This document shows, in pieces, positions 1 through 64,000 of a DNA stretch of 64,000 nucleotides. The DNA comes from an uncultured Paracoccaceae bacterium (GTDB lineage: Bacteria > Pseudomonadota > Alphaproteobacteria > Rhodobacterales > Rhodobacteraceae), in the NCBI GenBank assembly GCA_947499715.1, contig CANMPL010000006.1:62001-126000 (forward strand). Direction: 5' to 3'. Each line of letters opens with the position of its first letter. Position 1 is the stretch's first letter. Position numbers and translations under genes: made by a program. The notes under the pieces were generated by a model, which made no database searches, was not told the origin of the DNA, and saw nothing but the letters and a program-made list of their open reading frames with translations.

Positions 1-378
1 TAAAACGGCGCTTGCGCTTTTCTTTTGTGGTGCCGCAAAGACTCTGATCTGGCAGTTAGCCTAACCGGCCTGGGCCTTTCTGGGCCATGCCACCCCTGAG
101 TGCTGTCGCCACCTTTGCTTGCCTGTGTCGGTGTGGGCCGTGCAGCCCTGCCGTATCGACCGCCATCGCCTCGCAGAGTTGATCAACCAACACCTTATCA
201 ATCCCAGCGGATCCCAAGCGCAGGGCGCTTTGACTGATAATTGGCGATTCAGGGCCGAATCTGTTGAATCGGGATCCCGAATCTGCCAGTATTTCTTCAA
301 ATGGGGGCCACGAAGCCACAAAAACTGTGATTTGGGATCCTAAAAAACATACTTTGTAGCGACATCAAGGAGGAAAGA
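1..378. other. Region without a recognisable gene
   Basis: No reading frame here looks like a known protein; the short frames on both strands have no credible ribosome binding site or family signature. The last 20 bases hold the Shine-Dalgarno sequence AGGAGGAAAGA of the TRAP gene that follows. The left edge of the window may cut a neighbouring transcription unit. Confidence 0.5.
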
Positions 379-1386
379 ATGACACTCAACCGGATTACAC
401 TTGCGATGGCACTGACGGCCGCGATCGGCATTTCGGCTCAATCGGTAGCCGCTGAAGAACTAAGCGTTGCAACCTTTGTGCCGCCGAACCACGAAACCAA
501 CACCGGCATGTTCCAGTGGTTCAGCGATGAAATCGAAAAGCGTTCTGGCGGGACGCTGACGATGAAACTGTATCCCGGCGGCCAGTTGGGCGCGGGGCCC
601 GTGCAGCAATATAAGCGGACTGTCGAAGGCGTTGCCGACATCACCTTTGGCGTTGCGGCCTATACGCCGACCATTTTTCCCAAAACGATGCTGGCAATTC
701 TGCCCGGCAAATCCAACACTTCGATTGAATCCACCACGCGCTATTGGCAAGCCTTCGATGAGCATCTGGCGGATGAATTTTCCGAGGTGAAGGTTCTGGC
801 CGTTGGCAACATCCCAGGAAGTATCTTTATCGGTCGTCGCGATGTGTCCACCTTGGAGGGGCTGAAAGGCGCGAAACTTGTGCCATTTGCCGCGATGACA
901 ACGCCTGTCATCGAAGGTCTGGGCGCGGTGCCGGTGCAGATGCCTGTGACTGAAATGTATACTGGTCTTAGCACCGGAACGATTGATGCGGTCACCACAT
1001 CAATCAACAGCCTGATGCCACCTTGGAACCTCGAAGACGTCGCAGATTACGCTGTCACCAACGTGCCGACCAGCTTTCAGGTGACCTATGCGATCATGAA
1101 CAAGGAGCGTTACGAGTCTCTTTCTGATGAACACCGCGCGATCATTGATGAACTGGCCGGTCTGCCGATGTCGACCGTGCTGGCGAACTCCTTTGACCAC
1201 GCTGACGAAGTGGCGATCGAGGTTCTTGAAAGCACAGAGCTCAAGTATGAGTGGCTGGTCGTCACAGATGAAGAACGCGCCCGGATGGACGAAGCCGTCG
1301 CCATCGGCATGGAAAAGATCTATGCCGAATATGCCGAGATGGGGATCGAAAACGCGAAAGAGATCTATGAGGCATTGAACCAGTAG
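379..1386 (+). CDS. TRAP transporter solute-binding protein, DctP family
   Basis: This is the periplasmic substrate-binding component of a TRAP (tripartite ATP-independent periplasmic) transporter, which hands an organic acid or similar solute to a DctQ/DctM membrane pair. The 335-residue length is typical. A Sec signal peptide fills residues 1-25 (hydrophobic core, cleavage near SVAA-EE). The mature part has the family pattern: an early GGQLG stretch near residue 68 and the conserved MYTGLSTGTIDA segment around residue 193 that helps form the binding cleft. The ATG follows a strong AGGAGGAAAGA. No dctQ or dctM lies downstream: the gene ends at a bidirectional terminator and meets the puc operon. 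Partner genes may lie left of the window or elsewhere. Substrate cannot be told. Confidence 0.88.
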   Translation: MTLNRITLAMALTAAIGISAQSVAAEELSVATFVPPNHETNTGMFQWFSDEIEKRSGGTLTMKLYPGGQLGAGPVQQYKRTVEGVADITFGVAAYTPTIFPKTMLAILPGKSNTSIESTTRYWQAFDEHLADEFSEVKVLAVGNIPGSIFIGRRDVSTLEGLKGAKLVPFAAMTTPVIEGLGAVPVQMPVTEMYTGLSTGTIDAVTTSINSLMPPWNLEDVADYAVTNVPTSFQVTYAIMNKERYESLSDEHRAIIDELAGLPMSTVLANSFDHADEVAIEVLESTELKYEWLVVTDEERARMDEAVAIGMEKIYAEYAEMGIENAKEIYEALNQ

Positions 1387-1407
1387 GCGATCCGTCAACA
1401 CCACTGC

Positions 1408-1446
1408 AATAAGGCCTCCCCTTTCATCGAAAGGGGAGGCCTTATT
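1408..1446. terminator. Bidirectional intrinsic terminator
   Basis: A perfect 18-bp stem (1408-1425 with 1429-1446) with a three-base loop reads AATAAGGCCTCCCC... and ends in TTATT on either strand. It lies between the converging TRAP gene and the puc operon and can stop transcription from both sides. Confidence 0.85.
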
Positions 1447-1475
1447 CGTAACACCTCAGGCATTGCGGCCCGCCG

Positions 1476-2141
1476 CTAACTGACGGTCTTTAGCCCGAAC
1501 ATCCGCGAAAACGGCAGCGCACCGCCCGGAATGACAGAATTGCGGCGCGATTTGGTCGACAGCAACTTGCCCGGCCAAAAGGCCCGCGACATCTGCCGTC
1601 CGCCGCTGATCACCGAAGACGACCGCGTCTTGCGCGAGATCAGCTTGCCCGGCCAGAACATCCGCGACATCGCGCGATTATGGCTCAGATGCCGACGCGG
1701 CTTGCGATCCTTCAGCGTTGCAATGCCAAACTCGTCCGATACGCGCCCGCGCGGTGCGGGGACCGGCAATGACAGGAACAGCGGGTGATCCTTCATCACA
1801 CTGGGGGCCTTGTCGGGCGTATTGGGGACAAAGAAATCCTCATCCGCCTTGCCTGCGTCAATCGTGTCGCGCTTGGCCAGAATGTCGCGCGTCAACTGCG
1901 CTGCACCTAGCGGCTTATAGGTCGTCCGCACCACCAGAACCGCGTTCCCTGCGGCCAGACCCTTGCCATAGGCGGCCAGTGCGGATGGATGCACTTGCGC
2001 GCGTGTCATACGTTCCTCTGCGTCGTCGCTGCCGACGATCACGTCACAGGCCCGGCGCGGGACACCTTTGAATTGCAGCCTGTCCGCCGCACTTTGGGCT
2101 GCCGCCTGATCGGGCATTAGGCGCGTGATAATGGTTGTCAT
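1476..2141 (-). CDS. puc-operon companion protein with C-terminal tandem repeats
   Basis: This is the last gene of the puc operon, with its ATG overlapping the pucC stop (ATGA, 2138-2141). The N-terminal ~120 residues form a compact alpha/beta-looking domain without a recognised motif or membrane segment. From residue 135 the chain is built of 24-26-residue repeats: 135-158, 159-184, 185-210 and a partial 211-221. The clearest consensus is SRxFWPGKLxS followed by a basic patch and SVIxGG. The repeats are rich in Arg/Lys and aromatics and could sit at the membrane surface. Position matches the pucD/pucE genes of Rhodobacter capsulatus, but I cannot confirm homology to PucE, the 14-kDa LH2-associated protein. 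A role in LH2 assembly or stability is inferred from the operon only. Confidence 0.7.
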   Translation of the reverse strand: MTTIITRLMPDQAAAQSAADRLQFKGVPRRACDVIVGSDDAEERMTRAQVHPSALAAYGKGLAAGNAVLVVRTTYKPLGAAQLTRDILAKRDTIDAGKADEDFFVPNTPDKAPSVMKDHPLFLSLPVPAPRGRVSDEFGIATLKDRKPRRHLSHNRAMSRMFWPGKLISRKTRSSSVISGGRQMSRAFWPGKLLSTKSRRNSVIPGGALPFSRMFGLKTVS

Positions 2142-3568
2142 GATGCCTCCATTCGCTTGGTCGTCGGGTGTTTCAGTTTCATACGTTTCGACACGGTCCG
2201 GGCCATCGGCAGGATCACGACAATCGCGACGATCAGGCTGATGGCTTCAATTGTGAAAACTATAGTGTAGGGCGCGTGGGCGGCACTTCCAGTCGGGGCC
2301 TGCAGGCCCACGATGATGTCGCGCACGATCCCTGCAAGTGCGACTCCAACGCCCGCGGCTGTGGCCTGTGCCGCGCCCCATGCGCCAAGCGCCAATCCAA
2401 CCCGGTCTTTTGGCGCGGCCCGCATCATCGCCGTCAGCGTGGCGTGGCCAAATAGCCCGGCCCCAAGGCCGACCAAAAAAGTGCCCAGCAAGAAGACCGG
2501 CGTGCCGCCGCCCAAGGACGCAAAGATAATCGCGACAAATCCCGGCACACCGATGGCGGTGCCGATCATGGCAAGGTTTGCAGGCTCCGTTGTGCCGCTC
2601 AATAGGCGCGATGCCAGACCAAAGCCCACCAAGGTACCGGTTGCAAAAAGCGCCGTAAGCTTGGTTGTGTCTGCCACCGATAGCCCCAGAACCTGCCCGC
2701 CATAAGGTTCCAACAGCACATCCGCCATGCCGAACCCAAAAGTGCCTAGGCAGATCACGGCCAAGAGCCGAAAGATCCCTTTGGTCTGCGCCAGTTGTGA
2801 CCATGCATCCTGAAACGCCAGCGGTTTGGCGGCCTTCATCGCCTTTGCACGGTCGCGGCTGCGCGCTTCCTGTTTCCACATTGCGATCATGTTCAGCGCC
2901 ACGGTGACAACCGCGCTGCCTTGAATGACCTGAATAAGCCGTCCGGGCGTGTAATTCTCCAGCATCGCGCCGTAAATCAGGGCGCTTGCGACCATCCCCA
3001 GCAGCAGCATCACATACATCAGGCCGACGACTTTGGGCTGATCGGTCTCTTCTACGAGGTCAGTCGCCAGCGCGAGGCCAACCGTCTGCACGATATGCAC
3101 GCCCGCGCCCACCAACAGGAAGGATAGGGCGGCGGCGCTCAACCCAATCCAGCGGGGGGCATCCACGGCCTCTCCGTAGCCCGACAGGACCAAAAGGGCG
3201 AAAGGCATGATGGCAAAGCCGCCGAACTGGCACAGCGTGCCTTTCCAGATGTAGGGGATCCGCCGCAACCCAAGGGCAGAGACATGCACGTCGGATTTAA
3301 AGCCAATCAGCGTGCGAAACGGGGCAAAGACCAGCGGCAGGGCCAGCATGAGCGCGACAAGCGTCGCTGGCACATTCAGCTCTACGATCATCACGCGGTT
3401 CAGCGTGCCGACCAGCATCACAAGCGCCATGCCGACGGTGACTTGAAATAACGAAAGCCGCAGCAGGCGGCTTAGGGGGACATCTGCGCTGGCGACATCG
3501 GCAAACGGCAAATACTTCGGCCCTAAAGCCGACAGTTTCCGTGTGGCAAAGGCGCGATAGTCAAACAT
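2138..3568 (-). CDS. pucC: PucC, LH2 assembly factor of the BCD/MFS family
   Basis: PucC is a 12-helix membrane protein of the major facilitator fold (bacteriochlorophyll delivery, BCD, family) required for accumulation of light-harvesting complex 2. The 476-residue product is almost wholly hydrophobic segments joined by short loops, with family-typical stretches such as FAPFRTLIGFKSD near residue 82 and LRRIPYIWKGT near 105. The start MFDYRAF at 3568 fits the family better than the in-frame Met ten codons upstream, although the ribosome binding site is weak. It lies 98 bp after pucA, separated by a hairpin, and its stop overlaps the next gene. LhaA and Bch2 belong to the same family; linkage to pucBA points to PucC. 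Confidence 0.92.
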   Translation of the reverse strand: MFDYRAFATRKLSALGPKYLPFADVASADVPLSRLLRLSLFQVTVGMALVMLVGTLNRVMIVELNVPATLVALMLALPLVFAPFRTLIGFKSDVHVSALGLRRIPYIWKGTLCQFGGFAIMPFALLVLSGYGEAVDAPRWIGLSAAALSFLLVGAGVHIVQTVGLALATDLVEETDQPKVVGLMYVMLLLGMVASALIYGAMLENYTPGRLIQVIQGSAVVTVALNMIAMWKQEARSRDRAKAMKAAKPLAFQDAWSQLAQTKGIFRLLAVICLGTFGFGMADVLLEPYGGQVLGLSVADTTKLTALFATGTLVGFGLASRLLSGTTEPANLAMIGTAIGVPGFVAIIFASLGGGTPVFLLGTFLVGLGAGLFGHATLTAMMRAAPKDRVGLALGAWGAAQATAAGVGVALAGIVRDIIVGLQAPTGSAAHAPYTIVFTIEAISLIVAIVVILPMARTVSKRMKLKHPTTKRMEAS

Positions 3569-3631
3569 GCAGCGCGGGTCCCGTGGCTGCGATCGCACGT
3601 GACGGACAGCAGCTTACTTTGGAAATTGGTG

Positions 3632-3661
3632 TTGGGTCCGCGACCAATGCCGCAGACCCAA
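3632..3661 (-). other. Hairpin between pucA and pucC
   Basis: A stem of seven pairs (3632-3638 with 3655-3661) plus three further pairs after a mismatch lies just after the pucA stop. There is no U-tract on the minus strand, so it looks like an mRNA-stabilising or attenuating hairpin rather than a full terminator. Such intercistronic hairpins let pucBA transcripts outnumber pucC transcripts in related operons. Confidence 0.5.
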
Positions 3662-3666
3662 AAGGT

Positions 3667-4014
3667 CTATTGGACGATCAGCGGGGTATCCGCCTCTATC
3701 GACGCCATCGTTTCTGGCATTGTCAGGATGCCCTTGGCGCTTGTGCCGTCCGGCAGGATCACCGTCACCTCAAGGCCATCGCCGCTTGGCATGACATAGC
3801 TGACAGTTGCCGCATCCAGACTGGTCTCATCCAGAATGGTGGCCGATGCCATTTCATCACCGCCCATCGCAGAGCCTTGCAGGAAATCGGACACCCACGT
3901 GGTGTTCTTGACGACCTGCATATGAACCGAGAATGACCCGACAGCGACGGCGCCCAAGAAAAGCGGAACGCCAACTGTTGGTGAAACGACAAGCCACATT
4001 TTTGCGTTATTCAT
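3667..4014 (-). CDS. pucA: Light-harvesting 2 alpha subunit with long C-terminal extension
   Basis: This is the alpha polypeptide of the peripheral antenna (LH2). The N-terminal 50 residues match the family closely: MNNAKMWLVVSPTVGVPLFL, a single membrane helix with the bacteriochlorophyll ligand His31, then TTW at 38-40. At residues 44-45 it has Phe-Leu (codons 3883-3885 and 3880-3882), where 850-nm antennae have Tyr-Tyr or Tyr-Trp. Typical alpha chains are 52-60 residues; this one has 115, with about 65 extra acidic residues on the periplasmic side. Long alpha extensions are known, for example Puc2A of Rhodobacter sphaeroides. Ribosome binding site GGGAG lies 7 bases before ATG. The gene follows pucB by 12 bp. 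Confidence 0.95.
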   Translation of the reverse strand: MNNAKMWLVVSPTVGVPLFLGAVAVGSFSVHMQVVKNTTWVSDFLQGSAMGGDEMASATILDETSLDAATVSYVMPSGDGLEVTVILPDGTSAKGILTMPETMASIEADTPLIVQ

Positions 4015-4026
4015 GGTGTGTCTCCC

Positions 4027-4179
4027 TTATCCCAGCCAAGGGGTCGCGATTGCGACCAAGATATGTGCAAGCAGCGCAATTGCCCCGAACACGCGTGTGC
4101 CGTCGATGAGGTAGCTGTGTACTTCTTCGGCTTCTTCCAGCGTCAGGCCGGTCGGCCAAACCTTATCTTCATCTGCCAT
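4027..4179 (-). CDS. pucB: Light-harvesting 2 beta subunit
   Basis: This short gene encodes the 50-residue beta polypeptide of LH2, the partner of PucA. The product begins [20 protein letters not shown] and has the family signs: WPTGLT near the N-terminus, the EEAEEVH segment with His21, the [13 protein letters not shown] membrane helix carrying the bacteriochlorophyll ligand His39, and a C-terminal TPWLG. A strong ribosome binding site (AAGGAGG) lies just ahead of the ATG. It is the first gene of the pucBAC operon, and upstream are two PpsR-type palindromes. Length and sequence leave little doubt. Confidence 0.95.
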
Positions 4180-4615
4180 TTGCAGTCCTCCTTAGGTCAT
4201 GGAGAAAGCAAACCCGAAATTTGATGCGTCACCGCATGGGTGGCCGACGAGAAGAGTTGCTTCCTATGTGCGACAGATTGTCACGTTAGACTTACATCGT
4301 CAACGTAAATTGAAGTTGACAGCGGGTGCAAAAGGCTCTGTCGAATGCCGCAAGCACCAATAATGCTTGGGTTTTTTGAATGGGGTCTTGGTTGCTGCGC
4401 GCCGCGCTGCCTGCGACGTTTGGTCAAATCCTGAACCGTTTCAGTGTCTTAGGTGTGGCAGGATGTCGCACCCTGAATGGATGGTTAGGGCGCTTTGTCT
4501 TGCCGCAACTGTCGATGCGGCTTTGCAACATTCATCAGTGTAGCGGGCGATTTTGCGCCTCTCTTTGCTGTGTCGGGATGGGTGGCCGCTACCATCCGGG
4601 GGGAATCACACCAAC
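4180..4615. other. puc upstream region without further genes
   Basis: Between pucB and the ABC-transporter terminator I see only the puc control region (about 4275-4321). No reading frame in 4322-4615 resembles a protein. Confidence 0.5.
4279..4321 (-). promoter_or_regulatory. Tandem PpsR/CrtJ-type operator of the puc promoter
   Basis: Read on the minus strand, TGTAAGTCTAACGTGACA (4279-4296) is an exact TGT-N12-ACA palindrome, the recognition pattern of PpsR/CrtJ, the oxygen- and light-responsive repressor of photosynthesis genes. Seven bases away, TGTCAACTTCAATTTACG (4304-4321) matches except for the last base of the right half-site. Two sites 7-8 bp apart are the usual cooperative arrangement. 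A possible -35 element TTGACG (4303-4298) lies between them, with a poor -10 at 4280-4275, so bound repressor would cover the promoter. The site is about 100 bp upstream of pucB. Confidence 0.7.
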
Positions 4616-4647
4616 AAAAAACGGCGGGCCATTGGGGCCCGCCGTTT
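4616..4647 (-). terminator. Intrinsic terminator of the taurine-type ABC operon
   Basis: On the minus strand a 12-bp perfect stem (4636-4647 with 4619-4630, loop of five) is followed by a run of T. It lies 25 bp beyond the permease stop codon. Confidence 0.88.
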
Positions 4648-4672
4648 GAAAGATTTGCTTGGGTCGGGGGGG

Positions 4673-6004
4673 TTAGCCCTTGCCCTTCCAAGGCACCAGA
4701 ATCCGCTCGGCCCAACGCATCAGCATGTCGATGCTGAAACCAATGATGCCGATCAGGATGATACCCATCAGAACGATATCGGTGGATTGGAACTTTGACG
4801 CGACCATGATCATCATACCTGCACCTTTTTCCGCCGCGACCAGTTCTGCGGCCACAACGGTGCCCCAGCACACGCCCATCGCAACCCGTGCGCCGGTAAA
4901 GATCTCGGGCAGGCTGTTGGGGATGATCACGTAGCGCATGATCTGCATCTTGCTGGCCCCCAACGAATAGGCCGCATGCACCTTGGAAATACGCACACCA
5001 GAGACACCGGACCGCGCGGCAATCGCCATGATCCACAAGGCGGCGAGGAACAGCAGGATGATCTTCCCGACCTCTCCAATGCCTGCCCAGATGATGACCA
5101 GCGGGATCAAGGCAAGCGGTGGGACGGGGCGCATGAACTCCACGATGGGGTCAAACCAGCCGCGGAACCAATTGCTCAGCCCCATGGCATAACCCAGCGG
5201 GATGCCCACCAGCGCACCAAGGATAAAGCCAACGATCACCCGGAACAACGAATAGCCCAAGTGCTCTGCCAGCGTCGAATTGCGATAGCCCGCGCTTGCG
5301 ATTTCCGTCACGCGTGCCCAGACCGCCTCTGGTGATGGCAGCCAGATCGCTTCCATCTGGATGCCCTTGGCGGGGGTGATGTTAAGCGTGCCTTTGGCCG
5401 ACATCGACACGGTGCCGAAATCCACCTCTACCGCGCCCTCAGGTGCGATAGGCTGGCCGTTTACGGCCGTAATGACCGCACCATCCGCGCGCCCGATCTC
5501 GTCGTTTTCGTCAACACGGAACAGCTCGTTGCGATAGGCCCCAATGGCGATTGAATCGTCCTTGGCAAAGCCGTCTCCCGGTGCGACCTCGGGGGCCTCG
5601 ACGTCCTCGCCGACGGTATAGACCACCACCGAAACGGTCGCGTCGTCCGTCTGATCGCCCGCCGTTGCGGTATAGGTAAAGCTGCCCTCACCAGTAAAGG
5701 CGCCCGGCATGTGCAGGAACCCCGGCAACAGTTTGGACCCGGTAAACGACCCCCACATCACGAAAATCAACACGATCGACACCACGGATGCCACGGTGTT
5801 CGACGTCACAGCACTTTCGTCGCCAAAGGTCACGGTCTTCAGGCTGCCGTAGTCCTTTTTAGGCGTCAGCATCCGCTTGATGTAGGTCCAGATGAACAAA
5901 GTGCCCAAAATAACAAGGACATAGCCCACAAGATAAGGGGCCACAGCGGCCAGAATTTTCAGAACTTCCCAAAGCTCGCCCCAAAGATCTTTGATGATGT
6001 TCAT
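4673..6004 (-). CDS. tauC: Taurine-type ABC transporter permease with periplasmic insertion
   Basis: This is the inner-membrane permease of a TauABC/SsuABC-type importer. The C-terminal part (about residues 246-440) is the usual BPD_transp_1 domain with the EAA loop around 345-363 (AAYSLGASKMQIMRYVIIP). Typical TauC is about 260-280 residues; this has 443. The extra N-terminal half has two membrane helices (about 20-42 and 70-90) and, between the second and the permease core, about 130 residues rich in Asp/Glu, Gly and Thr that look extracytoplasmic and beta-like. Its start overlaps the ATPase stop (6001-6004). Last gene of the operon, followed by a terminator. Taurine specificity is inferred from the binding protein. 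Confidence 0.78.
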   Translation of the reverse strand: MNIIKDLWGELWEVLKILAAVAPYLVGYVLVILGTLFIWTYIKRMLTPKKDYGSLKTVTFGDESAVTSNTVASVVSIVLIFVMWGSFTGSKLLPGFLHMPGAFTGEGSFTYTATAGDQTDDATVSVVVYTVGEDVEAPEVAPGDGFAKDDSIAIGAYRNELFRVDENDEIGRADGAVITAVNGQPIAPEGAVEVDFGTVSMSAKGTLNITPAKGIQMEAIWLPSPEAVWARVTEIASAGYRNSTLAEHLGYSLFRVIVGFILGALVGIPLGYAMGLSNWFRGWFDPIVEFMRPVPPLALIPLVIIWAGIGEVGKIILLFLAALWIMAIAARSGVSGVRISKVHAAYSLGASKMQIMRYVIIPNSLPEIFTGARVAMGVCWGTVVAAELVAAEKGAGMMIMVASKFQSTDIVLMGIILIGIIGFSIDMLMRWAERILVPWKGKG

Positions 6005-6810
6005 GATCCTGCTCCCTCGTCACGGCCCATAATCTCTTCTTCCATGTCCCAGATCATGCCAAGGATCTCTTCGCGCACCTCACCGAATTTCGGGTTCTTT
6101 TTGACTTCGCGCAGGTCCTGACCCACGCCCATATCTGCAAATGGCAGGTTGTATTCCTTGTGGATACGTCCCGGACGCGGGGCCATCACGATCAACCGTT
6201 CGCCCAACAACAGCGCCTCTTCGACCGAGTGCGTAATCAGAATGATCGTCTTGCCCGTTTCTTTCCACAGCTTCAGCACAAGGCCCTGCATCTTTTCGCG
6301 GGTCAGCGCGTCCAGCGCGCCAAGGGGTTCGTCCATCAAAATAACATCGGGATCATTTGCCAGGCAGCGGGCCAGGGCCACACGCTGCTGCATCCCGCCC
6401 GACAGCTCGTAAACTGCCTTTTCCTTGAAGTCCTGCAAGCCCACGATATCCAGCAGGTGATCAACCTCGGACCCATACTGACTGGCCTTCTGGCCCTTCA
6501 TCCGCGGCCCAAAGCTCACGTTCTCGCGCACGCTCATCCACTCGAACAAGGCACCCTGCTGAAACACCATGCCGCGTTCAGCGTCCGGCCCGGTGACCAG
6601 ATGACCGTTCAGCTCGATCACGCCCTCGGTTGGGGCAAGAAAGCCTGCGACAATGTTCAACAGCGTGGTCTTGCCACAGCCCGATGGTCCCAGCACGGAC
6701 AGCAATTCGCCCGCCTTTAGGTTCAATGACACGTCTTTGAGCGCTTGCACGGATGATCCGTTCGGCAAGTCAAATCGCATCGACAATTTGTTGATTGATA
6801 ACCCTGACAT
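6001..6810 (-). CDS. tauB: Taurine-type ABC transporter ATP-binding protein
   Basis: This is the cytoplasmic ATPase that powers the importer. It has Walker A GPSGCGKTT (residues 41-49), the Q-loop FQQGALFEW near 88, the signature LSGGMQQR, Walker B VILMDEP and the switch histidine in ILITHSVEEA. At 269 residues it is normal for the TauB/SsuB/NrtD group. It starts 100 bp after the binding-protein gene and overlaps the permease gene by ATGA. The final ~30 residues are acidic and variable. The gene could equally serve another sulfonate; the assignment rests on the neighbouring binding protein. Confidence 0.82.
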   Translation of the reverse strand: MSGLSINKLSMRFDLPNGSSVQALKDVSLNLKAGELLSVLGPSGCGKTTLLNIVAGFLAPTEGVIELNGHLVTGPDAERGMVFQQGALFEWMSVRENVSFGPRMKGQKASQYGSEVDHLLDIVGLQDFKEKAVYELSGGMQQRVALARCLANDPDVILMDEPLGALDALTREKMQGLVLKLWKETGKTIILITHSVEEALLLGERLIVMAPRPGRIHKEYNLPFADMGVGQDLREVKKNPKFGEVREEILGMIWDMEEEIMGRDEGAGS

Positions 6811-6910
6811 CTGGTCCCCTCAGAAATTCAAGAAAGCCTTTTTGACAAAGACTTACCACAGTTTCTGAAAAAGTGGGGCGCGAATTGCTCCGCGCCCCGA
6901 CGATGTCGAT

Positions 6911-7915
6911 TTACATCGCGCCCGCAGCGGCCAAAGGACCTGCGTTCACGTTGCCTTCATAGCTGTCCAGCGCGCCGGGGATCGACCCGCTTGCCACGAA
7001 CACCTCGGCTACACCCTTCATGAAGGTTGCAGCGTTGCCGCCCAGCCATGCATCAGACAGTTGCTCTTCGATGGTTGGGAAGACAAAGCCCGCCAGCGTT
7101 TCAGCTGTCGCGTCTGCGTCCATACCAGCGTCCTTGGCGATGACTTCCAGCATCTCGTCGCCCATCTCACCAGCAGCCCACATTGCGTTGGCGTCGGCAG
7201 TGACTTCAAGGAACTTGGCAACCAGCTCGCCGTTCTCGGCCACAAAACCGGAAGGTGCGGTCGTCGCGTCGAACACCAGAATGCCCAGCTCTGTCTTTTC
7301 AGCACCGCTCAGCAGGACGTTGCCATGCTCGAGCATACGGCGCAGCGCGCCACCCCAGCCACAAGACATGTCGACCTGACCCTGTGCCAGCGCAGCTGCG
7401 CCGTCAGCAGGTGCCATGTCCACAACTTCGAGGCTGGCCACATCTACGTTGAAGTGCTCCATCTGCTTGAGGAAGCCGTAGTGCGCAGCCGTGCCCAGTG
7501 GCACTGCAACCTTCTTGCCAGCCAGTTCAGATGCAGATGCCGCATCGATTTCCAGACCCGATGACACAACGCAGTTGTCGTTGTCAGCATAAGACACAGC
7601 CACGTCCAGAACCTGAAGGTCCTGACCTGCGGATGCGGCAACCACGAATGGCGGGATACCCTGGCTGACAGAGATCTGAACGTCGCCAGATGCCATAGCA
7701 GCGGACATTGCCGTGCCGGTGTCAAAGCTGACCCAGTTCACTTTTACGCCCAGTGCTTCGTCATAGGTGCCTTTAACTTTGGCGAACTGGAACGGCATTG
7801 GCCACTCCAGGAAATAGCCAACTGTGATTTCGCCGTGACCGTCGGCCGCGGCAGCATTCGCGCCAAAAGCCATTGCGGTACCGGCCAGCAGGCCTTTGAT
7901 GAGGTTCGTTTTCAT
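6911..7915 (-). CDS. tauA: Taurine-type ABC transporter substrate-binding protein
   Basis: This is the periplasmic binding protein of the importer. Residues 1-24 are a Sec signal peptide ending in ANAAAA. The mature chain opens ITVGYFLEWPMPFQ and continues with the TauA-like segments GDVQISVSQGIPPFVVA and YADNDNCVV. I place the start at MKTNLIKG (7915), because the in-frame ATG four codons earlier is itself part of the ribosome binding site GGAG. The 334 residues match TauA proteins of marine roseobacters. Taurine is the likely substrate, but related sulfonates cannot be excluded. No tauR, xsc or tpa lies nearby, so catabolic genes must be elsewhere. First gene of the operon. Confidence 0.78.
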   Translation of the reverse strand: MKTNLIKGLLAGTAMAFGANAAAADGHGEITVGYFLEWPMPFQFAKVKGTYDEALGVKVNWVSFDTGTAMSAAMASGDVQISVSQGIPPFVVAASAGQDLQVLDVAVSYADNDNCVVSSGLEIDAASASELAGKKVAVPLGTAAHYGFLKQMEHFNVDVASLEVVDMAPADGAAALAQGQVDMSCGWGGALRRMLEHGNVLLSGAEKTELGILVFDATTAPSGFVAENGELVAKFLEVTADANAMWAAGEMGDEMLEVIAKDAGMDADATAETLAGFVFPTIEEQLSDAWLGGNAATFMKGVAEVFVASGSIPGALDSYEGNVNAGPLAAAGAM

Positions 7916-8238
7916 TGTTTTCTCCATGTTGAGTCCGTCTTATCTTCGATCGCTGGCCATGATGCGTCTTATTGCACAACTTTTGTGACCTTCTGGCGTG
8001 GCCGCGACCTCGCGTGGATCATCTGACGCGATTGCTTGGCACCTTTCAAGGCATAGGCGGGCACGGATCGCACTTTTCACAGGCGCAATCGGTGTGTTGC
8101 CCGAACGTCAGGTGCAATAGGGGACATGTGCTCATGAATTCATCTGAATTATCAGTGTTTTAGGCTGTTTTGCACTTATGTGTCGTGCGATCAGTCCAGA
8201 TTGCGGCCAATCGTCAGTCCAGATGTAAACGGTTGCAT
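7916..8238. other. Intergenic region without a gene
   Basis: This is the upstream region of the taurine-type operon and the downstream region of the polymerase-like gene. I found no supported reading frame, clear palindrome or terminator with a T-run. Confidence 0.4.
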
Positions 8239-9552
8239 TTAGGCCGGTTGCGCCATTTGCGACCGACTCGCCGTGATCCTGAAGAAGGTGGCAACGGCAA
8301 AAAGGGGCACCACCAGCAACACATAGCTTTGGACAAAGCCAAAGTTCACGCCGCCCTGAAGCACCTGTAGCGGAATAGCGATGCCCACCGTCGCGGCCCA
8401 GGGATCTTGGGGGGCATAACGATAGGTCGTATCCATCATCGCCACCACAAGGCCCGAAACAAGCGCGCCCAGCACGATGCCGATATAGCCAAAGTTCACA
8501 TACCAGCTTCCCATCGCGGTGATCGGCCAACCATTGACGCGTGTCGGCTCATAGACCCTGCGGAACCAGCCGCCGATCTGGAATGTTTCCTTCTCCGCCC
8601 AGATAAAGCGCGGCACCCATGCCAGAAGACCGTTGATCGCGTCCCGGCCTTCCCGGAAATCGAACATCACCCCGGCATCACGCAACGCCAGCAAATAGGC
8701 GTCAAACTGGTTAAAATGCAAAGAGGCCGAGATCCGCAACCAGAAGTCAAAGTTGTTGCCGGTGTCGCGGCCAACAACCTCGCTGACCAGCAGGTTGCGC
8801 AATTGCTTGAGCCCCTCAAGCGCGCTCAGCGCCAAAAGGCCCGCAATCAGGATTTCGGCAAGGCTCAGCCTGCGGATATAGACGTGGTAGGTGATCCCAA
8901 AGGACAGTGTCATGATCGCAATGTTAAAGCGGTTGCCCCACAGGTAGTTGACGCCAAAATTGACAAGGATCAGTGCAAAAAACACCCAAGGTTTCGGCAT
9001 CCCCGGCGCGCCGGTCAGGGCAGACCGCTTTGACAGCATGAACCCATAGATCAGTAGCGCGACGGCCAAGGTTCCGATCTCGCGCAGCACGAACAACCCC
9101 TTCAGCTCTTTGCCGATCTTCACCGCAAAGACAAACTGCGGAATACCGCCTGCGCGGCTGACCAGATAACCCGTGCAGGCCAGGTTCAGCAACGTCAGCC
9201 CGACCACCACCAAAACCAGCATCTGCGGGCTGGGCAGGACCCTCATTTTTGGAAAGATCCGCCGCCCCATGTCGTGACCCGACAGGGACATCGCGGTGAT
9301 CGTGATCGTCACGATCCACACCGTTGTCAGCAGCAGTGCATCGGCCATCAGGTCCCAGGATTCCATCGCAAACCATGCATAGGGCGATGGGCGGTCCAAC
9401 CCGAAAAAGAACATCAGCGGCCGCAGCATCACCAGAATGCACAGGATCAGGCAAACCGCGACACCGGCCAGCCGCACTTGCCGCAGATTGATCACCGCAC
9501 TGCTTGCCAGTGCCGTGAAACAAATTAGCCATGCGCCGACAGCCAGTAACAT
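8239..9552 (-). CDS. O-antigen/oligosaccharide polymerase-like membrane protein
   Basis: A 437-residue integral membrane protein with about ten to twelve hydrophobic helices. Towards the C-terminal half there is a large polar loop (from about 255 to 345, with charged motifs such as FREGRDAINGLLAWVPRFIWAEKE) before the last helices. This topology, plus the WVPRFIW..K segment, resembles Wzy-type repeat-unit polymerases that join glycan units on the periplasmic side. Sequence conservation in this group is poor, so the identification rests on topology and local similarity. It follows mipZ by 58 bp on the same strand and may share its transcript. No other glycan genes are adjacent. Substrate unknown. 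Confidence 0.6.
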   Translation of the reverse strand: MLLAVGAWLICFTALASSAVINLRQVRLAGVAVCLILCILVMLRPLMFFFGLDRPSPYAWFAMESWDLMADALLLTTVWIVTITITAMSLSGHDMGRRIFPKMRVLPSPQMLVLVVVGLTLLNLACTGYLVSRAGGIPQFVFAVKIGKELKGLFVLREIGTLAVALLIYGFMLSKRSALTGAPGMPKPWVFFALILVNFGVNYLWGNRFNIAIMTLSFGITYHVYIRRLSLAEILIAGLLALSALEGLKQLRNLLVSEVVGRDTGNNFDFWLRISASLHFNQFDAYLLALRDAGVMFDFREGRDAINGLLAWVPRFIWAEKETFQIGGWFRRVYEPTRVNGWPITAMGSWYVNFGYIGIVLGALVSGLVVAMMDTTYRYAPQDPWAATVGIAIPLQVLQGGVNFGFVQSYVLLVVPLFAVATFFRITASRSQMAQPA

Positions 9553-9610
9553 CGTGGCCTTACGCCCCTTGCGATTGGATCACTCTGGCGCCTTTAAGCC
9601 AGAACAGCGC

Positions 9611-10420
9611 CTAGAAGTCGACCGTCACGCCCGGCAGGTTCAACTCTCGGATCAATTCGCGCAATTCGTTGCGCGCCGCCACGTTCGAGATGTTCAGCCC
9701 CTTGACCCCGATATCGCGCAGATCAAGCAGGGTCAGGCCGCGCGGGAACAGCTCGCGAAAGATGACACGCTCGTTGAACCCCGGTGCGGTGCGGAACCCG
9801 ATGCGCTTTGCCAGCTTGGCAATGACGCGGGCCATCTTTTCCTTGTTGACCATTTGCTGCGCGCCCATGCGGTTGCGCACCACGATCCAGTCAATCGGCG
9901 TCAGCCCGGCCTGCGCGCGCAATTGCCGCGCGTTCCAGACCATCTCTGAATAGACGCTTGGGCCGGTGATGTTTTCACCGTCACTGTCCACATGGGCCAG
10001 CAGGTCAAAATCAATGAAACTGTCGTTGAGCGGCGTGATCAGCGTATCGGCCAACGAATGCGCGACCTGAGACAGACGCGTATGGCTTCCGGGGCAGTCG
10101 ATCAGGATGAAATCGCAATCGGGTTCCAGCCCCGCGACGGCCATGCTCAACCGGTGGTCATAGACATTCACACCGGGATCAAGGCTCGCCTTGTCGATCT
10201 CTGGCAAGTCCACGTAATCGGGCGTTGGCAGGTCCAGACCTTCCTTGGCCATGAATGCGCGCCTGTTGGCGACATAGCGGCCCATGGTCTTTTGCCGCAA
10301 ATCCAGATCCAGTGTGCCAACCTTGTGACCCATCCGCGACAGCGCCGTCGCCACATGCATCGCCACGGTCGATTTGCCCGCGCCGCCCTTTTCGTTGCCC
10401 ACGACGATGATATGCGCCAC
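9611..10420 (-). CDS. mipZ: MipZ, division-plane positioning ATPase
   Basis: MipZ is a ParA-like ATPase that forms a bipolar gradient with ParB and keeps FtsZ away from the poles in alphaproteobacteria. The protein begins MAHIIVVGNEKGGAGKST, with the deviant Walker A at residues 11-18, followed by LDLDLRQKTMGRY, a MipZ hallmark, and the Walker B-type segment FILIDCPG around residues 104-111. Its 269 residues match the family. It is monocistronic or leads the membrane-protein gene; it diverges from the helicase gene. Ordinary ParA proteins lack the DLDLRQ segment. Confidence 0.92.
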   Translation of the reverse strand: MAHIIVVGNEKGGAGKSTVAMHVATALSRMGHKVGTLDLDLRQKTMGRYVANRRAFMAKEGLDLPTPDYVDLPEIDKASLDPGVNVYDHRLSMAVAGLEPDCDFILIDCPGSHTRLSQVAHSLADTLITPLNDSFIDFDLLAHVDSDGENITGPSVYSEMVWNARQLRAQAGLTPIDWIVVRNRMGAQQMVNKEKMARVIAKLAKRIGFRTAPGFNERVIFRELFPRGLTLLDLRDIGVKGLNISNVAARNELRELIRELNLPGVTVDF

Positions 10421-10724
10421 TGCTTTGCCCCTTACCGGATTTTGACGCCACTATATGTTGGGCCGCGCGACAGGGAAAGCGGATGCGACCCGGCGGCACA
10501 CTTTTTTCTCAGACCTTGACTTCACAGCCACAAAGCCTCATGTGCCCCTCAACCGGGATGCGCCCTGCCGCGTGAGCAGAGCGATCAAATTCGTCAAGCG
10601 CCCCGATCACAGGTTCCCAAATTCACGCAGGGGGTCCGACGCCATGACGGCGTTACCACTGCAACGGGCGCGCGATGCGCTCAAGAACCCATTTGTGCGG
10701 GCGATGCCCGCCGGAAAGAACGAC
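10421..10724. other. Divergent region between mipZ and the helicase gene
   Basis: No separate gene is supported. An alternative in-frame ATG for the helicase at 10644, with AGGGGG nine bases upstream, would extend that protein by 27 residues into this region. Confidence 0.4.
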
Positions 10725-12047
10725 ATGGACTTTGATATGCTGGGCCTCGCGCCCCGTCTTGTGGCGAAGCTCGCCGAACAGGGCATTACCGACCCGACAC
10801 CTATTCAGAAACAGGCCATCCCGCATGCGATGCAGGGCCGCGATGTCATGGGCCTTGCCCAGACCGGCACCGGCAAGACGGCGGCCTTTGGCCTGCCGAT
10901 GATTGATGCGCTGATCAAGGCAGGCACCAAACCTGCCCCCAAAACCGCACGCGGCCTGATCCTTGCGCCAACGCGCGAGCTGGCCAAACAAATCGCCGAT
11001 AACCTGACCGCCTATACCAAGGGCAGCCACCTCAAGGTCGCGCTTGTGGTTGGTGGTGCAGGGATCGTCGCACAGCAAAAGCGCCTGCAAAACGGCGTTG
11101 ACCTGCTGGTCGCCACCCCCGGTCGCCTGATCGACCTGCTGGACCGCAAGGCCGTGCGCCTGAATGAAACCATCTATCTGGTGCTGGACGAGGCCGACCA
11201 GATGCTCGACATGGGCTTTATCCACGCCCTGCGCCAGATCGCGCCGCTTCTGGCTGCGGATCGCCAGACCATGATGTTCTCGGCCACCATGCCGAAACTG
11301 ATGAACGAACTGGCCGATACCTACCTCAAGAACCCTGTGCGCGTGCAGGTGAACCCACCGGGCATGGCGGTCAAGAAGATCGAACAATCGGTGCACTTCG
11401 TCGCTCAGGCCGCGAAGTTCGACATGCTGGTTGAACTCCTTGATGCACACCGTGACGAATTGGCGCTGGTTTTTGGCCGCACCAAACACGGCTGCGAAAA
11501 GATCTATAAGCACCTAGAGAAAAAGGGCTTCGCTGCCGCCTCGATCCACGGCAACAAAAGCCAGGGACAGCGCGAACGCGCGCTCGAGGCATTTAAGACC
11601 GGCAAGGTCCGCGTCCTTGTGGCCACCGATGTGGCGGCTCGTGGCCTCGACATCCCCGGCGTGGCCTTTGTCTATAACTACGACCTGCCGAATGTGGCCG
11701 AAAACTACGTCCACCGCATTGGCCGGACCGCCCGCGCCGGTGCTGATGGTAAGGCCGTGGCACTCGTGGCCCCCGATGAGATGATCGAACTGCAAGACAT
11801 CGAAAAAGCGATGAAGGATACAATTCCCGTCGCCTCTGGCCGTCCTTGGGAAATCCAGCCCGGTCAGAAAAAGCGCCCCAACGGCGGCGGTGGCGGTCGT
11901 GGCCGCGGTCGCGGCGGCCCCGGTGGCGGCGGCGGTGGCGGGAAGCCCAAGCAACAGAACAAGCCCGGCCATACCAACGCCAAACCCGGTGGGGGTCAAC
12001 GCCGTCGTCGGCGCGGTGGTGGTGGCGGCGCCGGCAAGGCCGCGTAG
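10725..12047 (+). CDS. rhlE: DEAD-box RNA helicase, RhlE-like
   Basis: An ATP-dependent RNA helicase involved in RNA remodelling, ribosome assembly or cold adaptation. Two RecA-like domains carry the Q motif (TPIQKQAIP), Walker A AQTGTGKTAA, PTRELA, the DEAD box written DEAD, SAT, and the C-terminal domain motifs ATDVAARGLDIP and YVHRIGRTARAG. The last ~60 residues are a Gly/Arg/Lys-rich tail that would bind RNA non-specifically. I chose the start MDFDMLGL at 10725 because it aligns with relatives and has GGAAAG six bases upstream; 10644 is a credible alternative. A GC hairpin follows the stop. Symbol rhlE is the closest named family and not certain. Confidence 0.9.
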   Translation: MDFDMLGLAPRLVAKLAEQGITDPTPIQKQAIPHAMQGRDVMGLAQTGTGKTAAFGLPMIDALIKAGTKPAPKTARGLILAPTRELAKQIADNLTAYTKGSHLKVALVVGGAGIVAQQKRLQNGVDLLVATPGRLIDLLDRKAVRLNETIYLVLDEADQMLDMGFIHALRQIAPLLAADRQTMMFSATMPKLMNELADTYLKNPVRVQVNPPGMAVKKIEQSVHFVAQAAKFDMLVELLDAHRDELALVFGRTKHGCEKIYKHLEKKGFAAASIHGNKSQGQRERALEAFKTGKVRVLVATDVAARGLDIPGVAFVYNYDLPNVAENYVHRIGRTARAGADGKAVALVAPDEMIELQDIEKAMKDTIPVASGRPWEIQPGQKKRPNGGGGGRGRGRGGPGGGGGGGKPKQQNKPGHTNAKPGGGQRRRRRGGGGGAGKAA

Positions 12048-12073
12048 GCCGGGCTTCAGACCGGCAGCGACCC

Positions 12074-12097
12074 GGACGCCCCCAAACCGGGGCGTCC
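12074..12097 (+). terminator. GC-rich hairpin after the helicase gene
   Basis: A 9-bp stem (GGACGCCCC/GGGGCGTCC) with a six-base loop lies 26 bp after the helicase stop. It lacks a T-run, so it may be a weak terminator or an mRNA-end stabiliser. Confidence 0.45.
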
Positions 12098-12125
12098 CCG
12101 GCCAAGATGATGCAAAGCTGATCTC

Positions 12126-12647
12126 ATGACCGCCCAAAGCTACGATTTCCGCCGTGCAACGATGGATGACATCCGCCTGCTTATGACGTGGCAAGCGCAC
12201 CCGCATGTCAGCGCATGGTGGGATGCGGATGAACCCTACGACAAAGTAGAGCTCAGCGACCCGCGCGTCGCGCGCTGGATCGTCTCGACCAATGGCCGCC
12301 CATTTGCTTTCATGCAGGACTACACCGTGCATGGCTGGGCCGATCATCACTTTGCCGACCTTCCAAAAGGTACGCGTGGCATCGACCAGTATATCGGCGA
12401 TCCCAACATGATCGGGGCAGGGCACGGCACGGCGTTTATTGGCGCAAGGATGCAGGCACTTTTTGCGGCTGGCGCACCCGTCATCGCGACCGATCCGCAT
12501 CCCGATAATCAACGTGCAATCACGGTCTACGCAAAGCTCGGCTTTGTGCCCTTCGGACCACCGCAGCACACCCAATGGGGCTTGATCCTGCCCATGCAGG
12601 CCGCAGCGCCACCGGGCAACCAAATTCTTAACGTTAACAGCACTTAA
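12126..12647 (+). CDS. GNAT acetyltransferase of the AAC(6')/IucB-like group
   Basis: A 173-residue N-acetyltransferase (GNAT fold) using acetyl-CoA. The segment DQYIGDPNMIGAGHGTAFI near residues 93-111 is the signature of the Acetyltransf_8 group, which includes aminoglycoside 6'-acetyltransferases and siderophore acyltransferases. The chain also has DPHPDNQRAITVYAKLGF, the usual C-terminal GNAT motif. Whether it modifies an antibiotic or a metabolite cannot be told. The C-terminal VNST and the stop codon are supplied by a dispersed repeat element beginning at 12633, so the original 3' end may have been replaced. It follows the helicase gene and may be co-transcribed. Confidence 0.8.
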   Translation: MTAQSYDFRRATMDDIRLLMTWQAHPHVSAWWDADEPYDKVELSDPRVARWIVSTNGRPFAFMQDYTVHGWADHHFADLPKGTRGIDQYIGDPNMIGAGHGTAFIGARMQALFAAGAPVIATDPHPDNQRAITVYAKLGFVPFGPPQHTQWGLILPMQAAAPPGNQILNVNST

Positions 12648-12714
12648 CACTTTCATGCGCATGGGATGTGCATGGGTTGTGTATGGTTTGTGACCATCGG
12701 AACGGCGCGTTAAC
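12633..12714 (+). repeat. 82-bp dispersed element with GTTAAC ends
   Basis: The element starts and ends with GTTAAC and contains three degenerate copies of an 11-12-base unit (GCATGGGTTGTG-like). A homologous 81-bp copy lies inside glcF at 42902-42982 in the opposite orientation: GTTAAC, then 21 bases, then the three units, then about 15 bases and GTTAA. The first 15 bases encode the last four codons and stop of the acetyltransferase gene. Confidence 0.75.
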
Positions 12715-12732
12715 CCGCGCCTTTGGGCCAAC

Positions 12733-12763
12733 GAAAAACGCCGCCCCGATCCGGGACGGCGTT
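12733..12763 (-). terminator. Intrinsic terminator of rplS-rpmE
   Basis: On the minus strand an 11-bp stem with one mismatch (12753-12763 with 12737-12747) ends in a run of five T. It is 37 bp downstream of rpmE. Confidence 0.85.
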
Positions 12764-12799
12764 GATCTTGTAAGGTGGGCAACTGCCCACCGCGCGGTC

Positions 12800-13021
12800 T
12801 TAGAAACCCAGACCGGCGTACTTGTTTTTGAACTTGGACACACGGCCACCGGCGTCCATCAGACGCGTGCCGCCACCGGTCCATGCAGGGTGCACGGATG
12901 GGTCGATATCAAGCGACATCTGATCGCCTTCTTTGCCCCAAGTGGACTTCATCTGCACCACTGTGCCATCGGTCATTTTGACATCGATAACGTGGTAGTC
13001 TGGGTGAATATCTTTTTTCAT
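12800..13021 (-). CDS. rpmE: Ribosomal protein bL31
   Basis: A 73-residue large-subunit ribosomal protein, starting [20 protein letters not shown], the typical L31 opening. It lacks the Cys-rich zinc-binding CxxC set, so it is a zinc-independent form, as is common in this family of bacteria. It begins 12 bp after the rplS stop and is followed by a terminator, so the two genes form a short ribosomal operon. Confidence 0.97.
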
Positions 13022-13033
13022 CAGTACGTTACC

Positions 13034-13417
13034 TTATGCTTCGGCGCCCTTGGGCGCTTTGTAGTTGGTGACCTCGGCGATACGTGCGGACTTACCACGA
13101 CGGCTGCGGAGGTAATACAGCTTCGCACGGCGGACCTTACCGCGGCGCACGACGGTGATGCTGTCGATGTTGGTGGAATGCAGCGGGAAAACACGTTCCA
13201 CGCCTTCACCAAAGGAAATCTTGCGCACGGTGAACGATCCGGCAATTCCGCCACCGTTCTTGCGTGCAATGCAGACGCCTTCGTAATTCTGAACCCGTGT
13301 GCGGGTGCCTTCGGTCACTTTGTAACCGACGCGGATGGTGTCACCCGCCTTAAAATCGGGGATGTCTTTCCCCAGCGCAGCAACCTGCTCCGCTTCGATT
13401 TGTGCAATCAGATCCAT
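13034..13417 (-). CDS. rplS: Ribosomal protein bL19
   Basis: The 127-residue L19 protein lies at the interface of the ribosomal subunits. It has the standard segments [44 protein letters not shown] and VERVFPLHS, and ends in an alphaproteobacterial ALA/GLU tail. AAGGAG lies seven bases before the ATG. It is separated from trmD by 252 bp that contain a possible structured leader (stem 13527-13578), so rplS seems to have its own promoter or attenuator. Confidence 0.97.
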
Positions 13418-13526
13418 CTGATAGCTCCTTGATATAGCACGGGTTTTCCCGCGACGTGTCTTGTGTCGTCCAGCGCTCTGTGTCGTTTTCCGGGTCCACC
13501 GCAGTGCCCGCCAGAGATGTCGTCAA

Positions 13527-13578
13527 CTTTCGTTTGGGCGGTTGTCCGGCCTTGCTGGTAAGGGGACCCCAACGAAAG
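13527..13578 (-). other. Stem-loop in the rplS leader
   Basis: CTTTCGTT plus GGG (13527-13538, one bulged T) pairs with CCC plus AACGAAAG (13568-13578), enclosing about 29 bases. It lies 110-160 bases upstream of the L19 start, where an autoregulatory leader might be expected. No T-run follows. Confidence 0.35.
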
Positions 13579-13669
13579 GGCGCTTAGCATCCAGCGGTTC
13601 CATAAACCTGCACCCGGAATCAGCAAGCCGACCGGGAACAGCGCCTTCTAGGCCCAATGGCCCATGTAA

Positions 13670-14479
13670 TCAAGGGGCTTTGCGGTCGTTGCGGGCCTGA
13701 TGGGCCGCCCAAAGATCGGGTCGCCTGTCGGCGGTGATCCGTTCAGACATCTTGCGCCGCCATTCGGCGATCTTGGCATGATTGCCCGACAGCAAAACCT
13801 CTGGGATATCAAGGCCCTGCCATGTGGCGGGTTTGGTGAATTGCGGATGTTCCAGCAACCCGTCGCTAAAGCTTTCTTCAACCGCAGAGGCCTGATTGCC
13901 CAGCACGCCGGGCAGCAGTCGCACCGTGGCATCCAGCATGGCTTGGGCGGCAATCTCTCCGCCCGTCAATACGAAATCGCCAAGGCTCACCTCTTGGATG
14001 CCAAAGTGGTGCAGCACCCGTTCGTCGACGCCCTCAAACCGACCGCACAATAGCGTGACGCCATCGCCGCGCGCCCAATTCTGCGCGGTGGTTTGCGTGA
14101 ACGGCGCACCCCTTGGAGACAAGTAAACAAGGGGGCTCACGCCCTTTGCGGCGGCCTGCGCATCAAGGATTGCGCGTTCCAAAACATCCGCCCGCAGCAC
14201 CATGCCAGCCCCGCCACCCGCAGGTGTGTCATCGACATTGCGATGTTTGCCGATGCCGTAACGCCGCAGGTCATAGGTCTGCAATTGCCACAGCCCGTCC
14301 TGCAAGGCCTTGCCGGTCAGGCTGGCCCCCAGAACCCCGGGAAAGGTCTCTGGAAACAGGGTCAAAATCTGCGCGGTCCATGCCCCCGCCAGATCGGGCG
14401 TATCAGTCATCAATTCGCGCGGCTTCAAAGAGGGGCGAGCCGACAGCCGCCCTGCGGATTTTGCTTTCTTTTCAGTCAT
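13670..14479 (-). CDS. trmD: tRNA (guanine-N1)-methyltransferase TrmD
   Basis: TrmD methylates G37 of tRNAs to prevent frameshifting. The SPOUT-class protein shows YGIGKHRNVDDTPAGGGAGMVL, the LLCGRFEGVDERV segment and DFVLTGGE, all characteristic knot-region motifs. Its 269 residues include about 30 extra residues at the N-terminus compared with the E. coli protein; this is common in roseobacters. The start at 14479 is supported by an 8-base overlap with the stop of the upstream sulfotransferase gene, which would couple translation. Confidence 0.96.
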   Translation of the reverse strand: MTEKKAKSAGRLSARPSLKPRELMTDTPDLAGAWTAQILTLFPETFPGVLGASLTGKALQDGLWQLQTYDLRRYGIGKHRNVDDTPAGGGAGMVLRADVLERAILDAQAAAKGVSPLVYLSPRGAPFTQTTAQNWARGDGVTLLCGRFEGVDERVLHHFGIQEVSLGDFVLTGGEIAAQAMLDATVRLLPGVLGNQASAVEESFSDGLLEHPQFTKPATWQGLDIPEVLLSGNHAKIAEWRRKMSERITADRRPDLWAAHQARNDRKAP

Positions 14480-15281
14480 CTCTGGCCTTTCGCAACATCC
14501 GATCCTTTTGTCGCTTAAGTGCGATCTTATCCTGACCTGCCCTGTTCATCGCAAGGAATTCGGCCTCTAGCTCAGCACTTTGCCCGACATTGGCGCGCCC
14601 GGCGGCAGGCAGTGTCTCGCGGATATGGGGCGGAATATTCAACAGATCCAGCAAGGCCGCAGCGGGGCCTTCACGCCGCCCGCCGCAGTCTTCAAGCCGG
14701 GCGAAATGCACCGCATCAAGATGCAGCTTGGCCGCGATACTGGCGGATTCCTCGGCCGGGTCACGCAGCTTGGGGAATTGGGCGCGGAAGGTGTCATAAT
14801 CCTCACGCAGGTGGATCGAGCGGACCAGGTGGCCATAAACACTGCGGATCCAGGCCTCTCTCTCGCGCAGGGTGTAGAAATACTCGATCTGCGCGTCCTC
14901 ACCGAAACGCGCACGCAGGGCCGCGACAATCTGCTGGCCGAGTGGGACAGCAGCGGATTCGTAGTCCTTGACCAACCGCCCGAACAGCCGCCGATGGCCG
15001 GGCATCGCACCGCTGAACGTCTCGCGGGACAATACGATCACCGGATCGTCGGGGATGCTGGCGAGAAAACGATCAAGCGCCGTGCGAAAAGCGCGCAGCC
15101 TCCAAGGGTATGGTTTTTGGCCATAAATCCGCGCCGCTGATCCGGCCTTCAGAAATGCAGCCTTGCCATAGAATGTGACAAAGGGCGTCAGGACATCGGC
15201 CTGTTTGGCCATATAGGATTGCAGCGAACTGGTCCCGGTTTTGTGAAATCCGGGGTGCACAATGATGCGCGTGGTCGTCAT
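14472..15281 (-). CDS. Sulfotransferase-like protein
   Basis: A 269-residue protein with the P-loop-like 5'-phosphosulfate-binding motif [13 protein letters not shown] at residues 8-20, typical of PAPS-dependent sulfotransferases. The segment SRETFSGA near residue 86 could contain the second nucleotide-binding serine. The acceptor is unknown; bacterial members sulfate lipids, glycans or small molecules. The gene is embedded in the rpsP-rimM-trmD operon with a 4-base overlap with rimM and an 8-base overlap with trmD, which is unusual company. A second, unrelated sulfotransferase is at 32.8-33.6 kb. Confidence 0.75.
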
Positions 15282-15793
15282 GGCGCGGCGAAAAGCCCGT
15301 CTGGCGGGTCTGCGATGATCCGGCCCGAGGCAAGATCAACCGTCGGCACCGCGGCCTGTGTAAACGGCAAAAGCACGGTTTCAGATTGTCCCGGCACGAT
15401 GACTTCGAGCAAATCGCCGGCACCATGGTCCATGACGTTCTTGACCGTACCAAGGGGTTCGCCTCCGCTATCGAGGACGGAAAGCCCAATCAGATCAGCG
15501 TAGTAGTATTCATCATCGGGCAGCGACGGCATAGCGTCGCGCAGGGCATAAAGGCTGACGTTGCGCAGGGCGTCTGCGTCTTCTTTGGTGATCACACCGT
15601 CGATGCGGGCGGTAAAGCCGTTTTTCATCCGACCTGTCAGCACGATCTGATTGAAGGCCCGGCCGCCTTCGGTGGTCAGCGGGGTGTAATCTGCGATGGC
15701 TTCGGGATCAGCGCAAAAGCTTTTCAGGCGCACCTCGCCCTGAACGCCAAAGGCGCCGCCGATGCTGCCTACGATGATCTTATCATTGCTCAT
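15278..15793 (-). CDS. rimM: Ribosome maturation factor RimM
   Basis: RimM binds ribosomal protein S19 and assists maturation of the 30S head. The 171-residue protein has the N-terminal domain beginning [21 protein letters not shown] and the PRC-barrel segment [27 protein letters not shown], followed by the usual [19 protein letters not shown]. It overlaps the small upstream gene (ATGA, 15790-15793) and the downstream sulfotransferase gene (ATGA, 15278-15281), so this is a tightly coupled operon. Confidence 0.97.
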
Positions 15794-15939
15794 TGCGCTA
15801 TCTTTTCAACAAAGCAGGTGTTGTCGCGCAAGTCCCCGTTTGCATCTTGGCAGGCTGTCCTTGCGTTTTGCTGTTGCAGATATGTGCCTGCAGCAAAGGC
15901 AAGAAAGACCAGGATAACAAGGCGGATCAGGCGAAACAT
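15790..15939 (-). CDS. Small single-pass membrane protein between rpsP and rimM
   Basis: A 49-residue protein: a basic N-terminus (MFRLIRLV), one hydrophobic helix to about residue 18, then a short exported tail with two cysteines (positions 30 and 42) that could form a disulfide. Its stop overlaps the rimM start (ATGA), which strongly argues that it is translated. It lies 54 bp after rpsP, behind a hairpin. I do not recognise the family. A signal-anchored or secreted micro-protein are both possible. Confidence 0.7.
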
Positions 15940-15959
15940 CTATGATCCCAAAGGGGGAT

Positions 15960-15983
15960 GACCCGGCCCATCAAGGCCGGGTC
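15960..15983 (-). other. Hairpin between rpsP and the small membrane-protein gene
   Basis: GACCCGGCC (15960-15968) pairs with GGCCGGGTC (15975-15983) around a six-base loop. There is no T-run on the minus strand, so it may attenuate rather than end transcription and give more rpsP mRNA than rimM/trmD mRNA. Confidence 0.5.
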
Positions 15984-15993
15984 AATGCATTGC

Positions 15994-16410
15994 TTATTCA
16001 GCGGCTGCTTCTTCAGCAGGTGCTTCTTCTGCGGCAGGCTCTTCTGCGGGTGCAGCAGCAGCTTCGGCAGCAGCAGCGGCTTTGGCTGCTTTTTCTTCGG
16101 CGCGGGCCTGTGCGGCTTTGCCGGGTGTGCCTTTGTTGGGGTTCGCACGCTCTTTTTTCTCAAGAACGCCAGCGGCTTCCAGCATACGGCTGACGCGGTC
16201 GGTAGGCTGTGCGCCCTGGCCCAACCAGTACTGCACGCGCTCCATATCCATTTTCACGCGGTCTTCGCTGTCTTTGGCGAGCAGTGGGTTATATGTGCCC
16301 AGCTTTTCCTTGAAGCGACCGTCGCGTGGCATGCGGCTGTCGGCTGCAACGATTGCATAGTGAGGGCGCTTCTTAGAGCCGCCACGGGCGAGACGAATTT
16401 TCATAGCCAT
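15994..16410 (-). CDS. rpsP: Ribosomal protein bS16
   Basis: Small-subunit protein S16, needed for 30S assembly. The first 80 residues are canonical ([34 protein letters not shown]). After about residue 90 there is a long Ala/Glu/Lys/Pro-rich low-complexity tail, giving 138 residues against 80-90 in most bacteria; such tails are frequent in alphaproteobacteria. AAGGAG lies eight bases before the chosen ATG. First ribosomal gene of the rpsP-rimM-trmD operon, 47 bp after the chorismate mutase gene. Confidence 0.97.
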
Positions 16411-16457
16411 CTGTTTTTCTCCTTAGATGTTCTTTGGTTGCCGGTCTGAAGCCCGGC

Positions 16458-16754
16458 CTACGATTGGTGTTGGTTGTGGTGTTGGATCACTTCCTGAATG
16501 ATGAAGTTCAGGAATTTCTTGGCAAATTCGGGGTCCAGATCGGCCCGGTTTGCAAGGTCGGTCAACCGTGCGATCTGCTGCGCTTCGCGCGTGGGATCAG
16601 ACGGTGGAAGGTCGTGTTCGGCTTTCAACTTGCCCACAGCTTGGGTGTGCTTGAACCGCTCGCCCAATGTGTAGACGAGGATCGCGTCCAGCCGGTCGAT
16701 GCTTTCGCGGTGACCCTTGAGCAGGTCAGCGGCGCGGGTGACAGGGTCGGTCAT
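16458..16754 (-). CDS. Chorismate mutase, AroQ class
   Basis: A 98-residue all-helical chorismate mutase converting chorismate to prephenate for Phe/Tyr synthesis. Seen features: LKGHRESIDRLDAILVYTLGERF with the conserved Arg and the Glu/Arg pair, VGKLKAEHDLPPSDPTRE and the C-terminal FLNFIIQEVIQHH helix. The start at 16754 overlaps the stop of a truncated acetyltransferase frame (ATGA), so it is translationally coupled. Roseobacter relatives carry the same gene before rpsP. Confidence 0.9.
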   Translation of the reverse strand: MTDPVTRAADLLKGHRESIDRLDAILVYTLGERFKHTQAVGKLKAEHDLPPSDPTREAQQIARLTDLANRADLDPEFAKKFLNFIIQEVIQHHNQHQS

Positions 16755-16885
16755 TGGGTCTCTCCTGGCGCGGGGCGGAAGTAGCGAAAGATGCGGTTGG
16801 TATCGCCAAAGGCGCGGTAAGCGTCCCAGTCGGAACGCTGGTAGGGGCGCAGGGTCAGACGGTCGGTGTGAAGGGTCGGGATCAT
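16751..16885 (-). pseudogene. Truncated GNAT acetyltransferase remnant (44 codons)
   Basis: This frame encodes MIPTLHTDRLTLRPYQRSDW and on to 44 residues, which is the first beta strand and helix of a GNAT domain like its two upstream neighbours, and then jumps to a Pro-rich end. The acetyl-CoA-binding and C-terminal parts are absent. It still overlaps the upstream acetyltransferase stop (16882-16885) and the chorismate mutase start (16751-16754) by ATGA, so it remains an open, coupled frame. It is most simply a third acetyltransferase that suffered an internal deletion of about 130 codons and now serves as a translational bridge. Confidence 0.7.
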
Positions 16886-17394
16886 CGGCGGCCCCCTTTG
16901 CGCGGGTGCCGGTAGACAAGCGCATCAGGGCTGGGGCCGGTGGCATCAGGATCAAGGCGCGCGCCCAGCTTTTCGGCCAGACGGATTGACCGGGTGTTAT
17001 CGGGCAGGATGTAGCTGACCACGGTCTTCCAGCCCAGTACGTCCCAGGCATGGCTGATGGCAGCGTGGGCGGCCTCTGACGCGATGCCGGTGCCTTCGGC
17101 TGCCTGCTCGAACATCATCCAGCCGATTTCTGTTTCCGGCCAGTCGGGCGGCGTCCATGGGCCGACAAAGCCAAGCGCGGTGTCGCTGCCGCGTTTGGTG
17201 ACAGACCACATGCCATAGTCAAAGATCTGCCAGTGGCCAAGCTCGCCCGCGAAGGCGCGCCATGTGCGGCCCAGATCGCCATGGCTGCCGAACATGGTAG
17301 AGCGGTCCGACATCATGAAATCATGAAACGGTTGCCAGTCATTGGGCGTCGGCTGGCGCAGCACGAGGCGCTGGGTTTGCAGCGTCATGCTCAT
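16882..17394 (-). CDS. GNAT N-acetyltransferase (RimJ/RimL type)
   Basis: A 170-residue acetyltransferase of the Acetyltransf_3 type. It opens MSMTLQTQRLVLRQPTPNDW, has the beta-strand segment EIGWMMFEQAAEGTGIASEAA (CoA-binding region) and ends with SYILPDNTRSIRLAEKLGA, the usual fold-closing motif. Substrate unknown. It is second in a run of acetyltransferase frames joined by ATGA overlaps (17391-17394 and 16882-16885). Confidence 0.85.
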   Translation of the reverse strand: MSMTLQTQRLVLRQPTPNDWQPFHDFMMSDRSTMFGSHGDLGRTWRAFAGELGHWQIFDYGMWSVTKRGSDTALGFVGPWTPPDWPETEIGWMMFEQAAEGTGIASEAAHAAISHAWDVLGWKTVVSYILPDNTRSIRLAEKLGARLDPDATGPSPDALVYRHPRKGGRR

Positions 17395-17939
17395 GCGGCG
17401 ACCGCCTGATATTGTGCCTGCGCGGCGGGGGCGTCGTGGGCGAGGTGGCGGTAAAGCACCGCAGGTTCGCCGTCGTGGCTGGTGTCTTTTTCAGGCACAG
17501 CACCCAGCCGTTCGGCCAGCGCGATAGAACGTGTGTTGGCCGGTGAGATGATTGAGATCAGCGGGCCGAGGCCTTTGGTCTCGCCCGCCCAGTGGCGCAC
17601 GGCGATACCGGATTCGTAGCCGTAGCCTTTGCCTTCGCCCTGATCGAAAAGGTGGTAGGCGAGTTCTGGTTCAGGCCAGCCGAGGTGGTTGAGGATACCC
17701 ATGCGGCCCATCGGCGTGCCGGTTGCGGTTTCAACGACCATGAAGAAGCCGTAGCCATGCCACTGCCAATGACCAATGCCTGAGATCATGCCACCCCATG
17801 CGCGTTCCGGTGTCGTATTACCGCCCAGATGGGTGAGCCGGTCAGAATTCACCATCCAGTCCGTGTAAGGGGCAAGGTCGTCCTTTTGGGGACCGCGCAA
17901 CGTGAGGCGCTTGGTATGCAGGGTCGGCGCCGGGGTCAT
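17391..17939 (-). CDS. GNAT N-acetyltransferase (RimJ/RimL type)
   Basis: A 182-residue acetyltransferase paralogous to the next gene: PTLHTKRLTLRGPQKDDL, HWQWHGYGFFMVVE, GEGKGYGYESGIAVRHWA and SIISPANTRSIALAERLGA. The start at 17939 (MTPAPTLH) fits the family; the frame is open further upstream but that stretch does not resemble the domain. It leads the acetyltransferase-chorismate mutase operon. Substrate unknown. Confidence 0.85.
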   Translation of the reverse strand: MTPAPTLHTKRLTLRGPQKDDLAPYTDWMVNSDRLTHLGGNTTPERAWGGMISGIGHWQWHGYGFFMVVETATGTPMGRMGILNHLGWPEPELAYHLFDQGEGKGYGYESGIAVRHWAGETKGLGPLISIISPANTRSIALAERLGAVPEKDTSHDGEPAVLYRHLAHDAPAAQAQYQAVAA

Positions 17940-18038
17940 GGTTTGACCAAAAGGGCGCGGCAAGCCGCGACGACATGCAGAAGAGAGGAGGAGAAGTGAC
18001 GCGCAGGGCCACAGGTTCCGCGCGGGGCGGCGTTGGAG

Positions 18039-18069
18039 CCTCCGGCGGGGATATTTTTGGCCAAAAGAA
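18039..18069 (+). repeat. Copy of the GGGATATTTTTGG repeat family
   Basis: The segment GCCTCCGGCGGGGATATTTT continues TGGCCAAAAGAAG. The same block appears at 32107, 32287 (inverted), 44988 (inverted), 57517 and 63491 with small changes. It lies between the acetyltransferase operon and the ffh 3' end. Confidence 0.7.
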
Positions 18070-18096
18070 GCAGGGGGCTGCGCATCATCGGCTGGG

Positions 18097-19605
18097 TCAT
18101 TTCTTTTTGCCAAAGCCCGAAAGGCCGGGGGGCAGGGCCGCGCCGCCACCAAGGCCGGGGAAGCCGCCGGGCATCTTGCCATGCAGGGCTTTTGCGGCCT
18201 CTTCCATCGCTTTGGGGTCGTTCATATCGGGCATGCCGCCCGGCAGGTCGCCACCTTTGCCAAACATGCCTTTCATCGCTTGTTTCAGCATGCCGCCTTT
18301 GCCCATTTTGCCCATCTTCTTCATCATGTCGGCCATCTGGCGGTGTTGTTTGACCAGCTTGTTGAGCTCTGACACTTCAAGCCCGGCACCGGCCGCGATG
18401 CGTTTCTTGCGGGAAGCGGCCAGCAGGGAAGGGTTGGCGCGTTCTTTCTTGGTCATGGAATTGATCAGGGCGATCTGGCGTTTGAGAATGCTGTCGTCGA
18501 GCCCCGCCTTATCCATCTGGCCTTTCATTTTGCCCATGCCGGGCATCATGCCCATCATGCCTTCCATGCCGCCCATTTTCATCATCTGCTCAAGCTGCAT
18601 CTTGAGGTCGTTCATGTTGAAGGCGCCCTTTTGGAAGCGCTTCATCATGCGTTCGGCCTGTTCAGCCTCGATCGTTTCCTGTGCCTTTTCCACAAGGGCC
18701 ACGATGTCGCCCATGCCAAGGATGCGGCCTGCGATGCGGTCAGGCTCGAACGTCTCAATCGCGTCCATCTTTTCGCCGAGACCCACAAAGCGGATGGGTT
18801 TGCCGGTGATGGCCCGCATGGACAGGGCCGCACCGCCGCGCCCGTCGCCGTCCATCCGGGTGAGGACCACGCCGGTGACGCCGATCTTGTCGTCGAATTC
18901 CTGTGCGACGTTGACGGCGTCCTGACCTGTCAGGCCGTCCACCACCAGCAGCGTTTCGCGGGGCGAGGCGACATCGCGGACCTCGGCGGCCTGTGCGATC
19001 AATTCGGCGTCGATGTGCAACCGACCCGCGGTGTCGAGCATATAGACGTCGTAGCCGCCCAAAGACGCCTGCGTCTTGGCGCGCTTGGCGATCTGAACGG
19101 GTGTTTCGCCGGGCACGATCGGCAGGGTGTCGACGCCGATTTGGCCGCCCAAGATCGCCAGCTGTTCCATCGCGGCGGGTCGGTTGGTGTCGAGCGAGGC
19201 CATCAGCACGCGCTTGCCTTCGCGTTCTTTCAGACGCTTGGCGAGCTTGGCCGTGGTGGTGGTTTTACCAGAGCCTTGCAGGCCGACCATCAGGATCGGT
19301 GCTGGCGGGTTGTCGATTTTCAGCGCGCCGGGGTCGGCGTCGCCGGTGAGGACGTGTTTCAGCTCGTCATGGACGATCTTGATGACTTGCTGGCCCGGCG
19401 TGATGGATTTGGTGACGGCCTGGCCGGTGGCCTTGTCTTGCACGGCTTTGACGAAATCGCGGGCAACGGGGAGGGACACGTCAGCCTCGAGCAGGGCGAC
19501 GCGGACTTCGCGCAGGGCGGTTTTGACGTCATCCTCTGACAACGCACCTTGCTTGGTGAGTTTGTCAAAGACGCCTGACAGGCGTTCGGAAAGACTTTCA
19601 AACAT
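18097..19605 (-). CDS. ffh: Signal recognition particle GTPase Ffh
   Basis: Ffh binds signal peptides and 4.5S RNA and targets ribosomes to the membrane with FtsY. The 502-residue protein has the helical N domain (1-85), the GTPase G domain with G1 GLQGSGKTTT (108-117), the DTAGRLH motif and TRMDGDGRGGAAL, and a methionine-rich M domain from about residue 320 that ends in a long Gly/Met/Lys tail. The extended Gly-rich end (PGGFPGLGGGAALPPG) is typical of alphaproteobacteria. It stands alone with 159 bp upstream; no 4.5S RNA gene was seen nearby. Confidence 0.97.
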   Translation of the reverse strand: MFESLSERLSGVFDKLTKQGALSEDDVKTALREVRVALLEADVSLPVARDFVKAVQDKATGQAVTKSITPGQQVIKIVHDELKHVLTGDADPGALKIDNPPAPILMVGLQGSGKTTTTAKLAKRLKEREGKRVLMASLDTNRPAAMEQLAILGGQIGVDTLPIVPGETPVQIAKRAKTQASLGGYDVYMLDTAGRLHIDAELIAQAAEVRDVASPRETLLVVDGLTGQDAVNVAQEFDDKIGVTGVVLTRMDGDGRGGAALSMRAITGKPIRFVGLGEKMDAIETFEPDRIAGRILGMGDIVALVEKAQETIEAEQAERMMKRFQKGAFNMNDLKMQLEQMMKMGGMEGMMGMMPGMGKMKGQMDKAGLDDSILKRQIALINSMTKKERANPSLLAASRKKRIAAGAGLEVSELNKLVKQHRQMADMMKKMGKMGKGGMLKQAMKGMFGKGGDLPGGMPDMNDPKAMEEAAKALHGKMPGGFPGLGGGAALPPGLSGFGKKK

Positions 19606-19764
19606 CGCGTTGGCCTCCGGGCCGGATCGTTACGGGTTGCCCCCAAAGTGGGAAGCGATGGCCCAAACGACAAGCGCACCAGTGGGCGCGACGCGCTGAC
19701 TGGTGGCGATCCCCGTATTGGGCCGGGGACCGGAAAGCTGATGCTATCCGGGTTTGAGGGGCGT

Positions 19765-20691
19765 TTAAGCCGGGGGGTGGGGTGAGTCAACCTTTTCAAG
19801 GTGGCCGCGCAGGAAGTGTGCGATCTGACGGACCGAAGTGTCGGCCTCGGGTGAGCGGCCCACGTTGAGGTGCCAGACATGGGAAAGACCGCGTTCCGCG
19901 ACCAAGGTGACGTCAACACCCTGAGATTTGAGCTGCGCGGCCATCAGGCGATCGTCGTCATAAAGCACTTCGGTCTGGTCGACGTTGATAAATATGGGCG
20001 AGGTGCCGCTGAAATCGCCAAGGATGGGCGAGATTTCCGGCTGCGCGGGATCTTGGCCCGCCAGATAGTCGCGAATGCCACGCGCGCCCCTGGACATCGG
20101 CACCAGCGGGTCGCTTTTCTGGTTGGCGGTCAGCGAGGGGTTTTGCAGGCGCAAATCCGTCCCGGGGGACATCACGGCACTCGCCGCGGGCATCGGCAGG
20201 CCCAGCCGCTTGAGCCGCAACAGAAGCGCGAGGGTCAGGTTGCCGCCTGCGCTGTCGCCGACCAGCGTGATCGGGCCAGTTGCGGGATCCTCGGCCAGGG
20301 CACGATAGGCTGCCTCTGCGTCATCAAGGGCGGCGGGGTAGGGGTTTTCCGGTGCAAGGCGGTAGTCAAGGTAGAGGCCGCGCTGGCCTGATTGGGCCGC
20401 GATCTGTGCAACAAGATGGCGATAGCCGCGCAGATTGCCGATCACGAAAGCGCCGCCATGGATATAGAGCATCGTTCCACGGGTCGGGGCGTCCGTCATC
20501 GCGCAATGGGCGGCAGGCACATGTCCAAGGGTCAGGGGCGTGATCCGCAGGCCCTTGGGCTGGCGATAGGCGACGATTGCGTTGAGGCTGAAGACCTTGC
20601 GGGCCAGCCATTGCGGCTGCACCAGCGCCAGCGCGGGCTTTTGCACGATGCGGGCGTAGGCGTTCCAAAATTTCTGAGCACGAGAGGTCAT
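19765..20691 (-). CDS. Alpha/beta hydrolase, hormone-sensitive-lipase family
   Basis: A 308-residue carboxylesterase-type hydrolase. It shows the oxyanion-hole motif YIHGGAFVIG near residue 76, the nucleophile elbow GDSAGGN near residue 147, the acid in the SPIFINVDQTEVLYDD region and the catalytic histidine in LSHVWHL. The HGGA plus GDSAGG pair defines the bacterial HSL (type IV) family. No signal peptide, so probably cytoplasmic. Natural substrate unknown. Divergent from the LysR-type regulator gene with about 108 bp between them. Confidence 0.85.
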   Translation of the reverse strand: MTSRAQKFWNAYARIVQKPALALVQPQWLARKVFSLNAIVAYRQPKGLRITPLTLGHVPAAHCAMTDAPTRGTMLYIHGGAFVIGNLRGYRHLVAQIAAQSGQRGLYLDYRLAPENPYPAALDDAEAAYRALAEDPATGPITLVGDSAGGNLTLALLLRLKRLGLPMPAASAVMSPGTDLRLQNPSLTANQKSDPLVPMSRGARGIRDYLAGQDPAQPEISPILGDFSGTSPIFINVDQTEVLYDDDRLMAAQLKSQGVDVTLVAERGLSHVWHLNVGRSPEADTSVRQIAHFLRGHLEKVDSPHPPA

Positions 20692-20799
20692 GGCCCTTGA
20701 TGCGGATCCCGCACGCTGCGGTCAAGACGCTGTTGCAATCCTGAACTGAATGCGCATTTCTGGAGGTGTAATGTTCTCTTACGCACAGAAAAGGCCGTC

Positions 20800-21678
20800 A
20801 TGGACAGTTGGGACGAAATTCGCACCGCTTATCAGGTTGCGCGTGCAGGCACTGTGAGTGGTGCGGCAGAGGCGCTGGGCGTGCATCATGCCACCGTGAT
20901 CCGCCACATTGACGCGTTAGAGGCCCGGCTGGGCGTGAAGCTGTTCCAGCGACATGCGCGGGGCTACACGGCGACCGAAGCAGGTGATGATCTGTTGCGG
21001 GTGGCGCAGACAACCGATGACCAATTCACGCAGCTTGCAGGCCGGATCAAAGGGCAGGGAGCGGGCGTCGGCGGCGATTTGGTTGTGACATCGCTGGGGG
21101 CGTTTTCGTCGCTGATCGTGCCGGTGTTGTCGGCCTATCAGGCGGCCTACCCCGAAGTTTGCGTGCGATTTCTGACAGGCAACCGCTTGTTCCGGCTGGA
21201 ATACGGCGAGGCACATGTGGCGATCCGGGCTGGGCCAAAGCCGGACCAGCCTGACAATGTGGTGCAACCGCTGGCCCAAAGCGGCGTGGCGCTTGTCGCC
21301 TCTGACGCTTATCTGGCCAGACACGGTATGCCCAAGGATGATGCGGACCTTGCCAACCACTTTTTCGTTGGCAATGACGACGAAGACAACCGCGCGCCGT
21401 TTCATCGCTGGATGTCTGAAACCGTACCGCGTGACCGGGTCCGGTTTCGTGTCACTGACACGGGGAGCGCCCGGGATGCGATTGTGGCCGGGGCGGGGAT
21501 TGGCTTTGTGCTGGAACATGATCTGGCATCCTTTCCGAACCTGAAACGGGTGCGGGACACGCAGGAAGAATGGAGCGCGTCGATGTGGCTGGTCACACAT
21601 GTGGACCTGCATCGCACCGCCAAGGTCCAGAGCTTTCTGACCTTTATAAAGGAAGAGGCCAAAAGCTGGGTGTTCTAA
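20800..21678 (+). CDS. LysR-type transcriptional regulator
   Basis: A 292-residue LysR regulator: winged helix-turn-helix at residues 5-60 (GTVSGAAEALGVHHATVIRHIDALEARLGVKLFQR) and a periplasmic-binding-like effector domain from about 90. It is transcribed away from the esterase gene and directly ahead of the EamA transporter gene, so either neighbour may be its target. The effector is unknown. Confidence 0.9.
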   Translation: MDSWDEIRTAYQVARAGTVSGAAEALGVHHATVIRHIDALEARLGVKLFQRHARGYTATEAGDDLLRVAQTTDDQFTQLAGRIKGQGAGVGGDLVVTSLGAFSSLIVPVLSAYQAAYPEVCVRFLTGNRLFRLEYGEAHVAIRAGPKPDQPDNVVQPLAQSGVALVASDAYLARHGMPKDDADLANHFFVGNDDEDNRAPFHRWMSETVPRDRVRFRVTDTGSARDAIVAGAGIGFVLEHDLASFPNLKRVRDTQEEWSASMWLVTHVDLHRTAKVQSFLTFIKEEAKSWVF

Positions 21679-21689
21679 CCGGCCCTGCG

Positions 21690-22559
21690 ATGCTTGGGCA
21701 TCTGGCGATGCTTGTGTTCTCGGCCCTTGTGGCGGGATCTTTCGCGCTGGGGGTGTTGGCGGCCAATGACATTACACCGCTGGCACTGAATGCGGCGCGG
21801 TTCTGGATCGCGGTTGTGGTCATGGGTGGTTTTGGTCTGGCGACAACCACCATTCCACCGCAGGCAAAACAGGCCATGTGGCGCTATCCGCTGCTGGCGT
21901 TGCCCTTGATGACCTATTTCGTCCTGATGTTTGAGGGGCTTAAGACCGCGCCGGCCGTCAATATGGCGGCGGTTTTCACGCTGACCCCGCTTTTGGCGGC
22001 GGGCACCAGTTGGCTGTTGCTGCGGCAAAGATTGACGCAGCGCGTGGCGCTGGCGCTACTGGTGGGCGGATTGGGTGCGCTTTGGGTGATCTTCCGCGCT
22101 GATTTCGCAGCCTTCCTTGCTTTTGACGTGGGCCGGGGCGAGGCGGCCTATTTCTGGGGCTGCGCGGCCTATGCTTTTTACGCGCCACTGGCGGCAAAGG
22201 TTAGCCGGGGCGAGCCTGCGGTGATTTTCACATTTGGCATCCTGCTGTGTGGCGCTGCGATGCTGACGCTATTGGGGTGGTCAGACATTCGTCAGACGGA
22301 TTGGACCAATTTGCCTGCGATTGTCTGGATCACGATCTTTTACACTGCGGTCTTTGCGGGGGCCGTATCCTTTACGCTGGTGCAATTTGCGGCGATGCGC
22401 CTGCCAGCCGCAAAGGTCATGGCGCATACCTATCTGACACCGACATGGGTGATCTTATGGCAAATCGCTTTGGGCGGGGCAGCGCCCGCAGGGATGGTGC
22501 TGGTTGGAGTGGCGCTGACGATTGTCGCATTGCTGATGCTGATGCGCGAAGAGAGCTAG
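21690..22559 (+). CDS. EamA-family (DMT) transporter
   Basis: A 289-residue inner-membrane protein with ten predicted helices forming two EamA repeats. The second repeat includes FTLVQFAAMRLPAAKVMAHTYLTPTW, characteristic of metabolite exporters. I use the ATG at 21690 (MLGHLAMLVFSALVAGSFAL); it lies 12 bp after the LysR stop, so both genes are probably co-transcribed. The 3' end overlaps that of the converging ArsR gene by four bases. Substrate unknown. Confidence 0.85.
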   Translation: MLGHLAMLVFSALVAGSFALGVLAANDITPLALNAARFWIAVVVMGGFGLATTTIPPQAKQAMWRYPLLALPLMTYFVLMFEGLKTAPAVNMAAVFTLTPLLAAGTSWLLLRQRLTQRVALALLVGGLGALWVIFRADFAAFLAFDVGRGEAAYFWGCAAYAFYAPLAAKVSRGEPAVIFTFGILLCGAAMLTLLGWSDIRQTDWTNLPAIVWITIFYTAVFAGAVSFTLVQFAAMRLPAAKVMAHTYLTPTWVILWQIALGGAAPAGMVLVGVALTIVALLMLMREES

Positions 22560-22879
22560 CTGTCGATTTCGATCGCCAGAAACCGTTCAAAGGCGTCCAG
22601 ATCAATCCCTTCCATCTGGCCAAACCCCTGCATCCAGACGCTGGCCTCGCGCAGGGCATCGGGTTCGAGCTTGCACCATTTGACCCGCCCACGCTTTTCC
22701 TGAGATATCAGACCAGCTGCTGTCAGCACAGAAAGGTGCTTTGACACGGCGGCAAGCGACATCTCGAACGGGGCGGCGACATCGGTGACGGCCATGTCAT
22801 CCTCTAGCAGCATCGCGAGGATAGCGCGGCGGGTTGGGTCAGCGAGGGCCGCAAAGGTTGTATCAAGCGTGGGTGCCAT
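22556..22879 (-). CDS. ArsR-family winged-helix regulator
   Basis: A 107-residue regulator with the typical ArsR/SmtB layout: TFAALADPTRRAILAMLL, then the recognition helix in PFEMSLAAVSKHLSVLTAAGLI and a wing (EKRGRVKWCKLEP). No metal-binding Cys pair is seen, so it belongs to the non-metal subgroup often paired with SRPBCC (AHSA1) proteins; no such partner is adjacent. The start MAPTLDT at 22879 is chosen by family fit. Divergent from the atp operon, 208 bp apart. Confidence 0.87.
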   Translation of the reverse strand: MAPTLDTTFAALADPTRRAILAMLLEDDMAVTDVAAPFEMSLAAVSKHLSVLTAAGLISQEKRGRVKWCKLEPDALREASVWMQGFGQMEGIDLDAFERFLAIEIDS

Positions 22880-23029
22880 AGGGTGGATTAAGCGCGGTGG
22901 CGGTGAAACGTCAACCAAATGGTTAAATATCGGATTTCGATTTTCGCCTGCGAAATGGCCGAATTGACGCAACTATTTCAAGGTCATAATTGTTTATTAT
23001 CAGCGTGTTAATGGTGCGTTCGGGGCTGG

Positions 23030-23058
23030 TTGACTCTGTCGTGGCCCGCACTTACACC
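23030..23058 (+). promoter_or_regulatory. Possible sigma-70-type promoter of the atp operon
   Basis: TTGACT (23030-23035) is separated by 17 bp from TACACC (23053-23058), 29 bp before the atpI start. The -35 is good and the -10 is weak, as often in this group of bacteria. Confidence 0.4.
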
Positions 23059-23087
23059 CCTATCAACTTCGCAAGGGGGCTTTTGAC

Positions 23088-23441
23088 GTGTCTGACGACA
23101 AAAATCCCGCCGATGACAAGGCCCGCATGGCCGCGTTAGAGGCGAAATTGGCCGAACGGCGCGCGCCGCCGCAGGTCAAGCACCACAGCGAGGAACATTA
23201 TTCGCAGGCACAGCTTGCATGGCGGATGGTGATCGAATTAGTGGCCGGTCTTGGGATCGGCTTTGGCATTGGATACGGGTTGGACAACCTGTTCGGGACA
23301 ACCCCGATCTTTCTGGTGCTGTTCATTTTCTTCGGCCTCGCGGCAGGTGTCAAAACCATGATGCGAAGTGCCGCAGAAGTGCAAAGAAAGCAGCTGGCCG
23401 CACAGGCCGGTGAACAAGAGGACGACACACGTGGCGACTGA
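23088..23441 (+). CDS. atpI: ATP synthase assembly protein AtpI
   Basis: AtpI is a small membrane protein that helps assemble the c-ring of the F0 sector. The 117-residue product has a charged N-terminus and two membrane helices (about residues 46-66 and 70-90, including [18 protein letters not shown], a signature of this family). The likely start is GTG at 23088. It leads the F0 operon and overlaps atpB by 11 bases. Confidence 0.88.
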
Positions 23442-24183
23442 TGCGAAAGCCGAAGGCGGTCTTGTTTTTCACCCACTGGATCAGTTTATCGTCAAACCGT
23501 TGTTTGGCGACGGACCAGTGCATTGGTACACGCCCACAAACGTGACTTTGTGGATGGGTCTGGCGATCTTCTGCATCATTGGCATCTTCGTGATGGGCAG
23601 CCGGGGCCGCGCGACGATCCCGACACGTCTGCAATCCATCGGAGAGCTGATCTACGGCTTTATCTACAAGATGGTTGAGGATGTGACCGGCAAGGATGGG
23701 GTGAAGTATTTCCCCTATATCATGACGCTTTTCGTGTTCATCCTGTTCGCCAACTACCTTGCCTTGCTGCCGATGTCTTATTCCGCCACGTCGATGATCG
23801 CGGTCACCGCGATCCTTGGTTTCGGCGTATTCATCTGCGTCACGATCCTTGGCTTTGTGCTGAACGGCGCGGCCTTCCTTGGCCTGTTCTGGATGAAAGA
23901 CGCGCCATTGGTGCTGCGTCCGATCATCGCGGTGATCGAGGTTATTTCCTACTTCGTCCGCCCGGTCAGCCACTCCATTCGTTTGGCCGGTAACATCATG
24001 GCGGGCCACGCGGTGATCAAGGTGTTCGCAGGCTTTGCCGCGCTGACGCTGGTGTCGCCCGTTGCGATCCTTGGCATCACCGCAATCTACGGTCTGGAGG
24101 TCCTTGTGGCCGGTATCCAGGCTTATGTTTTCACCATTTTGACGTGCGTCTATCTGAAAGACGCGCTGCATCCCGCTCACTAA
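23431..24183 (+). CDS. atpB: ATP synthase F0 subunit a
   Basis: Subunit a forms the proton half-channels of F0. The protein (GTG start at 23431, about 250 residues) contains [18 protein letters not shown] and the conserved channel helix with the essential arginine in [14 protein letters not shown]. Several membrane helices are evident. The start overlaps the atpI end; an ATG at 23441 is in another frame. Followed by a hairpin and then atpE. Confidence 0.96.
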
Positions 24184-24188
24184 CAAAA

Positions 24189-24208
24189 GGTGCGTGAAAT
24201 CACGCACC
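24189..24208. other. Hairpin between atpB and atpE
   Basis: GGTGCGTGA (24189-24197) and TCACGCACC (24200-24208) form a perfect inverted repeat. It may protect the atpE mRNA; c subunits are needed in large excess over a. Confidence 0.6.
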
Positions 24209-24242
24209 CTACGACTAACTTCCAATCGTAAGGAGAATACTC

Positions 24243-24467
24243 ATGGAAGGCGAACTCGCACACATCGGCGCTGGTCTGGCTGCAATCGGTTCCGGCGCTG
24301 CCGCAATTGGTGTTGGTACAGTTGCTGGCAACTACCTCGCAGGCGCACTGCGTAACCCATCCGCTGCTGCTAGCCAGACAGCAACTCTGTTCATCGGCCT
24401 CGCATTTGCAGAAGCTCTGGGGATCTTCGCGTTCCTCGTGTCGCTTCTGCTGATGTTCGCAGTCTAA
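24243..24467 (+). CDS. atpE: ATP synthase F0 subunit c
   Basis: The 74-residue proteolipid of the rotor ring: two membrane helices joined by the conserved polar loop with ALRNPSAA, and the proton-carrying acidic residue in [18 protein letters not shown] (Glu). A clear AAGGAG lies upstream. Confidence 0.97.
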
Positions 24468-24542
24468 GAACAACCCATATCCTTACGGCTGGCTGGGCGA
24501 CACCGCCCGGCCAGTAAACACCAAGGTTATCCGGGGGCCATT

Positions 24543-25091
24543 ATGGCAACAGACACAACAGAACACGCCGCAGGGGCCTGCGTAGACGCAGGAGGCAGTG
24601 CCATTGGCATGCCGCAACTGTGCGCGGATTGGATGCCGAACCAGATCTTCTGGCTCGTTGTCTCTTTGATCGTCATCTACTTTGTCCTGTCGCGCATCGC
24701 TTTGCCGCGCATCGGGGCGGTTCTGGCCGAACGGTCGGGCACGATCACCAATGATATCGCCAAGGCCGAGGACCTGAAAATTCAGGCGACCGAAGCAGAA
24801 GCTGCCTATGAAAAGGCGCTGGCTGACGCACGGGCCGAGGCAAGCAAAATCGTCGCAGAGGCACGCGCCGCGATCCAGTCTGATCTGGATGCAGAGCTGG
24901 CCAAGGCGGACGAAAAGATTTCAGCGCAGACCGCCGAAAGCGAAAAGGCGATTGCCGACATTCGCGCCAGTGCGGCTGACAGCATCAAGGTTGTTGCCAA
25001 GGACGTCACCAAAGCATTGGTCGGCGCCATGGGTGGCACCGCAGATGCCAAGACGGTCACAGCGGCCGTTACAGCAAAGATGAAGGGATAA
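24543..25091 (+). CDS. atpF2: ATP synthase F0 subunit b'
   Basis: One of the two different stator b subunits found in photosynthetic and many other alphaproteobacteria. The 182-residue protein has an acidic, Cys-containing N-terminal stretch (residues 1-33), one membrane helix (about 34-52, [20 protein letters not shown]) and a long Ala/Glu/Lys helix. The divergent N-terminus distinguishes it from the b subunit that follows two bases later. Sometimes called atpG or atpX. Confidence 0.93.
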
Positions 25092-25092
25092 G

Positions 25093-25650
25093 ATGATGCG
25101 TTTTCTGACCCCGTTGTTCATCGTCGCGGCCTCGCCCGCGTTTGCAGCATCCGGCCCGTTTATCTCGCTCAAGAACACAGACTTTGTGGTTCTGATCGCG
25201 TTTTTGATCTTTGTTGGCATCCTGCTGTATTTCAAAGTTCCCTCCAAGGTGGGCGAAATGCTGGACGCAAGATCCGCCAGCATCAAAGCCGATCTGGACG
25301 AAGCACGCAGTCTGCGCGAAGAAGCGCAATCGCTGCTGGCCTCGTACGAGCGCAAGCAGAAAGAAGTGCAAGAGCAAGCTGACCGGATTGTCGCCAACGC
25401 CAAGGAAGAGGCGCAGAACGCTGCCGCCGCTGCCAAGGAAGAGATCAAAGCCTCTGTCGCCCGTCGTCTGGCTGGCGCGGAAGAGCAGATTGCAAGTGCG
25501 CAAGCTGCCGCCGTGAAAGAGGTCAAGGATCAGGCGGTTCTGGTGGCGGTGTCCGCTGCCAAGGACGTCATGGCCAAGCAGATGGACGCAAAAGCCGCCG
25601 CTGCGCTGATCGACGATGCGATCACGACCGTGGGCGAGCAGCTGCACTAA
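25093..25650 (+). CDS. atpF: ATP synthase F0 subunit b
   Basis: The second stator subunit: an N-terminal segment resembling a signal peptide ([20 protein letters not shown]), the membrane helix around residues 30-50 ([19 protein letters not shown]) with the conserved FKVPSKV, then an extended charged coil. It is the last gene of the F0 operon; the F1 genes must be elsewhere, which is standard for alphaproteobacteria. Confidence 0.95.
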
Positions 25651-25673
25651 GCTGACCTGAAACGAAATGAATG

Positions 25674-25701
25674 AACCCGGTCCTTGTGGCCGGGTTTTTT
25701 T
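25674..25701 (+). terminator. Intrinsic terminator of the atp F0 operon
   Basis: AACCCGG (25674-25680) pairs with CCGGGTT (25690-25696), followed by a run of T to 25701. It lies 24 bp after the atpF stop. Confidence 0.92.
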
Positions 25702-26010
25702 GTGGCCGATGGCGTGGGTCTGTTTCTAGTATCGGAAATTGTCAGGTGTCTGCTTTGCAACTCCTGCGACCTCACCACATCGGGCCGTCGGCGGCACGCG
25801 GGTTGGCGACCGAAGCGGCGTCGTATGGCACTTTATCTTTCGGCCCTGGCCTCACTATTTGAAGACTACCAAGATCAGAGAAATCGCCTGCCCGGGGGGC
25901 GGGCCGGCGATGGCCCGGCGCTACGCTTGTTCCGGGCCTGGACAGATAACGAAGGTCAACATCGCCCCCGCATAGCAAACAATGCCAGCCGTTGCGGACA
26001 GAGCACTACG
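25702..26010. other. Intergenic region without a recognised gene
   Basis: Reading frames cross this stretch on both strands, but none has a family signature, start context or sensible composition. A GC-rich inverted patch near 25890-25925 is the only visible structure. Confidence 0.45.
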
Positions 26011-26778
26011 TTAGCGCGTGTTCTCGGCCTCGAACCGCTTCTGGGCGTAGACCTCGTTCTTTTCAGCCTTTTGGTGACCGAACAGGGCGGTTTCGACAAA
26101 GCCAAGGTGGCTTTCCACGGCGGCCCGCGCGGCGGCAGGATCACGGGCTTGCAGGGCGTCGTTGATGGCGCGGTGCTGGTCCAGAAGCTGGTCGCGGGTC
26201 AGGCGCTGCTTGAACATGATCGTGCGGTTGTAGAACACGCCTTCGCGCAGAAGCTGATACATCGAGCGCATCATGTGCAGCATCACGACGTTGTGGCTCG
26301 CCTCGATGATCGCGAGGTGAAAGTCGGCGTCGAGCTGGGCCTCGTCTGCGGGGTTCCGCTTTTGGTGGGCCGCTTCCATCTTGGCATAGACCGTGTCGAT
26401 GACCTTGAGGTCGGTATCACTGCCAAATTGCGCGGCGCGTTCGGCGGCCAGGCCCTCCATGTCGCGGCGAAAGCTGATGTAGTCGAAGACAGCCGTGTCG
26501 TGGGTGGCAAACAGCGTCACCAGGGCAGGGGCAAAGGCGCTGCCGAGAACATCGGCCACAAAGACCCCGGCACCCATCTTTGAAGTCAACAAGCCACGCT
26601 CTTGCAGATCGGCCAATGCCTCGCGCAGGGACGGCCGAGAGACGCCCATGCGGTCAGAGAGTTCGCGTTCAGACGGCAGGCGTTCGCCGGGGCGCAGAAT
26701 GCCGCGCAAGATCAGCTCTTCGATTTGGCGAATGACGCCCTGTGACAGCTTTTCTTGGGTGACGGGTTCGAATGGCAT
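26011..26778 (-). CDS. glcC: GntR-family regulator with FCD domain, probable glycolate regulator
   Basis: A 255-residue FadR-subfamily regulator: winged helix-turn-helix (about 10-75, with LPSERELSDRMGVSRPSLREALADLQERGLL) and an all-helical FCD effector domain containing the metal/ligand residues in DADFHLAIIEASHN and the HRAINDAL helix. The ATG at 26778 has GGAG seven bases upstream; an in-frame TTG eight codons earlier is less likely. A 23-bp palindrome overlaps its promoter region, and the same palindrome lies ahead of glcDEF at 46.5 kb. This suggests autoregulation and control of glycolate oxidation, as done by GlcC/LldR relatives. Effector is an inference. Confidence 0.78.
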   Translation of the reverse strand: MPFEPVTQEKLSQGVIRQIEELILRGILRPGERLPSERELSDRMGVSRPSLREALADLQERGLLTSKMGAGVFVADVLGSAFAPALVTLFATHDTAVFDYISFRRDMEGLAAERAAQFGSDTDLKVIDTVYAKMEAAHQKRNPADEAQLDADFHLAIIEASHNVVMLHMMRSMYQLLREGVFYNRTIMFKQRLTRDQLLDQHRAINDALQARDPAAARAAVESHLGFVETALFGHQKAEKNEVYAQKRFEAENTR

Positions 26779-26793
26779 GGGGTGCTCCGAGTG

Positions 26794-26816
26794 ATTGGTC
26801 AAATGATATGACCAAT
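26794..26816. promoter_or_regulatory. 23-bp operator palindrome of the FCD regulator gene
   Basis: Perfect 8-bp arms ATTGGTCA and TGACCAAT flank a 7-bp spacer. The site ends 16 bp before the regulator start. It contains the TTGGT/ACCAA core typical of FadR-subfamily operators, and matches the site upstream of glcD at 46507-46529 in arm sequence and spacing. Confidence 0.7.
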
Positions 26817-26832
26817 CTTGGTGCGCCGCAAC

Positions 26833-26858
26833 AAAAAGGGGCCGCCACCGGCGACCCC
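26833..26858 (-). terminator. Intrinsic terminator of the OmpA-lipoprotein gene
   Basis: On the minus strand, a 9-bp stem with one G-U pair (26850-26858 with 26838-26846) is followed by TTTTT. It is 23 bp after the OmpA gene stop. Confidence 0.85.
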
Positions 26859-26880
26859 CCTGAATACTTAGCGCCGAAGT

Positions 26881-27534
26881 TTAGTTTGGTGTGATGACCA
26901 CCTCGACCCGACGGTTGGCGGCGCGGCCTTCTGGGGTCAGGTTCGTCGCCAGCGGCGCGTCTTCACCACGCCCGATAGAGCGGAGCCGTGCCGGTGACAC
27001 GCCAGCATTGACCAGCACAGAGGAGACGGCCTGCGCACGACGCTGGGACAGATCAAGGTTGAACGCAGCACCACCGACGTTGTCGGTATGGCCGATCACG
27101 TTGACGGTCGTGTTGGGATAGCGCTGCAGCGAATTGGCCAGCGTGAACAGGTTGTTCTGCGCCGCAGGCGATACAGCGGTAGAGTTGGTGGCGAATGTGA
27201 TCGCCTCTGGCAAGGTCACGGTCAGGTTGTTGCCGTTGTTGACGATGCCGACGCCGCCGCCCAACTGCTGGCGCAGTTCTTCTTCCTGCCGGTCCAGCGC
27301 GTTGCCAATGCCAGCACCCAGGCCAGCACCAACGATGGCACCCAGAGCGGCCTGTTGACGGCGCTCGCCTTTGTCGTCGCCAGTCGCTGCGCCAACAAGC
27401 GCACCGAGGGTCGCACCCGCGATGGCACCGGTGCGCGTGTTCTGGTTGTCATTTGGGCCGCCAGTGCCGGCACATGCGGTCACAAAGGCCAAAGAGCCAG
27501 CGGCAAGAACAAGATTCATACGAGAAAAAGTCAT
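26881..27534 (-). CDS. OmpA-family outer-membrane lipoprotein
   Basis: A 217-residue lipoprotein. The signal peptide ends with the lipobox FVTAC (Cys near residue 22). Residues 35-80 are glycine-rich with GAIAGATLGALVGAA and GAIVGAGLGAGIG, two glycine-zipper hairpins as in YMGG/SlyB-like proteins. The C-terminal OmpA/MotB domain (about 100-217) has VNVIGHTDNVGGAAFNLDLSQRRA and NRRVEVVI, which binds peptidoglycan. It probably tethers the outer membrane to the cell wall. Monocistronic, with its own terminator. Confidence 0.88.
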   Translation of the reverse strand: MTFSRMNLVLAAGSLAFVTACAGTGGPNDNQNTRTGAIAGATLGALVGAATGDDKGERRQQAALGAIVGAGLGAGIGNALDRQEEELRQQLGGGVGIVNNGNNLTVTLPEAITFATNSTAVSPAAQNNLFTLANSLQRYPNTTVNVIGHTDNVGGAAFNLDLSQRRAQAVSSVLVNAGVSPARLRSIGRGEDAPLATNLTPEGRAANRRVEVVITPN

Positions 27535-27856
27535 GGGGAGGTTTCCGTCCGTAAAGCGCAAATCAGCGCGGTTGTTGTGCCTAACCTATGACGGATTGCG
27601 CCCTGATATCCAATAACGCAGGCGCGGTTGGCGAAGTTTCGCTGGCCGTTATCCGATGACCAATGCGGTGTCGCGTGATTGATATGTAGACCGGGGTGGG
27701 GTCATGTTATTGCCTGCGATGCGGTTTTTGGTGCTGATGCGACCTTCTGGCAGGTTAGGTACAACAACGGAGGTTCGGACAGAGCCGACGTTCGCGAATT
27801 TTAGTCGCTTTGACATTGCAGGCGCGGTGACACGCCGCATGTCCCACCAATGGGCG
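27535..27856. other. Intergenic region without a gene
   Basis: No supported frame on either strand. Base composition is a little less GC-rich than in the flanking genes. Confidence 0.45.
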
Positions 27857-28624
27857 CTAGTCGTTAGAACGGGACGAAACTTTCGGATGGCAAGACATGT
27901 CGTCACGTTCCGCCGCGTTGGAGTACATGTCCGAAAGGCGCTCCCGAAGGTTGTCGGCGAAGGCGCGCGCATCGTTCTCCGTAAGGCCTAGTGTGGGGAT
28001 CGGTTTGCCAACACTGATGCGGATCGTACCCGGACGGGCCCGGATGGATCCCAGCCGCATCGTATGGTGGCCACCATGAAATGCTATCGGGATCACAGGC
28101 GCGCCTGCACGAATTGCAATCAAGCTGGCTCCAACTTTGAAACGCCTAATGCCATCGATGCCCGACAAGCGACCCTCGCCGCCCCAACCAATGCGTTCCC
28201 CATTTCTGACGCGCGAAACCATGTTGGCAAGCAGGGTGTCCGTCGCCGCCCGGTTTCCCCTTTGAACGAGTTCGAAATCGATGTGTGCGAATGCAGCGCG
28301 CGCGAATGGGAAGAATTTATAAAGGTCTGCTGCGGCAGCGCAGTCAACATGATCAAGGACCGACACCATATAGGCCATCAAGTCGGGAAAGGACGACTCA
28401 TTGTGGCATAGCACACAGCCGTGGCCCGGCGGCGGCAGAAGACCGTCCATTTCAACTGAAATACGGCAGGTATCCAGAAACTGCTGGCAATGACGCGCCA
28501 GGATTGCACGCGCCTCTTGTTTGGAATTCGCTAGATATGCAACACGTGCATTGGCCACCGGGGCACCGAAAATCCACTGTGCACAGGCAAAAAAGCCACG
28601 CTTGATTTCGACAGCTGCCCCCAT
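27857..28624 (-). CDS. PlsC-like acyltransferase, divergent
   Basis: A 255-residue protein resembling lysophospholipid acyltransferases (LPLAT/PlsC). The block WGGEGRLSGIDGIRRFKVG near residues 147-165 matches the second motif (EGTRS-like), and APVIPIAFHGG the fourth. The catalytic motif normally H-X4-D appears here as CHNESSFPD (H-X6-D), so activity is uncertain. A start Met 255 codons before the stop is used; no strong ribosome binding site is evident. The gene is isolated by about 300 bp and 200 bp spacers. Could be an ornithine-lipid or phosphatidic-acid acyltransferase, or a non-catalytic relative. Confidence 0.65.
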   Translation of the reverse strand: MGAAVEIKRGFFACAQWIFGAPVANARVAYLANSKQEARAILARHCQQFLDTCRISVEMDGLLPPPGHGCVLCHNESSFPDLMAYMVSVLDHVDCAAAADLYKFFPFARAAFAHIDFELVQRGNRAATDTLLANMVSRVRNGERIGWGGEGRLSGIDGIRRFKVGASLIAIRAGAPVIPIAFHGGHHTMRLGSIRARPGTIRISVGKPIPTLGLTENDARAFADNLRERLSDMYSNAAERDDMSCHPKVSSRSND

Positions 28625-28829
28625 TGGATGAAAGTTTGGCCTGAGGAGCAGTCACTTACAAGATTTTTCTAAGTAGCTTTCACCATGACGCGCCACGATA
28701 GGAAAACACCTTAGACACGCCAGTCTTCATACCGAAGGTTGTGGATGCAGAGCAAATAAGGTTCGCTCTGGGCTCAAGGCGGCGAAGCGTTGCATTCGCG
28801 ACGAGGTCCAGTTGCGCAGCAATACGGGA

Positions 28830-29666
28830 TCAGGCGACCGCATCCGCCCGCGCGCTTTCCCACGCCAAAAGCGCGCGCTTTACGGGAAGGCCCCAATGAT
28901 AACCCCCTAAAGCGCCGGATTTGCGCAGGGCGCGGTGGCAGGGAATCAGGTAGCCGACTGGGTTGCGCCCGACAGCGGTCCCAACAGCCCGGACAGCTTT
29001 GGGGTGGCCGATGGCACTCGCAATTTCGGAATAGGTCGTGACATGGCCGGAGGGGATCGACAGCAATGCCTCCCACACTTTGAGCTGGAAGGGCGCGCCG
29101 ATCATGTGCAATCGGGCCTCACCGGACATATCGAAAGTGGCTTGCACCCATGGGGCAAGGGCGGCGGCATTTTCGACCAAAGTGGCCTTGGGCCAGCGGG
29201 CGGTAAGATCGGCCATTGTCGCGGCATCGCCCGCGTCATCCGCAAAGCCAAGTCCGCAGATCCCCTTGTCCGTGCCCATCACAAGGGCGCGGCCAAAGGG
29301 GCTATTGAACCAGCCCCAATTGATCGTCAGACCTGCGCCGCCTTGTGCGAATTGACCGGGTGTCATGGCCTCCCACCGCAGAAAAAGGTCGTGCAGGCGG
29401 CCACTGCCGGACAGCCCGACCTCTGCCGCGGTATCCAGCGTGGTAAAGCGGTCGCGCAGCAGGGTGCGGGCATGATCGAGTTTCAGGTATTGCTGGTAAC
29501 GCTTGGGTGAGACGCCGACCCAGGCAGTAAAGAGGCGCTGAAAGTGGGCGGGGCTCATCTGCATTTGGGCCGCGAGATCTGCCAAGGTGATAGCGTCATC
29601 GGCGGCGTCGATGGTTTCAATCGCACGGCGCATGACCTGATAGTGATATGATTGTTCGTGTTCCAT
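28830..29666 (-). CDS. Ada-like AraC regulator fused to O6-methylguanine-DNA methyltransferase
   Basis: A 278-residue fusion: an AraC-type helix-turn-helix (about residues 14-100, with LADLAAQMQMSPAHFQRLFTAWVGVSPKRY) followed by the methylated-DNA repair domain. The active-site motif IPCHRALRK, with the alkyl-accepting Cys, is at about 240-248 and the minor-groove segment GHVTTYSEIASAIGHPKAVRAVG precedes it. The N-terminal zinc/phosphotriester domain of E. coli Ada is missing, which is common in this shorter class, so induction must work differently. Divergent from nth, suggesting a small base-repair neighbourhood. Confidence 0.9.
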   Translation of the reverse strand: MEHEQSYHYQVMRRAIETIDAADDAITLADLAAQMQMSPAHFQRLFTAWVGVSPKRYQQYLKLDHARTLLRDRFTTLDTAAEVGLSGSGRLHDLFLRWEAMTPGQFAQGGAGLTINWGWFNSPFGRALVMGTDKGICGLGFADDAGDAATMADLTARWPKATLVENAAALAPWVQATFDMSGEARLHMIGAPFQLKVWEALLSIPSGHVTTYSEIASAIGHPKAVRAVGTAVGRNPVGYLIPCHRALRKSGALGGYHWGLPVKRALLAWESARADAVA

Positions 29667-29727
29667 GACCCCAATCTAGATGTCAGCCGCATTGCAGGCG
29701 ACCCGAATATTGCGCATACCATGCGCC

Positions 29728-30372
29728 ATGGCAAAACAGCTTGATTATCATAGCATTCGCGCGATCTTTGAACGCTTTCAAGACAGCGACCCTGAACCCA
29801 AGGGCGAACTTGAGCATGTGAACGTCTACACGCTCGTCGTCGCGGTGGCGCTGTCCGCGCAGGCCACCGACAAGGGCGTGAACAAGGCGACGCGCGATCT
29901 GTTCAAGGTCGCCGATACGCCGCAAAAGATGCTTGATCTGGGGCTGGAGGGGCTGACCGATCACATCAAGACGATTGGTCTGTTCCGGCAAAAAGCCAAA
30001 AACGTCATGAAGCTCAGCCAAATCCTCGTGGACGACTATGGTGGAGAGGTCCCCAATTCCCGCGCCGCGCTGCAATCGCTGCCCGGTGTCGGGCGCAAGA
30101 CGGCCAATGTTGTGCTGAACATGTGGTGGGGTCAGCCCGCGCAGGCGGTGGACACGCATATCTTTCGCGTGGGCAACCGCACGGGCATTGCGCCGGGCAA
30201 GAATGTGGACGTCGTTGAACGCGCGATCGAGGATCATATCCCAGCCGATTTCCAACTGCATGCACACCACTGGCTTATCCTGCATGGGCGCTATACATGC
30301 GTCGCCAGAAAACCCAAATGCGCGGTGTGTATCATCCGCGATCTCTGCCCTTTTGAGGATAAAAACCTATGA
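29728..30372 (+). CDS. nth: Endonuclease III
   Basis: Nth removes oxidised pyrimidines and cleaves the abasic site. The 214-residue protein has the helix-hairpin-helix LPGVGRKTANVVL with the catalytic Lys124, the catalytic Asp142 in VDTHIFRV, and the C-terminal [4Fe-4S] cluster ligands Cys191, 198, 201 and 207 (C-X6-C-X2-C-X5-C). The start MAKQLDYH (29728) agrees with relatives. The stop overlaps the adenosine kinase start (ATGA). Confidence 0.96.
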   Translation: MAKQLDYHSIRAIFERFQDSDPEPKGELEHVNVYTLVVAVALSAQATDKGVNKATRDLFKVADTPQKMLDLGLEGLTDHIKTIGLFRQKAKNVMKLSQILVDDYGGEVPNSRAALQSLPGVGRKTANVVLNMWWGQPAQAVDTHIFRVGNRTGIAPGKNVDVVERAIEDHIPADFQLHAHHWLILHGRYTCVARKPKCAVCIIRDLCPFEDKNL

Positions 30373-31358
30373 GTTCTTATGATGTGATTGGTATCGGCAA
30401 TGCGATTGTCGACGTGATTTCCCATGCCGAAGATACGTTTCTGGATCACATGGGGATCGAAAAGGGCATCATGCAACTGATCGAACGCGAGCGCGCAGAG
30501 GTGCTTTATGCCGCCATGTCCGACCGCACTGAAACGCCTGGTGGGTCGGTCGCCAATACGATCGCAGGGCTTGGCGGACTTGGCCTGTCGACCGCGTTTA
30601 TCGGCAAGGTCAAGGACGATGCGCTGGGCCGATTTTATGCCAAAGGTCTAGATGATGCAGGCACCGCGTTCCCCAATGCCCCGTCGCCAACCGCAGAGGC
30701 ACCGACGTCGCGGTCAATGATCTTTGTCTCGCCCGATGGTGAGCGGTCGATGAACACCTATTTGGGCGCAGGTGCCGATATCGGCAGCGGCGACGTTACC
30801 CCTGACGTGTTTGCGAACAGTAAAGTGCTGTTCCTCGAAGGCTACCTGTTTGACAAAGACGAAGGCAAAACCGCCTTTGCGGCGGCCGCACAACAGATGC
30901 GCGCGGCAGGGGGCAAATCCGGCATCACCCTGTCTGACCCGTTTTGCGCTGACCGGCACCGGGATGACTTCAAGCGGCTGATCGCGGAAGAGATGGATTT
31001 CGTTCTGGGCAATGCCGCCGAATGGACGACGCTATATGAAACGGATGATCTGGATGCCGCGCTGGCGCAGGCCGCAGCGGTTTGCGAGACGGTGGTTTGC
31101 ACCTGTTCCGGCGATCCTGTGATCCTGATTTCGGGCGACAGCCGCGCCGAAGTGCCGGTGACAAAAGTGGTTCCCGTCGACGCCACGGGCGCGGGCGATC
31201 AGTTCGCCGCTGGTTTTCTTTATGGCTTTGTCACCGGGCGGTCATTGGCAGATTGCGGTCGCATGGGCGTCGTCTCTGCGGCAGAGGTCATCGGCCATGT
31301 CGGGCCCCGTCCAGAGGCGGATATGACGCAGCTCTTCAAGGATGCTGGGCTGCTTTGA
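30369..31358 (+). CDS. Adenosine kinase-like PfkB-family sugar kinase
   Basis: A 329-residue ribokinase-family (PfkB) enzyme. Seen: the N-terminal GIGNAIVDVIS, TPGGSVANTIAGLGGLG, and the catalytic/anion-hole motif VDATGAGDQFAAGFLYG near residue 270. Alphaproteobacterial proteins of this kind are annotated as adenosine kinases (ATP plus adenosine to AMP and ADP); a different nucleoside or sugar cannot be excluded. Coupled to nth by a 4-base overlap. Its 3' end overlaps the opposing gene by 23 bp. Confidence 0.85.
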   Translation: MSSYDVIGIGNAIVDVISHAEDTFLDHMGIEKGIMQLIERERAEVLYAAMSDRTETPGGSVANTIAGLGGLGLSTAFIGKVKDDALGRFYAKGLDDAGTAFPNAPSPTAEAPTSRSMIFVSPDGERSMNTYLGAGADIGSGDVTPDVFANSKVLFLEGYLFDKDEGKTAFAAAAQQMRAAGGKSGITLSDPFCADRHRDDFKRLIAEEMDFVLGNAAEWTTLYETDDLDAALAQAAAVCETVVCTCSGDPVILISGDSRAEVPVTKVVPVDATGAGDQFAAGFLYGFVTGRSLADCGRMGVVSAAEVIGHVGPRPEADMTQLFKDAGLL

Positions 31359-32043
31359 GCCAGAGCGCATCAAGCGCGTCTATTTCTGCCACGTCAAAGC
31401 GGTCCTCTTCTTTCCAGTATTTACCGGACGGGACCAAATAGCCAAGCCGTGCCTCGACCGCTTTGGCCTGCGCGACATAGCTGTTCTTGAAGGCCTGTGG
31501 GCGGCAGTGTTTTAGGTCAGAGGGATTGGCACGGGGGAAAATAAGGCGGCTTTCGTCCGTTGACAGATTGACCATCGCGCACCCGGAGTTTGCAGCGGTC
31601 ACCATCAGCCGGGCCGATTTGGCAGCCAGGTCGCGCAGGGTCACGTCGTGCCGCAAGGGGTCGGGCTCACCCTTGCCGTAAAAATGGGTCTTGTCCGACG
31701 TGGGATAGACCATATCGCAGCCCAACATCGCAATGACTTTGGGTTGGAGCGCGCCAAGTGCCCAATAGGCGGCCGTAAACGCCATGGTGCCGCCGGCATA
31801 GACAAAGCCACCATACTGGTTCTGGATCGGCACATAGTCATGGGCGGTCACAATACGTTGCCCATCGCGCACGTTGACCGGCTGGCGCTCTGTCGGAAAA
31901 TCCTCGGGGTGAATCAGGTCATCCCAATCGGGCCGCACGGCCCAGGCGTTGTTGATCGCAACGATCCGATCAAACGGCGCGCGCGGCCACTCGCGGCAGG
32001 TGGTCACGTTTGGACCGGACCCAAGTATCAAGATCGTCGTCAT
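31336..32043 (-). CDS. Uncharacterised protein with N-terminal LILGSGP motif
   Basis: About 235 residues, start MTTILILGSGPNVTT at 32043. The opening strand-Gly-x-Gly-Pro turn followed by FDRIVAINNAWAVRPDWDDLIHPEDFP resembles the front of Rossmann-like domains in DUF115/MptE-type or glycan-synthesis proteins. Later segments are AMLGCDMVYP and GKGEPDPLRHD. There is no membrane helix. I do not recognise a named family. Next to a sulfotransferase and a Core-2-type glycosyltransferase, so a role in surface glycans is possible. Its 3' end overlaps the adenosine kinase gene by 23 bp. Confidence 0.7.
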   Translation of the reverse strand: MTTILILGSGPNVTTCREWPRAPFDRIVAINNAWAVRPDWDDLIHPEDFPTERQPVNVRDGQRIVTAHDYVPIQNQYGGFVYAGGTMAFTAAYWALGALQPKVIAMLGCDMVYPTSDKTHFYGKGEPDPLRHDVTLRDLAAKSARLMVTAANSGCAMVNLSTDESRLIFPRANPSDLKHCRPQAFKNSYVAQAKAVEARLGYLVPSGKYWKEEDRFDVAEIDALDALWLKAAQHP

Positions 32044-32057
32044 CGGAATTGCCTGTC

Positions 32058-32076
32058 TTAACTGTTTTACAGTTAA
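32058..32076. promoter_or_regulatory. Palindrome upstream of the LILGSGP gene
   Basis: TTAACTGT (32058-32065) and ACAGTTAA (32069-32076) are perfect arms around TTT, 15 bp upstream of the start codon. It may be an operator; the regulator is unknown. Confidence 0.35.
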
Positions 32077-32106
32077 CCCGATTGGCGTGGTGGTCGAGGG
32101 GGAAGG

Positions 32107-32345
32107 TGCCTCCGGCGGGGATATTTTTGAACCAAAGAAAGTCCGAATGCGCCACCTTGCCGAAGTCGCTCGGCGCAAAAGCAAGGTGGCGACTTTCTCC
32201 GGTTACGGTCATCGGCGTCCCCGCCTGTACCGCCCCGACAAAAAAGCGGATTAACCTTAACGGACGATGAACAGATCCCGGATTTCACTTTCTTTGGTTC
32301 AAAAATATCCCGGGGGGTGAGCCGCCTTGCGGCGAGGGGGGCTGG
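32107..32345. repeat. Composite inverted-repeat element
   Basis: Two copies of the GGGATATTTTTGAACC repeat face each other: 32118-32142 and 32287-32311 are perfect 25-bp inverted repeats. Between them lies a strong stem-loop: CGCCACCTTGC (32150-32160) with GCAAGGTGGCG (32181-32191), extended by GAAAGT/ACTTTC outside. The right copy is followed by a GC hairpin (GCCGCCTTGCGGC) and then the 3' end of the broken DUF3052 gene. It contains no coding frame. Confidence 0.7.
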
Positions 32346-32378
32346 CCCCCCTTTGACCCGCCCGCAGCATGCGGCGCG

Positions 32379-32780
32379 TCAGCGCAATTCTTTCCGGATC
32401 ACCAACTTGAGCCCGGACCAGATATCGTTCACGGCGCAGACCTTCACATCCACCAGCCCCATCGGCAAGGCAACGTCGCGGATCGTGTCTTCGGTGATCT
32501 CTGATGGAACTTTTGACGCCTTCTTCGGCCAACTGACCCAGATCATCCCGCCGCGCGCCATTGTGGACAGAGTGCGCGTCAGAACGTCCTCTAACTCGGC
32601 ACGCTTTGTCGTAAACACATGCGTGAAATGCTGATCCTCAATCGGCTTTGACCAAAATACGATCGGCGCACCATCCAGTAAGTCATAGTAATCTGGGGGC
32701 GGATTATGGACTCAAGCTGTATTGAACTCTTTCAGCCCCAGCTTTTTCCAAAGCGGGGTGCCAGAGTATCCGGCTGTCAT
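32379..32780 (-). pseudogene. DUF3052 gene interrupted by an in-frame TGA
   Basis: From ATG 32780 the frame reads MTAGYSGTPLWKKLGLKEFN, then TA, and hits TGA at 32712-32714. Without any frame change it continues VHNPPPDYYDLLDGAP and on through RGGMIWVSWPKKASK to the stop at 32379. Together the two parts give about 133 residues, the normal DUF3052 length, with both halves well preserved. One substitution therefore explains the lesion. The start overlaps the upstream sulfotransferase stop (ATGA). Function of the family is unknown. A sequencing error or suppressor readthrough are alternatives. Confidence 0.8.
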
Positions 32781-33595
32781 TCGCCTAGTTTGGCATGGAC
32801 TTCGTGCAGGTCAATCTCACCGACGGGCATCTTGTTGCCGGGGTTTTCGAAGTCGTATTTGAACAGGTTGAAATCCTTTTTGTAGATTTCATAGACCAGA
32901 TGCATCGACAGGTCGTCGAAGTAATCTTCGACAGGGTGCAGACGTTTTGGTCCGTGGCCTTCGCTTTCGTTGAACCGCGGGATTGCCGCCAGATCGACGG
33001 GATGCGGTGTTTCGATCTTGTCGAGGACTTGCTGCATGCCGTCGTTGAATTGCTCGGTCCAGAAGATCTTATCGTAGCGGCCACCGTTCACGATGAAGGT
33101 ACTGATATGACCGGACATTGCAGACCAGTGGATGTCGGGTTCCATCGGGCGGCGCCAGCGGATGGTGTCACGGGCAAACAGCAGAAACCGGCGGAACGAT
33201 TTGATCTGGTCGAATTCGAACCCCGTCTCCGGGTCGCCGACCTCAATCCCGTATTTTTGAATCAGGAGCGGGACCAGATTGCCGCGATAGCGGCGACCGT
33301 TGCGCTGGATGCCGCAAATCTTGTCAAAGAAGGACGACAGAATGCGGGTGTAGGGGTTCCGGACGCAGGTAAAGGCATAGGAATTGTGGGCTTTGACGTT
33401 GTTGGTGATGACCGGTTGGCTGGCATCCATCGCCCATTTGTGCATGCCGTGCTGGGCATCGTGGATGTCGCCATCAAAGAACTGGCCGTGATCCGAATAG
33501 AACATGATCTGACCAATGGTCGAGCAGGCGCATTTCGGGACGACCCGATACACCACACTTTCACTTTCTGTCATCCACGTGCCGGGGAAACCCAT
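32777..33595 (-). CDS. Sulfotransferase, carbohydrate type
   Basis: About 272 residues (start MGFPGTWMTESE at 33595, a Met twelve codons earlier is possible). The PAPS 5'-phosphosulfate loop is VPKCACSTI and the 3'-phosphate loop is VRNPYTRILSSFFDK, both typical of the Sulfotransfer_2 family of glycan sulfotransferases. No signal peptide or membrane helix. The neighbours are a GT14 glycosyltransferase, divergently transcribed, and the LILGSGP protein, so it probably sulfates a surface polysaccharide. Different from the sulfotransferase at 14.5 kb. Confidence 0.82.
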   Translation of the reverse strand: MGFPGTWMTESESVVYRVVPKCACSTIGQIMFYSDHGQFFDGDIHDAQHGMHKWAMDASQPVITNNVKAHNSYAFTCVRNPYTRILSSFFDKICGIQRNGRRYRGNLVPLLIQKYGIEVGDPETGFEFDQIKSFRRFLLFARDTIRWRRPMEPDIHWSAMSGHISTFIVNGGRYDKIFWTEQFNDGMQQVLDKIETPHPVDLAAIPRFNESEGHGPKRLHPVEDYFDDLSMHLVYEIYKKDFNLFKYDFENPGNKMPVGEIDLHEVHAKLGE

Positions 33596-33748
33596 GAACC
33601 GAACCCTCCACGTTGTGGCAAAACGGGCCACAACCTATACGTCACTCTATTAGTTGACCCTGAAAAGCAAAGAAACCCTGTATATTCAATGTCTGTTCAC
33701 GCTATGACGTGTAAACAATAGTCGAACCTGGGCAGGACCGTTTCCCAT

Positions 33749-35326
33749 ATGGCAAAAATCGCCTTCATTTTGCTGTGCCACAAGGACCCCGACGCCATTG
33801 TGCAGCAGGCAGAGCAGTTGACGGCTGCGGGCGACTATATTGCGATTCACTTTGATGCCCGCGCGCCAAAGGCCGCATTCGCCCAGATCCAGGATGCATT
33901 GGCGGGCAATCCAAATGTCACTTTTGCAACCAAGCGCATCAAATGCGGATGGGGAGAATGGTCGCTGGTGCAGGCCACGCTCTATGCTGTTGAGGCGGCA
34001 GAGGCGGCGTTCCCGCGGGCCACGCATTTCTACATGGTCTCTGGAGATTGCATGGCAATCAAATCGGCTGCCTTTGCCCATGCGTTTCTTGACGCAGATG
34101 ACGTCGATTACGTCGAAAGTTTCGACTACCACGAGAGTAATTGGATCAAGACGGGCTGGCGCGAAGAGCGTCTGATTTATCGGCACATCTTTAACGAGCG
34201 CACCCAAAAGGCCCTGTTCTACGGCAGCTTTAAGCTGCAGCGGGCCCTTGGCCTGACTCGGAAGATCCCAAGCGATATTCAGGTGATGATTGGCAGCCAA
34301 TGGTGGTGCCTGCGCCGCCGCACGATCGAAGCGATCTTGGAGTTTACCAAGAAGCGCCGCGATGTGATGCGGTTTTTCCGCACGACCTGGATCCCGGACG
34401 AAACGTTTTTTCAAACGCTGGTACGTCACCTTGTGCCCGGACGCGAGATCAAGGCGCGCACACTGACGTTTCTGATGTTCACGGATTATGGGATGCCGGT
34501 GACGTTCTACAATGATCACTATGACTTGCTGCTGTCGCAGGATGCGCTTTTTGCCCGCAAGATCAGCCCGGAAGCAAAAGAGCTCAAGTCACGGTTGGGC
34601 GCGCTTTATGCCTCTGGCCGGGATGATTTCAAGATCTCGGACGAGGGGCGCAGCCTTTTCAAATTCTTGACCGGTCGGGGCCGGGTTGGTCGGCGCTTTG
34701 CCACCCGGTTTTGGGAAACCGAGACATCATTGGGTCATGACCGCGAATTATTGATTGTGGCTTGTAAAAAGTGGCATGTTGCCAAACGGTTACTGGGCGG
34801 GGTCAAGCATTTCACCAATATTCCGGCGGTCGAATATCTGTTCAACGAGGAAGATACCGAGATGCCCGATCTGGGCGGCATCCAATCGACGTTGGCGAAA
34901 CGGACCCGGCACCGGCGGGCCTTGATGCGGATGTTGTTTGATCATCACGCATCGGATCGGATGATCATCTGCCTTGATACGGCGAACTTTGATCTGATGC
35001 AGGATTTCTTTGCCGACCGCGCCACGACCCGCCTGCTTGAGGTCGAGTGTGATATGACAGACGAATACCTTGCCGGGCACGCACGACGTGTGGGGCTGGC
35101 GGGGGATCAGACGTCAGATGATGCGATTGCGCAGATTTTGCCGACCATCCGCTACGATGTCGTCTTTGAAAGTGACCGCATTCGCGACGCCAACTTCCCG
35201 CATCATCACCGTATTCGTCAGAACTGGGATGTGGATCGTAACGCGGGTGAGCTTGCCAAATTCCTAAGCGTGAATGATGAAACCGCCAAGTCAATTGCCG
35301 AAACACCACATCTTTTTGTCGATTAA
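33749..35326 (+). CDS. Core-2/I-branching type glycosyltransferase with DUF5928 domain
   Basis: A 525-residue cytoplasmic protein. The first ~260 residues match GT14 (beta-1,6-N-acetylglucosaminyltransferase-like): AFILLCHKDPDAIVQQAEQL, CGWGEWSLVQATLYAVEAA, YMVSGDCMAI (metal/nucleotide-sugar region), GSQWWCLRR and TWIPDETFFQTL. The remaining half matches DUF5928, a domain found fused to it in roseobacters and of unknown role; the region VACKKWHVAKRLLGGVKH and DHHASDRMIICLDT resembles a P-loop-less transferase. It likely builds a branched surface glycan. The hit gene follows at 9 bp. Confidence 0.85.
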   Translation: MAKIAFILLCHKDPDAIVQQAEQLTAAGDYIAIHFDARAPKAAFAQIQDALAGNPNVTFATKRIKCGWGEWSLVQATLYAVEAAEAAFPRATHFYMVSGDCMAIKSAAFAHAFLDADDVDYVESFDYHESNWIKTGWREERLIYRHIFNERTQKALFYGSFKLQRALGLTRKIPSDIQVMIGSQWWCLRRRTIEAILEFTKKRRDVMRFFRTTWIPDETFFQTLVRHLVPGREIKARTLTFLMFTDYGMPVTFYNDHYDLLLSQDALFARKISPEAKELKSRLGALYASGRDDFKISDEGRSLFKFLTGRGRVGRRFATRFWETETSLGHDRELLIVACKKWHVAKRLLGGVKHFTNIPAVEYLFNEEDTEMPDLGGIQSTLAKRTRHRRALMRMLFDHHASDRMIICLDTANFDLMQDFFADRATTRLLEVECDMTDEYLAGHARRVGLAGDQTSDDAIAQILPTIRYDVVFESDRIRDANFPHHHRIRQNWDVDRNAGELAKFLSVNDETAKSIAETPHLFVD

Positions 35327-35335
35327 GGAGCCCCC

Positions 35336-35698
35336 ATGTTCGACTATGACGACCAGAACATTTTTGCCAAAATCCTACGCGGCGAAATCCCCAATCAGAC
35401 TGTGTTCGAGAGCGATCATGCGTTGGCGTTTAACGATATCAACCCACAAGCGCCTGTGCATGTGCTGGTGATCCCCAAGGGGCCCTATGTGTCGCTCGAC
35501 CACTTTGCCGGCGCGGCCTCGCCTGCGGAACAGGCCGGGTTCTTTGCCGCGGTCGCGGAGGTTTGCAAAATCACCGGGGTTGATGCCGGTTTTCGCGCGA
35601 TTGCCAATACGCGCACCCATGGTGTGCAGGATGTGCCGCATTTTCACCTGCATATCATTGGCGGTGTGCAATTGGGGCGGATGCTTCCGGCCGGGTGA
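35336..35698 (+). CDS. HIT-family (HINT-like) hydrolase
   Basis: A 120-residue histidine-triad protein hydrolysing nucleoside phosphoramidates or related compounds. It starts MFDYDDQNIFAKILRGEIP, has the FNDINPQAPVHVLVIPK segment and the triad HFHLHII (H-x-H-x-H) near residue 108. AAGGAG precedes the ATG by six bases and overlaps the stop of the glycosyltransferase gene, so the two are probably co-transcribed. Confidence 0.93.
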   Translation: MFDYDDQNIFAKILRGEIPNQTVFESDHALAFNDINPQAPVHVLVIPKGPYVSLDHFAGAASPAEQAGFFAAVAEVCKITGVDAGFRAIANTRTHGVQDVPHFHLHIIGGVQLGRMLPAG

Positions 35699-35704
35699 CG
35701 CTAT

Positions 35705-35744
35705 TTGCCCCAAGGGGCAAAAGCGCCCCACCCACCCGGAACCT
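35705..35744. repeat. Hairpin plus 28-bp repeat, copy 1
   Basis: TTGCCCC/GGGGCAA forms a hairpin at 35705-35720, followed by GCAAAAGCGCCCCACCCACC and CGGAACCT (35717-35744). The 28-base block recurs at 53042-53069 with three A/G differences. Both copies sit at the 3' end of minus-strand genes. Confidence 0.55.
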
Positions 35745-36672
35745 AACGCGCTGCGGTCAACGACAAAAAGACGTCTTCAAGATCAGGTTGTTCGGTGGTG
35801 ACGTCGCGCAGGGAGATACCGGCTTGCGTGAGGTGACTGATAATTTCGCCCGCCGTGACCGCGCTGGATTTGTAGGAAAACGCAAGGCGTCCGTCATCGC
35901 GACGTTGCAGGGTGACACCATCGGGCAAGTTCAATTTGGGATCGGGCGTGTCGGAGGTGATGACAAGGGTCTTTTGATCGAGCGTTCCCAGCAGGTTCGC
36001 GGTTGTGTCGCGGACAATCATCTCTCCGTGGTTGATGATCGCGATTTCGTCGCACATGGCTTCGGCTTCTTCGAGGTAATGCGTGGTCAGGATGATCGTC
36101 TTCCCGGCCCGATTGAGGTCGCGGACATTGTCCCACAGCATGTTGCGTAGCGAGATATCCACCCCGGCGGTTGGTTCATCAAGCACAAGGATATTGGGAT
36201 CGTGGACAAGGGCCTTGCCCAGCAAAAGACGCCGCCGCATCCCGCCGGAAAGCGATCTTGCATATGCCTCTGCCTTGTCAGAAAGGCCAATGAGTTCAAG
36301 GATTTCGTCGGTCCGGCGTTGTGACTTTGGCACGCCATAAAGCCCTGCTTGCACGTCCAGTGACCCACGCGGGGTAAAGAAAGGATCAAGGTTGGGTTCT
36401 TGCGGCATGATGCCGATGGCGGCACGGCTTTGACGGGGGTTCACGTCCTGGTCGAAGCCCCAGATTTTCACGCGGCCAGCGGTCTTGTTGACCAGCCCGG
36501 CAAGGATGTTGATCAGCGTCGATTTACCCGCACCATTTGGCCCCAGAAGGCCAAAGATCGACCCACGCGGGATGTTCAGATCGACACCTTTGAGCGCCTG
36601 TTTTTCTGGTGCGCGGCCTGTCGCGGCATAAGTCTTGGCGAGACCTGAAATTTCAAGCGCATGATCGGTCAT
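35743..36672 (-). CDS. ABC transporter ATP-binding protein (ABC-2 exporter type)
   Basis: A 309-residue ATPase of the DrrA/CcmA-like group. Seen: Walker A GPNGAGKST, Q-loop MPQEP, signature LSGGMRRRL, Walker B LVLDEP with AGVD (instead of TSGLD), and ILTTHYLEEAE. A C-terminal ~80-residue regulatory domain follows. ABC-2 transporters need a membrane partner, but none is adjacent; the nearest genes are hit and a zinc-finger protein. The start MTDHALEI at 36672 is chosen by family fit. Substrate unknown. Confidence 0.85.
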   Translation of the reverse strand: MTDHALEISGLAKTYAATGRAPEKQALKGVDLNIPRGSIFGLLGPNGAGKSTLINILAGLVNKTAGRVKIWGFDQDVNPRQSRAAIGIMPQEPNLDPFFTPRGSLDVQAGLYGVPKSQRRTDEILELIGLSDKAEAYARSLSGGMRRRLLLGKALVHDPNILVLDEPTAGVDISLRNMLWDNVRDLNRAGKTIILTTHYLEEAEAMCDEIAIINHGEMIVRDTTANLLGTLDQKTLVITSDTPDPKLNLPDGVTLQRRDDGRLAFSYKSSAVTAGEIISHLTQAGISLRDVTTEQPDLEDVFLSLTAAR

Positions 36673-36758
36673 TGTCGTCTTTCCACCGGGGCTGGGTCGT
36701 ATTACTGTCGTGTTCAGATATTGCGGGGCAGCCCCGCGACAACAGACAGGCCTGATCC

Positions 36759-36938
36759 ATGACACGTCCCGCACCGGAAACCAAGATCGTCCACGATTGG
36801 CGCATTGCCTGCGATGGGGGCGAAGGCGGCTTGGGCCACCCGCGCGTCTGGTTGCAGATCCCAAGCGACCATGGCTGGGTCGAATGCCCTTATTGCGATG
36901 CAAAATATGTGCACGCCGAATTTGAAGGCAAAGTCTGA
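36759..36938 (+). CDS. Small zinc-finger protein, zf-CHCC family
   Basis: A 59-residue protein homologous to the C-terminal zinc-finger of the complex I accessory subunit NDUFS6. Zinc ligands seen are Cys18, His27, Cys43 and Cys46 ([13 protein letters not shown] and [10 protein letters not shown]). Too short for most gene finders. In alphaproteobacteria such proteins are near or required for complex I. It lies between the ABC ATPase and polA, on the polA strand. Confidence 0.85.
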
Positions 36939-37000
36939 TCTGACTGGCCCCCTTTGGCCGTTCATGGCAGAACCATGGGGCGCGACAAGGGGGAATGAAG

Positions 37001-39799
37001 ATGACGACATTCGGCAAGGGATGCCACCTGCATCTGATTGATGGCTCTGCCTTCATTTTCCGCGCCTATCACGCGCTGCCGCCTTTGACGCGCAAGTCCG
37101 ATGGTTTGCCGGTCGGGGCGGTCAGTGGTTTTGTGAACATGTTGCAGCGCTATATCGAAGGTAACACCGGGGCTGACGCCGCGACACATGTGGCGGTGAT
37201 TTTCGACAAGGGCAGCCATACGTTTCGCAATGATATGTATGACCTATACAAAGCGAACCGGGATGAGATGCCACAGGATCTGCGCCCGCAGATGCCGCTG
37301 ACGCGGGATGCGACGCGCGCCTTCAACATTGCCTGTGAAGAGATTGAGGGGTTCGAGGCCGACGACATCATCGCCACCTTGGCGCATCAGGCGCGGAACG
37401 CCGGTGGGCGGGTCACGATCCTGAGTTCCGACAAGGACCTGATGCAGCTTGTGGGTGGCGGGGTCGAAATGCTGGACCCGATGAAGAACAAGCGGATCGA
37501 CAGCGAGGGCGTCGTTGAAAAGTTCGGCGTTGGACCAGAACGGGTTGTCGATGTGCAGGCGCTCGCCGGGGACAGTGTGGACAATGTGCCGGGCGCGCCG
37601 GGGATCGGGATCAAAACAGCCGCGCTCTTGATCAATGAATACGGGGATTTGGAGACGCTGCTGGATCGCGCGGGCGAGATCAAACAGCCAAAGCGGCGCG
37701 AGTCCTTGCTGGACAACCGGGCCCAGATCGAGCTGTCCAAGCGGCTTGTGCAGCTGGATTGCGACATGGATTTGCCGTTTGACCTTGATAGCCTTGAGAT
37801 CCGGGAGCCCGAGCCAGATGTGCTGCTCGGGTTTTTGGCGCAGATGGAGTTTCGCACGGTCACCAAGCGGATTGCCGACAAGCTGGGGCTAGAGGCCCCG
37901 GTGATCGAAGCGACACTCGCACCGTCAGAAGAGGCCGCGCAGCCCGAAGAAAAGCCATTTAATCCAGAAGCTTACGAATGCGTGCGCGATGCAGCAGCCT
38001 TGCAAGTCTGGATCGACCGGATCCGCGAACGTGGCTATGTGGCCGTCGATACCGAGACGACGGCGCTGAACGAAATGCGCGCCGAATTGGTGGGCATATC
38101 GCTTTGCGTAGAGCCGGGCGAGGCTTGTTATATCCCACTGACCCACAAGGCAGGCGGTGCGGATGATTTGTTTGGGTCCGACGATCTGGCCGAAGGGCAG
38201 ATGCCGTTTGATGAATGCCTTGCGATGCTGGGGCCCGTGCTTGAGGACGAAAGCGTTCTGAAAATCGGGCAGAACATGAAATACGACGCCAAGATTTTCG
38301 CGCGGAACGGCATCACCGTGGCCCCGGTTGATGACACGATGCTGCTATCCTATGCGATGCATGCAGGAGAGCATAATCACGGCATGGATCTTTTGTCCGA
38401 ACGCTACCTTGGGCATACGCCAATTCCGATTAAGCCTCTGTTAGGAAGCGGAAAATCCGCGATCACTTTTGACCGGGTCGGGGTTGACGATGCGGTGAAA
38501 TATGCCGCTGAAGACGCCGATATTACGCTGCGGCTTTGGCAGCTGCTGAAGCCGAAATTGCACACCCGCAAGGTCACGACGGTCTATGAAACGCTTGAAC
38601 GTCCCCTGATCCCCGTGCTGGCCGAGATGGAGATGGCGGGCATTAAAGTGGATCGCGATACGCTGTCGCGGAAGTCGAATGCGTTCAGTCAGAAGATGGC
38701 GGGGCTGGAGGATGAGATTCAGGAAAAGGCCGGGCGCAAGTTCAATGTAGGCTCCCCCAAGCAGTTGGGTGAAATCCTGTTTGACGAGCTGGCATTGCCG
38801 GGCGGCAAGAAGGGTAAGACAGGGGCCTATTCGACAGGCGCTGATATCCTCGAGGATCTTGCGACAGAGCATGAGATTCCGGGGCTTATTCTGGACTGGC
38901 GGCAGCTATCAAAGCTGAAGTCGACCTATACCGATGCGCTGCAGGAACACATCAACGCAGAGACGGGGCGCGTTCATACGTCGTACTCGATTGCCGGGGC
39001 CAACACGGGGCGGTTGGCATCGACTGATCCGAATTTGCAGAACATTCCCGTGCGCAGCGAAGAAGGTCGCCGGATCCGAGAGGCGTTTATCGCTGAAGAC
39101 GGCAAGGTGCTGGTATCTCTCGACTATTCCCAGATTGAGCTTCGGATCCTCGCCCATGTCGCAGGCATCGAAGAGCTGAAACAGGCCTTCCGTGATGGGG
39201 TGGATATCCACGCACTGACCGCGTCAGAGATGTTTAACGTGCCGTTAGCAGAGATGACCGCTGATGTGCGTCGCCAGGCCAAGGCGATCAACTTTGGCGT
39301 GATTTATGGCATCTCTGGCTTTGGTCTGGCGCGCAATCTGCGCATTCCGCGGACAGAGGCGCAGGGCTTTATTGACCGTTATTTTGAACGCTTTCCCGGC
39401 ATTCGGACCTATATGGACGACACGGTTGCGTTTGCGAAAGAACACGGCTTTGTTCAGACCCTGTTCGGACGTCGGATCAACACGCCAGAGATTAACGCCA
39501 AGGGGCCTCATGCGGGGTTTGCCAAGCGTGCCGCGATCAATGCGCCGATCCAAGGGACTGCCGCCGACGTCATTCGCCGCGCCATGATCCGGATGCCGGA
39601 TGCCATCGCCGAAATCCCCGCGAAAATGCTGCTGCAGGTCCATGACGAGCTTTTGTTCGAGGTGGAAGAAGGCGCGGTTGATGCGCTGGTTGATACCGCA
39701 AGGGACGTGATGGAAAACGCCTCTGACCCTGCTGTCAAACTGGATGTGAAACTCGCCGTGGATGCAGGGCAGGGTGCAAACTGGGCCGAGGCGCACTAG
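37001..39799 (+). CDS. polA: DNA polymerase I
   Basis: PolA fills gaps and removes RNA primers. The 932-residue protein has three domains: the 5' nuclease (about 1-290, LIDGSAFIFRAYHALPP, EADDIIATL, SSDKDLMQL, GDSVDNVPG), the 3'-5' exonuclease (about 330-520, with DTETTALN, so proofreading residues are kept) and the polymerase (about 560-932, with the palm motif VSLDYSQIELRILAH, the O-helix RRQAKAINFGVIYG and QVHDELLFE). The start at 37001 (MTTFGKGCHL) has GGGGG at a good distance; the ATG six bases earlier is too close to it. Confidence 0.97.
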   Translation: MTTFGKGCHLHLIDGSAFIFRAYHALPPLTRKSDGLPVGAVSGFVNMLQRYIEGNTGADAATHVAVIFDKGSHTFRNDMYDLYKANRDEMPQDLRPQMPLTRDATRAFNIACEEIEGFEADDIIATLAHQARNAGGRVTILSSDKDLMQLVGGGVEMLDPMKNKRIDSEGVVEKFGVGPERVVDVQALAGDSVDNVPGAPGIGIKTAALLINEYGDLETLLDRAGEIKQPKRRESLLDNRAQIELSKRLVQLDCDMDLPFDLDSLEIREPEPDVLLGFLAQMEFRTVTKRIADKLGLEAPVIEATLAPSEEAAQPEEKPFNPEAYECVRDAAALQVWIDRIRERGYVAVDTETTALNEMRAELVGISLCVEPGEACYIPLTHKAGGADDLFGSDDLAEGQMPFDECLAMLGPVLEDESVLKIGQNMKYDAKIFARNGITVAPVDDTMLLSYAMHAGEHNHGMDLLSERYLGHTPIPIKPLLGSGKSAITFDRVGVDDAVKYAAEDADITLRLWQLLKPKLHTRKVTTVYETLERPLIPVLAEMEMAGIKVDRDTLSRKSNAFSQKMAGLEDEIQEKAGRKFNVGSPKQLGEILFDELALPGGKKGKTGAYSTGADILEDLATEHEIPGLILDWRQLSKLKSTYTDALQEHINAETGRVHTSYSIAGANTGRLASTDPNLQNIPVRSEEGRRIREAFIAEDGKVLVSLDYSQIELRILAHVAGIEELKQAFRDGVDIHALTASEMFNVPLAEMTADVRRQAKAINFGVIYGISGFGLARNLRIPRTEAQGFIDRYFERFPGIRTYMDDTVAFAKEHGFVQTLFGRRINTPEINAKGPHAGFAKRAAINAPIQGTAADVIRRAMIRMPDAIAEIPAKMLLQVHDELLFEVEEGAVDALVDTARDVMENASDPAVKLDVKLAVDAGQGANWAEAH

Positions 39800-39931
39800 C
39801 GGGGCCTCACCGATCTGTGACAAAGGGATCTGGCTTTTCGGTTCGGTTTTAGTTGGAAACGGACTAAATTCGTCATCAAGACCGACAAATTTAGCGGACT
39901 TGCGCGTTCTATACCGAAAGGAGCCTTGCCG

Positions 39932-40411
39932 ATGTCAAAACTCACCGCGACCCGTCGCCGTTTTATCGCCGCCGCCGCGGCCAGTTTTGCGACCGGCCTG
40001 CTGTCGCCAGCACAGGCACAGGGGCTTGCGCCGACGCCGACCATGCGGGGCGGGGCAAATAACTATCGCCCAGGTGCGCCGGTCGTTGACCGGATCGGTG
40101 GCGGCGGTTTCTGGATGACAGGCACGGTGCGACGTGCCGGGGATGGTGCGGCATTGCCGGGCATTCGCATTCAGGTTTGGGCACATACCACCGAAGGGCA
40201 CGAACGGGACCCGCATAGCCATGGTGCGACGCTGACAGACCCAAATGGTGTTTTCCGACTTGAGATGCCCCAGATCGTGCCCGCCTTTGGGCAAGCGCAC
40301 GGGCACTTGGCCTATGACAGCGGCGCGTTTCAGACGGTGTTCCTGCGGCCGCTGATGGCGAGCTCGCGCGATACCACGCTGAATGCGGATTTTGTGCTGC
40401 AGCCACTGTGA
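39932..40411 (+). CDS. Tat-exported intradiol-dioxygenase-like protein
   Basis: About 159 residues. A twin-arginine signal peptide (TRRRFIAAAAASFATGLLSPAQA, cleavage near residue 29) leads to a beta-rich domain resembling the fold of intradiol ring-cleavage dioxygenases: TGTVRRAGDGAALPGIRIQVWAHTTEG, DPHSHGATLTDPNGVFRLEMP. Candidate iron ligands (His at several positions, one Tyr in HLAYDSG) are present but the usual Tyr-Tyr-His-His set is not clear. AAAGGAG is eight bases before the ATG. Paired with a haem-type membrane protein 16 bp later. Role in periplasmic redox chemistry is inference. Confidence 0.68.
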   Translation: MSKLTATRRRFIAAAAASFATGLLSPAQAQGLAPTPTMRGGANNYRPGAPVVDRIGGGGFWMTGTVRRAGDGAALPGIRIQVWAHTTEGHERDPHSHGATLTDPNGVFRLEMPQIVPAFGQAHGHLAYDSGAFQTVFLRPLMASSRDTTLNADFVLQPL

Positions 40412-40426
40412 CGGATTGAAGGGCAG

Positions 40427-40996
40427 ATGCGTAACGCCCTGATTTGGATCGCTTTATGTGCCATCGTCATTGTGCCGATCGCCCTTGCCGCAGGTAGCCC
40501 ACTGCTGGCGTGGCGGGATCCAATCTATATTTTGGCGGGGTTTGCGGGGATCGTCGGGATGACGCTTCTTTTGGTGCAACCCTTGTTGATCGCCGGGGCC
40601 TTGCCCGGGGTGCATGGGCGGCGGCTTCACCGGGTCGTTGGGATCGGCCTTGTGGTTGCCGTGGTAGTGCATGTGGCAGGGCTGTGGGTCACCAGCCCGC
40701 CCGATGTGATCGACGTGCTTTTGTTTGCCTCCCCCACACCGTTTGGCGTTTGGGGCGCGCTGTCGATGTGGGCGGTTTTTGGCGCCGCATTGGTCGCGAT
40801 TTTGCGCAGACGATTGCGCCCTCGGCTTTGGCGATTGCTGCATATCGGGCTGGCAGTTGTGATCGTGGGGGGAACAATTGCGCATGCCATCCTGATCGAA
40901 GGCACGATGGAGATTGCATCAAAGATCGCGCTAAGCGGCATTATTATATTGATCAATATCAGCGTCTTATCAAAGGCACTGCGTCGCGTCGTTTGA
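40427..40996 (+). CDS. Ferric-reductase-like transmembrane protein (FRE/YedZ type)
   Basis: A 189-residue membrane protein with about six helices. Histidines occur in helix-facing positions such as HRVVGIGLVVAVVVHVAGLWV and HIGLAVVIVGGTIAH, which could ligate two b-type haems, as in ferric reductase-like (MsrQ/YedZ) membrane domains. No FAD/NAD domain is fused. It is 16 bp downstream of the Tat-exported dioxygenase-like gene, suggesting that it supplies electrons to, or works with, that protein. A minus-strand terminator follows. Confidence 0.72.
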   Translation: MRNALIWIALCAIVIVPIALAAGSPLLAWRDPIYILAGFAGIVGMTLLLVQPLLIAGALPGVHGRRLHRVVGIGLVVAVVVHVAGLWVTSPPDVIDVLLFASPTPFGVWGALSMWAVFGAALVAILRRRLRPRLWRLLHIGLAVVIVGGTIAHAILIEGTMEIASKIALSGIIILINISVLSKALRRVV

Positions 40997-40998
40997 TG

Positions 40999-41025
40999 AA
41001 AAAAGGGGCGGGAAGATCCCGCCCC
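40999..41025 (-). terminator. Intrinsic terminator of the small heat-shock gene
   Basis: On the minus strand, GGGGCGGGA (41025-41017) pairs with its complement (41013-41005) around three bases, followed by six T. It lies 26 bp after the sHsp stop. Confidence 0.9.
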
Positions 41026-41050
41026 GTGCAATCATCAAAGCGCCTTTGGC

Positions 41051-41518
41051 TTAGTTGATCTTGTCCGCCTCAATCACATCGGCCCCTTTGGGCGCAGATT
41101 TCGCAATCGCGATGCGGCGAGGTTTTAGAGCCTCTGGCACTTCGCGCACCAGATCAATGTGCAGCATCCCATTTTCATGGGCGGCCCCAGTGACATGGAC
41201 GTGGTCGGCAAGTGTGAACCGACGCTCGAACGCGCGGGTGGCGATGCCACGGTGCAGATATGTCTTTTCCTCGGCCTCATCCGCCTTGCGCGCAGTTACG
41301 ACAAGGGCGCGGTCTTTCACCTCGATCGAGAGGTCTTCGTCACCAAAGCCAGCCACGGCAATGGAGATCCGCCAGCCATCATCGCCGGTCTTTTCAATGT
41401 TGTAAGGGGGGTAGCTGGTGTTGCCCACATCAGCGGCAAGGGTGCGATCCAGAAGGTCAGCGATTTGGTCAAAGCCAACAGTGGCGCGGTGCAGTGGTGT
41501 TAGGTCAAAACGACGCAT
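41051..41518 (-). CDS. Small heat-shock protein (Hsp20/IbpA family)
   Basis: A 155-residue alpha-crystallin-type chaperone that holds unfolding proteins. It starts MRRFDLTPLHRATVGFDQIADLLDR, a segment typical of IbpA-like proteins in this group, and has the alpha-crystallin domain (about 35-125, WRISIAVAGFGDEDLSIEVKDRALVV, AFERRFTLADHVHV and GMLHIDLVREVPE). The ATG at 41518 has AAAGGA eight bases upstream; an in-frame ATG three codons earlier lies on that site. Such genes are often under heat control (RpoH or RNA thermometer), but I see no clear element. Confidence 0.92.
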   Translation of the reverse strand: MRRFDLTPLHRATVGFDQIADLLDRTLAADVGNTSYPPYNIEKTGDDGWRISIAVAGFGDEDLSIEVKDRALVVTARKADEAEEKTYLHRGIATRAFERRFTLADHVHVTGAAHENGMLHIDLVREVPEALKPRRIAIAKSAPKGADVIEADKIN

Positions 41519-41650
41519 TTTGGTCATCCTTTATCAAGCGATAACAGTTATGTAGCCTTCCCATTGGGGACAGGCCGTTGAACGACAGGACCCATCATTG
41601 GCGTCCCGGTAGCTATCATTTGGGGATGGTTTTTGCGGTTTCAAGACCCC

Positions 41651-42466
41651 CTAGGGCCGGACGAATTTTGCGCCTGTCTCGTTGCGCTCACCCATCTGGA
41701 TCAACCGCTGCGAACCGCCCGGTTTTGCTGGGCCAAGGGTTGCAAAATGCTGCAAAAGTTCGCGCAGCGGCGTGTTCAATGATGTCCCGAGAGAGACGTC
41801 TTGCGCGCCCAAAGTGGACATGGACGACACGACCGAGACGATGCGCGGCTTGCCATCCTCAAGCGTAAAAACAGGCGCGCCGCTGGATCCGGGTTCGATA
41901 TCGCAGGTCATGATCACGACGCCCGATTGGCGGCCCATGACGCTGCATACCTCTTGCAGGCTGGCGGCGTTGGCGCGGCCCCGACCATAGGACACAACAC
42001 CGATCTGATCACCACGGCGGGGATCTTCGGCGACCGAAAAAGGCTGCACGCGGGTCAGGCGGATGGATCGGTCAAGTTCAAGCACGGCGATGTCCATCGC
42101 GACACCCCCTGCACGGCCGGATTTGCCGGTGAAAATGTAATCAGGGTGCGCGACAAGACGGTTAACGCCCCGTGACGCCTCTGCCCGGCCACCGCGCAGC
42201 CCGGCGTTGAATTGAAAAGCCGATGCAGGCAACAGGCGACCGTCAGTGCCATAGACACAATGGGCCGCCGTGAGGATCAGACGTTCTTGGATTAATGCAG
42301 CGGTGCAGAAGCCTGTGCCGTCGATATCGAGCCGCCCAACGCCTTCCCAGCCGCGCGAAGCCTCGCCTGTTTCAAGCGTCACAAGGGCGGTTTCTTCCGC
42401 GTTCTGAGCCTGAGCAGGGCCAAATAGACCCGCAAAAAGTGCTGCTATGACAACAAGATACCGCAT
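41651..42466 (-). CDS. Exported trypsin-like serine protease
   Basis: A 271-residue S1-family protease. Signal peptide to about residue 20 (FAGLFGPAQA). The catalytic triad is complete: His in LTAAHCVYG, Asp in MDIAVLEL, Ser in PGSSGAPVF. Cysteines in GFCTAAL/AAHC and VCSV/TCDI suit two disulfides. The gene is monocistronic, between the sHsp gene and glcDEF. Possible role in envelope quality control; there is no PDZ domain, so it is not DegP-like. Confidence 0.88.
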   Translation of the reverse strand: MRYLVVIAALFAGLFGPAQAQNAEETALVTLETGEASRGWEGVGRLDIDGTGFCTAALIQERLILTAAHCVYGTDGRLLPASAFQFNAGLRGGRAEASRGVNRLVAHPDYIFTGKSGRAGGVAMDIAVLELDRSIRLTRVQPFSVAEDPRRGDQIGVVSYGRGRANAASLQEVCSVMGRQSGVVIMTCDIEPGSSGAPVFTLEDGKPRIVSVVSSMSTLGAQDVSLGTSLNTPLRELLQHFATLGPAKPGGSQRLIQMGERNETGAKFVRP

Positions 42467-42523
42467 GAACTCTCCTACCACGATGGCGGCAAGGTAGAGG
42501 GCTGTTTAGGCAATATTAAGGCA

Positions 42524-43906
42524 TTATCGCAGGATTGGCACGGCGGGTGTTGCATTTGCGTCGGCGTCAAGTGCGGGTGGTTTTGGCCCGCCCGTGGCCC
42601 AATCAAGCAGTTCCACGGTGTGCACGATCGGCACATCGGTGCCACCGCCGATCTGCATCATACAACCGATGTTGCCAGCGGCGATGATATCAGGGGTAAG
42701 TGCTTCTAGAGTTTGCACTTTTCTGGCCTTCAGCTGCTTTGAGATCTCTGGCTGCATCAGGTTATAGGTGCCAGCAGAGCCACAGCACAGGTGGCTGTCG
42801 GCTGGTTCCAGCACGGTAAAGCCTGCGCTGCGCAAAAGGTCCTTTGGTGCAGATTTGATTTTCTGACCGTGCTGTAGGGAGCAGGCCGCGTGGTAAGCAA
42901 CCTTAACGGAATGTAAGTCATGCACAACCGATGCAGAACCCATGCACAACCCATGCGTATCAGAGTCTGAAGATCCGTTAACCGCCGTCACGGTGGTCAG
43001 TTCCTGCAACACCTCGGAAATATCTTTGGCGATGGCCGAAACGCGCGCCGCATCCTCGGCCAATTCGGGGTCATTGCGGAACATGTGGCCGTAGTCCTTG
43101 ACCGTCGTGCCGCAGCCAGAGGTGTTGATGACAATGGCATCCAATCCGGCATCGATTTCCCGCGCCCAGGCGCGGACGTTCTTGGCGGCGGTGGCGTGGC
43201 TTTCGTTTTCCTTGCCCATGTGGTGGGTCAGCGCGCCGCAGCACCCCTGACCTTCGGGGATCACAACCTCTGCCCCCAAACGGGTCAGCAAGCGGATGCT
43301 GGCGTCATTGATATCGGTGTTGAGCGCGCGTTGAGCGCAGCCCGTCATCAACACGACGCGCATTTTGGCGTCAGGCACGGCAAAGGTTTGCGGGTCGTCG
43401 TTACGGCTGACGGGGGGGATATGTTTGGGGGCCATTTCCAGCATCGCGCGCAGCCGCGCGTCGGGCATGAAGCGTGCAAAAGGCCGCCCGATCTTGGCGC
43501 CAAGCAGCGCCACGCGGAATCGCATCGGGTAAGGCAGGATCCGCGCCAGCACCCAGCGCAACGCGCGGTCGGACAAAGGGCGGTCGTAGTGTTCTTCGAT
43601 ATAGGCGCGGGCGTGATCGACCAGGTGCATGTAGTGCACGCCCGAGGGACAGGTGGTCATACAAGCCAGGCATGACAGGCAGCGGTCGATATGTTTGACC
43701 GTCTTGGCGTCCGGCTTACGCTCGTTTTCCAGCATATCCTTGATCAGGTAGATCCGTCCGCGGGGACTGTCGAGTTCATCGCCCAGCACTTGATAAGTGG
43801 GGCAGGTGGCGGTGCAGAAACCGCAGTGGACACAGGCCCGCAGGATTTCATTGGCGCGCTGGGTGCCGGGGTTCTTAAGCTGCTCTGGCGTGAAATGGGT
43901 CTGCAT
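42524..43906 (-). CDS. glcF: Glycolate oxidase iron-sulfur subunit GlcF with in-frame repeat insertion
   Basis: GlcF passes electrons from glycolate oxidation to the respiratory chain. Two [4Fe-4S] clusters are marked by Cys25, 28, 31, 35 and Cys76, 79, 82, 86, and the two CCG-type domains by GQGCCGALTHH and SHLCCGSAGTYN. Length is 460 residues, more than usual. Residues 309-335 (VNGSSDSDTHGLCMGSASVV and on to K335) are encoded exactly by an 81-bp dispersed element; it interrupts a linker between the two CCG domains without shifting frame. The start is next to the glcE stop (1-base overlap). Whether the insertion affects activity is unknown. Confidence 0.93.
   Translation of the reverse strand: MQTHFTPEQLKNPGTQRANEILRACVHCGFCTATCPTYQVLGDELDSPRGRIYLIKDMLENERKPDAKTVKHIDRCLSCLACMTTCPSGVHYMHLVDHARAYIEEHYDRPLSDRALRWVLARILPYPMRFRVALLGAKIGRPFARFMPDARLRAMLEMAPKHIPPVSRNDDPQTFAVPDAKMRVVLMTGCAQRALNTDINDASIRLLTRLGAEVVIPEGQGCCGALTHHMGKENESHATAAKNVRAWAREIDAGLDAIVINTSGCGTTVKDYGHMFRNDPELAEDAARVSAIAKDISEVLQELTTVTAVNGSSDSDTHGLCMGSASVVHDLHSVKVAYHAACSLQHGQKIKSAPKDLLRSAGFTVLEPADSHLCCGSAGTYNLMQPEISKQLKARKVQTLEALTPDIIAAGNIGCMMQIGGGTDVPIVHTVELLDWATGGPKPPALDADANATPAVPILR
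42902..42982 (-). repeat. 81-bp dispersed element inserted in glcF
   Basis: On the minus strand it begins GTTAAC and ends GTTAAG, with three GCATGGGTTGTG-like units in the middle. It matches the 82-bp copy at 12633-12714 in layout (21 bases from GTTAAC to CATGGG in both) and in most positions of the repeat units. Length 81 is a multiple of three, so glcF stays in frame. Confidence 0.8.
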
Positions 43907-44982
43907 CAGGTCATCAATCCGGGGTTCAGGATGCCACGCGGATCAAACCGGTCGCGCAGGCCTTGGGTGATAGCCGCAACAGGGGCCGGTTCGGGGTGGA
44001 AGGCGGGGCCGTGGCCGGTGCCACGGATCAACGTGGCATGACCGCGCGTCATATGGCGACGCACATCAGTGCCGGGGGGTACGGCGGCCCAGATCAGCCC
44101 GCCGCCCCAATCCAGCACGGCGTCAGTTGCACTCAGCATGGGCAGAAGCGTGACCGCGTCCGTAGGCCGGACGGAAATGCGCCAGACATCACCGGGGACG
44201 TCGGCAAGGGCAGTGACCTCGCGGATCTGGTGCCAGGGATCGTCATCGCAGGGGATTGCTGCGCCAAAGGGGGCCAAAACCTGCGTCAGCTCTGCCGCGC
44301 GGTAGCGGACGGATTCGCCAAATCCCTCCAGCCGGACATATGTCGCACCGCCAGCATGACCGGCCCCGGTCACGTCATAGGGCGATCCAAGGGCGGCTGA
44401 CATCGCGGCAACGGCGCGCTCAAGCGAAAGCCCATCCAGACGCAGGGTGGTGCTTGCGGCTGCGATGGGCAGGACTTTCAGCGCCACCTCCGTCAACACA
44501 CCCAGCGTGCCGTAGGATCCACACATGAGCTTGACCAGATCATAGCCGGTGACGTTCTTCATCACCCGTCCACCGTTCTTGACCAATGTGCCTGCACCAT
44601 CAACAAAGGTCACCCCCAGCAGGAAATCACGACAGGCCCCGACAGAAATCCGGCGTGGGCCCGAGATATTACCGGCCACAACCGCCCCGATTGTCGGTGT
44701 GCCCTTGGTTCCCAGCAGATGTCGATGGTCCATCGGCTCAAAGGCAAGACGCTGGCCCGACTCTGCCAAAACCGCCTCAATCTCGGCCACTGGGGTGCCT
44801 GCCTTTGCAACAATGGTCAGTGCACCGGGATCGTAAAGCGTCACGCCCGACAGCCCGGCGGTGGATAAGACTTCTCCCATCTCCAGTTTGCCGATTGGTC
44901 GTGTGCCGCCACCCTGAATGCGCAGCGGCCCTTTGGCGTCACGCAATGCCGCGCAAAGCTCTGTTTCTGATGTGACTGTCAT
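43906..44982 (-). CDS. glcE: Glycolate oxidase FAD-binding subunit GlcE
   Basis: A 358-residue FAD-linked subunit that, with GlcD and GlcF, converts glycolate to glyoxylate. It has the FAD-binding-4 fold: LRIQGGGTRPIG, the segment AFEPMDHRHLLGTKGTPTIGAVVAGNISGPRRISVGACRD and the GRVMKNVTGYDLVKLMCGSYGTLG stretch. It lies 64 bp downstream of glcD, the gap being filled by a copy of the GGATATTTTGG repeat, and one base from glcF. Confidence 0.95.
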   Translation of the reverse strand: MTVTSETELCAALRDAKGPLRIQGGGTRPIGKLEMGEVLSTAGLSGVTLYDPGALTIVAKAGTPVAEIEAVLAESGQRLAFEPMDHRHLLGTKGTPTIGAVVAGNISGPRRISVGACRDFLLGVTFVDGAGTLVKNGGRVMKNVTGYDLVKLMCGSYGTLGVLTEVALKVLPIAAASTTLRLDGLSLERAVAAMSAALGSPYDVTGAGHAGGATYVRLEGFGESVRYRAAELTQVLAPFGAAIPCDDDPWHQIREVTALADVPGDVWRISVRPTDAVTLLPMLSATDAVLDWGGGLIWAAVPPGTDVRRHMTRGHATLIRGTGHGPAFHPEPAPVAAITQGLRDRFDPRGILNPGLMT

Positions 44983-44987
44983 AGGCT

Positions 44988-45041
44988 TTCTTTGGTTCCA
45001 AAATATCCTGGGGGAGTCCGGCTTGCCGGGCGGGGGCTAGC
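44988..45041 (-). repeat. Copy of the GGGATATTTTTGG family between glcD and glcE
   Basis: Read on the minus strand: GC-rich hairpins (GGGGGCTAGCCCCC, CCGGCAAGCCGG), then CCCCCAGGATATTTTGGAAC and CAAAGAAAGC. Located within the glcDEF operon, it might partly terminate or process the transcript after glcD. Confidence 0.7.
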
Positions 45042-45046
45042 CCCCT

Positions 45047-46483
45047 CTAGGCGGCGTCGCGTCGAGGGGCAGAGGCGTCAAGCGGGAACACTTTTGCCGG
45101 GTTCAGCAGCCACTTTGGGTCAAACACGTCCTTGATTGCCATCTGCGCCTCCAGATCGGCGTCGGTGTATTGCACCCGCATCAGGTCGCGCTTTTCGATG
45201 CCCACACCATGTTCGCCGGTCAGGCAGCCACCGACCTCAACGCAAAGCTTGAGGATCTCGGCCCCCAGCGCTTCGCAGATTTCCAGATCGCCGGGTTTGT
45301 TGGCATCATAAAGGATCAGGGGATGCATGTTGCCGTCGCCTGCGTGAAAGACGTTGCCCACATCCAGCCCGTATTCCTTGGACAACTCACCAATGCGGCG
45401 CAGCACCTCGGGCAGTTTGCTGACAGGGACGGTGCCATCAAGGCACATGTAGTCGTTGACCTGTCCCATCGCGCCAAAGGCTGATTTTCGGCCCAGCCAG
45501 ATGCGGCCAGCTTCGTCGGCGTTCTTGGCTTCGCGCAGTTCAACCGGGTTGTGGCGATTTGCGATGTCCTTGATCAGCGCGAGCTGTTCGTCGATTTCCG
45601 CCGGAGAGCCTTCGACCTCAACGATCAAGAGCGCTTCGCACAAGGGATAGCCCGCCTGCGCATGCGCTTCGCAAACTTCGATACAAAGCTTGTCCATATA
45701 TTCGATGGCAACGGGCAGGACACCGGCCTTGATGATGTCAGAGACGCATTGCCCCGCAACCTCGGCGCTGTCAAAGCCCATCAGGATTGGCCGCGCGCCT
45801 TCAGGTTTGGGCAGGATCCGCAGGGTCGCCTCTGTCACCACGCCAAGCTGCCCTTCGGATCCGCAGATCACACCAAGCAGGTCCAAACCACCCGAATCCA
45901 GGTGGCCGCCGCCGATTTCGGTCACAGTGCCGTCCATCATCACCATGGTCACGCCCATGAGGTTGTTGGTGGTCACGCCATATTTCAGGCAATGCGCTCC
46001 GCCCGAATTCATCGCGATATTGCCTGCGATCGCACAGGCCAGCTGGCTGGATGGATCTGGGGCATAAAAGAACCCGTCTTGTTCTACAGCGCCCGTGACG
46101 GACAGGTTCGTGCGGCCCGATTGCACCCGGATCAGGCGGTCGGCGTAATCTGTTTCCAACACGGCGTTTAACCGCGCGACCCCCAGGATCACGCTGTCGG
46201 CGGTGGGCATGGCCCCACCGGCCAGCGAGGTGCCAGAACCGCGCGGCACGACCGGGACATCCATTTCATGGCAGATCTTGAGCACGTCAGAGACCTCTTG
46301 CGTGGTGCTGGGCAAGACCGCCAGAAGTGGGGGGCATTTGTAGGCGGCCAGCCCGTCGCATTCATAAGCGCGCGTTTCTGCTGGATCAGATATCACAGCT
46401 TCCGCAGGCAGCACTGCCAAGAGACGGTCCACCAATTGCGATTTCAGGCCGATAACACGAGCGCTTGGGTCTGGCATTTGCAT
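45047..46483 (-). CDS. glcD: Glycolate oxidase subunit GlcD
   Basis: Catalytic FAD subunit of glycolate oxidase. The 478-residue protein has the FAD-binding-4 signature VPRGSGTSLAGGAMPTADSV and NIAMNSGGAHCLKYGVTTNN, and the FAD-oxidase C domain with GNVFHAGDGNMHPL and GGCLTGEHGVG near the end. The start at 46483 (MQMPDPSAR) has AGGA eight bases upstream. First gene of glcDEF; a 23-bp palindrome at 46507-46529 precedes it. Glycolate is an abundant product of marine algae. Confidence 0.95.
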   Translation of the reverse strand: MQMPDPSARVIGLKSQLVDRLLAVLPAEAVISDPAETRAYECDGLAAYKCPPLLAVLPSTTQEVSDVLKICHEMDVPVVPRGSGTSLAGGAMPTADSVILGVARLNAVLETDYADRLIRVQSGRTNLSVTGAVEQDGFFYAPDPSSQLACAIAGNIAMNSGGAHCLKYGVTTNNLMGVTMVMMDGTVTEIGGGHLDSGGLDLLGVICGSEGQLGVVTEATLRILPKPEGARPILMGFDSAEVAGQCVSDIIKAGVLPVAIEYMDKLCIEVCEAHAQAGYPLCEALLIVEVEGSPAEIDEQLALIKDIANRHNPVELREAKNADEAGRIWLGRKSAFGAMGQVNDYMCLDGTVPVSKLPEVLRRIGELSKEYGLDVGNVFHAGDGNMHPLILYDANKPGDLEICEALGAEILKLCVEVGGCLTGEHGVGIEKRDLMRVQYTDADLEAQMAIKDVFDPKWLLNPAKVFPLDASAPRRDAA

Positions 46484-46506
46484 GGCGCGATTCCTCATAC
46501 CGGATG

Positions 46507-46529
46507 ATTGGTAAAAATATATTACCAAT
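46507..46529. promoter_or_regulatory. 23-bp operator palindrome of glcDEF
   Basis: Perfect 8-bp arms ATTGGTAA and TTACCAAT around a 7-bp spacer, 23 bp upstream of the glcD start. Same architecture as the site of the FCD regulator at 26794-26816, with only one arm base different (C to A). Probable operator of that regulator. Confidence 0.75.
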
Positions 46530-46573
46530 TTGTCGCTATGGCAAGTCGCGATTGCCAAAGGTAGTCTTGAGCC

Positions 46574-47272
46574 ATGGATATGACGTTTCGGTTATCGGCG
46601 CTTTCGACGGCGGATTTTGTGGCTGCGGCCTTTCTGGTGCTGGTCTGTTTGGGGCTGGGTTGGCGGATTGATAACCCGTCAGAAAAGCGCCCTTCAGTCA
46701 CGTTTCTGATGTCGGCGCGTCGCCGCGATTGGATGCGCGAGATGGTGACCCGGGATGTGCGCATTTTTGACAGTCAGATCTTGGCCAGCCTGCGGCAGGG
46801 GACATCGTTTTTCGCCTCGACCAATATTCTGGCGATTGGCGGCGTGCTGGCCCTGATGGGCAATACTGATCCATTGAGCGGTATCGCTGCGGAAGTCACG
46901 CAAGAGGCCACGCCTGCGGTCATCTGGCAGTTGAAACTGGGGCTGGTGGCGCTTTTTCTGACCAATGCGTTCCTGAAGTTCGTCTGGGCCAACCGGGTCT
47001 TTGGGTACTGCGCGGTGCTGATGGCAGCGGTGCCAAATGATTCTAATGACCCGCGCGCGATGCCACAGGCAATGCAGGCGGCAGAGCTGAACATTCGGGC
47101 GGCGATCAATTTCAACCGCGGTCTGCGTGCGATGTATTTCGCGCTGGGGGCTTTGGTTTGGCTGATCGGGCCGTTTGCGCTGATGGCCGCAACAGTGATT
47201 GTTGGCTGGATCGTCTGGTCACGCGAATTTGCATCCCTGCCCCGGACGATCCTGCTAAAAGAGGTGTCATGA
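46574..47272 (+). CDS. DUF599 family membrane protein
   Basis: A 232-residue integral membrane protein with about four helices (13-31, 85-101, 125-142 and 195-215) and a conserved cytoplasmic stretch RRRDWMREMVTRDVRIFDSQIL. DUF599 has no known function. Divergent from glcD across the operator region, so it could share control. Its stop overlaps the next gene (ATGA). Confidence 0.85.
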   Translation: MDMTFRLSALSTADFVAAAFLVLVCLGLGWRIDNPSEKRPSVTFLMSARRRDWMREMVTRDVRIFDSQILASLRQGTSFFASTNILAIGGVLALMGNTDPLSGIAAEVTQEATPAVIWQLKLGLVALFLTNAFLKFVWANRVFGYCAVLMAAVPNDSNDPRAMPQAMQAAELNIRAAINFNRGLRAMYFALGALVWLIGPFALMAATVIVGWIVWSREFASLPRTILLKEVS

Positions 47273-47616
47273 AATATTTGATCCCATTCCTGCTATGCGC
47301 AGCACCTGTTTTTGCAGACCCCGCAGAGGTCACGAAGGTGACCGCCACCCAAACCGGCGACACTTGGCGGTTTGATGTGGCGTTGCTTCATGCCGATACC
47401 GGGTGGGACCATTATGCCGATGGCTGGCGGATCGAGGATGCGGATGGCAATGTGCTGGGCGAACGCCCCTTGGCCCATCCGCATGTGAATGAACAGCCCT
47501 TTACCCGGTCCACGGCGGGCGTCGTGATCCCAGAGGGTATGAAAGAAGTCTATGTGCGCACCCGTTGCAATGTGGATGGCTGGCATGATGACCTGTTCGC
47601 GGTCACGTTGAACTGA
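47269..47616 (+). CDS. Small exported protein
   Basis: A 115-residue protein with a 16-residue signal peptide (MKYLIPFLLCAAPVFA). The mature part has alternating strands and the segments TWRFDVALLHADTGWDHYADGWRI and VYVRTRCNVDGWHDDLFAVTLN, suggesting a beta-sandwich. Start overlaps the DUF599 stop, so the two are translationally coupled. I do not recognise a named function; it appears in many roseobacters beside DUF599. Confidence 0.75.
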   Translation: MKYLIPFLLCAAPVFADPAEVTKVTATQTGDTWRFDVALLHADTGWDHYADGWRIEDADGNVLGERPLAHPHVNEQPFTRSTAGVVIPEGMKEVYVRTRCNVDGWHDDLFAVTLN

Positions 47617-47623
47617 CCTGCAC

Positions 47624-47637
47624 TTGATCTGGCGCAA
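47624..47637 (+). promoter_or_regulatory. Candidate FNR/FixK box upstream of the Usp gene
   Basis: TTGATCTGGCGCAA fits the FixK-type consensus TTG(A/C)-N6-(T/G)CAA. A plausible -10 (TATCCT, 47660-47665) would place the start of transcription near 47672, about 41 bp from the box centre, which is class II activator spacing. Suggests induction under low oxygen. Confidence 0.5.
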
Positions 47638-47702
47638 AGCCAGCCTGTCTTTTGGATTCTATCCTTGGCTTATCAAGGTTCAATCCAGATGGAGGACAGG
47701 CC

Positions 47703-48110
47703 ATGTACAAGAATATCTTAATTCCAGTCGTCTTTGAGGAAGGTCAGGATCATCTGGCTGTTTTCGAAGTGGCCAAGGCGCTGGCAGCACCGGATGCCAA
47801 GTTCACGGTAATGCATGTCTTGGAAACCGTGCCTGCCTTTGCCTTGGCACAGGTGCCACAGGACGTGCAGGATCAAGCGCGCAAAACGGTCGAGACCATG
47901 TTGGCCAGCACAACCGCCCTGTTGCCGGGTGCGGCGAGCAAGCTTGCCAGCGGACATGCGGGCAACACTATCGTGGAGACGGCAAAGACCCACAACATAG
48001 ATTGCATTGTCATTGCCTCTCATATTCCGGGGTTCGAGGATTTCTTCCTTGGCTCAACCGCTGCGAGGGTCGTGCGGCACGCGAAATGCGCGGTGCATGT
48101 GGTTCGCTAG
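47703..48110 (+). CDS. Universal stress protein, UspA family
   Basis: A 135-residue single-domain Usp: MYKNILIPVVFEEGQDHLAVFEVA, and the ATP-binding-type end CIVIASHIPGFEDFFLGSTAARVVRHAKCAVHVVR (G-x2-G-x9-G(S/T) region reads G..DFFLGSTA). AGGAC-type ribosome binding site GATGGAGGACA lies upstream. Preceded by a FNR/FixK-like box. Its 3' end overlaps the converging membrane-protein gene by four bases. Partner unknown. Confidence 0.9.
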   Translation: MYKNILIPVVFEEGQDHLAVFEVAKALAAPDAKFTVMHVLETVPAFALAQVPQDVQDQARKTVETMLASTTALLPGAASKLASGHAGNTIVETAKTHNIDCIVIASHIPGFEDFFLGSTAARVVRHAKCAVHVVR

Positions 48111-50179
48111 CGACGGCCTTCGCGCAGCCAAGCGCCGACGACCAGAAGTGAGGCCAGCAGCAGAAACGCCCATGCAGGCAGCAGCGGCGTGATCGAGATA
48201 TCGGCGGTTTGATAAGCGCCACGCGGGGTCACACCGATCCAGCCACGCCCGGCAGCGGGGCGGCCGGGGCGCACGGTGCGGATGTCGATATCGCCGTCAG
48301 AGATCAGGCGGATCCCGCCACGGGTGCTGTCGACAAGCGGCTGGAGTGCTTCACCGCTCGCGATGGTTTGTTCCAACTCGCGCGGGGCGGCGGGGCCAAG
48401 GGCCATGACCGCCTCTCTTTCGCCTTCGGACAGGCGGTAAAGGCCGATTTCGGGCGCGTTCCAGAGCGTTTCGTAACGACCGGGAGAAACCTCTTCCAGA
48501 TCCAGCACGGTCTGTGTGCCGTCTGGGTGGGTGACGGTGACTTGGCCCACATCCTCGGACAGGGACCGGCGGATGATGCGCAGGGTTTGGCCTGCGGCCT
48601 CGGCGGTCAGGGCCTCTTCCTCGAGCTGGGGCTCTTTCATCATCCAGTGCGCCAGACGGCGGAGCAGTTCAAGTTGCGGTCCGCCGCCTTCAAAGCCACG
48701 ATCCCAAAGCCAGCTTTGGTCAGAGGCCAGCAGGGCCACGCGGCCTTCGCCGATGCGTTCGAGGGCGAGCAATGGTCGGTCATCAAGGCCGGACATCAGC
48801 ACATTGGCGGTGTCGGGCACCAGCACATCCACAAGGCGGAACCAGCGGCCCCAACCCGGCAGATCGCTTTCGGGGTCAGGGTTCGGGGCAAAGGCGGCGA
48901 GCCCTTCGGTCACGGGGTGGCGGTCGCCAAGGTCGGTGATTTCGGGCACAAAGCCTTCCTCGAACACGCGCGCGCTGGGCTGGCCGGGCAGGATCGCGCC
49001 AAGGGGCGAGCGGAAGATCGACTCAGCACCGCCGTATTCGGGGCCAGAGGACACGAGCACCGCGCCGCCATCGGCCACGTAGTTGACGATATTCTCAAGG
49101 TAGGGGTTCGGCAGGATGCCCCGGCGGCGGTAGCGGTCAAAGATGATCAGGTCGAAGTCGTTGATCTTTTCAAGGAACAATTCGCGCGTCGGAAAGGCGA
49201 TGAGCGAGAGTTCATTGACCGGCACGCCGTCTTGCTTTTCGGGCGGGCGCAGGATGGTGAAATGCACCAGATCGACGGAGCTGTCGGCTTTCAGCAGGTT
49301 GCGCCATGTGCGCTCGCCCGCGTGCGGTTCGCCCGAGACCAGCAGCACACGCAGGCGATCGCGGACGCCGTTGATCTGCACCACGGCGGCGTTGTTGCGG
49401 TCTGTCAGCTCGCCCTCTGCGGCGGGTGTGGCAAATTGGATCACGTTCATGCCGCCGTGGGGGAGTTCGAGCGGCAGGTCGATTTTCTCGCCTATGGGAA
49501 CCTCGAACCGCATCGGCTCTCCGCCGTCGATGGCGATGGTGAGGGGGGCAAAGCGGGCCTCTGGTGCGGCCCCTTGGTCGTTGATTTCCAAGGATAGCGT
49601 GATCTGTTCGCCAAGGATCGCAAAGGCGGGGGCGTTGGTGACCACAAGGCGACGGTCCCAGTCGTCGGGTTCGCCGGTCAGCAGGGTGTGGATCGGGGCG
49701 GGCAGGCCGGGCGCGCGTTCGATATCGTGCAGGCGGCCATCGGTCAGCAGGATGATGCCTGCGATGCGGCCCTGTGGTTCTTCGGCCAATGCGGTCGAGA
49801 GGGCGGTCATGAGTTCGGTGCCTGCGTCACCTTCACCATCGGCAAGGGGCACGATGCGCAGCTCTGTGTTGCCGAGGCGGGCGATTTCGCGTTCCACATT
49901 GGCGATGGCTGCGGTGTTTTGGTCAGCGCGGTTGCCAACCTTTTGGCTGGCGGTTTCATCGACGACAAGGATCACGATATCCGAAAGCGGTTCGCGGTCT
50001 TCTTGTTGCAGGGATGGGTTGGCGAGGGCCGCAAGCAGGGCGATGCCCGCGAGCGCGCGCAGCCACCAGCCCGACAGGCGGCGATAGGCCGCAAGGCCCG
50101 CACCAAGGGCGGCAAGAGCGGCCAGCAGGTAGAGGCCGATCAGCGGGATCAGCGGGTCAAGAACCACGGTGCCGGTCAT
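48107..50179 (-). CDS. Large membrane protein, glutamine-amidotransferase-like, of the MoxR cluster
   Basis: A 690-residue protein with membrane helices at the N-terminus (about 8-30, 37-55) and at the very end (about 660-682), and a large soluble middle. A glutamine-amidotransferase-like Rossmann segment lies at about residues 270-470 (RLRVLLVSGEPHAGERTWRNLLK, ILPNPYLENIVNYVADGGAVLVSSGPEYGG), where the nucleophile Cys of true amidotransferases is missing. Part of a MoxR-DUF58-DUF4159 operon, overlapping the DUF4159 gene by four bases. Function unknown; relatives are often called membrane proteins of BatA-type clusters. Confidence 0.75.
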   Translation of the reverse strand: MTGTVVLDPLIPLIGLYLLAALAALGAGLAAYRRLSGWWLRALAGIALLAALANPSLQQEDREPLSDIVILVVDETASQKVGNRADQNTAAIANVEREIARLGNTELRIVPLADGEGDAGTELMTALSTALAEEPQGRIAGIILLTDGRLHDIERAPGLPAPIHTLLTGEPDDWDRRLVVTNAPAFAILGEQITLSLEINDQGAAPEARFAPLTIAIDGGEPMRFEVPIGEKIDLPLELPHGGMNVIQFATPAAEGELTDRNNAAVVQINGVRDRLRVLLVSGEPHAGERTWRNLLKADSSVDLVHFTILRPPEKQDGVPVNELSLIAFPTRELFLEKINDFDLIIFDRYRRRGILPNPYLENIVNYVADGGAVLVSSGPEYGGAESIFRSPLGAILPGQPSARVFEEGFVPEITDLGDRHPVTEGLAAFAPNPDPESDLPGWGRWFRLVDVLVPDTANVLMSGLDDRPLLALERIGEGRVALLASDQSWLWDRGFEGGGPQLELLRRLAHWMMKEPQLEEEALTAEAAGQTLRIIRRSLSEDVGQVTVTHPDGTQTVLDLEEVSPGRYETLWNAPEIGLYRLSEGEREAVMALGPAAPRELEQTIASGEALQPLVDSTRGGIRLISDGDIDIRTVRPGRPAAGRGWIGVTPRGAYQTADISITPLLPAWAFLLLASLLVVGAWLREGRR

Positions 50180-52929
50180 TGGCCGAGCCTTTCCAGCAGG
50201 TCGGGCACGTGCACCTGGTCGGATTTATAGTTGCCGGTCAGCACGTGCATGATCAGGTTGACGCCAAAGCGGTAGGCGATTTCGCGCTGGCGTTCACCGG
50301 CCATGCCACGGCCGACGGGGAACATGCGGTCGCCATATTGGTCGACGGCCCAAGCCTTGGCCCAGTCGTTGCCGCCGATGACCACGGGTGTCACGCCGTC
50401 GTTGAGGTTGCGGAAGGGCATGCCTTCGGCCAGTTCGGCGTCGGGGGGTGCGGCCTCGACCCAGACATCGCGGGAAGCGTAGCGACCGGGGAAGTCTTGC
50501 AGCAAATAGAAGGTGCGCGTCAGCACGTGGTCTTGCGGGATCGGTTCGATGGACGGGATATCGAGGCTGCGGGCGATGGCCTGCAATTTGCGCCCCTCGG
50601 GCGAGGCGGAGCCAAAGCGCGCGGTGTCGGCGTCGCGCGTGTCAAAGAGGATCATGCCACCGGTGCGCAGATAGCGGTTGAGTTTGGCGTAAGCCTCTCG
50701 GCTGGGCAGGGGTTGGTCGGCAGTGATCGGCCAATAGAGGAAGGGGAAGAACGCCAGTTCGTCGGTTTCGATGTTCACGCCGATGGGGGCGGCGGGTTCG
50801 ATTGAGGTACGGCGGAAGAGCGTATTGGACAAACCCAAGAGGCCTGCGGCGGCGGTGTTGTCGATGTCTTGGTTGCCGGTGATGACGTGACCAAGGACCA
50901 CGTCGGCGGTGGCTTGGATGGCGAAGTCGTCTTGTGCGTCAGCTGGTGCTGCTGCGAGGGTCAGCGCAAGCATCAGAGCCACGGCGACGTCTGCACGGGG
51001 GCCACGCAGGCGGCCGCCCACAGCCAGCGAGGCGATGATGTCGATGAGGAGCAGCGACAGCGCGGCGGTCAGGAGCCAGCCTTTGAGCGGGGTTTCGGCC
51101 ACAACGGTCAGCCCCTCAACCGGGATACGCGGTGGCCATTGCGCGGTGTCGAGCGTGGTTTGCGCACCGATCACGTTAATCGCGAGGCGTTGATCGTCAG
51201 CGGCATAGATGCCGGGGCGCAGATCGGGACCGGGGGTCGCGGTGGCAATCACTTCGCCTGCGACACCCGGCAGGGTGGATCCGTCAGACAGGCGGCCATA
51301 AGCGTCAAGGATGGATTGCGGCAGCCATGTGGTGCCTTCCAGATCTGCCGCGGATGGTGCTGCGGGTCGGGTTGAAACGGCGAGCCGTTCGAGCATCTGC
51401 ACAAAGAGGCCGGAAAGCGGAAGGGATGACCATTCGGCATTGGCGGTGACGTGGACCAGCACGATCTGGCCTTCGCCCACGATCTTGCGGGTCACGAGCG
51501 GGGTGCCATCGGCCAGCTGTGCGATCACGCGGTCCGCGAGGGTTGGGTCAGGCTGCGCCATGACCTGCGCGTTGACGGTGACGTCATCGGGGACGGGCAG
51601 GCCAAAGAAGGGCGAGCCATCGGTGAAGGGGGCGAGCGATTTCGGTTCGCCCCAAGACATGGCACCACCCACGGCGCGGCCGCCAGAGCGGAGGCGGACG
51701 GGCAGAAGCGGGTCTTCTGTGGCGCGGCCCACATCGGAAGCGGCGAGGCGGGGACCGGCAAAGCGCAAGAGCATGCCGCCATTTTCGACCCAGGCGAGGA
51801 CGTTTTCGGATTCAGAACCGGCGAGGGTGGCGACGTCGGCGAGGACGATGACGTCGGGGTTGGCGAGCAGGATGTCCTCCATCGTGCCGTCAATGAGGTC
51901 GGCGGTGGGGGCGAGCGCCTCGCGCAGGTAATAGAGTGGGGACAGCAGTTCGAGGCCTTCGGCATCGCCTGCGCCAGAAATCAGGGCGACCTCGCGGCGG
52001 CGCAGGGCGTCATCGACGAGGGAGACGGCGGCGGCAGAGCGGGTGCCGGTGAGTTCAAACCGGGTGATGCGATTGCGCAGTTCGGGCGGCAGATTGAGGG
52101 CGTTTTCGGCGGTTGGTTCCCCTGCGGTGAAATCAAGGTCCACAGTGGCAAGCGGGCGTTCGATGCCCGCCGGGTCAAGGCCCACGGCGGTGACCGTCGC
52201 GGTCAGGTCGTTGCCGATGGGGGTGCGGGTGGCGGAGAGCTTGACCTCGCCATCCTCGAACCGGGCGGGGCGGAGGCCGATAGTCTGGCGCGGCGATTGG
52301 AAGACGGTGACTTGGCCTGCGTCCTCGAAGGTCGAGAGCAGGTCGGCGCGGCTGTCGCGGGCGATGCCATCGGACAGCCAGAAGGTATCGAAGGTGTCGG
52401 GCAGGATGTCGATGAAGGCGTTGAGCGCCTTTTGGTCCGGCTCCCACGGTTGCGGGGTCAGGTTGGGCAGGCGTTGCCCCACGGCGTCGGCGGATTGGAA
52501 CGTCAGGTCCGTGGGCAGGTCGGTGAGGGTGACGACAGCGGCGGTACGGCCCTGACGGGTGGCTTCACCAAGCAACGCGGCGATGCGGTCATTGCGGGCC
52601 TGCCAGTCGCGGGCGTCGGCCCATGTGCCGTCGGCCACGATCAGCAGTGGGCCGGTGCCGTCGTTTTGGGACTGGGGATTCAGGACGGGGCCTGCGAAGC
52701 CAATGATAAGCGCCGCGACGGCGAGGAGGCGCAGCAGCAAGAGCCACCACGGGGTGCGGTCGGATTGGCTGTCGTCATCAGTGAGGCCCAGAAGCAGGGC
52801 GACGCCCGGGAAGCGGCGTTTGATCGGTGCGGGTGGGACGGCACGCAGCAGGATCCATAGGATTGGCAGGGCAATCAGGCCCAGAAGGAGCCAGGGGGCG
52901 GCAAAGCCGATGGGGCCAATCGACCACAT
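50176..52929 (-). CDS. DUF4159 protein with BatA-type N-terminus
   Basis: A 917-residue membrane protein. The N-terminal ~90 residues (WLLLGLIALPILWILLRAVPP, then PGVALLLGLTDDDSQSDRTPWWLLLLRLLAVAALIIGFAGPVL) resemble BatA/aerotolerance proteins, with VWA-like material after it. Further helices lie near 630-650 and 655-675. The C-terminal DUF4159 domain (about 700-915) contains FFPFLYWPITADQPLPSREAYAKLNRYLRTGGMILFDTRDAD and ends with GVNLIMHVLTGNYKSDQVHVPDLLERLGQ. Such proteins occur with MoxR and DUF58 proteins, likely acting in envelope stress or complex assembly. Gene 148 bp after DUF58. Confidence 0.82.
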   Translation of the reverse strand: MWSIGPIGFAAPWLLLGLIALPILWILLRAVPPAPIKRRFPGVALLLGLTDDDSQSDRTPWWLLLLRLLAVAALIIGFAGPVLNPQSQNDGTGPLLIVADGTWADARDWQARNDRIAALLGEATRQGRTAAVVTLTDLPTDLTFQSADAVGQRLPNLTPQPWEPDQKALNAFIDILPDTFDTFWLSDGIARDSRADLLSTFEDAGQVTVFQSPRQTIGLRPARFEDGEVKLSATRTPIGNDLTATVTAVGLDPAGIERPLATVDLDFTAGEPTAENALNLPPELRNRITRFELTGTRSAAAVSLVDDALRRREVALISGAGDAEGLELLSPLYYLREALAPTADLIDGTMEDILLANPDVIVLADVATLAGSESENVLAWVENGGMLLRFAGPRLAASDVGRATEDPLLPVRLRSGGRAVGGAMSWGEPKSLAPFTDGSPFFGLPVPDDVTVNAQVMAQPDPTLADRVIAQLADGTPLVTRKIVGEGQIVLVHVTANAEWSSLPLSGLFVQMLERLAVSTRPAAPSAADLEGTTWLPQSILDAYGRLSDGSTLPGVAGEVIATATPGPDLRPGIYAADDQRLAINVIGAQTTLDTAQWPPRIPVEGLTVVAETPLKGWLLTAALSLLLIDIIASLAVGGRLRGPRADVAVALMLALTLAAAPADAQDDFAIQATADVVLGHVITGNQDIDNTAAAGLLGLSNTLFRRTSIEPAAPIGVNIETDELAFFPFLYWPITADQPLPSREAYAKLNRYLRTGGMILFDTRDADTARFGSASPEGRKLQAIARSLDIPSIEPIPQDHVLTRTFYLLQDFPGRYASRDVWVEAAPPDAELAEGMPFRNLNDGVTPVVIGGNDWAKAWAVDQYGDRMFPVGRGMAGERQREIAYRFGVNLIMHVLTGNYKSDQVHVPDLLERLGQ

Positions 52930-52980
52930 TATGCGTCACCTGCCGTGCGGGACGCACGGGGCTCCGCCCGTCTGGTCCTC

Positions 52981-53069
52981 AATCGCCCCACTGGGGCGAT
53001 TGCCGCGATGCGGACCGGGCCAGACCCAGTTTGCGCTGACGCGCAAAAGCGCCCCGCCCGCCCGGAGCC
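52981..53069. repeat. Hairpin and 28-bp repeat, copy 2
   Basis: AATCGCCCC/GGGGCGATT (52981-53001) forms a 9-bp hairpin, and GCAAAAGCGCCCCGCCCGCC plus CGGAGCCT (53042-53069) matches the copy at 35717-35744. It fills the gap between the DUF4159 start and the DUF58 stop. Confidence 0.55.
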
Positions 53070-53077
53070 TGCGGGGA

Positions 53078-53950
53078 TCATGTGCGACGCTCCAGCGCTT
53101 GGTAGAGCCACAGGAGCGCGGTGGTGGCCGAGGTATCGGTATGATGGGTGGTGAATTGCCAGCCGGTCATGCGCGCGAGGTCCATCAGGCGGTCCTTGCG
53201 CGCGGCAAGACGGTCGAGGTAGCGGCTGCGCAGGTCGCCTGCCTTGAGGGTTTCGTGGGACAGGGCGCCCGTCATGGATTCGAAAATGGTGCGGCCGTCA
53301 AAGGGAAAGGCTTCTTCCTGCGGGTCGAGGATTTGCAGCATGGCACCGCGCACGCCCCGGTCGGCCGCTTTGGTCAGAGCGGCCTCAAACGGGGCGAGGT
53401 CGCCAAGGAAGTCCGAGACGAAGAGCGCGCGGGAATGGGGCAACATGCCTTGCGCGTCTGGGCTGCCGTAGTCGGTGGTATCGTCTTCCGACAAGATGGC
53501 GGCGAGCTTTTCCAACTGCGCGGTCCCGCGGCGCGGGGGCAGGCGCAGGCCGGTGAGGCCGACGCGTTCGCCGCCACGGTTCAGGAGAATCCCGGCGGCC
53601 AGTGCCAGTGTGCGGGCGCGGGTGGATTTGGTCGGCAAGTTGTCGTCGCTGGTGAACCGCATTGAGGCGGCTTGGTCGACCCAAAGGATCACCGATTGCG
53701 CGATCTGCCATTCTTTGTCCTGCACAAAGGTCGCATCAGACCGGGCAGAGCGGCGCCAGTCGATATGGCGAACTTCGTCATGGTCCTGGGCCGGGCGGTA
53801 TTGCCAGAAGGTATCACCTAGCCCCGCGCGCCGTCGCCCGTGATCGCCCAAGAGGACGGTGCTGGCCAGATGCTCTGCTTCCGCGAGGAGCGCGGGCAGG
53901 GGGCTGGCGAGCGTTTCCGCTTGGGCGCGAAGGGCGAGCGGTTCGGTCAT
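53078..53950 (-). CDS. DUF58 domain protein
   Basis: A 290-residue cytoplasmic protein with the DUF58 signature GRRRAGLGDTFWQYRPAQDHDEVRHIDWRRSARSDATFVQDKEW and a degenerate von Willebrand A fold (VILWVDQAASMRF). DUF58 proteins work with MoxR AAA ATPases in assembling or activating protein complexes. Overlaps moxR by four bases (53947-53950). Confidence 0.9.
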   Translation of the reverse strand: MTEPLALRAQAETLASPLPALLAEAEHLASTVLLGDHGRRRAGLGDTFWQYRPAQDHDEVRHIDWRRSARSDATFVQDKEWQIAQSVILWVDQAASMRFTSDDNLPTKSTRARTLALAAGILLNRGGERVGLTGLRLPPRRGTAQLEKLAAILSEDDTTDYGSPDAQGMLPHSRALFVSDFLGDLAPFEAALTKAADRGVRGAMLQILDPQEEAFPFDGRTIFESMTGALSHETLKAGDLRSRYLDRLAARKDRLMDLARMTGWQFTTHHTDTSATTALLWLYQALERRT

Positions 53951-54951
53951 GCGGCGTCGGCAACCTTGGTGATGTCGGCGGCGGTGGTGTTGATGAGGGT
54001 TACCAAGTCTTCGCCACGGGCGCGGGCGGCAAAGGACAAGGCCATGCGGTGTTCCAGCACCGGGACGGCCATGGCGCGGACGTCTTCGGCGGATGGCGCG
54101 AGGCGGCCTTCGAGCAGGGCTTGGGCGCGGACGGTGAGCATGAGCGCTTGGGCTGCGCGGGGGCCGGGGCCCCAGCTGACGGACGCGTTGACCGCGTCTG
54201 AGGCATCGGGACCGGGGCGGCAGGCGCGGACAAGATCAAGGATCATTTCCACGATGTTTTCGCCGACAGGCATCCGGCGCAGGAGCGCTTGGGCATCGAG
54301 GAGTTCTTGCGCGGTGAAGACGGCGGAGGCTTCAGCCTCTGTTGCGCCAGTGGTGGCGATCAGGATGTCGCGTTCAGTGTCGCGGTCAGGGTAGGGCACG
54401 TCGATCTGCACAAGGAAGCGGTCAAGCTGCGCCTCTGGCAGGGGGTAGGTGCCTTCTTGTTCGATCGGGTTTTGCGTGGCCAGCACGTGGAAGGGCGCGC
54501 CGAGGGGCCGGTGTTCGCCTGCAATCGTGACCTCTTTTTCCTGCATGGCTTGCAGAAGGGCGGATTGGGTCCGGGGGGAAGCGCGGTTGATCTCATCCGC
54601 CATCAAAAGCTGGCAGAAGACCGGGCCCTCAATAAAGCGGAAGGCGCGGGTGCCGTCGGCGGCGGTTTCCAGCACTTCAGAGCCGAGGATATCGGCGGGC
54701 ATCAGGTCGGGGGTGAACTGGATCCGGTTGCCGTTGAGGCCCATGACGGTGGAAAGCGTGTCCACCAGACGGGTCTTACCCAGACCGGGCAGGCCGATCA
54801 GCACCGCGTGGCCGCCGCAGATCAGCGCGGTCAGGGTGAGGTCCACCACGCGGTCCTGCCCCAGAAAGCGGTTGGCGATGGAGGTGCGGGCCGCAGAGAG
54901 CTTGACGCCGAGCGCCTCAATTTCTGCAACAAGATCTGCGGTGTCTGACAT
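53947..54951 (-). CDS. MoxR-family AAA ATPase
   Basis: A 334-residue AAA+ chaperone-like ATPase. The Walker A is GLPGLGKTRL, Walker B LLMADEINRASPRTQSALLQAMQEKEVTI, sensor 1 VLATQNPIEQEGTYPLPEAQLDRF. The start MSDTADLVAEIEALG at 54951 fits the family; the frame extends further upstream but that part is not conserved. Leads the MoxR-DUF58-DUF4159-membrane protein operon and diverges from the DUF1285 gene. Client protein is unknown. Confidence 0.93.
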   Translation of the reverse strand: MSDTADLVAEIEALGVKLSAARTSIANRFLGQDRVVDLTLTALICGGHAVLIGLPGLGKTRLVDTLSTVMGLNGNRIQFTPDLMPADILGSEVLETAADGTRAFRFIEGPVFCQLLMADEINRASPRTQSALLQAMQEKEVTIAGEHRPLGAPFHVLATQNPIEQEGTYPLPEAQLDRFLVQIDVPYPDRDTERDILIATTGATEAEASAVFTAQELLDAQALLRRMPVGENIVEMILDLVRACRPGPDASDAVNASVSWGPGPRAAQALMLTVRAQALLEGRLAPSAEDVRAMAVPVLEHRMALSFAARARGEDLVTLINTTAADITKVADAA

Positions 54952-55021
54952 GACAATGGCTCCGTTCAACGATATGTCCGTATAACAGCAGATATCCCGA
55001 ATGACCCCAATGGCAAAAACA

Positions 55022-55600
55022 ATGAGTGGACAAAAGATTGTGACCCCAACGGCAGAAAGCCTCGCGGCGAGTGCAATGGAGGTGCAGGGCAAGGGTTTGC
55101 CGCCTGTGGAGAAGTGGAATCCGCCGTTTTGCGGCAATATCGACATGCGGATCGCGCGGGATGGCACATGGTTCTACATGGGCACGCCGATTGGCAGGGC
55201 CCCGCTGGTGCGGCTGTTTTCGACGATTATCCGGCGGGATGGGGACGATTATTTTCTGGTGACGCCCGTCGAGAAGGTGGGAATCACCGTGGATGACGCG
55301 CCCTTTGTGGCGATTGATTTCAATCAGCGCGGGGCGGATTTGGTGTTTGAAACCAACGTCGGTGATACCGTGGTCGCGGGGCCGGATGCGCCCATTCGCG
55401 TCGTGCGCGATGCAAAAAGTGGAGAGCCGTCGCCTTATGTGCTGGTGCGCCGCAACCTTGAGGCGCTGATTGACCGCAAGTCGTTCTATCGGCTGGTGGA
55501 TATCGGCGAGATTGCCGATGTCGATGGCGCCGACTGGTTCGGTGTTCGGTCGCAAGGCGCGTTTTTCCCGATTATTCCGGCGGCGGAGCTTGATGCCTAA
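55022..55600 (+). CDS. DUF1285 family protein
   Basis: About 192 residues, start MSGQKIVTPTAES at 55022 by similarity (in-frame ATGs lie 12 and 21 bases earlier). Conserved parts: PPVEKWNPPFCGNIDMRIARDGTWFYMGTPIGRAPLVRLFSTIIRRDGDDYFLVTPVEKVGI and the second lobe ending FFPIIP. Structures of this family show two small barrels, with no assigned role. It is conserved as divergent neighbour of moxR. Its stop overlaps the next gene by eight bases. Confidence 0.85.
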   Translation: MSGQKIVTPTAESLAASAMEVQGKGLPPVEKWNPPFCGNIDMRIARDGTWFYMGTPIGRAPLVRLFSTIIRRDGDDYFLVTPVEKVGITVDDAPFVAIDFNQRGADLVFETNVGDTVVAGPDAPIRVVRDAKSGEPSPYVLVRRNLEALIDRKSFYRLVDIGEIADVDGADWFGVRSQGAFFPIIPAAELDA

Positions 55601-56336
55601 GTTCTGTGCAAACCTGACGTGGCTTTTTACAGAAACGCCGTTGATGCAGCGCTTTGCCGCCGCGAAAGAGGCGGGGTTTGACGCGGTTGAGGTGTTGGAT
55701 CCTTATGACGCGCCGGTGCAGGACATGCGCGACCAATTGGTCTGGCAGGAGTTGCGCATGGCGCTGATTAATTGCCCGCCGCCCAATTATACGGGCGGCG
55801 CGCCGGGTTATGCCGCCGTACCCGGTTCGCGGTTCCAGCAGGATTTCAAGCGCACATTGCGCTATGCGCAGGCGCTAAAGGCAGAGTTTGTGCATGTTTT
55901 GGCAGGCGAGGCCTCAGGACCAGAGGCGCATGAGACCTTTGTTGAAAACCTGCGCTGGGCGGCAAAGGCGGCAGGCAAGCAAAAGCTGACGATTGAGCCG
56001 TTGAACCCGACGGACCGACCCGGATATTTCCTGAACGATTATTATCAGGCGCGCGATGTGCTGGCCGAGGTGGGTGCCAAGAACCTTGCCCTGCAGTTTG
56101 ATGCCTATCACGTCGCCCGGATCCACGGTGATGTGCGCGCTGTCTGGACCGACCTGCGCGATCTGGTTGCCCATGTGCAGGTGGCGCAGGTGCCGGACCG
56201 GTCAGAACCGGAAGGCGATGGCGTGGATTATCCTGCCTTTTTCGCGCAATTGGACGCGGATGGATATAACGGCTGGGTGTCGGGGGAATATGCCCCCAAG
56301 GCCGGAACGCGCAAGGGTTTGGGCTGGATAAGCTAG
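55593..56336 (+). CDS. hyi: Hydroxypyruvate isomerase-like TIM-barrel protein
   Basis: A 247-residue xylose-isomerase-like barrel. Seen: MPKFCANLTWLFTETPLMQRFAAAKEAGFDAVEVLDPYD, metal-site residues in KLTIEPLNPTDRPGYFLND (Glu), LQFDAYHVARIHGD (Asp, His), HVQVAQVPDRSEPEGDG and WVSGEYAPK (Glu). These match hydroxypyruvate isomerase (hydroxypyruvate to tartronate semialdehyde), a step that could serve glyoxylate and glycolate utilisation; glcDEF lies in the same window. Coupled to the DUF1285 gene by an 8-base overlap. Confidence 0.83.
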   Translation: MPKFCANLTWLFTETPLMQRFAAAKEAGFDAVEVLDPYDAPVQDMRDQLVWQELRMALINCPPPNYTGGAPGYAAVPGSRFQQDFKRTLRYAQALKAEFVHVLAGEASGPEAHETFVENLRWAAKAAGKQKLTIEPLNPTDRPGYFLNDYYQARDVLAEVGAKNLALQFDAYHVARIHGDVRAVWTDLRDLVAHVQVAQVPDRSEPEGDGVDYPAFFAQLDADGYNGWVSGEYAPKAGTRKGLGWIS

Positions 56337-56450
56337 ACCTCCGATTGTCCGCGCGCGATGAAATTTGACCGTGCTGAAACCTACTGACACAACGCTGTCA
56401 GCAGGGGTATGTCAGAAGGATCATGTCAAGCAAACATGAGGAGAGATGAC

Positions 56451-56813
56451 ATGACGGATCGCGTGATTATGGCCTGGGGTGAAATCCCGGTGACAGACAT
56501 GGAAAAGGCAGTGGCTTTTTACAATGACGTCTTTGGGTATGAGATGGAGATCGACAATTCTGGCCCCAATCCGATGGCCGTTCTGGGTGGTTTGATGAAC
56601 AGTGCCGGTGCGCATTTGTATCCTGGCAAGCCCGCAGCGGATGGCGGCAATACGATCCACATTGCGCTGCCGGATGACCTTGAAAGCGGGATGTCGCGTG
56701 TTGCGGCCGCCGGTGGCGAGGTAGTGAGCCCGGCCATCGCGATCCCGGCGGGCCGTTTTGCCTATGCCAAGGACCTTGATGGCAATTCCATCGGCCTGTT
56801 TGAGGCCGCCTGA
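56451..56813 (+). CDS. VOC (glyoxalase-like) family protein
   Basis: A 120-residue vicinal-oxygen-chelate fold: WGEIPVTDMEKAVAFYNDVFGYEM, then PMAVLG and FAYAKDLDGNSIGLFEA. Typical metal ligands would be Glu at the second-strand ends; the first-position His of glyoxalase I is replaced by Glu. Related to the PhnB/extradiol group often paired with WYL regulators. A GAGGAG ribosome binding site is ahead of the ATG at 56451. Stop and the next start share one base (TGATG). Confidence 0.85.
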   Translation: MTDRVIMAWGEIPVTDMEKAVAFYNDVFGYEMEIDNSGPNPMAVLGGLMNSAGAHLYPGKPAADGGNTIHIALPDDLESGMSRVAAAGGEVVSPAIAIPAGRFAYAKDLDGNSIGLFEAA

Positions 56814-57499
56814 TGCGCCGCGCCGACCGCCTGTTTCAGATCTTGCAGTTCTTAAGGGGCGGTCGGCTGACCACGGCGGCGCGGCTGGCCGAACAGTTGG
56901 AGGTGACGCCGCGTACGATCTATCGCGACATCGCGCATCTGATCGGCAGTGGCGTCCCGATCGAAGGCGAAGCGGGCGTCGGATATCTGATGCGTGACGG
57001 TTACGACTTGCCGCCGCTGATGTTCACGCAGGAAGAGATTGTGGCGCTCGTTGCTGGTGCGCGTATCTTGCAGACCTGGGGCGGGACCAAGATGGCGGCA
57101 GCGGCCGAAGAGGCGCTGGTCAAGATCGACACGGTGTTGCCCGAGGAGGTGCGGTTGCGGTCGGGGCAGGTGAATGTCCACGCCGTGGGTATGCCCTGGC
57201 AAGGTGGCGCGTGGCGCGATTTTCTGGACCAGATTGAAATGGCGTCGGAAAACCTGCGCAAGCTGCGGATGACCTATGCCGATGAAGCGGGCAACGTGAC
57301 CGAACGCGTGGTGCGCCCCTTGGGTGTCTGGTTCTGGGGCAAGGTCTGGACCGCGATCTGCTGGTGCGAGCTGCGCGACGGGTTTCGTATGTTTCGGGTG
57401 GACCGGATTACCGGCCTGCAAGATGCTGGTCCGTTCCGGCCCCAGAAAGGTCAGACGATGCGCGATTTTTATGAAACCGAGGCCTATCAAAGGCATTGA
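56813..57499 (+). CDS. YafY-type HTH/WYL regulator
   Basis: A 228-residue DeoR-type helix-turn-helix (about residues 1-60, LAEQLEVTPRTIYRDIAHLIGSGVPIEGEAGVGYLM) with a C-terminal WYL domain. The W-Y-L residues appear as variants near VVRPLGVWFWGKVWTAICWCELRDGFRMFRVDRI. WYL domains bind small ligands or nucleic acids. Downstream of the VOC gene by a one-base overlap, probably its regulator. The 3' end is followed by a copy of the GGGATATTT repeat. Confidence 0.88.
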   Translation: MRRADRLFQILQFLRGGRLTTAARLAEQLEVTPRTIYRDIAHLIGSGVPIEGEAGVGYLMRDGYDLPPLMFTQEEIVALVAGARILQTWGGTKMAAAAEEALVKIDTVLPEEVRLRSGQVNVHAVGMPWQGGAWRDFLDQIEMASENLRKLRMTYADEAGNVTERVVRPLGVWFWGKVWTAICWCELRDGFRMFRVDRITGLQDAGPFRPQKGQTMRDFYETEAYQRH

Positions 57500-57516
57500 G
57501 CCGGAGACAGATTTTG

Positions 57517-57551
57517 TGCCTCCGGCGGGGATATTTGAGAACCAAAGAAAG
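57517..57551 (+). repeat. Copy of the GGGATATTTTTGG family
   Basis: GTGCCTCCGGCGGGGATATT continues TGAGAACCAAAGAAAGTG. It lies between the converging regulator and VWA genes and follows the regulator stop by 18 bp, consistent with a terminator role. Confidence 0.7.
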
Positions 57552-57553
57552 TG

Positions 57554-59590
57554 CTATTGCGACAAGCTGCTGGCAAGGCGCATAAGTTGCACAGCTTCAG
57601 TCCGATAGCCGAAAGGGTCGGATCCACGGGCGGAGTTGGCCAGCGCAATGGCGTCGGCATAGGTCCAATCGCCAAGGTAGCTGTCGTCCCGCAAAAGTTG
57701 ACCGAAACCGGCGATGGCGGCAGCGAACTGCGCCTCTGATCCGGCATCGGCGGCTGTGATCGGCGTGGTCAGGAGTTGGCTGACATCATCGCCCGGAGCT
57801 TTGTAGCGCAGTTTCAAAAAGCCCCATTCGTCGCTGGAGGGCGTGCTTTCTTCGGTCGCATAGCGCAGCGGATCGGACAGTTGCGCGGGCGAGCCGGTGG
57901 GCGTGACCTCGTAGATGGCGATGACGGAATGGCCTGCGCCAAGCTCGCCCGCATCGACCTTGTCATTGTTGAAATCTTCGCGGTTGAGGGCGCGGGTTTC
58001 ATAGCCGATCAGGCGGTATTCGGCGATTTGGGCGGGGTTCCATTCGACCTGAATTTTGACGTCACCGGCGATGGTGAAAAGAGAGCCGGTGAGCTGGTCG
58101 ACCAGCACCTTTTGCGCCTCTGACAGGGTGTCGATATAGGCAGCCTGGCCGTTGCCGTTTTGGGCCAGCGCCTGCATCGTGGCATCATCAAGGTTGCCAC
58201 GACCAAAGCCCAGCACGGAGAGATAGGTGCCAGTGTCGCGTTTGTCAGCAATGTAGTCTTTGAGCGCGTCGGGGTCATTGATGCCGACATTGAAATCGCC
58301 GTCGGTGGCAAGGATCACGCGGTTCACCTCGCCATCCGCTGCCATGCCATCGGCCACCTGATAGGCCTGTTCCAGCCCGCCGACCCCGTTAGTGGAGCCA
58401 CCTGCGCCCAGTTGGTTCAACGCATTGATGATGACGTTACGCGCGCTGGCAGGGGTGGGGGCAAGAACTTGCCCGGCAGAGCCTGCATAGGTGACGATGG
58501 CGACCTCGTCTTCGGGACGGAGTTGATCGAGCATCAGCAGGAAGGATTGACGCAGAAGTGGCAGTTTGGTCGGGTCGCTCATGGAACCTGAGGTGTCGAT
58601 CAGGAAGACAAGGTTCAGCGGCGGGCGGGTTTCCACGGCGGGCATCTGGCCTTGCAGGGCGATGTGCACAAGCTGCGTGTCGGGGTTCCAAGGCGTTGTC
58701 ATCGTGCTGACGGTGGGGCGGAACGGGGCGTCGCCTGCATCGGGGGCGGGGTAGTCGTAGGGGAAGTAATTGATCATTTCCTCAACCCGGACCGCGTCTT
58801 TCGGCGGCAGTTGGCCGCGCATCAGCGAGGACCGCACGACGGAATAGGCGGCGGTGTCCACGTCGATGGAGAAGGTGGAGACGGGGGTCTCTGCCGTGAT
58901 TTTGAGCGGGTTGGGGGCGGCGTCGGGGAAGGCCTCGGTGTTGGGTTCGAGGGGTTGGATGGCGTCGGCGGGTGGGGCCGGGGCCACGAGCGATAGGGTC
59001 TCGCCTTGAGCGCGAGTGCGGGTTTGCGCCAAAGGTGCTTCGGCTGCAAGAGACTGAATTACGACGACCCCTCCGGCTTCGGTACCGACATCTGCCGAGC
59101 GCGATGGAATATCGGACATAACGACGGGCGCTTCCATGACTTCAGGCGCCAAGCTACCTTCGGCATCGCCTGCTGCGAAGTCGTCCGCCTCTTGCCTGTC
59201 GGCGCTCAGCAACGCTTCGGAGAAGTTGCCGGGTGCCTGCTGGAGCAATTGATCCTCAGACACCGCTCGTTTCTCTGTCACAGATGCGGGCAAGGGCGGT
59301 GGCGTCGGCGTGCCTTGCCAAAGGTCCTGACCCATCGGGGTCACGAACAGAAAGCCAACAGCGACAAGGGCGGTGGTGGCGGTCAATCCGCCTTTGGTGG
59401 TCATTGCGTTCAACATGGTTTTCACTCCTGAAAAGATATTCCTAGAAGTGGGACGCGGGGCAGGGCGCGATCCTTGGAGTGCATCGAAATTTTCTTGCGC
59501 CAGCATCAGGTTTTCGGCCCGGCGCTGGGCGTCGGGGCGCGGCGTGGCGCTGTCCATGAGGGCACGCAAGTCGTCAAGATCGTCGGTCAT
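57554..59590 (-). CDS. VWA-domain protein with anti-sigma-like topology
   Basis: A 678-residue protein. Residues 1-65 are cytoplasmic and helical, with an acidic start ([20 protein letters not shown]). One membrane helix follows at about 69-86. The rest is extracytoplasmic: a Pro/Ala/Glu-rich spacer, a vWF N-terminal region ([20 protein letters not shown]...INYFPYDYP), a VWA domain with the MIDAS motif DTSGSMSDP (around 340) and the DUF3520-like C-terminus. YfbK-type VWA proteins have this layout. Because the start overlaps the ECF sigma-factor stop (ATGA), I infer that the N-terminus may act as an anti-sigma domain. Confidence 0.85.
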
Positions 59591-60129
59591 CCTGCATCCT
59601 CCATTTCCTTGATTGCGCGCAGGCGCTTTTTGGCCTCTGAAATGCGCCAGCTGATTGTGCCCTCGGAGACAGCAAGGATATCAGCGGCTTGCGCGTGGGT
59701 CATATCATCAAGCACCAATGCGAGCGTGTCGCGCAGGTCCTCTGGCAGTTGGTTCATCGCCATCGTCAGCCAATCCACCGCGCGCGAGGTTTCGGCATTG
59801 GCGGCGGTGCGGTTCACTTCCCAATCGCCCCAGCCGGTGGTGGCCTTTGCATAGGTTGCCCGCCTGCGACGGCGGTCGTGGGCGGCGTTGACGGCAACTT
59901 TGTAAAGCCAGGTTGTGACCCGGGCCCGGCGTTGGTAACTCGCCAGTTTTGCTGGCAATGCCGCGCAGATATCCTGTGTCAGGTCCTCTGCCTCTGCCCG
60001 CGCGCCCGTGAGGCGGAAGCAAAACGCAAATAACCGGTCATAGTGACGGTCCAAAAGGCTCGCGAAGGCGGCACGATCGCCGCCCGCTGCTGCCAAGGCA
60101 AGGTCTTCGTCACTGGTTGTCATACGCAT
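59587..60129 (-). CDS. ECF-family RNA polymerase sigma factor
   Basis: A 180-residue sigma factor. Region 2: [68 protein letters not shown]. Region 4: [46 protein letters not shown]. The start at 60129 (MRMTTSDED) or 60123 cannot be separated, as no good ribosome binding site is seen. First gene of a two-gene unit with the VWA protein. Confidence 0.93.
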
Positions 60130-60180
60130 CACGGTGGTTTGACGCAGGCCGTCCGTCAATCCTTGGCAATTTTTTGAAAT

Positions 60181-60927
60181 TTATTTTTGCGGCTGTGAAA
60201 GATGCGCCTGAAGGGTGCTCAGATAGGTGCCACTCACAGGCAACTCACGTTGATCCGAAAGGGTAACGCTGGATTTGTTCCCCTTCTTGGACAGGGTCCC
60301 CAGATGCGCCAGCGCCACCCAGTGAGAGCGGTGCACGCGTTGACCGGGAAGATCATGCACCTCTTCCAGTGCATCGGCAAATCGCATCAGGATAAGCTGC
60401 TTTCCTTGTGTCGTTGTCACCTCAACATAGTGATCCTGCATCGACATGGATATGATGTCGGTCCCGATCTCTGGCGACAGGCGTTTGTGCATTGGTGTGA
60501 TGATGTCGCGGATCTGTGTGGCTTGCGGCCGCCAGTCAAGATATTCAACAATGCCAACGATCAGTCCGACCAGTGTAACCTGAAGCCAGGTGCGCAGAAG
60601 CACCGAGAGGTGGACGCCAGTGGGGCGGAACACCTCATTTGCAAATTCAACGATGGCGGCACCGGGAATGGCCGCGATGGCCGCGCCAATTGTGATCTTG
60701 GCAACACCGGGCAAATGTCCGAGCGAGGGCGCACGCAGGGCCATGGTCATGAAGACATGCATAAAGAAACCGATGCCGGTCATGACGGCCGTCCAGTAGG
60801 TAAAACGCTCTGCCAGATGCATCGACTCATATGACCCGAATGGGCCGACAACGGTAAAAATGACGACAAGGCTGAAAAAGACGGCTGCCTTCACTTCCCA
60901 CCTGACATCGCCGAAAATTTGGCGCAT
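60181..60927 (-). CDS. Membrane-anchored LytTR DNA-binding protein
   Basis: A 248-residue protein with four membrane helices in the first ~140 residues and a LytTR domain from about 150: EIGTDIISMSMQDHYVEVTTTQGKQLILMRFADALEEVHDLPGQRVHRSHWVALAHLG. LytTR domains bind direct repeats in promoters. Together it is a one-component, membrane-sensing regulator. It lies on the same strand as the sigma/VWA pair, 51 bp upstream of the sigma factor start, so it may form an operon with them. Ligand unknown. Upstream are palindromes ATTTCGCGAAAT (60969-60980) and AATCCGC/GCGGATT. Confidence 0.85.
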   Translation of the reverse strand: MRQIFGDVRWEVKAAVFFSLVVIFTVVGPFGSYESMHLAERFTYWTAVMTGIGFFMHVFMTMALRAPSLGHLPGVAKITIGAAIAAIPGAAIVEFANEVFRPTGVHLSVLLRTWLQVTLVGLIVGIVEYLDWRPQATQIRDIITPMHKRLSPEIGTDIISMSMQDHYVEVTTTQGKQLILMRFADALEEVHDLPGQRVHRSHWVALAHLGTLSKKGNKSSVTLSDQRELPVSGTYLSTLQAHLSQPQK

Positions 60928-61071
60928 CGCGAGTTTCCAATCCCGGTAATTTCACGAACAAATGTTATATTTCGCGAAATCCGCTTTGATAACAAGGGTA
61001 TTTGCGGATTACGAAAAAGCTGACCGTGAGTGGTCGCTTAGAAGGTAACGGATTTGATAATTCATTTTTGG

Positions 61072-61106
61072 GCCCCGGTGCTGGCATAGTAGCACCGGGG
61101 CTTTTT
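61072..61106 (+). terminator. Orphan plus-strand intrinsic terminator
   Basis: An 11-bp perfect stem (61072-61082 with 61091-61101) with an eight-base loop is followed by TTTTT on the plus strand. The neighbouring genes are both on the minus strand, and the minus reading has no T-run, so this terminator has no obvious gene to serve. It could end a small RNA arising upstream in 60928-61071. Confidence 0.7.
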
Positions 61107-61123
61107 CGCTGTCGGGGCGTCGA

Positions 61124-62596
61124 CTAGACCGACATGCAGATGTATTTCATCTCCATGAAGTCGTCGATCCCATGGTGGCTGCCTTCGCGGCCAAGGCCGG
61201 ACTGCTTCACACCACCAAAGGGGGCGACCTCGGTCGAGATGATGCCCGTGTTCACGCCAACGATGCCGTATTCCAGCGCCTCGGCGACCTTGTAAACGCG
61301 GCTGAGGTCTTTGGCATAGAAATAGGACGCAAGGCCAAAGATCGTGTCATTGGCCTGCGCGATCACATCGTCTTCATCATCAAATGCAAAGAGCGGCGCG
61401 AAGGGCCCAAAAGTTTCATCGGTGCTGACTTGCATGTCTTTTGTCGCACCGGTCACGATAGTGGGCTCAAAGAACTGTCCATCCAGAGCATTGCCGCCGG
61501 TCAGGACTTTGGCCCCCTTAGACACTGCGTCATCAAGATGTTCGCGGACCTTGTCCAATGCGGAAGCTTCGATCAAAGGGCCAAGGTCGGTGCCTGCGAC
61601 AAGACCGTCGCCCACTTTCAGCGCTTCGACCGCGACTTTGAGCTTTTGTGCGAAAGCATCGTAGACGCCGGATTGCACGTAGATCCGGTTGGCGCAGACA
61701 CAGGTCTGGCCGTTGTTGCGGAATTTGCTGGCGATGGCGCCGATGACGGCCTCATCCAGATCGGCGTCGTCAAAGACGATGAAGGGCGCGTTGCCGCCCA
61801 GCTCCATTGAGCACTTCATGACCTGATCAGCGGCCTGCTTCAGCAAGATCCGCCCCACTTCGGTTGAGCCGGTAAAGGTCAGCTTGCGCACCAGCGGGTT
61901 TTCGCAGAATTCTTTGCCGACATCCGAAGATGCGGTCGATGTCACAACAGACATAAGGCCTGCGGGAATGCCCGCCTCTTCCCCGAGCTTGGCCATGGCA
62001 AGGGCCGACAGCGGCGTGAGGGACGCGGGGCGGACAACAAAACCGCAACCGGCAGCAAGGGCGGGGGCGACTTTGCGGGCGATCATTGCATTGGGAAAGT
62101 TCCACGGGGTGATTGCGGCGGCCACGCCGATGGGCTGCTTGATGACGGTGATGCGTTTGTCGGGCTGATGACCGGGGATGGTTTCGCCGTAGATGCGCTT
62201 GGCCTCTTCCCCGAACCATTCAACAAAAGAAGCGCCGTAAGCGACCTCGCCGCGGGCTTCGGTCAGGGGCTTGCCCTGTTCCGCCGTCATGATGATGGCA
62301 AGGTCTTCGGTATTGGCGATCAGCAAATCATACCATTTGCGCAGCACCTGCGCGCGGTCTTTGCCGGTGCGGGCGGCCCAGGCATGGCGTGCCTTTTCGG
62401 CGGCGGCAATCGCGGTAGAGATTTCTGCGCGCGACAGGTCCGGGACCTGCGCGATGACATCGCCGCGCGCGGGGTTGGTCACGTCGAAGGTTTTGCCAGA
62501 GGCGGCAGCAACCCATGCGCCGCCGACATAGGCCTTGTCGCAGACAAGGTCGGGGCGCGCGAGTTGCGATTTCAGATCGGTGGCTTGGTCTAGCAT
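61124..62596 (-). CDS. gabD: NAD(P)-dependent succinate-semialdehyde dehydrogenase
   Basis: A 490-residue aldehyde dehydrogenase of the GabD group, oxidising succinate semialdehyde to succinate. Seen: Rossmann loop FTGSTEVGRIL, catalytic Glu in MELGGNAPF and catalytic Cys in NNGQTCVCANR, and PWNFPNAMIARKVAPALAAGCG. The start at 62596 (MLDQATDLKS) has GAGG six bases upstream. The gene is alone; divergent esterase gene upstream. Other semialdehydes may also be substrates. Confidence 0.9.
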   Translation of the reverse strand: MLDQATDLKSQLARPDLVCDKAYVGGAWVAAASGKTFDVTNPARGDVIAQVPDLSRAEISTAIAAAEKARHAWAARTGKDRAQVLRKWYDLLIANTEDLAIIMTAEQGKPLTEARGEVAYGASFVEWFGEEAKRIYGETIPGHQPDKRITVIKQPIGVAAAITPWNFPNAMIARKVAPALAAGCGFVVRPASLTPLSALAMAKLGEEAGIPAGLMSVVTSTASSDVGKEFCENPLVRKLTFTGSTEVGRILLKQAADQVMKCSMELGGNAPFIVFDDADLDEAVIGAIASKFRNNGQTCVCANRIYVQSGVYDAFAQKLKVAVEALKVGDGLVAGTDLGPLIEASALDKVREHLDDAVSKGAKVLTGGNALDGQFFEPTIVTGATKDMQVSTDETFGPFAPLFAFDDEDDVIAQANDTIFGLASYFYAKDLSRVYKVAEALEYGIVGVNTGIISTEVAPFGGVKQSGLGREGSHHGIDDFMEMKYICMSV

Positions 62597-62664
62597 GATG
62601 AACCTCTTGCTGGTCGGTGCAGGATTGGATTGACTAGCAGTAGCGAGGTCGCGGAGAAATGAAA

Positions 62665-63444
62665 ATGGATTTAGACGATGCATTTGCTGTTTCGGCACAT
62701 ATCGCGGGGGCGGAACGGCTGCCTGCTGTCTGGGCCAAAAGTGCGCGCGCATTTCGGGATGTGACACGGCATTTGGCGGACGTGCCTTATGGCGAGGGCA
62801 CGCGGGACGTGTTTGATCTGTTTCTACCCGAACGTCTGGCCAAGGGGACGGTGGTTTTCATTCACGGCGGCTATTGGCGGATGTCGGATAAGTCAGATTG
62901 GTCCGATCTGGCTGCGGGGGCCTTGGCGGCGGGATGGGCTGTGGCGATGCCGTCATATGACCTATGCCCCAAGGTCGGTATTGCAGAGATTACGCGGCAG
63001 GTGGCCCGCGCCGTGGCGGCGATTGCGGAACGCACGCCGGGTCCATTGCGGATAACGGGGCATTCCGCAGGCGGTCATCTGGCGGCCCGGATGCTGGATC
63101 CGGCGGTCGCGGGTCCGTGGTTGGAAAGGGTTGAGAAGGTCGTCGCAATCTCGCCACTCACTGATTTGGAGCCATTGCTGCGGACGACGATGAACGCTGA
63201 TTTTGGGTTGGATTTGGCAACGGCGCGGGCGGAAAGCCCGGTGCATCAGGTCGCGCCGCAGGTGCCGGTGGTGATTTGGGTCGGCGGAGACGAGCGCCCG
63301 GTTTTTCTGCAACAGGCCCGCGCCTTGTCGCATGCATGGGGTTGCGCCTGCGAGGTTGATCCCGGGCGGCATCACTTTGATGTATTGGACGGGTTGCGCG
63401 ACATGCGGCATCCGTTGATGCAGGCGCTTTTGGCCGAGGATTGA
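62665..63444 (+). CDS. Alpha/beta hydrolase, arylformamidase-like
   Basis: A 259-residue hydrolase: oxyanion motif FIHGGYWRMSDKSDW near residue 73, nucleophile elbow ITGHSAGGHLAARM near 136 and catalytic His in PGRHHFDVLDGL. The HGGYW plus GHSAGGH pair is typical of kynurenine formamidase-like esterases. The ATG at 62665 has GGAG eight bases upstream; the ATG six bases earlier is too close. No kynurenine pathway genes are seen nearby. Followed by a copy of the GGGATATTTTTGG repeat. Confidence 0.82.
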   Translation: MDLDDAFAVSAHIAGAERLPAVWAKSARAFRDVTRHLADVPYGEGTRDVFDLFLPERLAKGTVVFIHGGYWRMSDKSDWSDLAAGALAAGWAVAMPSYDLCPKVGIAEITRQVARAVAAIAERTPGPLRITGHSAGGHLAARMLDPAVAGPWLERVEKVVAISPLTDLEPLLRTTMNADFGLDLATARAESPVHQVAPQVPVVIWVGGDERPVFLQQARALSHAWGCACEVDPGRHHFDVLDGLRDMRHPLMQALLAED

Positions 63445-63482
63445 TCCAAAGGCGCGGCTGCGCCGCACGCTATTTTGGGGAT

Positions 63483-63530
63483 GAGGGGCGCTGCCCCTCA
63501 AACTCCCCGGGATATTTTTGGCCAAAAGAA
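63483..63530 (+). repeat. Copy of the GGGATATTTTTGG family with hairpin
   Basis: GAGGGGC GCT GCCCCTC makes a hairpin, followed by AAACTCCCCGGGATATTTTT and GGCCAAAAGAAG. It follows the esterase stop by about 40 bp, in terminator orientation. Confidence 0.7.
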
Positions 63531-63531
63531 G

Positions 63532-64000
63532 TTAAGGATTATGGACCCTTGCGTAGCAGGGCGGGTCTTCGTGCGGGGTGGAGCGTGCGAGGTAGACGCC
63601 ACGGGCGATGGCGCGGGCCATGCAGGTGGCCCCGGCGTGGCCGAGCGAGAGCAGGTCTTCACATGGGGCAGCGCCCGTGCTGGCGGCAAAGATCAGGTCA
63701 CCATCAAAGGGTGTGTGTGCGGGCACGATGGCGCGGGCAATTCCGTCATGGGCGGCGGTGGCCAGACGGGTGCATTGCGCCTTGGTCAATTGTGCATTGG
63801 TGGCGATGATGCCGATCGTGGTGTTGCGCGCGGCCCGCTTGGTGGCGGGGCGACCAGTGGGATATGTGGGTGAGGGGCCAAGGTTGCCAAATTCGCCCTG
63901 TGCCTCGAAGGGGGCGGCCCAGAAATGCGGCCCGTCACCCACGGTGACCGATCCAACAGCGTTAACCGCCACCAGCGCCCCGATGATTACACCGCCGGGC
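63532..64000 (-). CDS. P1-family peptidase (DmpA/NylC-like), partial
   Basis: The C-terminal 155 residues of an N-terminal-nucleophile amidohydrolase; the frame runs open through the right window edge (PGGVIIGALVAVNAVGSVTVGDG). The self-processing nucleophile threonine lies in RNTTIGIIATNAQLTK, and PFDGDLIFAASTG follows. Family members are aminopeptidases of the DmpA type or nylon-oligomer hydrolases. The substrate cannot be told. The N-terminal part lies outside the window. Confidence 0.85.
   Translation of the reverse strand, partial: PGGVIIGALVAVNAVGSVTVGDGPHFWAAPFEAQGEFGNLGPSPTYPTGRPATKRAARNTTIGIIATNAQLTKAQCTRLATAAHDGIARAIVPAHTPFDGDLIFAASTGAAPCEDLLSLGHAGATCMARAIARGVYLARSTPHEDPPCYARVHNP

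Follow-up and report, generated by a model that had tools for sequence, protein, structure and literature searches.

The nearest functional analogues of the DNA sites described here are the Noc sites of B. subtilis and the SlmA sites of E. coli. Approximately 70 Noc sites and 24–52 SlmA sites are reported per chromosome; both are palindromes, and both are noticeably underrepresented at the terminus (PMC4726725). On that description, the present sites are similar in forming a chromosome-wide set that numbers in the tens, with 60–73 matches per genome, and different in being direct 11-bp arrays that are evenly spaced. Near the probable terminus of G002, a related genome, the sites may at most thin out.

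The Rickettsia palindromic elements (RPEs) are described as mobile sequences of 105–146 bp that have inverted ends, form long stem-loops, and are known in frame within genes (PMC2229807). So described, they resemble the present sites as dispersed repeats translated in frame within conserved proteins; the present sites differ in their short direct repeats, their fixed positions across species, and their even spacing. A tandem array within a dispersed element also occurs in a Porphyromonas gingivalis MITE containing a minisatellite (PMC4596501). From what that account gives, the present element is unlike it in its even spacing and in the lack of evidence for mobility. Iteron arrays of replication origins are built from direct repeats roughly one helical turn long, which the 11-bp arrays resemble; iterons lie at one origin, whereas here approximately 70 arrays are distributed over the chromosome. 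Among the titles listed from the open-licence PMC literature, in one case 10 of 794, there was no paper on this element.

The in-frame site of glcF

The window, meaning the whole 64,000-nt stretch of DNA analysed here, contains two sites, one intergenic and one read in frame within glcF.

42524..43906, (-) strand: glcF, glycolate oxidase iron-sulfur subunit, 460 aa, GlcF by NCBIfam PRK11274
42919..42982, (-) strand: glcF repeat copy, in frame from residue 309; R1 match of 67.0 bits, the copy itself being among the 13 used to build R1
42956..42982, (-) strand: left module of the glcF copy, GTTAAC...CTTCAGAC...ACG
42923..42955, (-) strand: three 11-bp tandem units of the glcF copy, CATGGGTTGTG, CATGGGTTCTG, and CATCGGTTGTG
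42902..42918, (-) strand: right flank as far as GTTAAG, outside the repeat match
12633..12693, (+) strand: second copy, intergenic, with an opposite-strand gene following after ~106 nt; G004 counterpart in L353
12709..12714, (+) strand: right-hand GTTAAC of the intergenic copy, read from the sequence

Two models were used in the searches: R1, a sequence-only model from 13 copies, and R2, a model from 44 sequences of four genera.

An earlier sequence-only reading held that codons 309–335 of glcF match a dispersed element base for base, from GTTAAC to GTTAAG. These codons are indeed 42982–42902, in frame and without a stop, and copies across the genome bear out a dispersed repeat in frame within the glcF linker. 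The match is looser than had been thought, as the two window copies are only 78% identical over 60 nt, and the element is shorter, as 17 nt of 42902–42982 fall outside the repeat match. Instead of the 27 residues proposed, the site adds a net of approximately 20 (460 vs. ~440 in the commonest linker class of the orthologue alignment). The extra Cys and His that had been remarked on are present, although as one Cys and three His in the 27-residue segment.

The left module of glcF carries the CTTCAGAC variant, without the in-frame TAA given by the commoner CTTAAGAC; it is readable because CTTCAG stands in place of CTTAAG. At the other end, the right-hand AAG falls in the alignment on the residue just ahead of VAYH, a K in the closest orthologues and frequently a T in others. 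In the AlphaFold2 model of GlcF (mean pLDDT 70.1), residues 306–325 have values below 50 and lie between helix 296–309 and strand 335–339. Solved structures for GlcF are of distant relatives only.

The glcF site is present in five of the six genomes of the genus. R1 finds it in G001, G002, G003, and G005 and not in the sister species G004, where a match to the left module persists in the shorter linker without a change of register (ungapped score 14 vs. a shuffle mean of 5.5, with 0/3000 as high, and a best of 9 among 79 other linkers). Given that this match is kept in register, the simplest reading is that the genus ancestor had the site and that G004 deleted part of it. No other site match lies at 502–626 kb in G004, the region where glcF lost most of its site.

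A search for linkers without the element, which the earlier reading had called for, found the R2 core in 0 of 80 glcF loci, one of which (L009) is apparently G004's own record. The linkers of these loci vary in length and are shorter or unrelated in sequence, some unrelated ones being equally long. Those of L021, L038, L047, L067, L075, L077, and L080 are long, unrelated to the repeat, and have a common AGTDA-like motif. One record, L051, is titled Nocardioides marinus and has a Rhodobacteraceae-like glcF; it is probably mislabelled or contaminated.

Architecture and copies of the site

The core of the site is three to five units of 11 bp with the consensus NNTGTGYATGG. Typical of this genus is the left module GTTAAC...CTTAAGAC, and many copies begin with GTTAACGCGnCTTAAGAC. 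Several copies have GTTAAC at either end, and ACCGYACGGT-like palindromes lie beside some. As 11 is not divisible by three and the unit has no stop in either direction, all six frames stay open through the array. GTTAAC and CTTAAG each have a TAA in one frame.

With filters off, R2 finds two sites in the 64-kb window, 12654–12694 (47.2 bits) and 42920–42960 (44.1 bits), both belonging to the 44 sequences behind the model, and the next best match scores 5.2. A 30-base degenerate pattern with at most three mismatches has three matches in the window, all at the two sites; 100 shuffles gave no match. In the whole genome, blastn gives 20 matches including the query, and R1 gives 73 copies at E ≤ 0.01 (150 of 1194 candidates scored). 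The copy set is unlikely to be an artefact of scoring this fraction of the candidates, given that a scan of a contiguous 400 kb returned the same seven sites as the genome search and one marginal site. TGTGYATGG occurs 14 times in those 400 kb, 12 times within sites. The same threshold yields 67 sites in G004 and 60 in G002.

Other repeats are also present. A second dispersed repeat, GTGCCTCCGGCGGGGATATTT..., has three copies in the window (18036–18084, 32106–32154, and 57516–57564), and a similar string adjoins a site in another genus (L464). Loci L215 and L217 have a nearly identical right flank of ~55 nt beside the element, possibly another repeat.

Inheritance and spacing

The sites form a vertically inherited, evenly spaced family, a conclusion that is well supported. 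When masked flanks are compared by tblastx, 65 of the 73 sites are tied to a site-bearing locus of G004, a genome with 67 sites in all. Sixty-four of the 73 lie within 400 nt of their predicted place in G004, with the same orientation in 64/64, and map to 63 distinct G004 sites; at L215, the G004 site is 1.1 kb off the predicted place. The eight sites without a G004 flank match are those in the glcF, rsmC, cobJ, MFS, and LacI genes and three intergenic ones, of which one lies at the end of a contig. Identity between the two genomes is 70% for the element and 62% for the adjoining non-coding DNA, a modest gain in conservation seen in 35 of 51 intergenic pairs (Wilcoxon p 0.003). This comparison covers 51 of the 65 pairs, with in-gene pairs and those with fewer than 20 non-coding flank bases omitted.

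Along contigs C1–C10, which hold 65 of the 73 sites, the 55 intervals have a mean of 49 kb and a coefficient of variation (CV) of 0.57, vs. 0.91 for simulated uniform placement (0/5000 as low). Only one of these intervals is below 10 kb, where 10.1 are expected. The CV is 0.62 in G004, with 0/62 intervals below 10 kb and 9.5 expected, and 0.65 in G002, with 0/56 and 7.9 expected. For G002, the CV effect fades with strong sites alone, from P 0.029 at ≥30 bits to P 0.31 at ≥40 bits, which is not significant. Since site positions are common to the genus, the three tests are not independent. In other genera, no interval is shorter than 17.6 kb in G037 (38 of 40 sites) or than 41 kb in G016 (15 of 16 sites), with eight intervals each.

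The noisy GC skew of G002:C1 (20 samples) turns near 1.45–1.5 Mb, and sites look sparser at ~1.23–1.75 Mb. For an approximate dif-like pattern there were two matches, both poor, and these were set aside. Near dnaA, each of three genomes has two or three sites at a distance of 28–46 kb, spaced 3–13 kb apart:

G000:C1:548628-563025: closely spaced sites near dnaA
G002:C2:441087-452227: closely spaced sites near dnaA
G004:C1:1453807-1466061: closely spaced sites near dnaA

Sites inside genes

By a simple codon-usage gene caller, 65 of the 73 copies are intergenic and eight are inside genes, so further in-frame copies exist, as the sequence-only reading had wished to see surveyed. The genes are glcF, an ADP-forming acyl-CoA synthetase (acs), a GH2 glycosidase, an RsmC-like methyltransferase, CbiG/CobJ, the end of an MFS transporter, ValS, and a LacI-type regulator. 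The reading frame is open through the array in all eight. Orthologues were aligned for glcF, valS, rsmC, cobJ, and acs, and all five copies fall in variable loops. The loop that the array occupies in rsmC, cobJ, and acs has the same length as in the nearest outgroups. The valS loop is four residues longer than that of G011 and equal to that of G007, and the alignment of ValS to 1GAX has gaps at the site.

Among the six genomes of the genus, the site is present in valS of six, cobJ of five, and acs of three; that of rsmC is clear in the present genome and weak in three others. The valS site is kept while residues and unit arrangement vary between species, which points to selection on the DNA. 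G003 and G005 have an additional GTTAAC there. A reading of the valS arrays in another phase in some species was rejected, as the phase is the same wherever units align.

Inside the glcF site, amino-acid change is fast (pN 0.32 vs. 0.068) and synonymous change slow (0.40 vs. 0.60, the 5th percentile of windows) among four genomes. Synonymous divergence is also low in cobJ (0.30 vs. 0.57) and is not clearly reduced in valS, rsmC, or acs. The comparison omitted near-duplicates (G002 for glcF and valS; G001 for rsmC, acs, and cobJ); it also omitted G004 in the case of glcF, and G005 in those of acs and cobJ. That the reduction is confined to glcF and cobJ counts against DNA-level selection. So does the more frequent loss of in-gene sites, five of eight being without a G004 partner at E ≤ 0.01, compared with three of 65 intergenic sites without a flank match, one of them at a contig end. 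In the present genome, seven in-gene sites lie toward gap midpoints (mean 0.91, permutation P 1.2e-4). This pattern was not used because it is not repeated in G004 and G002, whose six in-gene sites have values of 0.31, 0.89, 0.63, 0.81, 0.50, and 0.63.

Breadth in the family

Three other genera yield 40, 16, and 5 sites with R1 (E ≤ 0.05), and the loci read from them share the unit array but not the left module. G011, close by ValS, RsmC, and CobJ, gives no match, even in a more sensitive search. At E ≤ 0.001 with strict filters, R2 has matches in 43 of the 394 family genomes sampled (42 of 393 genera), four of the 43 having supplied training sequences, and 351 have no match. At least 16 matches are found in 13 of these genomes (12 genera), and many of the rest have only 1–6.

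Alternative explanations

An old MITE- or RPE-like element could have dispersed in the ancestral genome of the genus, its copies kept a minimum distance apart by target immunity, and now be fixed, its coding copies being tolerated in-frame insertions. This history, which seems rather unlikely, would suit the dispersed and largely intergenic copies, the GTTAAC and ACCGYACGGT ends of some, the residues gained by glcF, and the precedent of in-frame RPEs. In-frame copies in coding genes, as in RPEs, are found in eight of 73 cases. The other hallmarks are missing: GTTAAC or ACCGYACGGT ends occur in some copies only, in place of regular terminal inverted repeats, and folding is weak rather than a stable stem-loop (z −0.79 to −1.60 in seven folds of five copies). 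Insertion sites are largely shared between relatives, and the loci read in the other genera share the units but not the left module. One copy each, compared by blastn with 72,556 plasmid and 50,697 phage records, had no match, and a plasmid or phage origin was rejected on this result. The earlier proposal of an RPE-like mobile insertion thus stands in its in-frame dispersed repeat and is not supported in its recent mobility, because 64 of 73 copies have the same place and orientation in G004 and the spacing is over-regular. A simple insertion is likewise not supported, because the rsmC, cobJ, and acs sites leave loop length unchanged. Viral contigs L506–L510 have one exact triple-unit pattern each.

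A transcribed element at gene ends, such as a terminator, an mRNA-stability element, or a small RNA, would agree with the excess of sites in convergent gaps (16) over divergent ones (7). It is nevertheless improbable, since neither window site has an Rfam match, folding is weak, both orientations relative to genes occur, and regulation predicts no spacing of 10 kb or more; an RNA element was rejected, as Rfam and folding both gave nothing. The sole Rfam match above the curated threshold in the window is the ffh small RNA RF01793 (19669–19720, (-) strand, 59.6 bits). DnaA titration has also to be weighed, as the complement of the DnaA box is TGTGNATAA, which the first seven letters of TGTGYATGG resemble, and sites lie near dnaA in three genomes. 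However, TGTGYATGG ends in GG instead of AA, and dnaA is general, whereas the site is in only 43 of 394 family genomes. Titration sites resembling DnaA boxes are therefore very improbable.

Proposed role of the sites

The sites, a chromosome-wide and vertically inherited family, are probably binding arrays for a putative chromosome-organising protein, to which they would be landmarks. The glcF segment is one member among ~70 sites in even steps of ~50–60 kb. Each site is a helically phased array of three to five 11-bp units, in this genus usually after GTTAACGCGnCTTAAGAC, on which a putative DNA-binding protein would load side by side. Selection would act on the spacing, and the sites would serve to organise, segregate, or protect the chromosome, like Noc or SlmA sites. 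Counting for this reading are the number of copies, their conserved positions and even spacing, the higher conservation of the element than of its flanks, its breadth in the family, the persistence of the valS site, and the low synonymous divergence in glcF and cobJ. Counting against it are the unreduced divergence in the other three genes, the instability of in-gene copies, the loss of most of the glcF site in G004, the dependence among the spacing tests and the fading effect in G002, the 351 family genomes without a match under strict filters, G011 included, and the modest size of the conservation gain. The sites are normally intergenic, and a few in-gene arrays would be tolerated because they are open in all six frames and fall in variable linkers, as in GlcF. 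Since Noc and SlmA sites are palindromic, the present sites may work like them without belonging to their class; the likeness to RPEs fails on two counts. A stronger proposal, which is plausible but tentative, is a new Rhodobacteraceae chromosome-architecture system in which DNA-level selection holds helically phased 11-bp arrays at nearly even ~50-kb steps, also inside the coding loops of valS, glcF, and cobJ, and so shapes protein sequence.

If the proposed role is correct, these bacterial chromosomes would carry dozens of evenly spaced, inherited DNA landmarks, and in-frame repeats should not be taken for mobile insertions by default. DNA-level selection would then determine part of the amino-acid sequence of essential enzymes, ValS among them, and the sites would make large-scale chromosome organisation open to concrete tests in a widespread group.
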